This document shows, piece by piece, positions 1 to 47,265 of a stretch of 47,265 nt of DNA. The stretch spans positions 1-47,265 of the forward strand of contig CABYOM010000006.1 of assembly GCA_902520595.1 (NCBI GenBank), read 5' to 3'. The position numbers and the translations under genes were made by a program. The notes below the pieces were generated by a model. It was given only the letters and a program-made list of their open reading frames with translations, had not been told where the DNA came from and made no database searches. The first letter of the stretch is position 1; each line of letters opens with the position of its first letter. This stretch comes from an uncultured Candidatus Poseidoniales archaeon (GTDB lineage: Archaea > Thermoplasmatota > Poseidoniia > Poseidoniales > Poseidoniaceae).

Positions 1-1682
1 AGAAGTATACGCTTGTTTTCGGATTTATCCTGTCGTAATTTCACAACGAGTTGGTCAATGTCGTTTTTACTCCACTCTCGGTTTTCAATTATTTTCTCGA
101 CACCATCAAATTCGAAATCCGTTAATATTTCATTCATTACTCCATAAGATTGGGAAAAGACAGCGACATGGCCAGGTGTTTGTTCAAGAAGTGCATGAAT
201 GTGATTACGTATTTTATCCCACATTTGTGGTGATCTTTGGGTGTACTTTGTCGTTACATCTCGGGCAACCAAAACCGGTCTTCGCTCCCCTGCAAATGGC
301 GATTCATAAGCCGTTTTCGTGGTTTTTTCTTTCGGTAAATCAAGAATATCAGCATACATTTGAGGCGGGTAGAGTGTTCCCGACATGAGAATTGAGCCTT
401 GAACAGATGAAAATAAAGGTCCAGATACAAGACCCGGGTCAAGAAGGTGCGATGTGATTTTTCCATGCTTTGTTCTTGATTTTTTGCTAGAACTGAAGAC
501 AAGAGAGATAGCAGTTGTTCCTCTAAACATTTCGATACATTTGAGGACATGTCCTAAGCGATAAGAAGAGGTTTCCTTATCTTCTTCATCTGCTTCCACA
601 TCCTGTTCAACAACCACTCGAAATAATACATCAGCCAATCGAGGTAATCGGTGATTCCTTTCGACTGCTCGTTCAGGGTCATTTGATTCTTGATTCAATG
701 TTTTTTGGCCGGTAATCCCCTCATATTCATCGCACGAACGGTGAAAAATATCTGTTAAACGGTCGATTTCAACCATCGATTCTTCATCGTTACCAATGAG
801 GTCCGAGTGGAGTTGTCGAAACAGATTCTCCATCTTTGTTCGAGCGATTTTCATAATTTCCCACGCCCAAGTTGCTACATCAAGTTCTATTGCTGTCGAT
901 GTGGATGCTGTCTTTTGATATGTTTTTGTAAGGGTTCCGACATATTCTTCAAGTTCAAACACGCTACTTCGTATGATGGAAGGAGTAAGGACTCTTTCCA
1001 TACTCATACGAATTCGATCAGGTAAGTTGTGTGCTTCGTCGACAATGAGTATTGATTGCCCTAAACTGATATTCATGGTATTGAGTGAACTCTCTCGAAC
1101 GACTTCAGAGAAGACGTGATTATAATCGCACACGAGAATGTCACAGTCTTTTACTGCAGAACGGCATGTTGACCAAGGACATACGCCCCATGTTCGGCTT
1201 TTTTCGATAATTTCTTCAACGTGGCGAGGGTAATGAAGGATGAAATCTCTCACCTCTTCTCGTCCAGATGCTTTTTCTGAATCTGGTGTTCCTTGTTCAC
1301 AGAAACATTTCCCCGAAAGTACATCGACGTCTCTGCACATTGATTTTCTTCCGATGATATCGGCGACTTTGACAGGCCGTTGTCCTTCATGGAGGCGTGA
1401 ATTGATACTTCTTACCGTTTCAATCACGATATTGTGCTGGGATTGACGACCAGTCAAAAAGAGAATTTTACAAGAGGAACTGGATGTTCGGGCAATTTCC
1501 AATGCAGCAGCGAGTGAAGCAGCCGTTTTACCAATACCCGTTGGAGCGGCTGCAAGATGGTGCCCTTTTTTGCGAAGTGCTTCAGTCGATTCTTGAATCA
1601 TCTCAATTTGACCAGGTCGGGGCTTTTCATGGGCCAGAAAGGGGAAAGTTTGCCCACTTTCCTGACTCACCCCTTCTGTCAT
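1..1682 (-). CDS. XPD/Rad3-type DNA helicase, 3' end cut off by the window
   Basis: An open frame of about 560 codons that the ORF track omits because it runs off the window start. I translated it from an ATG on the minus strand. It shows Walker A APTGIGKT near residue 46, a cysteine-rich stretch (MC, CFC, then CPWSTC) that fits the 4Fe-4S domain of XPD/Rad3 helicases, the Walker B box VDEAHN near residue 214, and a C-terminal helicase segment beginning GHVAVFSQSYG near residue 503. Motif VI lies outside the window. The family unwinds DNA 5' to 3' in nucleotide excision repair and related processes, and DinG-like members are an alternative. The small ORF upstream on the same strand ends 24 bases before the start. 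The helicase class is clear, the exact cellular role is inferred. Confidence 0.85.
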   Translation of the reverse strand, partial: MTEGVSQESGQTFPFLAHEKPRPGQIEMIQESTEALRKKGHHLAAAPTGIGKTAASLAAALEIARTSSSSCKILFLTGRQSQHNIVIETVRSINSRLHEGQRPVKVADIIGRKSMCRDVDVLSGKCFCEQGTPDSEKASGREEVRDFILHYPRHVEEIIEKSRTWGVCPWSTCRSAVKDCDILVCDYNHVFSEVVRESSLNTMNISLGQSILIVDEAHNLPDRIRMSMERVLTPSIIRSSVFELEEYVGTLTKTYQKTASTSTAIELDVATWAWEIMKIARTKMENLFRQLHSDLIGNDEESMVEIDRLTDIFHRSCDEYEGITGQKTLNQESNDPERAVERNHRLPRLADVLFRVVVEQDVEADEEDKETSSYRLGHVLKCIEMFRGTTAISLVFSSSKKSRTKHGKITSHLLDPGLVSGPLFSSVQGSILMSGTLYPPQMYADILDLPKEKTTKTAYESPFAGERRPVLVARDVTTKYTQRSPQMWDKIRNHIHALLEQTPGHVAVFSQSYGVMNEILTDFEFDGVEKIIENREWSKNDIDQLVVKLRQDKSENKRIL

Positions 1683-1706
1683 AACAGCAGTTCTGCGTCG
1701 ACCCCT

Positions 1707-1997
1707 CTAAAGGATTGGGGGAATAACAGTTGACAGCGGTCGCACTGTCGTGAGTAATTGTGCCCAGGTATGTGGGGGTCCTGGACACGTGGGAACCAAC
1801 CAACTTAGCAAGCTGGCGTGGAATCTGAGTCCCCCCCGCCCGTCTTTCGAGGGGAGGTGTGTTGGGTTTTGTTGTAGTCCAGCGCGTGCAAGACGGGCAC
1901 GCAGACGCAAAGCGGCAAATCCATACGGCTTGGACAAATCCCGTACGGCGTTGAAGGTGGCATCCCGAGTCTCGCTAACATCGTTTTGCCAATTCAT
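1707..1997 (-). CDS. Doubtful small ORF in GC-rich DNA, 96 aa
   Basis: I do not recognise this protein. The ORF sits between the ribbon-helix-helix regulator and the helicase on the same strand, with 24-29 bases on either side, as expected of an operon member. A GGAGGGG stretch lies about 7 bases before the ATG. The N-terminal half (ETRDATFNAVRDL, then an Arg/Ala/Leu helix) looks protein-like, but the C-terminal half is Pro/Leu-rich and low in acidic residues. Codons such as CGG, CCC and GGG are unlike the neighbours, and long ORFs exist in other frames, as happens in GC-rich non-coding or RNA DNA. I found no hallmark of SRP RNA or RNase P RNA on either strand. Confidence 0.35.
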   Translation of the reverse strand: MNWQNDVSETRDATFNAVRDLSKPYGFAALRLRARLARAGLQQNPTHLPSKDGRGGLRFHASLLSWLVPTCPGPPHTWAQLLTTVRPLSTVIPPIL

Positions 1998-2026
1998 TTT
2001 CCATCCCCTCCTGCACTCTCACCCAC

Positions 2027-2401
2027 TCATTCGTGGTATTCTTCGCGTCGTATCGTTGAACTCTTTGCTTCAGCAAGGAGTTCATCGAGTTGTTGTGTCA
2101 TTTCAGAACGGCTCTTAATCGCCTGTTCGATGTAAAGTGAAAGCCCTTCTTGGGCTGCTGCTTCAGGAGTCGTTCCTTGAAGTTCGTAGAGTTGGCCGAG
2201 AAGCATCTTATCGCCATGACCGATCGGGATTCGGACTGAATCCATACCCGTAAGCATTGGCTGTCCTTTGAGGTATTGCTGAATAGCAGCTCGAATAACA
2301 TCGGAGCGGTTACGTGCTCCATCAAGACCGACTCGTGCATCGAGCAATGCGATTTCGTCTTCAGTAATTCTGAGTGAGACAAGGTTGCTTGGGGTTGCCA
2401 T
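2027..2401 (-). CDS. Ribbon-helix-helix transcriptional regulator, 124 aa
   Basis: Residues 5-45 form a ribbon-helix-helix DNA-binding domain: a short strand (NLVSLRIT), helix A (EDEIALLDARV), then the RSDVIRAAIQQYL helix. Such proteins bind palindromic operators as dimers of dimers through the paired strand. The rest (about 75 residues) is helical and unassigned, and is longer than in typical antitoxins. The ORF track starts further upstream, but GGAGG seven bases before the internal ATG (MATPSN) fixes the start. It is divergent from the TerB-like gene across a 228-base region holding several TTGT/ACAA dyads, so it may control itself and that neighbour. Specificity is unknown. Confidence 0.75.
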   Translation of the reverse strand: MATPSNLVSLRITEDEIALLDARVGLDGARNRSDVIRAAIQQYLKGQPMLTGMDSVRIPIGHGDKMLLGQLYELQGTTPEAAAQEGLSLYIEQAIKSRSEMTQQLDELLAEAKSSTIRREEYHE

Positions 2402-2466
2402 TTTGATTCCTCCGTATCCGTTGGGTAGGTAAGGAGGTATATCAATGTAGCGCAATTGATGACATA

Positions 2467-2543
2467 TTGTCTTACAAGTGATTACTGTATGAAGGGCTTG
2501 CAGCACCCCGTCTACTCATGCAGAGAGGAAATTGTGTAGACAA
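2467..2543. promoter_or_regulatory. Two further TTGT/ACAA dyads in the divergent promoter region
   Basis: TTGT-CTT-ACAA (2467-2477) and TTGT-GTAG-ACAA (2532-2543) are short inverted repeats that share the ACAA/TTGT half-site found at the centre of the nearby 24-bp palindrome. Three related dyads within about 105 bases suggest co-operative binding by one regulator, but AT-rich 4-bp arms can arise by chance. Confidence 0.3.
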
Positions 2544-2554
2544 ATTCGTATTCA

Positions 2555-2578
2555 GCCGTCATACAATTGTATCACGGC
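2555..2578. promoter_or_regulatory. 24-bp palindrome, candidate operator
   Basis: The outer arms GCCGT and ACGGC flank a perfect 12-bp palindrome, ATACAATTGTAT, with one mismatched C on each side, so 22 of 24 positions are symmetric. It lies between the divergent ribbon-helix-helix regulator and the TerB-like gene, about 52 bases before the latter's ATG. The position and symmetry suit a repressor operator. Binding by the adjacent regulator is inference. Confidence 0.55.
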
Positions 2579-2629
2579 GTCTTGAAGCGCAAGTAGAACC
2601 TTCTAATACGGGTAACTTTACCATTGAAC

Positions 2630-3076
2630 ATGGCTCTTGAACCATCCCGTGGACTCTACCTTTACCTGCGGACACTCACCAGTGCAATGGAAGACTCAAT
2701 CATTACCGATGATGAAGCGAGCATCTTGCACGTTCTTGCCGTTGCTCTTGGCGTCAATCCCAGTGACACTGCTTTCTGCCTTGCCGTCGTAAGGGGCGAG
2801 GAGACAAACCCGTTTGACGGAACTGAATTTGACTACTCTGGCCATCACACTGGAGATGCCATCACCTACCAATCTGCATTGATTGCAGCTTTGGATGACG
2901 AAGTGATCACTGAAGATGAATGGGCAATGCTCACCGTACTACGAACGCTTATTGGCCTGCAAGAAGACCAACACTCTATGATTGAGGAAGCAATTCACGC
3001 GATGGCTGAAACCGATTCAAACGGTGTTCGAAGACTCGAACGACTGAAGCGGTTCAATACTGTCTGCCCTTTCTGA
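2630..3076 (+). CDS. Acidic TerB-like protein with internal duplication, 148 aa
   Basis: The protein is helical, acidic and soluble. It contains two similar halves of roughly 30 residues, RTLTSAMEDSIITDDEASIL (from about residue 14) and SALIAALDDEVITEDEWAML (from about residue 82). Each has a DxxITxDE pattern like that of TerB/tellurite-resistance-type or EF-hand-like helical domains. The ORF track starts at a TTG; I chose the in-frame ATG two codons later. The neighbours are the divergent regulator and glutamate dehydrogenase downstream on the same strand. A weak inverted repeat (TTGCAG/CTGCAA) follows the stop. A second TerB-like protein lies near the end of the window. The function is unknown; metal binding is only a possibility. 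Confidence 0.65.
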   Translation: MALEPSRGLYLYLRTLTSAMEDSIITDDEASILHVLAVALGVNPSDTAFCLAVVRGEETNPFDGTEFDYSGHHTGDAITYQSALIAALDDEVITEDEWAMLTVLRTLIGLQEDQHSMIEEAIHAMAETDSNGVRRLERLKRFNTVCPF

Positions 3077-3140
3077 TTTGCAGGTAGCCCATTTGTCTGC
3101 AACTGTGCTTCTAAGCAACTCTGTCCATGGTAATACTTAG

Positions 3141-4544
<1,404 letters not shown>

Positions 4545-4599
4545 TTTTAATTAATCATTCAAGGCAAACAATCTAAAGCCATGCTTAGCAGCGGACATC

Positions 4600-5142
4600 A
4601 TGCCTCAACTAAATGCCGGCGACGACGCGCCTTCTATTGTATTGCCTGCCATTGATGGGACTGATTTCGACCTTTCAAAATTCAAGGGAAAGCGAGTGAT
4701 TCTGACCTTTTTCCGTTTTGATTCATGTCCGTTCTGTAACCTTCGCGTTCACCGACTGGTCAAGCGTTGGGGTGAGTTCCCTGAAGATACGGTTATGGTC
4801 GGTATTTTCGATGCGAAATTAAGTGCATTGAAGAAGCGAATGAAAAAGCACAAAGTTCCGTTCACATTAGTCGCGGATGAAACGTATGAACACTTCCTCA
4901 ACAACGGTGTTAAGAAATCCTTCTTCAGAATCATGATGGCACCTTTGCGTGCTCCGATTACGTTCTTGGAAACGGTCGTTCGCGGTTACCTCCCACTGAC
5001 GCTCTCAATATCCAAACTTTCAACCCTTCCAGTAGATATCCTGATTGATGAGAACGGTAAAATTGTCGAAGCACATTATTGCAGAGATACTGTTGACCAC
5101 CTTCCAATTGAGAGAATGGTTGACTTTGCAAAAGGCAATTGA
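4600..5142 (+). CDS. Peroxiredoxin/thioredoxin-fold protein with CPFC motif, 180 aa
   Basis: The N-terminal redoxin fold runs from about residue 5 (GDDAPSIVLPAIDG) through FKGKRVILTFFRFDSCPFCNLR, with the CPFC pair near residues 45-48 at the position of the peroxidatic or resolving cysteines. It then reads TLVADE as in AhpC/TSA proteins. A hydrophobic insertion (MMAPLRAPITFLETVVRGYLPL) precedes DILIDENGKIVEAHY, a typical thioredoxin-fold strand pair. It likely reduces peroxides or exchanges disulfides in the cytoplasm. It follows gdhA by 55 bases and ends five bases from the convergent phosphatase. An AT-rich TTTTAATTAAT in the gap could be its own TATA element. Confidence 0.8.
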   Translation: MPQLNAGDDAPSIVLPAIDGTDFDLSKFKGKRVILTFFRFDSCPFCNLRVHRLVKRWGEFPEDTVMVGIFDAKLSALKKRMKKHKVPFTLVADETYEHFLNNGVKKSFFRIMMAPLRAPITFLETVVRGYLPLTLSISKLSTLPVDILIDENGKIVEAHYCRDTVDHLPIERMVDFAKGN

Positions 5143-5147
5143 TTGAT

Positions 5148-5627
5148 TTAGGCTTCTTTTCCTTTACCGAAGATTTCCTTTGGACGTAAAATCTGTTGAC
5201 ACACCCAAGTGTCGTCTTGTTCAATAAACAGCGCACACGCTGCAGTAGGCATTGGGTGGTATTCACCTGTCAGTTCATACACTGCAAGTTCAGTTGCCGG
5301 ATTGTGAGCAAGAATCAGGAGTGTTTCCTCTGGTTGCGAAGACGCCATGCATGAAAACAGAGTCGGCACGGTTGGATGATACAATTCGGTCAAAGGCTCA
5401 ATGGAGATTTCACCAAATTTGCCCTTCATCAAGTCCAATGTCTCCATGGTTCTCTGTGAGTCACTGGTGAGAACTCTGTTTGGTTGCCAACCTAATTCAA
5501 ATAATTTCACTGCCATTCTCGGAGCATCTCGTTTTCCCCTTGGATTCAAAGGTCGTTGATGGTCAGATAAAGATGAATCATTCCAATCGCTTTTGGCATG
5601 GCGCATGAGAATGACTCTTCGTGACAT
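5148..5627 (-). CDS. SixA-like histidine phosphatase, 159 aa
   Basis: It belongs to the histidine phosphatase (phosphoglycerate mutase-like) superfamily. The catalytic RHG-type motif is LMRHAKSDW at residues 7-15, the second arginine region is TSDSQRTMET, and the later histidine sits in LILAHNPATELA. Size and motif spacing fit SixA phosphohistidine phosphatases. The longer ORF in the track would begin upstream, but MSRRVILMRHA gives the normal family N-terminus. It lies 38 bases downstream of the large surface protein gene and converges with the redoxin gene. The substrate in this organism is unknown. Confidence 0.85.
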   Translation of the reverse strand: MSRRVILMRHAKSDWNDSSLSDHQRPLNPRGKRDAPRMAVKLFELGWQPNRVLTSDSQRTMETLDLMKGKFGEISIEPLTELYHPTVPTLFSCMASSQPEETLLILAHNPATELAVYELTGEYHPMPTAACALFIEQDDTWVCQQILRPKEIFGKGKEA

Positions 5628-5665
5628 CAAACACACGATTGTGCAGTCATTGAAGAGTCTTGTCT

Positions 5666-8600
5666 TCACTGTTGATAGGCAATCCAAGCGCCCGATGCAG
5701 TATCGTAATACGAGAGAGAGCCATCGGCTGCCTTTGACCAGTTTACTCCATTATCTTCCCACTGTTGTGGTTCTTGACTAATCGAAGGAACCTCTTTCAC
5801 CGCTTCGTATTGCATGTTTGAATCGGTTGCAGAGTCGGTATACTGTTGTTCAGCAAAAGGAGAAGCATCTGTGACATCTTGATTTCTTCGAACAATGAGT
5901 AATGCTGCGATGGCAATGAAAACCAGCAGAGCGACAACAGCGATGATCAAGCCGCCACTTCCGCCACTTTCAGAGGCTTTCTCCGAGCGTGCAGGGTCTT
6001 CAGGATAGTAGTCATAGGTGTCTGAGACCCCGTCACCATCAGTGTCTGTTGTTTCATTACGGTCAAGAGGGAAGTCATCTTCTGCATCATTGACACCGTC
6101 TTGGTCAGTATCCATTTGTGTCAAAGCACATCCATCATCAAATACTATTGAGCCAATTGGAGAAAGTGGACAGGTGTCGTTAATATTTTTCACACCATCT
6201 TCATCGTCGTCTTTTTGATATTCTGAACATCCGTCAAAATCAACACCATGTTCTTCATCGGTATTTGGACACAGATCTTTGGCGTTGTTGATGTTATCGT
6301 TATCGGTATCGAGCTGCGAATCTGCACAACCTCTGTTGTTGACTTGTTCTCCTTGAGGTGTAGCAGGGCATGAATCAATAGTATTGTCAATCATATCTGC
6401 GTCATCGTCAATTTGGTTGTCAGCACATCCAGTTGAATTGGTAATTTGACCGATTTCCGTATCCGGGCACAAATCATCGCTGTTCCAGATTGCATCGTTA
6501 TCGTCATCACGTTGAGCATCAGAACACCCATCTTCATCGACTTCGGCACCTTGTGCGGTCGTTTGACAAAGATCATCCATATCGTTGATGCCATCGTTGT
6601 CCGTATCACGCTGAGCTGCCGAACAGCCTACCCCATTTACCAAAGATCCTGGTGAGGTTGAAGGACATTCATCCAGTTGGTCATTGATACTGTCTCCATC
6701 TGTGTCAAGTTGTGAATCTGCACATCCAGCAGCATCCACGGAAGAACCCAGTGGTGTCATAGGGCAAGCATCAAACGCATCCATTACTCCATCGTTATCT
6801 CCATCCTCTTGTGAACCTGAACATCCTGTATCATCTACTGTTTCGCCTGCCGGTGTTGTAGGACACGCATCAAGGTCGTTGGTTACTCCATCCAGGTCAT
6901 CGTCTTTCTGCTGCGCGCTGCATCCGTTCAAATCGACAGTTTGCCCAACAGGAGTGTTGAGGCACTGGTCAGGAGTGTCACCATTTGGATTGTCTCCATA
7001 CCCATCGCCGTCATCATCAAACCATTGAGTTGGCTCGGATGGGAATCGGTCTGCAGCGTTTCCGTTTTGGTTGTCACCGTAACCGTCTCCATCAGAATCT
7101 TGCCACTGTGTGCCATCCATAGGGAAGGCATCAGGGTCATTTCCGGCTTGGTTATCACCGAAACCATCCTTATCTTGGTCAGCCCATTGGGTAGCATCAC
7201 TTGGGAATGCATCGCCGTTGTTTCCCGTTGGATTATCCCCATAGCCGTCACCATCGGAATCTTCCCATTGGGTAGAGTCGGTCGGGAAATCATCAGGAGA
7301 TGTCCCGGGGGGGTTGTCTCCATATCCATCACCATCTTGGTCAGACCATTGGCTTGAGTCAGCAGGGAATGCATCACCGTTCGTACCTGTTGAATTATCT
7401 CCATATCCGTCTCCATCAGTGTCTTCCCATTGCGTTGGGTCTGCAGGATACTCGTCTGCATAATTGCCTGCAGAATTATCTCCGTAACCATCACCGTCTT
7501 GATCGGACCATTGAGTAGGGTCGTAGGGGAATGCATCAGAGGAATTACCGTTTGGATTATCTCCATAACCGTCTCCATCCTGGTCATTCCATTGTGAACT
7601 GTCTAATGGGAATGCATCGGGTGAATTACCAGTAAGATTGTCTCCATAACCATCTCCATCAAGGTCTGAATACTGGCTGCCGTCGGTGGGGAATGCATCG
7701 ATGAGGTCGTTGTAACCATCACCATCGGAGTCTTTCTGAGAAAGTTCGCATCCATTCAGATCCACAGTTGCACCAGCAGTCGTGTTCGCACACAGGTCAT
7801 ACTCATTGGCAACGCCATCGTTATCATCATCAAGCGTCAAAGAGAAACAATCACTGTCACCAATCAATTGGACATTGACATCAGAATACAGATTGACGAC
7901 CGCACAGTAGATTCCGCTCATGTTTGGTGTTGCGTAAGTGAAGGTTTGCATACTCATGTTTTGGGCAGTCGCCGTGAAATTCGAGAGAGCGGAAGATGCA
8001 AGTGAAGCACCAGCAGCATCGGTAACTAAAATCTGGTATTTGTATTGGTCTCCAGTAACCAAGTCGCTGCCTTTGACCATGACATCATTGGTTGCAGAAG
8101 TTGGACTGGTCGAATACGAGTCGATGAGCATGCTTGGTAGTTGAGGAATGAACTCATCATTGTGGATTCCAATTGCGCCTCCATTTGAAGTTAAATTGAC
8201 TTGAGTGTTGTTGAAGGAAAGGAACGCAACAAATCCATGATCGTTCATGGTTGTCGGTCCATTCCATGTAATCTGCCAAGATTTATCGGTGACGGTATCG
8301 GTAGAGAAGGTAACATTCACTTGGTCAACAACGGATGCTGATAGTGCTACATCGACGTCCATAGAATTGGTGAAGTTGTTGTCGAATTCAACTATATCAT
8401 AGACAAGCCACCAAATTGTGTAATCGGTATACATGGTGAGGTTCGATGCATAGATTTCACCAGTCGTCGATGAGGTAACATCGATTTCAAGCATTTCGAT
8501 GTAGATACAGTCTTCATCTTCATCAAGCATAGCGCCATTTATATCCTTCAATACCGATTCAGAGCAATATTCTGATTCTTCCATACTCGGTGATGCAGCA

Positions 8601-9766
8601 GTGGCATTGACCATCATTGATGTAGCAGTTGCATTCAATGTGCCGTTTGTAGGTGCGGACCAAGTTTCGGTTCCATCGAGGAAATACTGAACGCTCGAGT
8701 GGTTGTAGAGATAGGAATTTCCGACGGTTAATCCCGTAAATTCAAGTAACGAATCAGTGGTGCTGTTCATGGTTACTTCAACTGATTCAAACGTCTGACC
8801 GCCTCCTGGTAAATTGGTCGTAATCGAAATATCGTAGACATTGACGTCTCCGCTGTATCCATAGACCTGCAGATACGTCGTTTGATTTGAGGAGGAGAAA
8901 ACAGTCATCGATTCAATATTTCCGGTCGAACCAGAGCTTGAGAGATAAGCCCCTGCTGCACTGTTCCAATCGGTATCGATGTCACCGTTCGCACCGTTAA
9001 AAGTGATGTTTGCATAATAGGTCACACCCGTGATCATATCGATTTCAAAATAATCCTGATCGATTGAGGTGTGAATCGATAGGCCTGTACATGAAAGTGG
9101 AAGCATCGATGCTTGAGTAGCAGTCGGTGCAGCATCGTTTGGTTCCAGAATATCCGAAACGAGTGTTCCTGAGCCAGCACAGTTTGATGGCGGTGAGGTA
9201 CCATTACCTCCACCAGTACCGTTTCCGGATGAGATGCTAAATGTCCAGAAGTCAAGGATGTAGAATCCATAGCCGTCATAACGCGACATTTGGACATAAA
9301 CGGTTCCTCCATGAGCAGTAGCTGAATTATTGGTGCTTACAGATTCGGGATTATACATGTATGAGGAATCCATGACGTTTCCATTCGCATCAAAGATTGC
9401 AATATCAAAATCATTGAAGTATGTTGATCCGTTTGAAGAAGTATATGTTGAATTAAAAGAAAGTTCCAGTGCCATCCCTTCATTTGCTGAAAGATTAACT
9501 GCGAACCAATCTAAATCATCGTTAACATCGAATTCTCCGAAGTCAGAGAAATACACAGGAGCGAACCCTGAAACATTGGCAACAAATGTTGAATTAATTC
9601 CAGACATGTTGTCTGGTAGGTCGAAACTGGTTCCGAAATCGTTTTGATTTGGCCCTATCGCTGACGCGGTTGGAACAGCAAGAGTAAGCGTTGTAAATAC
9701 GAGCATCAATGCCAAAAAAAAGGCGTTGGTTTTGCTTGTGGCTGTAGTTCTCGATAACGAGGGCAT
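5666..9766 (-). CDS. Giant calcium-repeat surface protein with C-terminal anchor, 1366 aa
   Basis: A signal peptide (hydrophobic FFLALMLVFTTLTLAVPTASA) opens the protein. Two beta-rich regions resembling pre-peptidase C-terminal domains follow, the second beginning DILEPNDAAPTATQ, then an Asn/Ser/Thr-rich middle with many N-glycosylation-type sequons. The last third holds about nine 27-residue DGDGYGDN units and about nine 33-residue GC-x4-DxDxDG units, both thrombospondin-type-3-like calcium sites. One membrane helix (GGLIIAVVALLVFIAIAALLIV) precedes a cytosolic tail of about 75 residues ending in a Trp/Tyr-rich WW/OCRE-like motif. The ORF track starts upstream; I chose the ATG just before the signal peptide. 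The role could be cell envelope, adhesion or prey/particle contact and is unproven. Confidence 0.85.
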   Translation of the reverse strand: MPSLSRTTATSKTNAFFLALMLVFTTLTLAVPTASAIGPNQNDFGTSFDLPDNMSGINSTFVANVSGFAPVYFSDFGEFDVNDDLDWFAVNLSANEGMALELSFNSTYTSSNGSTYFNDFDIAIFDANGNVMDSSYMYNPESVSTNNSATAHGGTVYVQMSRYDGYGFYILDFWTFSISSGNGTGGGNGTSPPSNCAGSGTLVSDILEPNDAAPTATQASMLPLSCTGLSIHTSIDQDYFEIDMITGVTYYANITFNGANGDIDTDWNSAAGAYLSSSGSTGNIESMTVFSSSNQTTYLQVYGYSGDVNVYDISITTNLPGGGQTFESVEVTMNSTTDSLLEFTGLTVGNSYLYNHSSVQYFLDGTETWSAPTNGTLNATATSMMVNATAASPSMEESEYCSESVLKDINGAMLDEDEDCIYIEMLEIDVTSSTTGEIYASNLTMYTDYTIWWLVYDIVEFDNNFTNSMDVDVALSASVVDQVNVTFSTDTVTDKSWQITWNGPTTMNDHGFVAFLSFNNTQVNLTSNGGAIGIHNDEFIPQLPSMLIDSYSTSPTSATNDVMVKGSDLVTGDQYKYQILVTDAAGASLASSALSNFTATAQNMSMQTFTYATPNMSGIYCAVVNLYSDVNVQLIGDSDCFSLTLDDDNDGVANEYDLCANTTAGATVDLNGCELSQKDSDGDGYNDLIDAFPTDGSQYSDLDGDGYGDNLTGNSPDAFPLDSSQWNDQDGDGYGDNPNGNSSDAFPYDPTQWSDQDGDGYGDNSAGNYADEYPADPTQWEDTDGDGYGDNSTGTNGDAFPADSSQWSDQDGDGYGDNPPGTSPDDFPTDSTQWEDSDGDGYGDNPTGNNGDAFPSDATQWADQDKDGFGDNQAGNDPDAFPMDGTQWQDSDGDGYGDNQNGNAADRFPSEPTQWFDDDGDGYGDNPNGDTPDQCLNTPVGQTVDLNGCSAQQKDDDLDGVTNDLDACPTTPAGETVDDTGCSGSQEDGDNDGVMDAFDACPMTPLGSSVDAAGCADSQLDTDGDSINDQLDECPSTSPGSLVNGVGCSAAQRDTDNDGINDMDDLCQTTAQGAEVDEDGCSDAQRDDDNDAIWNSDDLCPDTEIGQITNSTGCADNQIDDDADMIDNTIDSCPATPQGEQVNNRGCADSQLDTDNDNINNAKDLCPNTDEEHGVDFDGCSEYQKDDDEDGVKNINDTCPLSPIGSIVFDDGCALTQMDTDQDGVNDAEDDFPLDRNETTDTDGDGVSDTYDYYPEDPARSEKASESGGSGGLIIAVVALLVFIAIAALLIVRRNQDVTDASPFAEQQYTDSATDSNMQYEAVKEVPSISQEPQQWEDNGVNWSKAADGSLSYYDTASGAWIAYQQ
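6070..6930 (-). repeat. 99-bp coding tandem repeat, 33-residue Gly-Cys units
   Basis: About nine units carry GC-x-x-x-Q-x-D-x-D-x-D-G-(V/I)-x-D-x-x-D-x-C-P-x-T-x-x-G. Each has one calcium-type acidic loop and two cysteines that could form disulfides between or within units. This array sits between the 27-residue array and the membrane anchor of the surface protein and is more diverged than the 27-residue array. Confidence 0.8.
6963..7668 (-). repeat. 81-bp coding tandem repeat, 27-residue DGDGYGDN units
   Basis: Eight to nine consecutive units of 27 codons have the pattern D-x-DGDGYGDN-x-x-GN-x-x-DAFP-x-D-x-x-QW. The DxDGDG cores are calcium-binding type-3 loops. Copies differ by synonymous and conservative changes, so the array is old enough to have diverged while keeping its period. 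It is part of the surface protein reading frame and not a separate element. Confidence 0.85.
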
Positions 9767-9809
9767 AAACAAGCGATTCCGTAATAGTTTAAGATACTCT
9801 CTGATGGAA

Positions 9810-10091
9810 TTAAATCGCTGTAGGAGCAACATGTCCATCATTTTTGTCTTCTGGCTTGCGAACTCTCGACCAAACTCCACCCATCAAGTCATCATGGCAT
9901 TTTGTGCAATAGTAGAATCGACGGTATGCTTCTCTGAAAGAATAGGCCTTCTTTCCTGTAGCGACGAGGAAACCTTCCGGGGAGAGTCGAGATACTATGC
10001 CCCCTTCTTGTCCACACCCAGGGAAATCACACACCGCTGGTCCGCTCATGATACGCACACATGCTTGAGGGTCTTTAATGGTCGTATCCAT
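9810..10091 (-). CDS. Small cysteine-rich, probably zinc-binding protein, 93 aa
   Basis: I do not recognise the family. Two cysteine pairs, CDFPGC near residue 21 and CTKCH near residue 68, could bind one zinc ion. CTKCH also matches a CxxCH haem site by letter, but there is no signal peptide, so a cytosolic zinc protein is more likely. The segment between them (GFLVATGKKAYSFREAYRRFYY) is basic and aromatic. It follows the biotin carrier gene by 30 bases on the same strand and is followed by the surface protein gene, so it may be the last member of the carboxylase transcript. Confidence 0.6.
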   Translation of the reverse strand: MDTTIKDPQACVRIMSGPAVCDFPGCGQEGGIVSRLSPEGFLVATGKKAYSFREAYRRFYYCTKCHDDLMGGVWSRVRKPEDKNDGHVAPTAI

Positions 10092-10121
10092 TGTTCGGTT
10101 GAATGAGATTTGGGGGCTATC

Positions 10122-10523
10122 TCACTCTGTTTCTGGTGCGGGTTCAATGATGACTAGAGGAATATTTGCTTCAATGGCTTGGCCTTCTTCACAATTCACT
10201 GAAGTCACTTTGCCTGTAACAGGTGCCTGAATCTCATTTTGCATTTTCATCGCTTCGAGGATCAAAATTACTTGACCTTCAACGACTTCATCACCTTGCT
10301 TGACTTCTACAGTGACAACTTTTCCAGGAATATTTGCAGATACGGTGCCTGATTTTTTCTTTTTTCCACCGCCGCTTCGCTTCTTCTTAGCGACAGGTGC
10401 AGCATCGGGGATCTCGATTTGGAAGGTTTTTCCTTCAACGGTAGCAGACCATGAAGTTCCTTCGCCTTCAATAGCGACTTCGAATTCAGCTCCATCAACA
10501 ATCACTTTTCGAGTTTCAGTCAT
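10122..10523 (-). CDS. Biotin carboxyl carrier protein of acyl-CoA carboxylase, 133 aa
   Basis: It carries the biotin arm that shuttles carboxyl groups between the biotin carboxylase and carboxyltransferase active sites. The C-terminal biotinyl domain (about residues 60-128) contains the biotinylation motif EAMKM with the target lysine at about residue 93. A Lys-rich flexible linker (KKKRSGGGKKKK) joins it to an N-terminal domain of about 40 residues of the type seen in propionyl-CoA carboxylase and decarboxylase carriers. It lies four bases after the small-subunit gene. No biotin carboxylase gene is present in the window. The likely modifying enzyme is the biotin ligase fusion encoded about 19 kb away. 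Confidence 0.92.
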   Translation of the reverse strand: MTETRKVIVDGAEFEVAIEGEGTSWSATVEGKTFQIEIPDAAPVAKKKRSGGGKKKKSGTVSANIPGKVVTVEVKQGDEVVEGQVILILEAMKMQNEIQAPVTGKVTSVNCEEGQAIEANIPLVIIEPAPETE

Positions 10524-10527
10524 TTCT

Positions 10528-10719
10528 TCACTTCCATGGCGAGCGGCCAGCTCGTTTTTGCATCAAGGACGCTTGACCCATATTCATTCTTCGATGGTCT
10601 TGTGACCAGGCAAGGCCTGGCTTTCGTGCAATTTGTCCTGGGTCTTCACCCTCTTGCGATAACATTGAGATGACCGCTGCAATGGCTGCCATTCGGAGAG
10701 TGTCATCGTCATGTTCCAT
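10528..10719 (-). CDS. Small acyl-CoA carboxylase accessory subunit, PccX/OadG-like, 63 aa
   Basis: A 63-residue protein lies nine bases after the carboxyltransferase gene and four bases before the biotin carrier gene. The N-terminal helix RMAAIAAVISMLSQEG resembles the helix at the start of small third subunits of archaeal propionyl-CoA carboxylases (PccX of haloarchaea) and the soluble part of OadG-like proteins. The rest is basic and probably extended (GLAWSQDHRRMN, ending RAGRSPWK). Such subunits are thought to help assembly. There is no membrane helix, so it is not a full decarboxylase gamma subunit. The assignment relies on context more than on sequence. Confidence 0.6.
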   Translation of the reverse strand: MEHDDDTLRMAAIAAVISMLSQEGEDPGQIARKPGLAWSQDHRRMNMGQASLMQKRAGRSPWK

Positions 10720-10728
10720 GTAATCGCC

Positions 10729-12282
10729 TCAAAGTGGAATGTTGCCGTGTTTACGAGCAGGACGTAATTCTTCCTTGTCGAGCAACATTTCGAGTGCCCT
10801 ACAGAGTTTGCTTCGAGTCTGGTTCGGTTCGATTACGTCATCCAAATATCCGAGCGCTGCTGCAGTGTAGGGGTTTGCAAACTTCTCATTGAAGTCATCA
10901 GTGAGTCTTTGACGCTCCTGTTCCGCATTTCGCGAGGAGGATATGCGCTTGCGGTGAATAATTTCTACCGCTCCATCAGCACCCATCACTGCAAGTTCGC
11001 CTGTAGGCCAAGCCACGTTGTAATCACCGCGAATATGTTTCGATGACATGACATCATATGCGCCACCGTATGCTTTGCGGAGAATCACGGTGAGTTTGGG
11101 GACGGTCGCCTCAGCATAGGCGTAGAGGAGTTTGGCGCCATGTCGAATAATGCCACCCCATTCTTGGCTTGTGCCTGGCAAGAATCCGGGAACGTCTTCA
11201 AGCGTGATAAGTGGAATGTTAAAAGCATCACAGAATCGAACAAATCGGGCTGCTTTATCACTTGCATCGATATCGAGACATCCTGCTAGAACTTTCGGCT
11301 GATTTGCTACCACACCAACGGTATGACTGCCGAGGTGTCCGAAACCAACCACGATGTTTTGAGCCCAGTCCGCTTGAACTTCAAGGAATGCACCATCATC
11401 AAGAATTTCAGATATCACGTCAACTACATCGTATGCTTTGGCCGCTTGATCAGGCATAATCGTGTCAAGAGCGTCACACGAACGGTCAATTGGATCACTG
11501 GTTTTCTTATCAGGCGGCCGTTCAAGGTTGTTTTGAGGGAGCATATCGCACAAATCTCGTGCCAATTGAATAGCGGCCTCGTCATCGGGTGCCGAGAAAT
11601 GAGATACCCCCGATTTGGCACCGTGAGTCGATGCGCCACCTAAATCTTCGAAGTTGACTTCTTCATTGGTCACCGTTTTGATAACTTCTGGTCCGGTAAT
11701 GAACATGTATGAAGATTCCTCGACCATGATAACAAAGTCGGTGATTGCAGGAGAGTATACTGCGCCTCCAGCACATGGTCCCATGATGACTGATATCTGG
11801 GGTACGACTCCAGATGCGCGAACATTTCGGAAGAAAATTTCTGCATAGCTGCCTAAAGATGCTACTCCCTCCTGAATTCGTGCTCCTCCGGAGTCGTTGA
11901 GTCCGATAACAGGGCGACCCGTTTTTAGGGCCATATCCAGCACTTTGCAGATTTTGAGTCCGTGCATTTCGCCAAGAGAGCCTCCGTAGGAAGTAAAATC
12001 TTGAGCAAATGTGAACACTTGTCGACCGTTGATAGAACCGTGACCGGTGACGACACCGTCTCCAGGGATGATGTCCTTATCCATTCCAAAATCACGGCAA
12101 CGGTGTTCAACCAATGCGTCAATCTCTTGGAATGTACCTTCGTCAAGCAAAACTTCAATTCGTTCACGAGCCGTCATTTTACCTTTGCTGTGTTGCCTAT
12201 CTATTCGGTCTTGGCCACCGCCCATTTCACTGCGAGATTTACGATTTCGTAAATCTTGAAGTCGTTCTTCTGTTGATGCCAT
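10729..12282 (-). CDS. pccB: Acyl-CoA carboxyltransferase subunit, propionyl-CoA carboxylase beta type, 517 aa
   Basis: It transfers the carboxyl group from biotin to an acyl-CoA, probably propionyl-CoA to give methylmalonyl-CoA. The length and order of motifs fit the family: N-terminal [21 protein letters not shown], acyl-CoA site [19 protein letters not shown] and [19 protein letters not shown], and oxyanion segment [20 protein letters not shown]. The C-terminal half contains [33 protein letters not shown] and the final ARKHGNIPL typical of PccB/MmdA. It heads a three- or four-gene operon and is divergent from the B12-dependent mutase subunit, which links it to the methylmalonyl-CoA route. 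Distinguishing carboxylase from decarboxylase depends on partner genes outside the window. Confidence 0.92.
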
Positions 12283-12451
12283 AGGCTTCCCAAGGGGGTC
12301 TACGAAAAACCCGCCCTTATGCGTTGCCGTTCAGAATGGTCGGTATTGAAGTTCTTAAGAGCAATCAATTTTGACGCAAATCAAGCCTTATTGCAGGCAT
12401 GAGAACTCTTTGAGGGGGCGCGTTGATAGGGAGGCAGTACCTGCAACAACC

Positions 12452-12898
12452 ATGAGCGAACCGTGGCGCATTGTTGTAGCAAAGCCCGGTCTTGATGGCC
12501 ACGACCGTGGTGCTAAAGTTGTTGCACGAGCCTTACGAGATGCTGGTAATGAAGTGATTTACACTGGGTTGAGGCGCAGTGCCCAACAAATCGTTGACAC
12601 CGTACGAGATGAAGACGCTCGGTTCCTCGGCCTTTCTTCGCTTTCAGGTGCTCATCAACATCTTTTCCCAAAAGTCTGTGAACTTCTCAAACAACAAGGA
12701 TTGAATGATGTGATCGTCTTTGGAGGTGGAATCATTCCTCTTGATGACCGGGAGCCACTGTATGCGTGTGGGATTCGAGCCATTTTCGGACCCGGCACTC
12801 CAACTTCTGAAATTTTAGAATTTTTAGACCAAGCCACTCAACATGAGAACACTGGTGTTGGCCAAGACAGCGATTGGTATTGGACCTCATCGGCATGA
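12452..12898 (+). CDS. Methylmalonyl-CoA mutase, B12-binding small subunit, 148 aa
   Basis: This stand-alone C-terminal mutase domain holds cobalamin for conversion of methylmalonyl-CoA to succinyl-CoA. The cobalamin lower-ligand motif is DGHDRG in KPGLDGHDRGAKV near residues 13-18. It is followed by LGLSSLSGAHQHLF and VIVFGGGIIPLDDR, which line the nucleotide loop. The catalytic large subunit is not in this window, as expected where the mutase is split. The ORF track starts at a TTG, but the ATG before SEPWRIVVAKPG gives the family N-terminus. The MeaB chaperone gene follows nine bases later, and the carboxyltransferase operon is divergent. Confidence 0.92.
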   Translation: MSEPWRIVVAKPGLDGHDRGAKVVARALRDAGNEVIYTGLRRSAQQIVDTVRDEDARFLGLSSLSGAHQHLFPKVCELLKQQGLNDVIVFGGGIIPLDDREPLYACGIRAIFGPGTPTSEILEFLDQATQHENTGVGQDSDWYWTSSA

Positions 12899-12907
12899 GG
12901 TGTTTGA

Positions 12908-13819
12908 ATGACGGATGATTTTCTCGCACAAGCCAAATCTGGCGACCGCCGTTCACTTGCTCGAACTTTAAGTGCCCTTGAGAATGGAACTTTAGATATT
13001 CATCATGCGCTCAAGATTCTTGGTCCAGTCTCTGATGTGTCAGATGAGAGTTGGCAAACCTTAGCCATCACTGGTGCACCAGGCGTAGGCAAGTCCTGTC
13101 TTTTGGATGGGTTGCTTCGTTCATGGGCTCAGGAAAATATTCGAGTTGCTGTGCTGGCAGTCGACCCTTCATCACCACGGACAGGGGGGGCTTTACTCGG
13201 AGATCGCGTACGAATGACAGTTGTTGATGATGTCAATCTCAATGGCCTGATTTATTTGCGCTCTGTTGCGACACGAAAAGCGTCTGGTAGTGTTCCTGTC
13301 ATCGTTGAAGACATGACCAAAGTACTGTTGGCTCTCGGGTGGCAGAAAGTCATCATTGAGACTGTAGGTGCGGGTCAATCAGAAGTGAGATGTGCTGCTC
13401 TTGCTGACCGAATTGTTGTCGTGGAAGGGCCGGCGAGAGGAGATGGAATACAAGCTGAAAAAGCCGGTTTGTTAGAGTTAGCCGATGCTGTTTTAGTCAA
13501 CAAGTCTGATCTGCCTGGTGCTGAATTGCACGCCGATGAAATTCGAGAATCCTTTGAATTGGGAATCGGCAATTCACCTCCAGTTCATCTAACCTCTGCT
13601 TTGCATTCCACTGGTGTCCAAGAGGCTGCAGCGATGCTCCTCACACTTTCTTCCTCTGGTCGTTCAAAACGTGCTCGGTGGCGGGAACGATTGCTCGCCC
13701 ACCATGAACGAAAGATTCTGGAATCTCCAAAACTTGACGAAATACTCGAAGAATTGGCGAAGGGTTCAATTCTCTTGGATGAAGCGTTACGAAGTATTGG
13801 AGGTTCTCATGATGAGTGA
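12908..13819 (+). CDS. meaB: MeaB/ArgK-type GTPase chaperone of methylmalonyl-CoA mutase, 303 aa
   Basis: This G3E-family GTPase guards and loads B12 onto methylmalonyl-CoA mutase. The P-loop is GAPGVGKSCL near residues 60-67, the switch region includes DPSSPRTGGALLGDR and VIIETVGAGQSE, and the base-recognition motif is VNKSDLPGA. A helical arm (KRARWRERLLAHHERKILESP) forms the C-terminal dimerisation region. The GAGGTG ribosome site lies just ahead of the ATG, inside the end of the mutase gene region. The stop codon overlaps the start of the next gene by 11 bases, so the two are probably translationally coupled. Confidence 0.93.
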   Translation: MTDDFLAQAKSGDRRSLARTLSALENGTLDIHHALKILGPVSDVSDESWQTLAITGAPGVGKSCLLDGLLRSWAQENIRVAVLAVDPSSPRTGGALLGDRVRMTVVDDVNLNGLIYLRSVATRKASGSVPVIVEDMTKVLLALGWQKVIIETVGAGQSEVRCAALADRIVVVEGPARGDGIQAEKAGLLELADAVLVNKSDLPGAELHADEIRESFELGIGNSPPVHLTSALHSTGVQEAAAMLLTLSSSGRSKRARWRERLLAHHERKILESPKLDEILEELAKGSILLDEALRSIGGSHDE

Positions 13820-14435
13820 ACAAGTCGAATTGACCAACCCTGTCGAGCTTTCTGTGGGAGGGATGAGCGGACACATTTTCCGTAGGAGCATCCATGTTGG
13901 AATGATTCTGCTTCCCTGGATTTATTTTGAACATGGCGAAATGATTTCAGACAAACTTGGTCTTACCCTGCCACAGTTTGTTTCAACCATGGTTTTCATT
14001 CTGTTCATCCTCGAAGCCTTACGTCTTCAGTTTGGTATTACCATTTTTGGCCAGAGAGAATACGAGGCCAATCAGATATCAGCTCTTGGCTGGGGTGCAT
14101 TTGGTATCGGAATAGTTTTTGTTATGGCGCCAATTGAAGCATATGCGTGGCCAATTATTCTTTCTTTGTCCCTAGGCGACCCATTTCTCGGCGAGATGCG
14201 ACGTCGAGGTATGAGTACTCGTGATGTGGTGCTTTCATCAACCGCTTTACTGATTGCTGTTTGGCTTGCATGCTGGCATTTCTTTGGCACACCATGGTGG
14301 ATGGCATTTTTCTTCGCTCCGTTGTGCGTAGCATCGGAATGGCCTCGTCTTCGCTACATTGACGATAATGCGACGATGGTTCTCATTCCACTTGGAATGA
14401 TTTTGTTGCTCGAACCGTTTTTGCAACTTATGTGA
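13809..14435 (+). CDS. CTP-dependent prenol/dolichol kinase-like membrane protein, 208 aa
   Basis: A polytopic membrane protein of the dolichol kinase/DGK1/phosphatidate cytidylyltransferase-like group. Visible family landmarks are an early RRSIHVG, a central SLGDPFLGEMRRRGMS and a late DDNATMVLIPL; these conserved Asp/Asn residues line the active site in CTP-dependent lipid kinases. In archaea such enzymes phosphorylate geranylgeraniol or dolichol for lipid or glycan carrier synthesis. The start overlaps the MeaB stop by 11 bases (two adjacent ATGs). Co-transcription with B12 genes may be chance packing. The substrate is inferred. Confidence 0.7.
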   Translation: MMSEQVELTNPVELSVGGMSGHIFRRSIHVGMILLPWIYFEHGEMISDKLGLTLPQFVSTMVFILFILEALRLQFGITIFGQREYEANQISALGWGAFGIGIVFVMAPIEAYAWPIILSLSLGDPFLGEMRRRGMSTRDVVLSSTALLIAVWLACWHFFGTPWWMAFFFAPLCVASEWPRLRYIDDNATMVLIPLGMILLLEPFLQLM

Positions 14436-14506
14436 ACAGATTATGGACGGATATTTCCTCTCTATCCATATGTTCAAATGATGGATTGCATTGGCAAGGA
14501 TAAGTG

Positions 14507-14629
14507 ATGACCATGAGTGAAGAGACAGGAAGTTCAGAACCTCCTCAAATTGCTTACTTCGTAGTGTTTTCTATTGCAATTATTTTCCTCGCCATCTCCA
14601 TGGTTCGATACCCGCTTTGGGGCCTTTAA
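14507..14629 (+). CDS. Single-helix membrane micropeptide, 40 aa
   Basis: This ORF is too short for the ORF track. It reads MTMSEETGSSEPP, then one hydrophobic helix (IAYFVVFSIAIIFLAI), then SMVRYPLWGL and a stop. An AAGGATAAG stretch precedes the ATG, with a second in-frame ATG two codons later. It lies 71 bases after the lipid-kinase-like gene and 42 bases before asparagine synthetase on the same strand. The acidic N-terminus, single helix and short basic C-terminus are typical of real small membrane proteins such as accessory subunits. No function can be assigned. Confidence 0.5.
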   Translation: MTMSEETGSSEPPQIAYFVVFSIAIIFLAISMVRYPLWGL

Positions 14630-14671
14630 TTTCAAGCGATGCTTGAAGAAGGTTCCACCCCTCGACAGTTC

Positions 14672-16456
14672 ATGTGTGGCATAGGTGGGATGTTCGGAGA
14701 ACCCGACCCTGCTGTTGTTCAACGGATGAACTCACTTCTTCGCCACCGAGGACCTGATGGCAATGCAGTGTGGTCTGATGAGAATATTTCGCTCGGCCAT
14801 ACCCGACTTGCCATCGTTGACTTGATCGGTAGTAATCAGCCACTCAAAGGCTTACAGAGCGAAGTTCTCATTGTGAATGGGGAGATTTATAATTACGTCG
14901 AAATACGTTCCCAGAATCCTTCATACTCTTGGAATACACAAGGTGATTCTGAAGTTATTTTGGCGCTTCACCATTCTGCTCAATCACGCTCAAATGCACA
15001 TTTAACCGCCCGTCAACATGCGGAATGGATTTCGCAACTCAACGGCATGTATGCATTCGCTCTCTGGGATGCAGGGTCACAACAATTACTCCTCGCTCGT
15101 GACCCGATGGGAATCAAACCTCTTGTTCGAACTTCAGTCGACGGTTCTCTCCTTTTCGCCAGTGAAAGTAAAGCTTTGAGAGCCCACGAGGGGCATATTC
15201 CTCAACTCGATGAACAGGCGCTTGTTGCACGCCTTGCTTGGGAATATCCGCTTGATGGAACTACACTTCTGAAAGATGTTGTTCAAATTCGGCCAGGTAC
15301 CGTTGAAGTCTGGAAACTCGATTCAACAGGCTTGGCATACCTGGCAGACAGAGCAACCATTGAGTCGCAGAAGATTGATCCTGCAAAAGATTGGAATCCC
15401 GAACGTGATGCTGGCAATCTGCTCGAAACCTTTGTTGAAGGTGTATCAGAACGCTTGATGTCAGATGTCCCAGTAGGAATTGTACTTTCAGGTGGACTTG
15501 ATTCTTCATTGGTTGCCGCAGTCGCTCATGAAGCGGCTGAACGAGCCCAACAACCTGTTCCAGCTTGCTGGACGGTTGCGGAAAGTGAAGATAATCCAGA
15601 TTGGATGGCTGCAGAGGAGGTCGCATCAAGTTTCGATTTGATTCACCACCAACACATCCTTGAATCCGATTCATTTGACACACTACTTCCAGATTTATCT
15701 TGGCACGGTGAAGATCTCGATGTGACTGTCTTGTTCTTTCAACCGCTTTTCCAGAAGATGTCTCAACATGTAACGGTCGGGCTGTGTGGTCAAGGTGCTG
15801 ATGAATTACACGCTGGTTACCCACGATATCGTGATTTGAAGCAGCATGGTGAAACAATCAATTCTCGCCTTGCTTCGATGTCTCACCCTTTTGCCCGACA
15901 GATAGAGAACAAAATGTTACCCGTGAACGATTCATGGTATTCCAAAGGTCACGCAGGCGACTCGCACACCAATTCACTTGAACAATTTCTTCAGTTCGAA
16001 CTCGACCATGGGCAACTTTCCAATTTCCAATTACGGCTCGTTGACCGCCATTCTATGGCCCATTCACTTGAAGTTCGAGTACCTTTTCTCTCTTCCTCAC
16101 ATCGCCTTGCAAGCCATCGGTTACCGATGAAATGGCGTCTCCCTTCACACGGAGAAGAAAAAGCGGCATTACGCGCTGCTGCCTCACTGACTTCTCTCCC
16201 TCAACACATCGTACGCCGACCAAAATTACCGGCAGGACGTGCTACATCACCTCGCCTCATCGATAATCTCTTGGCAGAATTCAAACCGCAAACCGATGAA
16301 TTAGTGGCGCGATATCCTCAGTTTTCAGGGGCTTTGCAAACACAGCCTGAAATAGCCTTGGGACTGGGTTTATTTGAAGCAGTTCACATTTTGGACCGAG
16401 GTTGTAAAAAACCCACAGGCTCAGCATTTGATTTGCTCAATGAGGTGATTGGATGA
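14672..16456 (+). CDS. asnB: Asparagine synthetase, glutamine-hydrolysing, 594 aa
   Basis: It makes asparagine from aspartate, ATP and glutamine. The N-terminal class II glutaminase domain requires Cys at position 2 after Met removal; MCGIGGMFG gives that, so I start at this ATG and not at the upstream one in the ORF track. Other glutaminase landmarks are RHRGPDG, LGHTRLAIVD and VNGEIYNY. The synthetase domain has the ATP pyrophosphatase loop SGGLDSS at residues 273-279. CGQGADELHAGYPRY and LEVRVPFLS also match the family. It overlaps the next gene by four bases (ATGA), so the two are probably coupled. AsnB homologues may amidate other substrates, and that is not excluded here. Confidence 0.9.
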   Translation: MCGIGGMFGEPDPAVVQRMNSLLRHRGPDGNAVWSDENISLGHTRLAIVDLIGSNQPLKGLQSEVLIVNGEIYNYVEIRSQNPSYSWNTQGDSEVILALHHSAQSRSNAHLTARQHAEWISQLNGMYAFALWDAGSQQLLLARDPMGIKPLVRTSVDGSLLFASESKALRAHEGHIPQLDEQALVARLAWEYPLDGTTLLKDVVQIRPGTVEVWKLDSTGLAYLADRATIESQKIDPAKDWNPERDAGNLLETFVEGVSERLMSDVPVGIVLSGGLDSSLVAAVAHEAAERAQQPVPACWTVAESEDNPDWMAAEEVASSFDLIHHQHILESDSFDTLLPDLSWHGEDLDVTVLFFQPLFQKMSQHVTVGLCGQGADELHAGYPRYRDLKQHGETINSRLASMSHPFARQIENKMLPVNDSWYSKGHAGDSHTNSLEQFLQFELDHGQLSNFQLRLVDRHSMAHSLEVRVPFLSSSHRLASHRLPMKWRLPSHGEEKAALRAAASLTSLPQHIVRRPKLPAGRATSPRLIDNLLAEFKPQTDELVARYPQFSGALQTQPEIALGLGLFEAVHILDRGCKKPTGSAFDLLNEVIG

Positions 16457-17670
16457 CATTTGTTGACGAATACGCCGAATTACTTGAGAGCAAACGCTCT
16501 GAAATCGTAGCTTGGATGTCACAAAAAAGAAATGAAGTTCCGATTCCAATTTATGGCAGTGTTGACATTCGAGATGCGGGTTGGAAAGTCAGTGTGGTTG
16601 ACGCCAATCACTTTCCTGCCGGTTTCAATAATATCGGTGATGAAGAGAAACCAAACACTGCTGTATTGCTCAAGACCCATATTCAACGTGAGTTCCCTGA
16701 TTGCGGTTGGGTCCACCTTTACCCTGAATCTCACACGAGAAATACGGGCTATGTTGAAAACCTCATGGCAATAAAAGAGCTCTTGGAAATCGCAGGTTTC
16801 CGTTGTACTGTTGGTTCAGTTGATTTTGAAGATTTGGGACACTTAAACGGCATCTCCGGTCCGTTAAAGTTAGACCCTGTAGAATATATTGAGTTCGATG
16901 GGAAAGAGGTTATGCAAATTGATGGTAAGACTCCGGATTTGATTCTTCTGAACAACGACTTGACAGATGGACTCATTGAAGGTCTAGGTAGCCAAATTGT
17001 TTCTCCTCCTCCATCCATGGGATGGCACCGTCGAAGAAAATCTCAACATTATGAAGCACTGCAAGGGTATGTAGATGAAATGGCAGAAATGCTCGGTATC
17101 GATTCTTGGCACTTGATGACTGAATGGTTTGTTTCGAAAGACAAGTGTCTTGACAAAGAAGCATGCCGTATTGAATTGGCTGCCGAGGTGAATCAATTTC
17201 TTGATCGTCTTCGAGAGAAATATCTGGCGCTTGGCATCAAGCGAGAACCTGTTGCTTTCATCAAAAACGATAGAGGTACCTATGGGCTTGGAATCATGAC
17301 CGTAACCAACGGTGAACAGCTGCTTCAATTATCAAACCGTAAAATGAAGAAACTGATGTACTCCAAAGGAGGTGTTGATGTTGAAAATTTCCTCATTCAA
17401 GAAGGAATACCTACCGTTTTGAAAAACGAACAGGATGCCCCAGTTGAACCGGTTGTGTACTTAGTCGATGGCCAAGCAAGTTCGTGGTTCTATAGAATTA
17501 ATTCCAAGAAATCTGATATCGAAAATCTCAATTCTCCAAGCGCTCAGTTTGAATCCTTTTCACAATCTGGTGGCCAATACGGTGAGCACGCACACAGTTG
17601 GCATGCCTTGGTTGCAGAACTTTCCATGCTCGCCATGGGTAAGGAATTACTCTCTTATGGTAATGAATGA
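16453..17670 (+). CDS. gshA: Glutamate-cysteine ligase, proteobacterial GshA type, 405 aa
   Basis: It probably forms gamma-glutamylcysteine from glutamate, cysteine and ATP. The diagnostic stretches are YGSVDIRDAGWKVSVVD followed by ANHFPAGFNNI, PESHTRNTGYVENL, and FIKNDRGTYGLGIMTV, which I recall from the GshA family (Pfam PF08886) of Proteobacteria. This is distinct from the GCS2-type enzyme of haloarchaea. Its length of about 400 residues is normal for that family. It starts within the last four bases of asnB and draws on the same glutamate pool. No glutathione synthetase gene is in the window, so the end product may be gamma-glutamylcysteine itself. The family assignment is from memory of the motifs. 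Confidence 0.75.
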   Translation: MTFVDEYAELLESKRSEIVAWMSQKRNEVPIPIYGSVDIRDAGWKVSVVDANHFPAGFNNIGDEEKPNTAVLLKTHIQREFPDCGWVHLYPESHTRNTGYVENLMAIKELLEIAGFRCTVGSVDFEDLGHLNGISGPLKLDPVEYIEFDGKEVMQIDGKTPDLILLNNDLTDGLIEGLGSQIVSPPPSMGWHRRRKSQHYEALQGYVDEMAEMLGIDSWHLMTEWFVSKDKCLDKEACRIELAAEVNQFLDRLREKYLALGIKREPVAFIKNDRGTYGLGIMTVTNGEQLLQLSNRKMKKLMYSKGGVDVENFLIQEGIPTVLKNEQDAPVEPVVYLVDGQASSWFYRINSKKSDIENLNSPSAQFESFSQSGGQYGEHAHSWHALVAELSMLAMGKELLSYGNE

Positions 17671-17709
17671 GACCCGTTCTTGCTAAAAACTGGACCCCCT
17701 CGTATTAAC

Positions 17710-18393
17710 ATGCACCGAGCGTGGGTCTACATTTTGACCATCGCTCTTGGATTGTGGTTTTCTGCAACGGCATGTAATGGACTTATTCCAGACCATTATG
17801 CAGAAGTTCCAGTTAATCTTTGGTGTTGGGGGCTTTTTGCTTGGCTTTATCGCAACGGTTCGAAAAAGCAACGCATCGAGATGTTAACGGTCGTTGCTAT
17901 AGCCACTCCAATGGAACTGTTTTTCAGTGAAGTTTGGTTGATTTATGAATATCAGCGTGACCTCATGCCACTGTTTGTTCCTGCAGGTCATTATTTCCTT
18001 TTTGACTTGGGTCGAATGGCAGCTGATAAGATGAAAGAATCTTGGGCCATGCCTTTGCTGATGCCCTTTGTGCCATTGGTGATGTACGGTGCTTGGACTG
18101 GCGGAGATACTTCAGCAGTGTTCCTTTTGGTACTTGTTCTGGCATTCACAAAGTGGGGTCCACAACCGCGTTTGTATTCTGCGATGGCTTGGGCTGCACT
18201 GGCTATGGAATTATGGGGCACATACCTGGCAAACTGGACTTGGGCAAATGAGGTTCCATGGACAGGTCTGACAGCGTGGAATCCGCCTTTGCTTGTTGGT
18301 TCCTTTTACTGCTTAGGTGACCTTTTGGTAAACATGGCAGTCGTCAAGTTTGAAGGGAAGGACCGATTGGGAGTACTGCATGACCACCTCTGA
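17710..18393 (+). CDS. Polytopic membrane protein of unknown function, 227 aa
   Basis: I do not recognise this family. It has about six or seven hydrophobic helices, including YILTIALGLWFSATACNGLI and FLLVLVLAFTKWG. Conserved-looking polar patches sit between them: MELFFSEVWLIYEYQ, PAGHYFLFDLGR and ELWGTYLANWTW. Embedded His, Glu and Asp residues suggest an enzyme or a cofactor- or ion-handling protein. The ORF track begins at a TTG ten codons earlier; the ATG used here gives a cleaner signal-anchor start, but both are possible. The 3' end overlaps the ferredoxin gene by 14 bases, which argues that the two work together. Confidence 0.65.
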   Translation: MHRAWVYILTIALGLWFSATACNGLIPDHYAEVPVNLWCWGLFAWLYRNGSKKQRIEMLTVVAIATPMELFFSEVWLIYEYQRDLMPLFVPAGHYFLFDLGRMAADKMKESWAMPLLMPFVPLVMYGAWTGGDTSAVFLLVLVLAFTKWGPQPRLYSAMAWAALAMELWGTYLANWTWANEVPWTGLTAWNPPLLVGSFYCLGDLLVNMAVVKFEGKDRLGVLHDHL

Positions 18394-18712
18394 GGAGTTG
18401 CGCAAACGTCGTGAAAAGGAGGCTGTACGCATCCGTACCTCTCTCAATCGACTTCGCGGAGAACAGCGTGCATCTATCAAAGGCGGTGAATCTGCAGTCG
18501 CATTTGTTGAAGAGCGTTCATGCATCGGTTGTGACCAGTGCACCATCGTCTGTGATGATATGGCAATCGAAGTGTACAAGGTACCTATGGCCAGCCCTCT
18601 TATCAAAGTTGAATCGAACCAAAAGGCGAAGATTTTGCGTGCAGATTGCACTGGATGTCGTTTGTGTGTTCTCGCATGCCCAACCGACGCAATTTCGATG
18701 ATCGATCGTTGA
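18380..18712 (+). CDS. Ferredoxin with two 4Fe-4S motifs, 110 aa
   Basis: A basic, helical N-terminus of about 50 residues (EELRKRREKEAVRIRTSLNRLRGEQR) precedes two cluster motifs, CIGCDQCTIVCDDMAIEV and CTGCRLCVLACPTDAISMI. The first cluster lacks the usual proline after the fourth cysteine and the spacing between the motifs is long, so it is not a plain bacterial ferredoxin; it resembles electron-transfer subunits that dock to a larger enzyme. The start was moved to the internal ATG (MTTSEELRK). It overlaps the preceding membrane protein and is followed nine bases later by a small membrane protein. Confidence 0.85.
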   Translation: MTTSEELRKRREKEAVRIRTSLNRLRGEQRASIKGGESAVAFVEERSCIGCDQCTIVCDDMAIEVYKVPMASPLIKVESNQKAKILRADCTGCRLCVLACPTDAISMIDR

Positions 18713-18721
18713 GGTGAGAAT

Positions 18722-19012
18722 ATGTCAAAAAAAGATAAACAAGACACTGCTCAACGATTTGGTGGCGAGTTTGGACCGTATCGGAAAGAAGGAACACCCG
18801 GAGTCTCTCTCTCAACATTCAAGACGCTTGTGTGGACCTCAAACATCGGTGGGATGATTTTAGTTGTCATTGCCCTTGAGATGCTGTTTGTACGGCAAAT
18901 GTTTGGCTGGGGTCTTGCATCACTCATCTTGGGTGTACTCATCGCTTTATTCCCGTCAAACTATGAGATTGTGGGTATGGAAGAAGGGCAAGCACCTGCA
19001 CAAGATGACTGA
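18722..19012 (+). CDS. Small two-helix membrane protein, 96 aa
   Basis: A polar basic N-terminus (MSKKDKQDTAQRFGG) is followed by two membrane helices (SNIGGMILVVIALEMLFV and MFGWGLASLILGVLIALFP) and an acidic C-terminus. A clear GAGGTGAG ribosome site precedes the ATG. It follows the ferredoxin by nine bases and ends exactly where the convergent SAP-domain gene ends, with no base between the two stop codons. It may anchor the ferredoxin or the preceding polytopic protein. No function is known. Confidence 0.7.
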   Translation: MSKKDKQDTAQRFGGEFGPYRKEGTPGVSLSTFKTLVWTSNIGGMILVVIALEMLFVRQMFGWGLASLILGVLIALFPSNYEIVGMEEGQAPAQDD

Positions 19013-19756
19013 TTACACACGCATGACTGCATTGCACGTTGGACATTCAATTTGTCCTTCATAGTCACTTGGAACTTGTAATTCAGCTTCACATGAACTG
19101 CAACTTACAGTTGTCTTTCCGCTGGAATCACTGTTTGAACCAAGGATTCTTTCAATCGGTTCAGGCCATCCACTTTTCAATGTTGGAGATATCATCAACG
19201 GAAGTGCTACAATGACCATACATGAGACTGAGCACATAATTGAGGTGAGAACCATGCCATCACCCCACGCAATCGAAACAGGATTAACTTGGTCGCCGTG
19301 AAAAATGATACTCAATAATCCAGAAATTACGAGAACTCCAAGTGTGAAATTAATTCCATTCCGATATCCAGAGTAAGTCATTGCTCCCCCTAATAAAAAT
19401 CCGAGACCAAGAATGAAAGCAATAGGTGAAAGAATCCACCCTAATCCTCCCATTCCTCCTACAGAGAATATGACGGCCCAGAACAAGCGAAAAATTGCAT
19501 AGAGAATGATACAAATTCCAATTCCACTGGCAAGTTCGCTTTCTTTCTTAACGTAGATCATTTGTTGTTGAGGGTATGTACCAGGGGCATGTTGAGGGAA
19601 GGCTGGAGATTGAATCTGGGATTGTGCAGGTGGGAGTCCAACTTCGTCGTTCTCCATCAGTCGGATAACGACTTCTGATTTATTCCCAGATACTCGAAGA
19701 CCTCTCTCTTTGCACAATGTTTTGAGCTGTAATAACGTCATATCGTCATAGTCCAT
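19013..19756 (-). CDS. SAP-domain, membrane and zinc-ribbon protein, 247 aa
   Basis: Residues 5-35 (MTLLQLKTLCKERGLRVSGNKSEVVIRLM) match a SAP motif, a helix-turn-helix usually binding AT-rich DNA or RNA. A Pro/Gln-rich linker (PAFPQHAPGTYPQQQ) leads to about five membrane helices (for example IGICIILYAIFRLFWAVIF and LGVLVISGLLSIIF). The C-terminus ends in a zinc ribbon, CSSCEAELQVP then CPTC. With both ends in the cytoplasm it could tether nucleic acid to the membrane. Its promoter probably lies in the 43 bases after the end of the upstream respiratory operon. The function is unknown. Confidence 0.75.
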   Translation of the reverse strand: MDYDDMTLLQLKTLCKERGLRVSGNKSEVVIRLMENDEVGLPPAQSQIQSPAFPQHAPGTYPQQQMIYVKKESELASGIGICIILYAIFRLFWAVIFSVGGMGGLGWILSPIAFILGLGFLLGGAMTYSGYRNGINFTLGVLVISGLLSIIFHGDQVNPVSIAWGDGMVLTSIMCSVSCMVIVALPLMISPTLKSGWPEPIERILGSNSDSSGKTTVSCSSCEAELQVPSDYEGQIECPTCNAVMRV

Positions 19757-19799
19757 AACCTATGTTAGGTAGATGAACAATTAAGCCTTTATCCGTTCT

Positions 19800-22628
19800 T
19801 CAAGCCTCAACTTCTGTTAGAGGAGTTGATTCAGTAGCCGCCTTTGCCTTCTTCGCTTCAACCTGGCGAGCAAGGAACGATACGACATCCAGAATCTCAA
19901 TGTCTTCGTAGCGCTCATCGCCTTCAAATTTGAGACACTCAAAGTGCGATACACACTTTGGACATGATGTTAGCATCGTATCTGCTCCAGTCGACCGAAT
20001 CTCTTCCATGCGGGACACACGCAGAGAGCGTGCATTCTCGTTACATGACATCATACTCGAGACACCACAACACATTGCGTCTTCGCCATGGTGTTCCATT
20101 TCAACAATCTCGACACCGTCAACGCCAGCAATCAGTTGTCTTGGTTCTTCATAGATACCCATTTGGCGTCCAAGTCGACATGGGTCGTGGTAGGTGACGG
20201 TTGTTTCTTCTTCGGCTTTGAGGTTCATGTCAAAACCATTTTCGATGAGGAATTCGGTTGTATGCATCACTTTGACGCCTTCAAGTTCATAGTCACGGGC
20301 AAAAGTTCGGAAACATTCAGCGCAAGAAGATACGAGAGTATCAATACCCGATTGCTCGATTTTCTTCTGATTGTAAGCCTTGAGTTTGTCAAAGACTTCA
20401 TCCAAGCCTTGCCACTTTTGGTCGTGGCCACAGCACTTCAAGAAGTCACGTCCAAGATAGGATACGTCCATTTCCATTTCATCAAAGAGTGTGAATGCAG
20501 ATGTCGTGGCGTCACCAAGATTCATTTCACCTTCATTGACATGAGAGAAGACCATTTCCTGATCAAGGTAATCAACACAGCCAGGGTAATATCCAATACT
20601 CGAGGAGAGTGGGTAGTCTTCGATGGAGATGAAGTCACTGTTTGCAGCTTCTTCTGCTTCTGCAGCAAGAACGGCTTGCAAGACAGTGTGTGCAATTTCC
20701 GCTTGGGGTCCTCCGACAATCAACGAACGTCGAATGTCAATGTATGAATCGTAGTCTACAAGTTGCGGACAAGCGTTTGTACAGGCGGTGCATGTTAGAC
20801 ACGAATAAAGAGGAACGCCGTCATCTTCATTGTTCCAAGAGTTGTAAATGATGTTGAGTTTATCTCCACCGTTAAACAATCGAACTGGACAAGCATCGTC
20901 ACAAAGGTCACAGCCGTAACACTTGTTCATTTCAAACTCATATCCTCGTCCCATTGAGCGTAACAGAATAAACACCATTGCTCCAAAGGTCAGACAAGGT
21001 ATGAACATTGAATAGGTGAGTTTTGCATCCAATGCCTTTGGATTTGTGTGGTAGGTTGGATTCTCAATTGCGGCGAATTGACTTCCACCTAGGGCCATGT
21101 CTTCTGCGCTGGAAAGGTTCACGGTTGTTCCAGCAAGGGTTGCAGGTGCATCGGCGTTCCAAACCAAGAGTGGTTGGAATGAGGCGATACCGAAAGAGGT
21201 TTCAGTTTGAATACTGTTGTTGAGTGCAAGTGCACCGCTTACAGTGACAGAGTAAGTGTAATCATAGTCACCAACAGGTAACTCAATTGTTGCACCAGCA
21301 CAATTATCGAAAGAGGAAACAACAGAACCTTTGCTGTTGGTAACCGTCAGTGTTGAAGAAATCATACTCGCTGTTGCGATGTCGTTAATCTTGCGCTCAG
21401 AGGAACGGTATTCACAACTCAGGTCGGTAGTGAGTGTCTCAACGGTTTCATGGTGGCCATCAGGGAAGAGCGAGATGTCTTCAGTAACAGTAAATGAACC
21501 AGATGTTTCCCATCCTTCTCCACCGTTGAAGGTCGTTGTGCCTGCTGCAGCATTGATTCCATTTTCGGCATCTTGATGTCCATTGGCGTCATTGAAATCG
21601 GTGATGATATATCGAGCTGGTTGGTAAATCACCCAATCGAGCCACGCAGTTGTGGGCACTGTTTCAGATTCAGACCAACCCCGATCGTCGGTGAATTCAT
21701 TGGTAGCATGAACGTGCACATCGGTTGGTTGCGTACGCATTGCTTCTAATTCGGGATAGTAATCGTGAGTCAAACCTTTGATAGTGAGCAATCCGCCTTG
21801 GTCCCAAAATCCATCATCATACGTATCCCAAGTTGCCACAGTTCCAGCAGTTGCAATCAGAAGCGTTCCAACAAGGATTTGCTTTGCATGACTCGGTTTG
21901 AATCCTGCACCCCAGGCTTTCACCATGAGTCCGCGAGCTAAGAAATAGATACATATCCAAGCTAGAACGCCTGTCATCACCCACGGGATCGAGTTGAAGG
22001 CATCAGCCACCCAAGGTTCTCTCGTTCCGCACAACAGGTCACCATGGCTATCCAACTTACAATAATCTGAACGATTTTTCGCATAGAGTTCAAGGAAAAT
22101 ATTGATCGAAAATACGGAAATGAACCAAATGTGAGCCAGATAAACGGCACCTGCAGTTGCGAACCAAGGATCTTCAACAGGTCGCTTTTCACGGCCGCCA
22201 AGGAATGGAGGCAGTGCGAGGATACTCACGGGGATACCAGTGAGTGCTGCGCCCCACCATGCAGCGTTCCAAGGGAACACAGGTTGGCCAACGATTTCAC
22301 CAATGAAACCGGTTGGCACTGTGAATTGAGGGAGATATTCACCCCAACGCAGGTATCCGTATGAAAACAACACATACCAATCAGGGAAAACGAACCCTGC
22401 CTGAGCATATGGGTCAGCAGCACTGTGGAGTGGAGGTGGAATGAGCCAAGCGTAAAACAGCAGAACTGCAGCCATGAAGGCGAGCAGAATAGTATCTCTC
22501 AAAACTTCATGCGGCCAGAATCCATGCCCTGTACGCGTACGCTTTCGTTTACCTGCAACCTCTTGTAACTGTTCTTTCTCTTCCATGTAGGAAGTAGCAA
22601 CACGCCCGAAATTCTCGATTAGTCCCAT
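19800..22628 (-). CDS. Fusion of cytochrome b subunit IV with an HdrD/GlpC-like iron-sulfur module, 942 aa
   Basis: The start was set by GGAGG seven bases before an ATG 17 codons inside the track ORF. Residues 1-45 are basic and cytosolic. About five membrane helices follow, with PDWY at residues 82-85 in the position of the PEWY quinol-site motif of cytochrome bc/b6f subunit IV. A beta-rich segment (about residues 265-537) should face outside. A last helix leads to a cytosolic iron-sulfur part: two ferredoxin motifs (C570/573/576/580 and C610/613/616/620) and two complete CCG domains (first cysteines near 684 and 817, each with C...CCG...CxxC) as in HdrB/HdrD. It ends the Rieske/cytochrome b operon. 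I know of no described protein with this order; the reaction is unknown. Confidence 0.88.
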   Translation of the reverse strand: MGLIENFGRVATSYMEEKEQLQEVAGKRKRTRTGHGFWPHEVLRDTILLAFMAAVLLFYAWLIPPPLHSAADPYAQAGFVFPDWYVLFSYGYLRWGEYLPQFTVPTGFIGEIVGQPVFPWNAAWWGAALTGIPVSILALPPFLGGREKRPVEDPWFATAGAVYLAHIWFISVFSINIFLELYAKNRSDYCKLDSHGDLLCGTREPWVADAFNSIPWVMTGVLAWICIYFLARGLMVKAWGAGFKPSHAKQILVGTLLIATAGTVATWDTYDDGFWDQGGLLTIKGLTHDYYPELEAMRTQPTDVHVHATNEFTDDRGWSESETVPTTAWLDWVIYQPARYIITDFNDANGHQDAENGINAAAGTTTFNGGEGWETSGSFTVTEDISLFPDGHHETVETLTTDLSCEYRSSERKINDIATASMISSTLTVTNSKGSVVSSFDNCAGATIELPVGDYDYTYSVTVSGALALNNSIQTETSFGIASFQPLLVWNADAPATLAGTTVNLSSAEDMALGGSQFAAIENPTYHTNPKALDAKLTYSMFIPCLTFGAMVFILLRSMGRGYEFEMNKCYGCDLCDDACPVRLFNGGDKLNIIYNSWNNEDDGVPLYSCLTCTACTNACPQLVDYDSYIDIRRSLIVGGPQAEIAHTVLQAVLAAEAEEAANSDFISIEDYPLSSSIGYYPGCVDYLDQEMVFSHVNEGEMNLGDATTSAFTLFDEMEMDVSYLGRDFLKCCGHDQKWQGLDEVFDKLKAYNQKKIEQSGIDTLVSSCAECFRTFARDYELEGVKVMHTTEFLIENGFDMNLKAEEETTVTYHDPCRLGRQMGIYEEPRQLIAGVDGVEIVEMEHHGEDAMCCGVSSMMSCNENARSLRVSRMEEIRSTGADTMLTSCPKCVSHFECLKFEGDERYEDIEILDVVSFLARQVEAKKAKAATESTPLTEVEA

Positions 22629-22644
22629 GTTATACCCTCCAATA

Positions 22645-23514
22645 TCAATGCGGTTCAGCAATGCCTTGCACCCAGACAATAAATAAGTGGATAATGATCA
22701 GTGTCGTCACGATAACCGGAAGGATGAACACGTGAATGAAATACATTCGAGTGACTGTTCGAGCGGTAAGTGATGAGCCGCTAAAGAGGAGGGTTGCGAT
22801 ATATTTGCCAACCAAGGGGCTTGAGTTCGCAAGATTGATGCCAATAACGGCAGCCCCATAGGCAAGAGAATCCCAAGGCAAGAGATATCCTGAATACCCG
22901 AAAACGATGGTGAGTGCCATCAAAGCTACTCCAATCAACCAGTTTAATTCTCGAGGGTTGCGGTATGCGCCGGTGAAGTAGACGCGACACATGTGCAGGA
23001 ATACACTTGCGACCATGAAGTGCGTACACCAGTGATGGACAGCACGAATAATGTAGCCGAATGGGAGTTCAGTCATGATGAATTGCATACTTGCGTAAGC
23101 AGGCGAAGGGTCTCCTTCTCCTCCAGGAACGTAGTATATGCCAAGGACTGTTCCTGTAATGACTAAGATAATGAAGGAAAGGAATGAGATTCCGCCGAGG
23201 CAATACAAAGGATACCAATACCAAATGATTCGTAGTTTATACTTCTCTGCGTGAGAAAGAGGCATCTGACGGTGCATGTTGTAATATGCGCCTTTCGACA
23301 TGTTCCAGTAGTCTTGCAGACGGAAACGGGTGTCTAACCATGAGAATACCCACAGGAACAATCGTTCAGCAAAACCCATCTTTCCAGTTGATTCAACTGC
23401 TCGAAGAATTTCACGGCGTGGGGTGTCGCTGCTCTCTTGGCGCAGAGTGAGTGCAACAAGTACAACCACAAAGGCGATGAAGAACCAAAGAATCCAAAAC
23501 ATTGTTGTCATCAT
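22645..23514 (-). CDS. Cytochrome b6-like haem protein, 289 aa
   Basis: It is the N-terminal half of a split cytochrome b, holding two b haems across the membrane. In helix B, H160 (AVHHW) and H174 (FLHMCRVYF) are 14 apart. In helix D, FIH and IIIH are 15 apart, the spacing of b6f-type rather than bc1-type proteins. YASMQFIMTELPFGYIIRAVHHW also follows the b6 pattern. An extra N-terminal helix and a loop of about 80 residues (DTRFRLQDYWNMSKG) precede the core. The start is the ATG pair after GGTGATT; the Rieske stop lies seven bases upstream. It should pair with the subunit IV fusion encoded 16 bases downstream. Confidence 0.92.
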   Translation of the reverse strand: MMTTMFWILWFFIAFVVVLVALTLRQESSDTPRREILRAVESTGKMGFAERLFLWVFSWLDTRFRLQDYWNMSKGAYYNMHRQMPLSHAEKYKLRIIWYWYPLYCLGGISFLSFIILVITGTVLGIYYVPGGEGDPSPAYASMQFIMTELPFGYIIRAVHHWCTHFMVASVFLHMCRVYFTGAYRNPRELNWLIGVALMALTIVFGYSGYLLPWDSLAYGAAVIGINLANSSPLVGKYIATLLFSGSSLTARTVTRMYFIHVFILPVIVTTLIIIHLFIVWVQGIAEPH

Positions 23515-23521
23515 AATCACC

Positions 23522-24367
23522 TCAGTCGCAATACGTATACCAGTCAAGATAGTCCGTTATGCCCTCAATAACATCTCCATTCAATACAATCGGGATAATA
23601 GGGAGTCCGACTGGTGCGGGTCCACCAGCCTTTCGGATGCCAGCATAGTTAAATGTGGCCCCATTTGAACGGTTTCGGTTTGTGTTCATCTCAAGCACTG
23701 TTGGGTCAAATCGTGACGAATGGCAGATACAGAACAGTTTCGTGCCGCCATCATCACCGCCCCCGGGCGTCCATGAATCGTCAGTGAATGAGTTTGAAAC
23801 AAGTTGCCAACCAGGGATGCAGCACAAATGGGTGCAGCGGCCAAAAATCATGACCAAGTTATCCGATGGCAGCAGTCGAGGGTCGGTATCACTCAAATCT
23901 TCAAAGTGTCCGATCGTTTTACCGGTTTCATCAACACCTTCTGTGTATTGGAACCGGGCCTTACCGTTTGAAAGCGGAGTCGATGCATATTTTGAATGGT
24001 TGACGTAGGTGACAACAACAGGAACGCCGTTCCATATTCCTGCAGCACCTGAGGTTTCGGTGTTTGATTTTGCAGCTTCATCAACGAAATCTTGGCGAGT
24101 CATCACCTGTTCATGCTTTGCTCCATACCATGCGGAGTCTTCTCGTCCCTTCGCCCAGAACTTGACACCAAGTTCTCCCTCGGTGGAACCGCCTGGTGGC
24201 AGTAGAATGGCTGCAAAACCAAGCACGCCGAGTGATGCGGCTAGTACACCAGTAGCGGTATTGAACCCGTAGCGCAAGAATTGCCGACGATTGACAGTCG
24301 CTGATGTCGATGCATCATTGGAGCCTCCGGAAGAAGGAGCCGGTTTGAGGTCATATTCACGTGCCAT
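23522..24367 (-). CDS. Rieske 2Fe-2S protein with Tat signal, 281 aa
   Basis: It accepts electrons from quinol at the outer face of the cytochrome b complex. A twin-arginine signal (NRRQFLRYGF, then a hydrophobic helix ending in LPPGG) would export and anchor the folded protein. The cluster motifs are CTHLCC and CICHSSRFDP; they differ slightly from the usual CTHLGC and CPCHGS, with extra cysteines in place of Gly/Pro. A Gly/Asp-rich loop (WTPGGGDDGGTK) separates the two motifs. It lies directly before the cytochrome b6-like gene and after a small membrane protein gene. The downstream acceptor, such as a cupredoxin or a cytochrome c, is not in the window. Confidence 0.93.
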   Translation of the reverse strand: MAREYDLKPAPSSGGSNDASTSATVNRRQFLRYGFNTATGVLAASLGVLGFAAILLPPGGSTEGELGVKFWAKGREDSAWYGAKHEQVMTRQDFVDEAAKSNTETSGAAGIWNGVPVVVTYVNHSKYASTPLSNGKARFQYTEGVDETGKTIGHFEDLSDTDPRLLPSDNLVMIFGRCTHLCCIPGWQLVSNSFTDDSWTPGGGDDGGTKLFCICHSSRFDPTVLEMNTNRNRSNGATFNYAGIRKAGGPAPVGLPIIPIVLNGDVIEGITDYLDWYTYCD

Positions 24368-24373
24368 GTCCTA

Positions 24374-24820
24374 TCACCACTTGTACTCCTTCCAGTCCTT
24401 CTGGTGCTCAGGTACGAATTTATTCATTCCATGCTTAACAATGATTGTATCTGGTAGGACGAACTTGAGATAAGCCATTCCCATGAGGCAAAGTGTCACG
24501 AGCATCATTGCAAGGTGGTAAGCAAGTTGTTGCTGATCCCAGCCTTTTGCAAGGCCGTAAATCATTGAGAATACCCAGAAACACGACCAGAATAAGCCCC
24601 AAGAAAAGAATATGATGATGAGATTTGAAGCGCCGGATGGTGCCAATGAGGCGCTAACAATCGTTCCAGATTCTGCGATGTTGAATACACCATGGTCGAT
24701 GGCAGATTGCATCTGGTCTTCGGTGAGCGAAGCATCTTCCAATGCTTCTCGGGCATCTTCAACACTGACTTTGCCGCTGGCAACTTTCCGAAGGAGTGTG
24801 GTTATTGTGTCATCCATCAT
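24374..24820 (-). CDS. Membrane protein of the respiratory operon, 148 aa
   Basis: Residues 1-50 are a soluble helical segment (TTLLRKVASGKVSVEDAREALED, then a second helix). Three hydrophobic helices follow (IIIFFSWGLFWSCFWVFSMIYGL, LAYHLAMMLVTLCLMGMAYL and a shorter one), and a polar tail closes the protein. The start codon overlaps the upstream stop in an ATGA arrangement and the stop lies six bases before the Rieske gene, so it is almost certainly co-expressed. I do not recognise the family; a structural subunit of the cytochrome complex is the simplest guess. Confidence 0.7.
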   Translation of the reverse strand: MMDDTITTLLRKVASGKVSVEDAREALEDASLTEDQMQSAIDHGVFNIAESGTIVSASLAPSGASNLIIIFFSWGLFWSCFWVFSMIYGLAKGWDQQQLAYHLAMMLVTLCLMGMAYLKFVLPDTIIVKHGMNKFVPEHQKDWKEYKW

Positions 24821-25644
24821 TGATCACCTCGTCGCATGAGTTTGTAACGCAGCCGCAACTGATTTGTTCGACCAGTGTAGGATGTTGAGAAACTGTAACG
24901 CAGCATGAGTCCAGCAAAAATGATCACGAGAATCACAGCGCCGAATCCAAGAAGTCCAAGCCAATGCGCTCGCAACTTTGCACCCATGTGATGTAAATCA
25001 ACTCCATGGTGGTCAGGTTCAGGAGGACTGACATTTCCATCACCTGCAAACAGAGTTCGTGTTCCAAGCGCGCTGGTTGAGTCGCTGCCTTCTTGCATTG
25101 AGAACAGTAATTGATTCCATTTGTCTTCTTCTCCGCCGCCGTTATTCAACTGATCGCCGTTTACTGAATTACCTGTAATCCAGAAGTCAACGCTGCCTGT
25201 TCCTGCCTCGGGGGCTTGCCAAGAGAGCGTCCACATCCGATCAGCCTTACTGGCAGATGCCTCGGTGTGAGTAAGCGTTGTGACGTCCTCGTCCCAGTTT
25301 TGCAAACCGTCACCGGAAAGAGCGCCAGCACTGATGCGCATGGCAAATCCTGCGGTATAGGTTCCAGTAGCAGCGGGTCCGCCGATGATTTGAAGCGTCA
25401 TTTCATAGGTCTCGCCAGCAATCCATCCGTAGGGGACATCGTCGAGAATAATCTGGACAGAATTATCAGCCGCGCCATTGTGGCAAAGACAGCCTCCTTT
25501 AGCTACGTCGTCTATGGTTTCTCCGGCGTTGTCTTGGGCTCCTCCAACGCCGCTGTGAAGCGAGGAAACAAGGCCGGGTACAAGCAGCAAAACCGCAAGA
25601 ACGAGGATTACTCCCGAACGTGTAGAAAATGTGCTTACGCGCAT
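24817..25644 (-). CDS. Exported choice-of-anchor-V-like protein, first gene of respiratory operon, 275 aa
   Basis: It has a signal peptide (VILVLAVLLLVPGLVSSLHS), a beta-rich outer domain and a C-terminal membrane helix (LGLLGFGAVILVIIFAGLML) with a basic tail. Near residue 51 it reads KGGCLCHNG, where proteins of the choice-of-anchor V/Reeler-like group have a CxxCH haem site; here one residue is missing (CxCH). WIAGETYEMTLQI and the later GSVDFWITGNSVNGDQ also follow that group as I recall it. GGTGAT just ahead of the ATG supports the start over the TTG in the track. As the leading gene of the Rieske/cytochrome b operon it may carry or receive electrons outside the cell, but haem attachment is doubtful. 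Confidence 0.72.
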   Translation of the reverse strand: MRVSTFSTRSGVILVLAVLLLVPGLVSSLHSGVGGAQDNAGETIDDVAKGGCLCHNGAADNSVQIILDDVPYGWIAGETYEMTLQIIGGPAATGTYTAGFAMRISAGALSGDGLQNWDEDVTTLTHTEASASKADRMWTLSWQAPEAGTGSVDFWITGNSVNGDQLNNGGGEEDKWNQLLFSMQEGSDSTSALGTRTLFAGDGNVSPPEPDHHGVDLHHMGAKLRAHWLGLLGFGAVILVIIFAGLMLRYSFSTSYTGRTNQLRLRYKLMRRGDQ

Positions 25645-25806
25645 TGCATCACCCAATTGTTTGAACCCACTCGCAAGTGCCCCTTAAACATTACCAGTGT
25701 GAACCATCAATAACACCTTCGCAGTGCCCCGTTTTTTTAGGCGAAAAAAGTTCGTAAAAACCGTTGGTAATCCACTCATTTTCCTCTCCAAAACTGCGTA
25801 ATTCCG

Positions 25807-26157
25807 ATGCTGGAGATGGGAGGCTTCTTGAAGGTCCACCCTGAGCGCGACAACGAGACCACGATGGCTGCCCACTTTGACAACACCTATGAGTTGACTT
25901 CTGAACAACTGGAGCAACTGGATCAGGCGGAAGAGATGATGCTTCGAAACGATCTTGGAGCTGCTGAAAAATTGCTGCTTTCTATGATCGGAGACGAACC
26001 CGATTGCATCCCCATTCTTTCCAATCTCGGTCATCTTTACGGCCGTCACCTTTCTGAATTTGAAACAGCAATCGAATATTACGATAAGGTGCTTGCATTG
26101 GAGCCAGACAATGCTTGGGCTAGAGACGCACGTCGCCGATATTTGCGATATGTCTGA
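25807..26157 (+). CDS. TPR-repeat protein, 116 aa
   Basis: The C-terminal two-thirds hold two tetratricopeptide-like helix pairs: AEEMMLRNDLGAAEKLLLSMI and ILSNLGHLYGRHLSEFETAIEYYDKVLALEPDNAWAR. Such repeats mediate protein contacts. The N-terminus is uncertain: the first ATG gives MLEMGGFLKVHPER, but the ATG at codon 20 (MAAHFDNTYELTSEQ) starts a more regular protein. It is divergent from the respiratory operon and lies 49 bases upstream of the FtsZ-like gene. Confidence 0.7.
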   Translation: MLEMGGFLKVHPERDNETTMAAHFDNTYELTSEQLEQLDQAEEMMLRNDLGAAEKLLLSMIGDEPDCIPILSNLGHLYGRHLSEFETAIEYYDKVLALEPDNAWARDARRRYLRYV

Positions 26158-26206
26158 CAATACTCAACACTGCAAAGTTCATTGAGGTTCGGCTGGATGG
26201 CCCTCT

Positions 26207-27124
26207 ATGGAAGCGTCTCACATCCTCATTGCTGGAGTGGGTGGCGTTGGTTGTTCTTGGGCAAAGGGGGCGCATGCTCGATGCGAAGATTTTGCAGACA
26301 TCTGTTTGGTAGATGCTGATGATTCGAGTTTTGAAAAGAATGCCTCAGCTCATTTGTTACGGTTGGGGCACGCACTTGATTCAATGGGTTGTGCAGCGCT
26401 CCCTCCGTTAGCAGAACAACGAATGCGGGGTTTGTCTGCACTTGCAAGAACCGTCCTTGAACCCGTAGAGTTGGTTCTTTTGCTTGTTGGCCTTGGTGGT
26501 GGCACTGGAACAGGTGCGGCGCATGAATTTGCCCGTCAAGCACGACAATCTGGTGCAATTGTTGTCGCTGTTGCTGCTCTGCCTTTCGACGTTCAAGAAA
26601 CCCGTGCAACCATCGCCGAAGAGGGCTTAATGCGACTCGAGAAAAATGCTCATGTAACTGTCCGGCTTTCGCTTGAACGACTCGCTCGTCAGGCAAGAGA
26701 GCGTGGAACTGCATGGCAAATGGGAGCCGAATGGGTCGAGGATCTCATCGAGGGTCTGGTTCGTACATTGATGAGAATGGGACTTATTAACTTGGATTTG
26801 ATGGATTTACGAGCAATTGTTGAAAAAGATGGAGAAGCGACACTGCTTGTCGGTATTGGGAAACCGGATGACCCTGAAGGGATTCTTGAATCTGCCATGA
26901 TGGCGCCACTCGCTGAATTGGACGTCGGTGGTGCTCGAGGATGTTTAATTCAGGTTGAAGGCGGTGTTGGGATGACTATAGGGCAACTTGATGAAGTTGC
27001 CAACATGTTTACAGAAGCATTAGATCCGAATGCGCAAGTAATTCTTGGTGCTCGTGTAAGCGAAGATCTCGAAGATACAATTCGAGTCGTTACACTTCTT
27101 TCAGGAATTCATTCAGAATCTTAG
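26207..27124 (+). CDS. Divergent FtsZ-family GTPase, 305 aa
   Basis: The tubulin signature GLGGGTGTGAA lies at residues 95-105, the first nucleotide loop is GVGGVG at residues 10-15, and the catalytic T7 loop NLDLMD is at residues 195-200 with both acidic residues present. It should therefore bind and hydrolyse GTP in a polymer. It is shorter than canonical FtsZ and lacks the N-terminal extension and the C-terminal tail that binds division partners. The loop after the first motif (CSWAKGAHARCEDFAD) is also unusual. It could be a second FtsZ or a CetZ/FtsZ-like shape protein. The stop codon overlaps the stop of the convergent membrane protein gene. Confidence 0.8.
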   Translation: MEASHILIAGVGGVGCSWAKGAHARCEDFADICLVDADDSSFEKNASAHLLRLGHALDSMGCAALPPLAEQRMRGLSALARTVLEPVELVLLLVGLGGGTGTGAAHEFARQARQSGAIVVAVAALPFDVQETRATIAEEGLMRLEKNAHVTVRLSLERLARQARERGTAWQMGAEWVEDLIEGLVRTLMRMGLINLDLMDLRAIVEKDGEATLLVGIGKPDDPEGILESAMMAPLAELDVGGARGCLIQVEGGVGMTIGQLDEVANMFTEALDPNAQVILGARVSEDLEDTIRVVTLLSGIHSES

Positions 27125-28491
27125 TCCTTAATTTCGATAACATCATCCCACTCGACATCTTCGCTAATTGTGGGGCCAACATTTCCGTCCCATTCGACTT
27201 CAATAGATTGGTCGGAAACGTCTTCCAGTTCTTCCAAATCCACCGACTCTTTACTTGAATCTTCAGATTCAGCGGGGCTCTGAGAGGATTGTGATGTTCG
27301 AATTGAAGATACAACAAGGTCATGTTGGTCAAGAATTTGCGCCAAAACGCTTCTTTGCATCCAAGTTATGGTGAGTAGAGCAATGATATGTCCGGATACC
27401 ATAACGGTTGTAATGTCATTGAAAGCCGTTGCCAGCATTGCAACACTACCTGCATATGCGTAACCGAATGAAAGCCCCCAAGGGAGCGCATTTTCAGTTG
27501 AGAGCAGTTTGAATTTATCTCCGACTGACTGAGATGTAATTGACCAAATGGCCATAAATACAGTGAACATCATCAACAACGCTTCTTCAATGAACACTTC
27601 AATCGGACCGGGAGACATAACCAGTTGCCGCCATACCGTGAGAAGGTGCCACGTGGCGAATATGTGAGCGAAGAGAGTCCATCTGGAAGAAAACTGCTTC
27701 AGTGCTTTGTCACGAAGTGCCATTTGGCGGTATTTCCAGGTCCATGCAACAGTTAAGCCATAGACGCCGATGGCTGTAAAGAAGAATCCAAGATTTGAGA
27801 CAATTGCATTTACAACATCAAATTGCTGTTCGTAAATCGATTGAAAAGCCAGTATCCCTAAAACTGAAAGAGAGAAAACGATGAAACTTTGAGTAAGAAT
27901 CATTATTTTGATATTTCCGGAAGTGGTTTCCTTCTCCGGCAAATTCTTTGCTGCTTTCGATGAAGCCCAAGAGCCGAAAGAACGTCCTTGTGCAACTGCC
28001 CACAGTACAAACAGCGAGCCCAAACTCAGGGGTATGGCAGCCGGCAAGTCAAAGGCAGAATCCCCTGGGAAAAGCATCAAAATAAGTATCCCAAGTATGC
28101 CGGCAATCGTTAACGGGAACAAGCAAATTTTGAAACTCGAAAAGGGTCGCATGATTGGACTCGATTTTTCTTCATCCCCTGTGTGAGATAACGTGATCCA
28201 TGCTTTCACTTTCTCATTACTCGAAAAAATGGCAGTCACTGCATATCCACTGGACAGAGAGATGAATCCTAATGCAGCCACATCCCCTCCACTCGATGTA
28301 TTTGCGATGATGTAAAGTAACGTGGAGGCGATGGATATAAGCGCAAGGTGGGGAAGAGTTTTGGGGGAAAGTAATGTACCCATGAGGCGGAACAATGAAG
28401 TCTCATTTGCCGCCAAGTTTGTGAGGGCGTCGTTTACTTCTTCGGAAGGCGTTAACGGCGCTTCTGCATCCTCCATGCCCAAGCCTCTCAT
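27121..28491 (-). CDS. Polytopic membrane protein with acidic tail, 456 aa
   Basis: I do not recognise this family. After an N-terminal soluble segment of about 45 residues come roughly ten hydrophobic helices (for example LALISIASTLLYIIANT and VSNLGFFFTAIGVYGLTVAW). The last 75 residues form a cytosolic Ser/Glu/Asp-rich tail that contains two VEWD elements (IEVEWDGNVG and EDVEWDDVIE). The helix-rich body suggests a transporter or sensor, but no substrate motif is visible. A second start five codons later (MEDAEAPL) is equally possible. It is convergent with the FtsZ-like gene and divergent from the Pop5 gene. Confidence 0.65.
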   Translation of the reverse strand: MRGLGMEDAEAPLTPSEEVNDALTNLAANETSLFRLMGTLLSPKTLPHLALISIASTLLYIIANTSSGGDVAALGFISLSSGYAVTAIFSSNEKVKAWITLSHTGDEEKSSPIMRPFSSFKICLFPLTIAGILGILILMLFPGDSAFDLPAAIPLSLGSLFVLWAVAQGRSFGSWASSKAAKNLPEKETTSGNIKIMILTQSFIVFSLSVLGILAFQSIYEQQFDVVNAIVSNLGFFFTAIGVYGLTVAWTWKYRQMALRDKALKQFSSRWTLFAHIFATWHLLTVWRQLVMSPGPIEVFIEEALLMMFTVFMAIWSITSQSVGDKFKLLSTENALPWGLSFGYAYAGSVAMLATAFNDITTVMVSGHIIALLTITWMQRSVLAQILDQHDLVVSSIRTSQSSQSPAESEDSSKESVDLEELEDVSDQSIEVEWDGNVGPTISEDVEWDDVIEIKD

Positions 28492-28549
28492 TCCTCTATT
28501 TTCATTCTATGCACGAATTTGACGGTCAAAGGTATTGAAGGAGGAGTTC

Positions 28550-28948
28550 ATGGATTGCATGATGGCAAAGCGTTTGTCAAAGGCTCTGCGCGGAAAACGC
28601 CGTTGGATCGGTGTTGAATGCACTGAACGATTCACATCACGCGCATCTCTGGAAAAACAAATTTTGAGCATTCTTCAAACCAACGGTTTATCGGATAATT
28701 TTCGATTGATGGACTTTCACGCGTGTGGCTCAGATATCTCTCAATCGGCGTGCAAGAACTTAGAACTTGATGAGCAAAGAGGTTTTGCCATTCTCGAGAT
28801 ACCTCTCCCATCGTATCACGCAGTTCGGCAATGCTTTGGAACTGAGACTTCACTCTCACTACACGGAATTCTCACTCGAACCACCAGTGGCAAAATTCGA
28901 TTGGTGCGGGAACGACTGATGTTACCTCGGCCAATTCGCAAAAATTGA
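28550..28948 (+). CDS. rnp2: RNase P protein subunit Pop5, 132 aa
   Basis: RNase P matures tRNA 5' ends. The core KALRGKRRWIGVECTERF, the middle helix EKQILSILQTNGL, the strand FAILEIPLPSYHAVRQCF and the closing GILTRTTSGKIRLVRERL align with the archaeal Pop5/Rpp14 fold, whose usual signature is a late TSGTI-R segment. GGAGG five bases ahead fixes the ATG and rejects the upstream TTG of the ORF track. Length is typical. The protein lies beside membrane protein genes rather than in the exosome cluster. The match is by eye and moderately diverged. Confidence 0.7.
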   Translation: MDCMMAKRLSKALRGKRRWIGVECTERFTSRASLEKQILSILQTNGLSDNFRLMDFHACGSDISQSACKNLELDEQRGFAILEIPLPSYHAVRQCFGTETSLSLHGILTRTTSGKIRLVRERLMLPRPIRKN

Positions 28949-28987
28949 TACCACCACCTTCATTTGTTTTCGCCTGTTGGTCGTGAC

Positions 28988-29488
28988 ATGGCTGGAGGCG
29001 GAAGTGCACCTGCGATGAAGATGAGTGATGTGTTCATTCTTCTGGGTGTGACTTTTTTGCTTGGCGGTCTTTTCATTCACGGATTAGTCTCACCTGTAGG
29101 AGTTGATTCTGAATCTGAAGCTTATACCAGCGGAGCGTCATTACTGAAAGGTGATTCAATGCAATTTACGATTGAGGCTGTCGACCAATCTTCATTCAGC
29201 ATCGAGATCTTCGATGAGGGGGGGTCGGTCCTTTTGACTGAATCTTTTGACCTTGCCAGTGGAGACTCGGAGTCGATTGATTTTGAAGCTGATGAGAAAG
29301 GATTCTACTCGTTTTCCATTGAATTTTCAGATGGCTCTGGTGATGTTCTGGTCGATGTGGACCGCAAACTTTTGATCGATTTCATCATCTATCCACTCGG
29401 TGCGGTATGTATCGTGTTTGGTATTGCTAAGAGGAAAGATGAGCAAGGGAAAGAAGCACTCGATGCCGTGTTGGAACCAAGCGATTAA
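28988..29488 (+). CDS. Membrane protein with outer beta domain, 166 aa
   Basis: One N-terminal helix (DVFILLGVTFLLGGLFIHGLV) and one C-terminal helix (FIIYPLGAVCIVFGIA) flank an acidic outer domain of about 90 residues rich in Ser and Asp (SFSIEIFDEGGSVLL, GFYSFSIEFSDGSGDV). The body looks like a single beta sandwich of the emp24 or pre-peptidase type. It follows the Pop5 gene by 39 bases, and the track start is a TTG eight codons earlier. The stop codon overlaps the stop of the convergent methyltransferase-ligase gene. The function is unknown. Confidence 0.6.
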   Translation: MAGGGSAPAMKMSDVFILLGVTFLLGGLFIHGLVSPVGVDSESEAYTSGASLLKGDSMQFTIEAVDQSSFSIEIFDEGGSVLLTESFDLASGDSESIDFEADEKGFYSFSIEFSDGSGDVLVDVDRKLLIDFIIYPLGAVCIVFGIAKRKDEQGKEALDAVLEPSD

Positions 29489-30966
29489 TACGTATCGTAA
29501 TTTGACCAAATTACGTGTTCTCCATCTTCGATAGTGTGCAACTTTTTTGGAGCCTCAAGAAGCGTCATTTTACCTTCTGTATCAATCGAGTTAAATTTCA
29601 TCTCAGTGTCTCTATAGAAAGGCTTTCCTAAGACCTCTAGTGTAGTTCCAAAAACCTCTGAATAATATTCTAAAAAACTCTTCTTTTTAACATCATTTAT
29701 TCCTGATTTTTGTTCAAACCAAGAGGCGACAGATGCTTGTATTGAACGTTCAAATTCTGGCAGGGTAATACCCTCATTTATCTCTTCGAGTGTTGCAATG
29801 GAATACTCGTTTTTATGGAGTTCTGTAGATGAGACATTACACCCAATCCCAAGGATTGCCCGAGTTACTTTTCCTCGACTCGAACTTTCAACCAAAACGC
29901 CGCCTACTTTTCGCAATTCACCTTTGACCAGTAGCAAGGCATCATTCGGCCATTTGAGCACGACACTCGCATTTTCCGGGCACGAGGAATTGATGGCTTC
30001 ATGTAATGCAAGTCCTCCTTGAAGTTGAAGCAATCCCGGACTTGAAATTGAACTGCTGTCATGAATAACCCAAGATCCTGCAAAAGCTACATCTTCATGG
30101 GACCATGGTCTGCCGCGACGACCATGGCCTGCAAGTTGGCGGCCTGCTTGTAGAAAACTCCCTTTTGGATGCATTGAGTTGAGTAAAAAAGTGTTGGTTG
30201 AATCGATTTCGGTTTCATACAATTTCGCTTGTTGCTCAAACGGTCGCCAAAGAGCAAAAACTTCGAGGCATTCCCCATCTTCTAAGCGTTGAACAGAGAC
30301 GCTACGAATTGCAAAACCTTCTCGTATACACGTCGTTCGAATTCTCCTGCTTCGTTCATTTCGAGAAACGAGAAGAAAAACGGTCCCGCCGTCGGCTAAA
30401 ATCGTCGTAGTATTCAGTTGCATGAGTAAGCGAGAAACAAGACCTTTTTGATCGGTATCTAAGAGCGCTGCTTCCTCAAGGGGTCCCAAATGAGGCGAGT
30501 CCTTAGCAGGAACCAAATAAGGTAGATTCCAAATGATGACATCATGTCGTTTATCTCCCGCCCATTGACTGACTTCTCCGTCAATAAGTGGACCTGGTCC
30601 GCCTTCATTAACCGTGATTTTAAGGTCGTTTTTTAGAGACGAATTACGACTGCTCGCAACTGCAAAAGGATTGATGTCACACGCAGTTACTGAAAAACCA
30701 ATTTGTGCAGAAAAAAGAGAAATTGCGCCTGAGCCACAACCGATCTCGAGTAGGTTTTTTCCTCTGGGTTGATCGTAGTTGTGAAGCACGCTTGCAAGTA
30801 AGTCAGTATCTTCTCGAGGCGGATAGACAGTGGGAGGAATTGTAAGGTGAATTTCTCGATTTTGAGGCGTGGTCCAAATTCGGTCCTCAGCAACCCTGTC
30901 GAGCCGCTCAATTTCTTGTTCGGCGTCGAGAGAGCCGAAGTATTCCTCCTCTACCATTTGGTCCAT
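29485..30966 (-). CDS. Fusion of HemK-like methyltransferase and biotin-protein ligase, 493 aa
   Basis: Residues 60-240 form an S-adenosylmethionine methyltransferase: motif I LEIGCGSGAISLF near residue 71, then VTACDINPFAV, and NLPY at 147-150 in place of the NPPY catalytic motif of HemK/PrmC-type N-methyltransferases. Residues from about 245 to the end match biotin-protein ligase: TEIDSTNTFLL, GRRGRPW (282-288, ATP/biotin loop), VVLKWPNDALL, KVGGVLVE, AILGIGCNVS, and a C-terminal beta-barrel cap. There is no N-terminal DNA-binding domain of BirA. The biotin carrier protein in this window is a plausible target of the ligase. The methyltransferase substrate is unknown; a release-factor or other translation protein is one option. 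Confidence 0.85.
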   Translation of the reverse strand: MDQMVEEEYFGSLDAEQEIERLDRVAEDRIWTTPQNREIHLTIPPTVYPPREDTDLLASVLHNYDQPRGKNLLEIGCGSGAISLFSAQIGFSVTACDINPFAVASSRNSSLKNDLKITVNEGGPGPLIDGEVSQWAGDKRHDVIIWNLPYLVPAKDSPHLGPLEEAALLDTDQKGLVSRLLMQLNTTTILADGGTVFLLVSRNERSRRIRTTCIREGFAIRSVSVQRLEDGECLEVFALWRPFEQQAKLYETEIDSTNTFLLNSMHPKGSFLQAGRQLAGHGRRGRPWSHEDVAFAGSWVIHDSSSISSPGLLQLQGGLALHEAINSSCPENASVVLKWPNDALLLVKGELRKVGGVLVESSSRGKVTRAILGIGCNVSSTELHKNEYSIATLEEINEGITLPEFERSIQASVASWFEQKSGINDVKKKSFLEYYSEVFGTTLEVLGKPFYRDTEMKFNSIDTEGKMTLLEAPKKLHTIEDGEHVIWSNYDTY

Positions 30967-31112
30967 TTCGGGCCAAGCATTCTGAGTCTTTATGACTATC
31001 CAATACTATCAAATCGTGCAACCCGCCTCTAAAACCAGTATTTTCATTGAAAGAAAACTACAAAACCAATCGACACCTCTACACATCGGGCCAAAGAGTA
31101 AGTTGCGCAAGG

Positions 31113-31120
31113 TATAAAAG
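31113..31120 (+). promoter_or_regulatory. TATA box of tRNA-Lys/RNA polymerase operon
   Basis: TATAAAAG preceded by GCGCAAGG forms an archaeal TATA element with a purine-rich upstream BRE position. Transcription should begin about 25 bases downstream, near 31140, giving a leader of about 20 bases before the tRNA. The next gene, rpoH, is only 48 bases beyond the tRNA, so the same promoter may serve both. Confidence 0.65.
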
Positions 31121-31123
31121 CAG

Positions 31124-31155
31124 TAGCAAAGTCGGGCAAAAAGCCCAAGTTGCTA
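31124..31155 (+). other. Nested inverted repeats just ahead of tRNA-Lys
   Basis: TAGCAA (31124-31129) pairs with TTGCTA (31150-31155), and inside it GGGC (31134-31137) pairs with GCCC (31143-31146) across five A residues. The start site predicted from the TATA box lies inside the structure, so a whole RNA stem would need an earlier start. It could instead be a DNA site or a product of chance. Confidence 0.3.
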
Positions 31156-31159
31156 TTTT

Positions 31160-31233
31160 GGGCCTGTAGCTCAGTCAGGTAGAGCGTCGGACTTTTAATC
31201 CGATGGTCGCGGGTTCGAACCCCGTCAGGCCCG
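31160..31233 (+). tRNA. tRNA-Lys, anticodon TTT
   Basis: A complete cloverleaf is visible. The acceptor stem GGGCCTG pairs with CAGGCCC. The D arm is GCTC...GAGC, the anticodon stem TCGGA/TCCGA encloses the loop CTTTTAA with anticodon TTT, and the T arm GCGGG-TTCGAAC-CCCGT closes with one wobble-type end pair. The discriminator base is G and CCA is not encoded. No intron is present. It lies between the methyltransferase-biotin ligase gene (opposite strand) and rpoH. Confidence 0.96.
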
Positions 31234-31281
31234 CCTGATTGGGTTTCTGGGCAAAATAGCGGGGTTATACGGGGTCTGAGC

Positions 31282-31932
31282 ATGGTAGTAAAAAGCGCAA
31301 CAAAAAAGCGTCTCATGGAGCTTGGAGTCTCCGAAGAGTTCGCACATAAACTAGCAACTGATCGAAACATGACTGACATCAAGGCGATGTCTTCTGATGA
31401 AGTCGCATCGACACTCGGTGTTTCCAAAGATTCTGAACAATTCATCAATACCATGTCGGTCATCGCCGAGCAAGGTTCACGTCGCCGCTCGAAATCGAAG
31501 AGTAAGAAGATTACAATTCGTGCCAAGGCTATCGATGACTTCGACCGTCCTGAAATTACCATGCGATTCAATGCTCTCAACCACATTTTGGTTCCTCACC
31601 AAGAGTTGGTCGGCGAAGCAAATATTTCTGTTGAAGACCAATTCGCCGTCGAAAGCGAAGAACTCGCTCCGTGGGAAATGCTTCAGGAAGACAGCGAAAC
31701 AGGCGAGCCACGATTGGCTAAAGAGTGGTTGCCGAAGATTCTCATCACCGACCCGGTCGTTCAAGTTATCAAAGAAACGGCAGAAGCCCAAGACAATGCT
31801 CGTCTTGCTGCTGACCCAGACCACAAACCACTCGCCGCAGGTTGGATCGCCGACCGCGTACTGAAAGTTGTCCGCAAGTCTCCATCTGCTGGCAAAACCG
31901 TTGCTTATCGACTCATCGTAGAGGGTAACTAA
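31282..31932 (+). CDS. rpoH: RNA polymerase subunit H with extra N-terminal domain, 216 aa
   Basis: The C-terminal part contains the Rpb5-type core of archaeal RpoH: LVPHQELVG, EWLPKILITDPVVQVI and VLKVVRKSPSAGKTVAYRLIVE. Typical archaeal RpoH is only about 80 residues. Here about 63 extra N-terminal residues ([16 protein letters not shown]...) form a helical HhH-like domain that recurs at the start of RpoA'' in this operon, a basic linker (RRRSKSKSKK) follows, and insertions expand the core itself. It sits first in the polymerase operon, and rpoB begins 12 bases after it behind a strong ribosome site. Confidence 0.9.
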   Translation: MVVKSATKKRLMELGVSEEFAHKLATDRNMTDIKAMSSDEVASTLGVSKDSEQFINTMSVIAEQGSRRRSKSKSKKITIRAKAIDDFDRPEITMRFNALNHILVPHQELVGEANISVEDQFAVESEELAPWEMLQEDSETGEPRLAKEWLPKILITDPVVQVIKETAEAQDNARLAADPDHKPLAAGWIADRVLKVVRKSPSAGKTVAYRLIVEGN

Positions 31933-31944
31933 GGAGGTATTATC

Positions 31945-34900
31945 ATGCAAGAAATAATTCAATCATTTTTCAAAGAACGTAGCCTCGTCAACCACCAACT
32001 CGCATCCTATGACGACTGTATCCCGTCTGGCGACAATTCCATTTCCCGTATGGAAAAAATCATTCGCAACATCCGTGTTGGAACCGATGAAGAAATCATC
32101 GATGATGATGGTGGTTACATCAAACTTGACGTTGTCGATCACGATATCACCATCCGTTTGAAGAACATCAAACTCGGCGAGCCAACCATTCGTGAAGCAA
32201 ACGGTGCTGAACACCCTTCTTCGCCTATGGAATGTCGACTTCGCAAGTTGACCTACATGTCTCCAGTCACCATCGATTTCCAAATCTCACGTAACGGTGT
32301 TCCTTCACCTGTCGAAGCAGGAGTTCAAGTTGGTAGTATGCCAATTATGGTTCGTTCAACCCGATGTAATTTGCATGCAAAGCACATTGCTGGAGAGCGA
32401 CAACTCTATCCAACCACCTCATCTGAAGACGCTGCTATGTGGGATGAACTTCTACGAAAGCGTGGCGAAGACCCTCTTGACCCAGGAGGCTACTTCATCA
32501 TCAACGGAACAGAACGTGTCCTCATTTCTATGGAAGACCTTGCACCAAACCGTGTTACTGTCGAAATCAACAAGCGATATGCTAAGCGCACAGAAGTTGC
32601 TAAAATTTTCTCTCAGAAAGACGGAATGCGCAAGCCGCTTAATGTTGAAAAGCGACGTGACGGAATGCTCATGGTCAAAATCAGTACAGCTGGCACGACT
32701 GCAATCCCTGTCGTTCTCTTGATGCGAGCACTTGGAATCGAAAACGACCAAGAAGTGTTCCAGACAGTTGCAGGTCCAACTGAGACGTTCAAGTATATCG
32801 TCGCAAACCTCAATGAAGTCAATGACAATGAAGAATATGCAGTTCAATCAATGGTCGAAGCACACGAATGGTTGCAAAAGAAATTCGCTGCTGGGCAACA
32901 AAAGGAATACCGTGAACAACGTGTTAACCAATTGCTTGACCGTGAACTTCTCCCTCACTTGGGTGACCAACCAACCGATCGTAAGAAGAAGGCTATTTTC
33001 CTAGGACGTATCGTTCGACAAGTTCTTGAAATGGCTTTGACAAACCGTGAGCCGAACGACAAAGACCACTACGCAAACAAGCGTGTCCGTCTTGCAGGAG
33101 ACCTTATCGAAGATTTATTCCGTGTTTCATCAGGGCAACTCGCTCGAGATTTGAAGTATCAACTTGAACGCCACCACAACCGCAAGCGTGAACTGAAAAT
33201 CACTTCTTGCCTTCGACCGGATGTTCTCACTTCCAAGATCATGCACGCATTGGCCACAGGTAACTGGGTTGGTGGACGTTCTGGTGTCAGTCAACTGCTT
33301 GACCGAACAACCTACCTTGCATCTCTTTCGCACATGCGCAGAGTCACCTCTCCACTTGTTCGAAGCCAACCTCACTTCGAAGCACGTGACCTTCACCCAA
33401 CACAATGGGGCCGATTATGTCCGAACGAAACCCCAGAAGGACAAAACTGTGGTTTGGTAAAGAACGCAGCTCAAATGATCGATATCTCGGAGCATATCAG
33501 CGAAATCGAAGTTCGTGAACAACTTGACGAACTCGATGTTAACAGCGAACTTGAAGATTGGAGTTCTGGTGACCGTATTCACGTTAACGGTGATATTTAC
33601 GGTATTCACAAGAACGGTAAAAACTTGGTTCGCCACTTCAAATCCGCTCGTCGGCGAGGAACCATTCCCGCTGAAGTATCGATTCGCCACGACAAGGAGA
33701 ACAAGGACATTTTCATCAACACCGACAAAGGACGTATTCTGCGACCTTTGATCATCCTCTATGACGGGGCACCTCGTTTGACAGGCGACCACCTACAAGC
33801 TTTGCGTGAAGGTGAAATGACGTTCAAGAACTTGGTCAACGAAGGTGTTGTTGAATGGGTCGATGCTGAAGAAGAAGAAGACCTTCTCATCGCAGCTCGT
33901 CCATTCGTTCTTCCTGAGACAATTCCGTCTGGTCCTTTCGAAGGTCGTCCACTGACAAATGAAAATGTTGAGTGGGTGAATCTTGGAGAGCCCGGTGCTA
34001 CTGAGGCTAAATTAGTAGCAAAGGTCCGCATGCCGAATGGTGATTGGGAATCTGCAGAGGTTTCAGTCCCTCTCATGTATGATGAAGAATACACACACTG
34101 CGAAATTGACCCTCAACTTGTTTTGGGAGTTTGTGCATCACTTATTCCTTATCCGGAACACAATTCCACTCCACGTGTTACTGGTGGAACAGCCATGGTC
34201 AAGCAATCGCTTGGTCTGCCAAGTTCCAACTATCGTATGCGTCCAGACACACGTGCGCACATTTTGCACTATACTCAGACATCGATTACACGAACTGCGG
34301 CTATGGAGTCTACTCATTTCGATGAGCGCCCTGGTGGTCAAAACTTCATCGTGGCAATCATGTCGCTTCATGGATACAACATGCAAGACGCAGTCATCAT
34401 GAACAAAGGTTCAGTTGACCGTGCTCTTGGACGTTCAACATTCAACAGGACATACAACGCTGAACGTCGTAGATTCCCAGGTGGTCAAGTCGAAGAAATC
34501 GAAAAGCCAGGTAGTTCTCTGCAAGAAGTCAAGGGACTCAAACCTGAAGAGTCCTACCGACATTTGGAAGCAGACGGTCTGCCGTTGCCAGAAATGTATC
34601 TTGAAGGCGGAGATGTGCTGGTTGGTAAAACCAGTCCACCTCGTTTCCTTGAAGAATCCGCAGGTGGAGCTTTCTTACTCGCTCAAGAACGTCGTGAATC
34701 ATCAATGCTCGTTCGCCATGGTGAGAAGGGATGGGTCGACAATGTCTATGTTACCGAGTCTCTCGACTCCGGTCGCTTGGTCAGAGTCATGGTCCGAAGC
34801 CACAAAGTTCCTGAAGTTGGTGACAAGTTTGCATCTCGACACGGTCAAAAGGGAGTCATTGGACGACTTGTTGAACCTGAAGACATGCCGTTCACTGCCG

Positions 34901-35552
34901 ATGGAACCGTTCCTGACTTGATTATTAACCCGCACGCAATTCCGTCTCGAATGACTGTTGCTCACGTTTTGGAAATGATTGGCGGTAAAGTTGGTTCATT
35001 GGAAGGTCGCCGAATTGATGCTACTGCATTCCGCGGTGAAAAAGAAAGCAGCCTCCGTGATGGACTTGTTCGTAACGGACTTGCTCACACCGGCCGTGAG
35101 ACAATGATTAACGGTGAAACTGGAGAAGTCTATCCTGCTGACATCTTCATCGGCTGTATCTACTATCAACGATTGCACCACTTGGTGTCTTCAAAGATTC
35201 ACGCTCGTTCTCGTGGTCGTGTCCAAATCCTCACACGTCAACCGACTGAAGGTCGAGCACGTCAAGGTGGTCTACGATTCGGTGAAATGGAACGTGACTG
35301 TTTGATTGCTCACGGTGCATCTATGGTTATCAAAGACCGTCTTCTGGATGAATCTGACGGAATTGACATGTATGTCTGTGCTCAATCCGGCCACATTGCC
35401 TGGTATGATCCGAAACGACGAACTTATGTCAGTCCAATCCATGGTGATGGTGCTGAAGTCTACAAAGTACAAACCTCGTATGCATTCAAGCTGCTCCTCG
35501 ACGAAATGAAGAGTTTAGGTGTGGCCATGAGACTCGAACTGGAGGACCGACG

Positions 35553-35556
<4 letters not shown>
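31945..35556 (+). CDS. rpoB: RNA polymerase subunit B, unsplit, 1203 aa
   Basis: It is the second-largest catalytic subunit, in one piece and of normal archaeal length. Typical segments are NGTERVLISMEDLAPNRV, WGRLCPNETPEGQNCGLVKN, DERPGGQNFIVAIMSLHGYNMQDAVIMNKG, KFASRHGQKGVIGRL and RFGEMERDCLIAHGAS. An AAGGAGG ribosome site lies seven bases before the ATG. The C-terminal zinc ribbon (CxxC...CxxC in most archaea and eukaryotes) is degenerate: C1145-x-x-S1148 and S1163-x-x-H1166, so only one cysteine survives. Its ATGA end overlaps rpoA1. Confidence 0.96.
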
Positions 35557-40312
<4,756 letters not shown>

Positions 40313-40359
40313 TGAATTTCCACCCATGAGAAACTATGTGGAGTATGGAGGAATAAAAT

Positions 40360-40659
40360 ATGGACCTAAACCGACAATTGAAAAACGCAATAGCAACTGG
40401 AAACCTGAGATTTGGACAACGCCAAGCCATCGATGCATGTGCCCGTGGTGAAGCGAAACTGATCATTTTTGCAGCGAACTGCCCTACTGAATTTACCGAT
40501 GAACTTCATGCGAATCATCCTGAAGTTACCAAATTCCGTGCAGGCATGGTGAACCGAGAACTTGGAATTGCTTGCAGCAAGCCATTTTCCGTATCTACTA
40601 TTAGCATCATCGATGCTGGTGATAGCGATTTACTTCAACTCGAGACAAATCTTGAGTAA
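40360..40659 (+). CDS. rpl30e: Ribosomal protein L30e, 99 aa
   Basis: The N-terminal MDLNRQLKNAIATGNLRFGQRQAIDA, then KLIIFAANCPTE and the C-terminal GIACSKPFSVSTISIIDAGDSDLL, match archaeal L30e, an RNA-binding large-subunit protein. Its place after rpoA2 is the normal archaeal order. GGAGG lies eight bases ahead of the start. The usual followers nusA, rps12 and rps7 are absent here; a surface protein gene comes next. Confidence 0.93.
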   Translation: MDLNRQLKNAIATGNLRFGQRQAIDACARGEAKLIIFAANCPTEFTDELHANHPEVTKFRAGMVNRELGIACSKPFSVSTISIIDAGDSDLLQLETNLE

Positions 40660-40729
40660 CTTGCTTCTCACCTGGTTTTACGAACCATCGAATGAAAGGT
40701 TTGATGTCTGTCGACCGCTTGGTCAGTGT

Positions 40730-43700
40730 ATGCGCCTATCGAATGCAACGTTTTCTGCGTTTTTGTTGACCTTTATGATGCTCTCATCTTTACTGATCTT
40801 TGAGCATCCAAATTTCACTGACACTGAGCTCAAAGATTCAAGTCAAGATGACCTTCTTTCTACCTCTGCACGTAATTCTGCAAAATCTTTCCTCGTATCA
40901 GGGGGATCTTCGACTCAAAGTATTGATGCTGAATATATCGATTCCAATCCAACCGGTGGCTGGGTCATAGGTTCGACATTTAACCAAACGTTGACATTTG
41001 GAACTCAAACGCTCTCGCCCTCCTCACCGTATACCTTTGGCGAATTTTTCCTTGCCTCTGTAGATGATGCAGGTAACTGGCTATCCGTTTTCGGTGCTGA
41101 CCACAGTTTTGGCTCTGGAGGTCTTTCTTCTCTCAATGATATCACAGTTGATGCGGGTGGAGAAATCATTGTAACTGGATTTTTTTACGGTGAAATTTCC
41201 TTCTCCGGTGGTGGCGGACCCGCTGCTGTCATCTCAAATACCAATCCAAATTTTCATCGCGAGGGTTTTGTGGCTAAGGCAGACCCGATGGGTAACTGGC
41301 TTTGGGCACACAGTTTCGTGACACTGGTCAACGGTTCAGGAGAATTTAGCGATACCGAATCTGTCGTACTGAACACGATGGGTGAAGTATACCTCACCGG
41401 AACTTTCCAGGGCGAAACCGATTTTGGTGGCTTTTCACTGAATGAATCAAGCACACAAATCTATGTTGCCAAATTCGATGGAATGAACGGCTTACTTCAG
41501 TGGGTTGTTAGCGGTGGTGGAATAGGTACAAACGCAGTGTTCGATATGGCTACAACCTCTTCTGGAGGCGTGAAGATTGCGACTGTATGTGATGGTTTTT
41601 CCCAGTGGTCGACTTCAAGTTATGTGGCTAAAGGAACCTTTGATGCATTGATTGTCGAATTAGACAGTAATGGTGGTGTCATCAATCTCAATGGAATTGG
41701 AACCACGGGACAGCAAACAGTGGTTACTCAAATCCAAATCGACCAAGCAGGTGATACCTACCTGGCTGGAACCTTTGGCGGAACTATTACCAGTAGTGGC
41801 TGGAGTGCAACAGCGAGTTATGGAGGAAATGATGTTTTCGTTTCACGTAGTGCAGCATCTCCTTCCAACAGTTGGGCAGTCGTCTCTGGGTCCAGTGCAG
41901 AAGATGAACCGTGGGCTCTTGCAGTCACCTCATCGGGACAAGTCATCTTTGGGGGATATTACTCTGCAGCATTTACTGCTGGTTCAACAACAATAAGTCC
42001 GTCAAATCACGATGGTTATGCAGTTGGAATTTCATCAACTGGTACAATTGATTGGACTGAAAGAATTGGAGGTTCACAGTATGATTATGTGTGGAGCATG
42101 ACCGTTAACATGAGTGATTTCGTTGGTGTAGGCGGTTCCTATTCTGGTTCGATGACTCATGATGGTACCACACTGACATCATCTGGTGGTCGAGATTCCT
42201 ATGTTTGGGTTTTCGACCCATCATCTCTCAAGGATTCGGACGGTGACAGCGTCGTTGATGTTGATGATAATTGTCCAAATGTTGCAAACCCTTCACAAGC
42301 CAATACTGACGGTGACTCCTACGGAGATGAGTGTGATTCTGACGACGACAATGATGGTTTAACTGACAATTTCCCAGACCTTTGTCCTCGAAACGGCGAG
42401 TTCAATTGGACCAGCGACCAAGACTTTGATAATCCTTCAGATTCAACCGACTGGGATAACGATGGTTGTAAAGATGACTCCGAAGATCTTGATGACGATA
42501 ACGATGGAGTTCTTGACGTAAGTGACTTGTGCCCTTACACATCATACAGTCCTCCTCGCCCAACATGGGTCTCAGATACTACTACCAATGATATCGATGG
42601 CGATGGATGCCGTGACAGCGACGAGGATGTCGATGATGACGCTGATACCTTTGACGACGTGAACGACGATTGTCCAACGCTTGCGGGAACATCGACACTT
42701 GGAACAACTGGCTGTCTTGATACAGATGGAGATGGATGGTCCGACACAACCGATGATTGCCCAAATGAAGCTGGAAACTCGACTCTTGGTGGTAAGAATG
42801 CTTGTCCAGATAATGACGGTGACGGTTGGTCAAATGCGGACGATGCATTCCCTGATGAGGTAACTCAGTGGGCTGATGCAGATTCTGATGGTTTTGGTGA
42901 TAATACTATGGGTATAACCCCTGACGACTGCCCTACTGTTCCAGGAACATCAACGCTTGACCGGCTTGGATGTTTTGATGCTGATGAGGACGGTTATTCA
43001 AATGCCGATTCAACTTGGTATACAGAAGACGGTGCAGATGCATTCCCGTCAGATGCTACCCAATGGTCAGATTTTGACGGGGATGGATTCGGTGATAATT
43101 GGGGCAATTCAAGTTGGGACGACCGCAAGACCTCTTGGCCTGGTGAGCTCGTAGCCGGTGCTACAACGCAAGATGCTTGTCCTACACTTGCTGGAGATTC
43201 TTGGAGAGCAGATACTCTTGGATGTCCTGACGCAGATGGTGATGGATGGTATGACCTCATGGATGCGTTTGTCAATGATGCAACTCAATGGGAAGATATG
43301 GATATGGATGGTTTTGGTGATAATCTATCGGGCAATGAACCAGATGCTTGCCCAACGATTCCAGGAAATTCCTCAATGGACCGATTTGGCTGCATAGATA
43401 CCGATGGTGATGGCTACTCAAATGCCGACATTTCTTGGGGCTTTGACATGGGTGGCGATGCTTTTTCCAACGATCCTTCTCAATGGCTTGACAGTGATGG
43501 TGACGGGTATGGTGAGAATCCTCTCGGAACAACTCCTGACGCGTGTCCTACAATTCGCGACACCTCAAATGTTGACCGGTATGGTTGCGCAGATACTGAC
43601 GGTGACGGCGTTTCAGACCCGGATGATTCTTGGACACTTACTGATGGTGCTGACGCCTGTATCTTAGGTGCCGGCAATTCAACTGCAGACCGTAACGGTT

Positions 43701-44278
43701 GCTTTGACGGGGATGGTGACGGATATTCAAACCCAACCGAAGATTGGAAAGTGAGTGATGGAGCGGACGCTTATCCTGACGACCCTTTCCGATGGCTCCA
43801 AGAAACTTCATCCAGTGACGATGCATCATCTTCAACGACCCTTTTCCTTGGAATAGGGGGAGTTCTTGTTCTGGCAATTGTTGCCGTACTTGCAATAATT
43901 TTCCTCCGTAAGCCTGGAGATGAAGAGCCAGTTAACAAAACCTGGAATGATGGTTCCTTTGCCCCAATGGGTAGCGCAATGCCTGCAATGCCAAACATGG
44001 CAGCCCAGCCGGCGGTCATGATGCCTGTATACAGCAATCCTCCACAGCAGATGGCGCAAGTCGCTTCCACCCCCGCAGTTGCAATGCCGAACATGGCCGC
44101 TCAACCTGCAGCAGTTGCACAACCTGCAGCAGTTGCTCAGCCAGCTCCTGTTGCACAACCTGCACCTGTTCAGCCCGACCCTGCCCGTGAATATTACAAC
44201 GGATTGATTGCGCAAGGATATCCTCAGCCGAGTGCTCTTCAATATACCCAGCAATACTATCCAACGTTCCAAGCGTGA
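40730..44278 (+). CDS. Large surface protein with beta-propeller-like and calcium repeats, 1182 aa
   Basis: I start at an ATG before the hydrophobic signal segment FSAFLLTFMMLSSLLIF; the longer track ORF would overlap L30e. The N-terminal half has repeats of the SBBP/beta-propeller kind (GGWVIGSTFNQTLTFG, GEIIVTGFFYGEISFSGG, GEVYLTGTFQGETDFGG). From about residue 500 comes a long series of thrombospondin-type-3-like DxDGDG calcium sites with paired cysteines. One helix (LGIGGVLVLAIVAVLAIIFL) anchors it. The cytosolic tail has QPAAVA-type repeats and ends in a Tyr-rich REYYNGLIAQGYPQPSALQY motif. A cell-surface role is inferred. Confidence 0.85.
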   Translation: MRLSNATFSAFLLTFMMLSSLLIFEHPNFTDTELKDSSQDDLLSTSARNSAKSFLVSGGSSTQSIDAEYIDSNPTGGWVIGSTFNQTLTFGTQTLSPSSPYTFGEFFLASVDDAGNWLSVFGADHSFGSGGLSSLNDITVDAGGEIIVTGFFYGEISFSGGGGPAAVISNTNPNFHREGFVAKADPMGNWLWAHSFVTLVNGSGEFSDTESVVLNTMGEVYLTGTFQGETDFGGFSLNESSTQIYVAKFDGMNGLLQWVVSGGGIGTNAVFDMATTSSGGVKIATVCDGFSQWSTSSYVAKGTFDALIVELDSNGGVINLNGIGTTGQQTVVTQIQIDQAGDTYLAGTFGGTITSSGWSATASYGGNDVFVSRSAASPSNSWAVVSGSSAEDEPWALAVTSSGQVIFGGYYSAAFTAGSTTISPSNHDGYAVGISSTGTIDWTERIGGSQYDYVWSMTVNMSDFVGVGGSYSGSMTHDGTTLTSSGGRDSYVWVFDPSSLKDSDGDSVVDVDDNCPNVANPSQANTDGDSYGDECDSDDDNDGLTDNFPDLCPRNGEFNWTSDQDFDNPSDSTDWDNDGCKDDSEDLDDDNDGVLDVSDLCPYTSYSPPRPTWVSDTTTNDIDGDGCRDSDEDVDDDADTFDDVNDDCPTLAGTSTLGTTGCLDTDGDGWSDTTDDCPNEAGNSTLGGKNACPDNDGDGWSNADDAFPDEVTQWADADSDGFGDNTMGITPDDCPTVPGTSTLDRLGCFDADEDGYSNADSTWYTEDGADAFPSDATQWSDFDGDGFGDNWGNSSWDDRKTSWPGELVAGATTQDACPTLAGDSWRADTLGCPDADGDGWYDLMDAFVNDATQWEDMDMDGFGDNLSGNEPDACPTIPGNSSMDRFGCIDTDGDGYSNADISWGFDMGGDAFSNDPSQWLDSDGDGYGENPLGTTPDACPTIRDTSNVDRYGCADTDGDGVSDPDDSWTLTDGADACILGAGNSTADRNGCFDGDGDGYSNPTEDWKVSDGADAYPDDPFRWLQETSSSDDASSSTTLFLGIGGVLVLAIVAVLAIIFLRKPGDEEPVNKTWNDGSFAPMGSAMPAMPNMAAQPAVMMPVYSNPPQQMAQVASTPAVAMPNMAAQPAAVAQPAAVAQPAPVAQPAPVQPDPAREYYNGLIAQGYPQPSALQYTQQYYPTFQA
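42225..43800 (+). repeat. Thrombospondin-type-3-like coding repeat region
   Basis: Irregular units contain DSDGDG, DADGDGW or DGDGYS acidic loops, alternating with CPTxxGTSTLDRxGC-type cysteine segments. They are more diverged and more variable in length than in the other surface protein, so the two arrays probably expanded independently from a common module type. Confidence 0.75.
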
Positions 44279-44292
44279 AGAATTGGCATTGG

Positions 44293-44322
44293 GTTATGCT
44301 GAATACGCCGGATAAGCATAAC
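44293..44322. terminator. Inverted repeat between convergent genes, first hairpin
   Basis: GTTATGCT (44293-44300) pairs perfectly with AGCATAAC (44315-44322) across 14 bases. It lies 14 bases after the surface protein stop and before the convergent glycosylase gene, the right place for a two-way transcription end. Archaeal terminators mostly rely on T-runs, so this is tentative. Confidence 0.45.
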
Positions 44323-44324
44323 TA

Positions 44325-44341
44325 CAAGTTTTTCAAACTTG
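44325..44341. terminator. Inverted repeat between convergent genes, second hairpin
   Basis: CAAGTTT and AAACTTG form a perfect 7-bp stem with a TTC loop. It follows the first hairpin by two bases and contains a run of five T residues on the plus strand, which could by itself promote archaeal termination. It ends six bases before the stop of the glycosylase gene. Confidence 0.5.
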
Positions 44342-44347
44342 GATCTA

Positions 44348-45172
44348 TCAAATCATGGGTTGACATTGAGGACAGTAATCAAGCCGCCTACCTCCAGGTC
44401 GTGTATGCAATATCAGCGCTGCACAACGATGGCAGGGGAGTTCATCGCGAGTGAATACCCAGTGCCTTGCTCTCCCTCTGGACTGTCCTAAATCTCGAAG
44501 TTGATCGTATAATTCAAGGTCCACTGTAATTCCAGGAACGTCATAGGATTGACGTGAAAGGAATAATGCTTGTTGAGCCAATGTGATTTTTTCCTCATCG
44601 CTCAATGAGGCGACAGTACGATCGGGATGAAGGCTTGAAGTGAACAAAATCTCACTGCGAAGATAGTTCCCGACACCGGCAAAAAACCCTTGGTCTAAAA
44701 GCAAAGTTTTCAACCGACGTCGCTGAAACTTCTTTTGACTCATGTGTGTGATGAGTTGTTCAACCGTCGTTTCTGAAATGACGACATCTGGACCAAGTTT
44801 CTCGAGATATGGATGGCCCGTTAACTCCCACGGCTCCATCAAGAGGATATCTGTCGCAGACCATAATCGGCAAGTGTGTTTGTCTGTAGTGAGAGCGATT
44901 CGAAGCGAGCGATTCCACTTTTTTGGAGCAGTATCTTTCCGATTAACAGTCCATCTTCCATACAGTTGGTTGTGGCTATACATGACGAAGGAATCGAAAT
45001 GAATCAGCATCGCCTTTCCTCGGGCCTCAACTTTGAGCACTTTTTTACCAATGAAGTCAGAAGTTCTTTCGAGGTATCTTGGTACTGTAATTTCTATGTC
45101 GTGGATGACCTTTCCTTCCAATGCTTTACGAATCTTATTCGCAGCACGATGTATTTCAGGTCCTTCTGGCAT
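44348..45172 (-). CDS. nei: DNA glycosylase/AP lyase of the Fpg/Nei family, endonuclease VIII type, 274 aa
   Basis: It removes oxidised pyrimidines and nicks the strand. After Met removal the catalytic proline and glutamate are in PEGPEIHRAA. The rest tracks E. coli Nei well by eye: VEARGKAMLIHF, YSHNQLYGRW, LLDQGFFAGVGNYLRSEILF with the helix-two-turn-helix, and the C-terminal zinc finger CHRC...CPQC. Length is normal. Fpg/Nei enzymes are rare in archaea, so bacterial origin is likely. It converges with the surface protein gene across the double hairpin. Confidence 0.92.
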   Translation of the reverse strand: MPEGPEIHRAANKIRKALEGKVIHDIEITVPRYLERTSDFIGKKVLKVEARGKAMLIHFDSFVMYSHNQLYGRWTVNRKDTAPKKWNRSLRIALTTDKHTCRLWSATDILLMEPWELTGHPYLEKLGPDVVISETTVEQLITHMSQKKFQRRRLKTLLLDQGFFAGVGNYLRSEILFTSSLHPDRTVASLSDEEKITLAQQALFLSRQSYDVPGITVDLELYDQLRDLGQSRGRARHWVFTRDELPCHRCAALILHTRPGGRRLDYCPQCQPMI

Positions 45173-45228
45173 GTTTTGAATTTATTGTAACCAATTAAGA
45201 AGTTCTGTATTCATTATCTCCGAGGAAA

Positions 45229-45651
45229 TCAGTAATCCAATACATTGTAGCCCTCTTGCATCCAATGGAAACCTTTTACCGACCAGTGCAGCAATTGGTC
45301 GACATGGGTTGTGCTAAGTCCCGCAGCCGATGCAACCTTGATGAGAACAGTGCGCTCTGCATCGTCGACCTCTCTATCAGCCATTGTCATGAGGCAGATG
45401 TCACGAAGAGCCAATTTGATGGAGCGAGGCTGCATCTTTGCAAGGTGGGCATCCAGGTCTAATTGTTGGAGCATGCTTTCACGAAGCTGTTGCTTTCGCT
45501 GTGGAGAAAGCAGTGTAGCCCCGAGTCTCTGTTCATAAAATGCCATTTCAATACGAGTGATATCGTCATCAACACTTGCAAGATAAGCCAAAAGTTGAGC
45601 GTATTGGAAGCGTTCGGAGGGTTCCATTTCGTGGATGACGTCATGAAGCAT
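45229..45651 (-). CDS. TerB-like helical protein, 140 aa
   Basis: The all-helical acidic sequence has the two-part pattern of TerB/tellurite-resistance-type domains: RFQYAQLLAYLASVDDDITRIEMAFYEQRL, then ALRDICLMTMADREVDDAERTVLIKVASAAGL. The D-x-x-x-x-x-E positions in each half could bind metal. The track start is a TTG; the ATG two codons later is used here, and another Met at codon 9 is possible. It lies upstream of nei on the same strand by 56 bases and is divergent from the secreted protein. The function of the family is poorly defined. Confidence 0.65.
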   Translation of the reverse strand: MLHDVIHEMEPSERFQYAQLLAYLASVDDDITRIEMAFYEQRLGATLLSPQRKQQLRESMLQQLDLDAHLAKMQPRSIKLALRDICLMTMADREVDDAERTVLIKVASAAGLSTTHVDQLLHWSVKGFHWMQEGYNVLDY

Positions 45652-45710
45652 GAACAACCGTCACACCCTTTATCCAAGAGCATTTTGGTATCAAGTGAAT
45701 GGAAAATAGA

Positions 45711-45718
45711 CATAAAGG
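45711..45718 (+). promoter_or_regulatory. Possible TATA element of the secreted protein gene
   Basis: CATAAAGG lies 25 bases upstream of an in-frame ATG (45736) and 37 bases upstream of the ATG chosen for the gene. This spacing would give a nearly leaderless transcript, common in archaea. The match to a TATA box is partial. Confidence 0.3.
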
Positions 45719-45747
45719 GGTTTGAACAGCAGGGCATGAGGGGTATA

Positions 45748-47265
45748 ATGAATAAGCGCCGAATCTCAATATTTTTGACTGTCCTCTTGCTCGTACCGCT
45801 GTTGAATACAGTTCAAGCAGATGGGACAGAACAAGCCGCACTTGAGGCAAAGAATCTCACTGCTTCGTTCAATTTAACCAGTGAAACGGTGACGGTGAGT
45901 TGGGAAAACATCGATACAAACGATTACGTTATTCTTGAAGAGTTGCAAAATACAAACTATTCTCTTTATCGATCTGATGAACCCTTAAACAGTTCCAATT
46001 ATCAAAACGCACAACTTGTAGAAGATAATATTCAAGCCTGCTTTGAAGACGATTCGCTTACACAGTGCAAAAATCGCCAACACATCATCGTCTTACAGAC
46101 GCCAGCAAATACCGATGGTGGATTCTACTATGGCGTTGTGAGCACGTTGCTGAACGGAACCATCATCGCAGATTTTTCTATTGGAAATGCTTCTCTCGAC
46201 CAGCCACTTTACGAATATGGCTCACCGATTACCTCTCCATATTCACTCCAGGCAACATATGATCCTGAGACTTCAACAACCAATCTAAATTGGATTGACG
46301 TTTCTCAAGTCGACCCTTCAGTTGATTCGAACCACACAACTTCTCTTTGGTCGCATGCCGTAAAAGCAAATCGAAGTAACTGGGATTCAATCAACAAAAC
46401 GAGTATTGTAGACAACCTTTCTTCAGATATCAATTCCTATGAGATTTCACATCCAACAAATACCAGCCGAGTTCAATTCTACACCGTCATGCATTCGCTT
46501 GATGGCCAGCAAGATGAGCGATTGCTCTCAAGCAATTCTCTTGCTCAAGGCATCACTGAAGACAATGTGGGCTCATCAATTACTGGAACTCTCGTGGTGA
46601 ATTTTGATGCTGCGAATAGTACGACAACCCTCAACTGGAACGGTTCAATTATTGAAGATGCGAACCACACTTTGCACATTTGGCGCAGTCCAGCTGTGAT
46701 TAGTGATGTCCATGCAGACGAGGTTGTGGAGATTGCTCAATTGGCGGCAAATTCAACCCACTTCAATTTCTCAGTGCAATCAGGATACAGCGGTAACTCG
46801 CACTACCTTGTTACTCTTTCAGATGAACTCGGAAATCAACAGGAGGATCTCTCCGCTGCACCAAATGGTTTTGTCAATGAATTCACATTGAGTTTGAATG
46901 AGAACATCGTTACAGATTTGGCTGCTACCCATTCCATGGGCATAACGCAACTGACCTGGACGGACCTTGAGAATCACTCTGAGGCACAGTATCAGATTTG
47001 GCGCTCGATTACAGGACAAATTGCATCAACTTCGGATGGAACTCTCATTGCGACTGTCGATGCTGGAATTCAGCATTACAATTACACACTTGATTCCGGA
47101 GTATCTGAGAATTCATGGTATGCAATTACGGCAGTTGCTTCTTTCGGCACACAAAACGTAACTTATGCACAAAGCAATATTTCTCTTGGCCTGAATTCAC
47201 TGAATGCGCTTCTGGTTGAAGATACCAAGAAACCCGTTTCTCCTTCAACCCTGGGTGCAAATTAC
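45748..47265 (+). CDS. Secreted fibronectin-III-like protein, cut by the window end
   Basis: At least 506 codons run to the end of the window without a stop, so the ORF track omits it. A signal peptide (ISIFLTVLLLVPLLNTVQA) is followed by repeated beta-sandwich segments of the fibronectin type III or similar kind: VTVSWENIDTNDY, TTNLNWIDVSQVD, TTTLNWNGSIIED and ITQLTWTDLENHS each begin a unit, with IWRS later in the unit. Many NxS/T sequons suit an archaeal surface glycoprotein. GAGGGG precedes the ATG; an in-frame ATG four codons earlier is an alternative. Partners and function are unknown. Confidence 0.75.
   Translation, partial: MNKRRISIFLTVLLLVPLLNTVQADGTEQAALEAKNLTASFNLTSETVTVSWENIDTNDYVILEELQNTNYSLYRSDEPLNSSNYQNAQLVEDNIQACFEDDSLTQCKNRQHIIVLQTPANTDGGFYYGVVSTLLNGTIIADFSIGNASLDQPLYEYGSPITSPYSLQATYDPETSTTNLNWIDVSQVDPSVDSNHTTSLWSHAVKANRSNWDSINKTSIVDNLSSDINSYEISHPTNTSRVQFYTVMHSLDGQQDERLLSSNSLAQGITEDNVGSSITGTLVVNFDAANSTTTLNWNGSIIEDANHTLHIWRSPAVISDVHADEVVEIAQLAANSTHFNFSVQSGYSGNSHYLVTLSDELGNQQEDLSAAPNGFVNEFTLSLNENIVTDLAATHSMGITQLTWTDLENHSEAQYQIWRSITGQIASTSDGTLIATVDAGIQHYNYTLDSGVSENSWYAITAVASFGTQNVTYAQSNISLGLNSLNALLVEDTKKPVSPSTLGANY

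Follow-up and report, generated by a model that had tools for sequence, protein, structure and literature searches.

Five adjacent genes in the genome of an uncultured Candidatus Poseidoniales archaeon probably encode a b6f-like quinol oxidase in which the first product, protein A, would act as a CxCH c-type cytochrome and pass electrons on to a CuA oxidase; we give this reading a probability of roughly 0.7. The genes lie in a window of 47,265 nucleotides, by which we mean the whole stretch of DNA that was analysed. According to an excerpt of PMC6461757, no planktonic archaea are more abundant in surface waters than those of Marine Group II, and the accessible parts of earlier papers leave open by what path their electrons travel from quinol to oxygen. 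Should A prove to be a CxCH cytochrome, that gap would close and a new haem-attachment motif would be added. In addition, the choice-of-anchor V domain, named only by its anchor, would gain a function, and cytochrome f would gain a relative outside photosynthesis.

The operon and its conservation

The earlier note described five same-strand genes with overlaps or gaps of at most 16 bases, and the coordinates of the open reading frames bear this out. All five (A-B-C-D-E) are confirmed on the minus strand of the window, with a 4-base overlap between A and B and gaps of 6 (B-C), 7 (C-D) and 16 bases (D-E). The start of gene D is taken as an ATG supported by relatives; the mechanical reading frame begins at a TTG at 23547. 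The genes and their features are as follows.

24817 to 25644, minus strand: gene A, 275 aa, ATG start
25561 to 25644, minus strand: signal peptide of A, covering residues 1-28 and predicted to be cleaved between S28 and L29
25480 to 25491, minus strand: C52-x-C54-H55 of A, the CxCH motif to which haem is proposed to attach
24901 to 24984, minus strand: membrane helix at the C-terminus of A, spanning about residues 221-248; the model has a helix over 221-272
24374 to 24820, minus strand: gene B, 148-aa membrane protein
23522 to 24367, minus strand: gene C, Rieske protein, 281 aa
22645 to 23514, minus strand: gene D, cytochrome b, 289 aa
23200 to 23202, minus strand: Cys105 of D in YCLGG, in the column matched to YCLGG of cytochrome b6 (Cys35)
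19800 to 22628, minus strand: gene E, 942 aa
22374 to 22385, minus strand: PEWY-type Qo-site motif of E, here PDWY; P82-Y85 do not vary among 21 aligned rows
21015 to 21827, minus strand: poorly conserved extracytoplasmic insert of E, about residues 268-538, probably between two membrane helices
20769 to 20921, minus strand: pair of [4Fe-4S] motifs of E, spanning C570-C620; all 21 aligned rows keep the eight cysteines
19953 to 20579, minus strand: pair of CCG domains of E (C684-C772, C817-C892), matched by PF02754 in two stretches at E 3e-22

The A-B-C-D-E order on a single strand recurs in 39 of 40 loci from two Poseidoniales families, and the fortieth (L042) is readable through A, B, C and D to a contig end. 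Among 80 named Poseidoniales loci the order is complete in 67, the other 13 being interrupted where the contig ends or by a run of N. This five-gene arrangement is far more than chance. Genes A and B also accompany those for the Rieske protein, cytochrome b and subunit IV in deeper Thermoplasmatota branches; gene B is absent from G121, a 94% complete genome of the same family, and also from G212. The earlier note had proposed that the first two products are lineage-specific subunits, an idea to be given up if their genes were not kept beside the Rieske gene in relatives or were expressed separately. The two genes do adjoin the Rieske complex genes in the Poseidoniales loci examined and in the deeper Thermoplasmatota, and since A and B travel with C, D and E, the subunit proposal passes the synteny half of that test. 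The lineage-specific part fares worse: B goes with a family that extends to Haloferax volcanii, while A is a choice-of-anchor V protein that probably fills the standard role of cytochrome f or c1.

The core of the complex has a familiar appearance. C is a canonical Rieske [2Fe-2S] protein (TIGR01416, E 8e-9) with an N-terminal Tat-like signal and the C-x-H and C-x-x-H ligand boxes CTHLCC and CICHSS, whose ligands are invariant in 16 rows, with T/P variation after the first Cys. D is, by profile match and ligand spacing, a b6-type cytochrome b (PF00033, 6e-42; best PDB match cytochrome b6, 1e-45), its four haem b ligands having the histidine spacings of 14 and 15 of the b6f type. Cys105 of D, which like Cys35 of b6 we take to be the ligand of haem ci/cn, is invariant in 16 of 16 Poseidoniales rows and is Ser in 4 of the 7 more distant loci read. 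E is a separate subunit IV with the PEWY-type motif of b6f complexes, here PDWY, and with a C-terminal ferredoxin/CCG module matching PF02754 and PF13183 (alignment of 21 rows). The earlier note spoke of an alternative complex III, which is the wrong name. That term denotes the NrfD-type Act complex, with its NrfD-like, molybdopterin-like and multihaem subunits, and it was rejected because no Act-type family appears among the Pfam matches of the five proteins; the cytochrome b is b6-like and the Rieske protein normal.

B is, judged from sequence, a relative of DUF7318. The window protein matches PF24002 with E 5e-4 and a score of 20.6, against a curated cut-off of 27, and its syntenic homologues in L110 and L104 score above the cut-off (78.7 and 47.9; E 5e-22 and 2e-12). 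Haloferax volcanii is the only one of 14 control genomes with a DUF7318 match. DUF7318 and the small CxCH protein gave no match when searched against plasmids. Plasmid-borne haloarchaeal cytochrome b loci were considered as the same operon and rejected; they are Rieske/cytochrome b/molybdopterin operons.

Protein A and its match to the cytochrome f fold

A belongs to the choice-of-anchor V domain family (NF041895, E 3e-24, score 85.8 against a curated cut-off of 42), for which we know of no redox role; some paralogues lie within large proteins that need not be cytochromes. None of the 14 control genomes, H. volcanii included, has a match to it. Residues G51, C52, C54 and H55 are invariant across 34 aligned A proteins, and GCLCH is present in 80 of 80 named loci; every A protein aligned thus carries CxCH in place of the CxxCH haem motif of cytochrome f. 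A similar membrane anchor in L113 is placed after a cupredoxin domain.

The predicted processing of A also bears comparison with cytochrome f, whose N-terminus is Y-P. The residue preceding the predicted mature start is A, S, G or T in 96 of 96 family members, and the predicted mature N-termini of these 96 are X-P (55), X-H (26) and X-S (11), which fits the N-terminal amine as a putative sixth haem ligand.

Two predicted structures were compared, the AlphaFold model of A (m60df0a13fc8f) and a model of a related domain fused to an oxidase subunit (pLDDT 88.9). For A, VIA-align places cytochrome f at all of ranks 1-14 (Z 10.8-10.0 over 143-149 residues; one row spans 188 residues, at rmsd 12.8), followed by Reeler domains at Z 9.8, and aligns residue 1 or 3 of cytochrome f to residue 32 of the model. 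For the oxidase-fused domain, cytochrome f occupies VIA-align ranks 4-19 (Z 10.2-9.3), its residue 1 falling on residue 24 of the model, where the mature N-terminus is predicted. Foldseek ranks Reeler domains first for both models and has no cytochrome f among the 50 matches listed, and the cytochrome f match depends on VIA-align re-aligning Foldseek's own candidates. The overall fold of the models matches that of cytochrome f, to our knowledge the only cytochrome of known structure with such a beta-sandwich, but Reeler domains lie within 1 Z of it in VIA-align, so the fold by itself is not decisive.

At the sequence level, cytochrome f is absent among the Pfam and NCBIfam matches of A up to E 1, and a sequence search of A against the PDB returned chance matches only. 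Comparison of 96 CxCH domains with five cytochrome f chains by hhalign was not significant (probability 0.2%, E 0.31); the best local alignment, itself non-significant, placed CH on the CH of cytochrome f. We propose that A is an exported, membrane-anchored c-type subunit that has the layout of cytochrome f and resembles it in fold.

Proposed electron route to oxygen and competing explanations

The earlier note found no cytochrome c, cupredoxin or terminal oxidase and regarded the outer electron acceptor as unknown. The absence is real for the window but does not extend to the assembly, where a CuA oxidase lies on contig C7 and a cupredoxin on contig C15; candidate acceptors are at hand at the genome level. 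In 50 of 53 Poseidoniia genomes, oxidase subunit I (COX1) carries a fused CxCH domain of the same family as A, with GCxCH in all 50 loci retrieved, and the genome G134 has only two choice-of-anchor V matches, exactly A and the oxidase fusion. Classical cytochrome c was not found, PF00034 and PF13442 each matching 0 of 27 genomes (8 and 7 of 14 control genomes, respectively), and the accessible part of PMC9287336 gives PF00034 and PF01322 as absent in all Thermoplasmatota genomes studied. The CcmC/CcmF family is nevertheless present in 37 of 37 Poseidoniia genomes, and CcmE in 23 of 27. We infer haem binding by the CxCH of A from the motif, the fold and the presence of these Ccm genes, and the CxCH-family domain on the oxidase suggests an electron route to oxygen without a recognised cytochrome c. 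Cupredoxins occur in 24 of 27 genomes, PF00127 not being found in G127 and G041 (both >90% complete). In one other archaeal family (f23), a cupredoxin occupies A's place in the operon, and neither genome of that family has a choice-of-anchor V match. Two loci were read in part; L109 gave a cupredoxin match and L114 a motif only.

The best reading is that A would be the cytochrome f-equivalent of a b6f-like complex, feeding an oxidase with its own copy of the domain. Quinol oxidation would take place at a Qo site to which D and, with its PDWY motif, the subunit IV portion of E both contribute. One of the electrons would pass from the Rieske protein C to A, outward-facing and membrane-anchored with its shortened haem motif; the second would cross both haems b of D, and probably a haem ci as well, before reaching the quinone site on the inner side. 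From A, electrons could reach the CuA oxidase directly through the CxCH domain fused to subunit I or, in genomes having one, by way of a plastocyanin-like cupredoxin. B would be a small membrane subunit. The ferredoxin/CCG tail of E presumably faces the cytoplasm, and its partner in electron exchange may be either a soluble donor or the inner quinone site. Several observations weigh against this reading: a CxCH one residue short of CxxCH, the non-significant hhalign comparison, the near tie with Reeler domains, the choice-of-anchor V paralogues in large proteins, the two >90% complete genomes without a PF00127 match, Ser in place of Cys105 in distant loci, and the two genomes lacking B. A broader version, which we hold tentatively and at somewhat less than even odds, is that every c-type cytochrome step in Poseidoniia is carried out by one unrecognised CxCH haem family of Reeler/cytochrome f fold, in the form of the cytochrome f-equivalent, the fusion to oxidase subunit I and small anchored proteins. 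If so, photosynthetic cytochrome f and the archaeal family share a fold, and perhaps an origin.

Perhaps A is instead a structural or docking subunit of Reeler type that either lacks a redox centre or binds copper or zinc by its CxCH, and the Rieske protein reduces a cupredoxin directly. The nearly equal match to Reeler domains, the wide occurrence of cupredoxins and the lack of detected sequence homology to cytochrome f would all suit such an arrangement. We consider it unlikely, however, in view of a C-x-C-H that never varies among A proteins, oxidase fusions and a small anchored paralogue, of Ccm genes retained where no classical cytochrome c was found, and of a redox domain, the cupredoxin, taking A's place in f23. 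The overlapping genes and the order kept across deep branches make it very improbable that A and B are assembly factors or maturation neighbours, even though gene order and inferred membrane location are all that tie them to the complex; fusion of the same domain to the oxidase points to a functional member of the chain.

The ferredoxin/CCG tail raises a different question. E matches TfrB (1e-32), LdhH (8e-25), GlpC and DsrK, and all its 4Fe-4S and CCG cysteines are invariant (the latter likewise in 21 aligned rows), as might be expected if the complex were mainly a quinone reductase fed from the cytoplasm through subunits of the LdhH, GlcF and HdrD type, with the Rieske/A arm as a second exit in confurcation or bifurcation. 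This seems rather doubtful, considering that f3 encodes the CCG part in a gene of its own and that none was found in subunit IV of f4, f21 or f23, yet the operon otherwise persists, and that the outward arm and the oxidase fusion suit a normal quinol oxidase.

Comparison with known systems

Judged mostly by titles, the literature searched on CXCH haem, archaeal cytochrome f/Rieske and haloarchaeal complexes, on Marine Group II (oxidase, Ccm, blue copper, plastocyanin), and on choice-of-anchor V, DUF7318 and Reeler with cytochrome held no description of such a system. In the available text of PMC11218250, a pipeline includes CXCH as a regular expression with which haem motifs are recognised. 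Tully (2019) noticed the same cytochrome b and Rieske genes as an MGII-specific complex III without canonical bc1, but the accessible portion of that paper (PMC6336850) gives no account of A or B, of either the CCG or the oxidase fusion, or of an outer electron carrier. The haloarchaeal PetABD complex, as excerpted from PMC8305020, is alike in its b6-like cytochrome b and PetD, its cupredoxin carrier and the fusion of a carrier, halocyanin, to an oxidase subunit, and DUF7318 occurs in the H. volcanii genome; the carrier described there, however, is halocyanin rather than a CxCH protein, and H. volcanii has no choice-of-anchor V match. The Reeler domain of F-spondin and the NCBI choice-of-anchor V family resemble A in fold and profile match, but the former is an animal extracellular domain. 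The CCG subunits LdhH, TfrB, GlcF and HdrD share with E two 4Fe-4S and two CCG domains, whereas in E this module is joined to the subunit IV that belongs to a Rieske/cytochrome b complex.

Close parallels exist with cytochrome b6f of chloroplasts and cyanobacteria. Both have a split b6 and subunit IV, a Rieske protein, histidine spacings of 14 and 15, a Cys at the haem ci position, a PEWY-type motif, and a beta-sandwich protein that is anchored by a C-terminal helix and has a haem-type CH motif close to its processed N-terminus. In contrast to b6f, however, A is no sequence member of cytochrome f and carries CxCH, no small petG/L/M/N genes were seen in the archaeal operon, and this operon adds DUF7318 and a CCG-fused subunit IV and serves respiration.

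Layout and conservation of the operon

The five genes that the earlier note had read as a respiratory operon lie at 19800-25644, as it proposed; they are on the minus strand. They encode, in order, an exported choice-of-anchor V (NF041895) protein of 275 residues with a CxCH motif (A), a 148-residue membrane protein (B), a Rieske protein (C), a b6-type cytochrome b (D) and subunit IV fused to a ferredoxin/CCG module (E). A and B overlap by 4 bases, and the remaining gaps are 6, 7 and 16 bases; position 23514, where relatives begin, is the preferred start for D. Pfam and NCBIfam searches assigned A to its family and detected cytochrome b, CCG and ferredoxin domains, with a weak Rieske match and a sub-threshold match of B to DUF7318 (PF24002). 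On the strand opposite to the nearby operon, positions 18350-18712 encode a 120-residue protein with two 4Fe-4S motifs.

B was detected in 57 of 59 genomes drawn from the genus and the order, including all 15 with a completeness of 90% or more. Forty loci were fetched from B-carrying genomes of two families (20 per family): 39 carry A-B-C-D-E on one strand, and the remaining one (L042) carries ABCD as far as the contig end. When named genome contigs were scanned with A, the best 80 of 305 relatives, all labelled Poseidoniales, Poseidoniaceae, Poseidonia or Euryarchaeota/euryarchaeote, included 67 loci with the full set; 12 were cut by a contig end and 1 by a run of N. These two sets share genomes and are not independent. 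We put the probability that A and B are subunits of the complex at about 0.9.

Of 194 genomes sampled across the phylum, 60 gave a match to a profile of B: 26/27, 21/21 and 4/5 in the Poseidoniia families f1, f2 and f3, and 9 elsewhere, with no match in G121 (94% complete) or G212. Thirteen loci with a B match were fetched from outside the order. Gene order is kept in the f3 loci L102, L104, L105 and, in part, L103, where the CCG part is a separate gene, while the f4 locus (L110) reads A-B-C-D-subunit IV without CCG. An f21 locus (L107) has a choice-of-anchor V CxCH protein, and in the f22 locus (L112) a pair of A genes precedes B and C, after which the contig ends:

L112, 3425-4465: first of two tandem A genes of G084 (f22)
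L112, 4780-6279: second tandem A gene

Neither A nor B is therefore restricted to the order, and the description of both as lineage-specific is not supported.

The core subunits

The best PDB match of D is cytochrome b6 (1e-45), followed by an Actinobacterial cytochrome b (3e-32) and other bc1-type proteins (2e-27 or weaker). Its haem histidines are spaced by 14 and 15 residues. Cys105 (YCLGG), invariant in 16 rows, aligns with the YCLGG of cytochrome b6, whose Cys is the haem ci ligand. This position is Cys in L103, L106 and L108 and Ser in L102, L104, L105 and L107, so haem ci may have been lost in part of the class. The Rieske ligand boxes of C are intact; E has the Qo-site motif PDWY, and across 21 aligned rows none of its 4Fe-4S and CCG cysteines varies. 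E also contains a large insert:

Window 21015-21827, minus strand: putatively extracytoplasmic insert of E, about 270 residues, poorly conserved, with C405 and C443 invariant

In the f25 loci the CCG domains are fused to subunit IV and the large insert is missing. There, a CGNTEGCH (C-x5-CH) protein with Ig-like repeats continues in frame into cytochrome b (L106 1423-4644, L108 788-3613).

Fold, N-terminus and proposed haem of the CxCH proteins

G51, C52, C54 and H55 are invariant across 34 aligned A proteins. The top Foldseek match of the AlphaFold2 model of A (mean pLDDT 73) was the F-spondin Reeler domain (E 2.9e-5). When VIA-align re-aligned the 1000 best candidates, cytochrome f took ranks 1-14 (Z 10.8 to 10.0) and Reeler followed (9.8 to 9.3), with unrelated sandwiches beginning below both at 8.6. 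A second, better model, of a CxCH domain fused to an oxidase subunit (pLDDT 88.9), scored 10.6-10.2 with Reeler versus 10.2-9.3 with cytochrome f, which aligned over 133-142 residues versus 113-121 for Reeler. Since the two folds are tied, the modelled fold supports a cytochrome reading of A without proving it. Sequence profile comparison found no connection between the CxCH family and cytochrome f.

The N-termini offer a further comparison. Cytochrome f starts Y-P, and its N-terminal amine is a haem ligand. The alignment of the A model starts at residue 32, in most rows opposite cytochrome f residue 1, and C52 lies 20 residues further on, the same offset as C21 in cytochrome f. In the oxidase-fused model, cytochrome f residue 1 pairs with residue 24, the first past the predicted signal peptide. 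Among 96 domains, the residue preceding the predicted mature start is always A, S, G or T; at mature position 2, P stands in 55 of them, H in 26 and S in 11. The first Cys falls at mature residue 12 to 26, most often 13 (35/96), whereas cytochrome f has it at 21; for the oxidase-fused forms the analogy is therefore loose. A further candidate ligand is a His that hardly varies, H122 in the A6 alignment.

Haem attachment (Ccm) genes are present. PF01578 (CcmC/CcmF) occurs in 37/37 Poseidoniia genomes of one sample, its long form matching CcmF/NrfE (9e-40) and its short form CcmC (3e-21), both under the NCBI curated cut-offs; in the window's own assembly the short form adjoins a CcmA-like ATPase. 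CcmE was found in 23 of 27 genomes (Poseidoniia, 21/23). The classical cytochrome c families PF00034 and PF13442 matched none of the 27, which agrees with PMC9287336. With Ccm genes kept and these families absent, the Ccm substrate must be something else. The best candidate is the CxCH family, which has 2 to 8 matches in every one of 23 Poseidoniia genomes; haem ci would give the machinery a further use. That A is a haem c protein filling the role of cytochrome f is, in our judgement, probable.

Proposed electron route and relation to known complexes

That the exported domain of A takes up electrons from the Rieske protein is argued most strongly by a domain swap in family f23, where a cupredoxin gene occupies A's place (L113, L111). 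The C-terminal membrane segment of the L113 cupredoxin gives a weak, well-placed match to the A profile (i-E 5e-4, 139 proteins searched), and a choice-of-anchor V search found no match in either f23 genome.

Three further CxCH domains were found in the window's assembly by searching with A. One, on contig C7, forms the N-terminus of COX1, adjoining COX2. In this assembly a CxCH choice-of-anchor V domain also opens a large repeat protein (L003 1-2067), which may not be a cytochrome. Among the 53 Poseidoniia in the phylum sample, 50 carry the COX1 fusion (f1 27/27, one match cut by the contig; f2 18/21; f3 5/5); of the other three, G037 and G051 gave no match in a COX1 search, and the COX1 match of G040 is without its N-terminal part. 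G084 (f22) has two such fusions (locus L178), and the remaining Thermoplasmatota COX1, among the matches listed, start near query residue 190-235. All 50 fetched fusion loci (49 from Poseidoniia plus G084) have GCxCH, 48 by script and two by in-frame reading. The CuA motif is present in 44/44 upstream ORFs read; 4 of 48 loci have no upstream ORF in the stretch.

The acceptor of A could be this oxidase domain, an anchored CxCH protein of small size (L002) or a plastocyanin-like protein such as the following:

L193, 4808-5425: plastocyanin-like gene of G073, near a CcmF-like gene

The cupredoxin family PF00127 is found in 24 of 27 genomes, but two Poseidoniales among the more complete ones lack it, so that in these at least, barring service by another cupredoxin family, electrons must be able to pass straight from one CxCH domain to the other. 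We lean towards the oxidase-fused domain as the acceptor.

A is set apart from cytochrome f proper because it has CxCH in place of CxxCH and gave no match to the cytochrome f sequence family. We therefore file the complex as a variant among the b6f-like Rieske/cytochrome b complexes.
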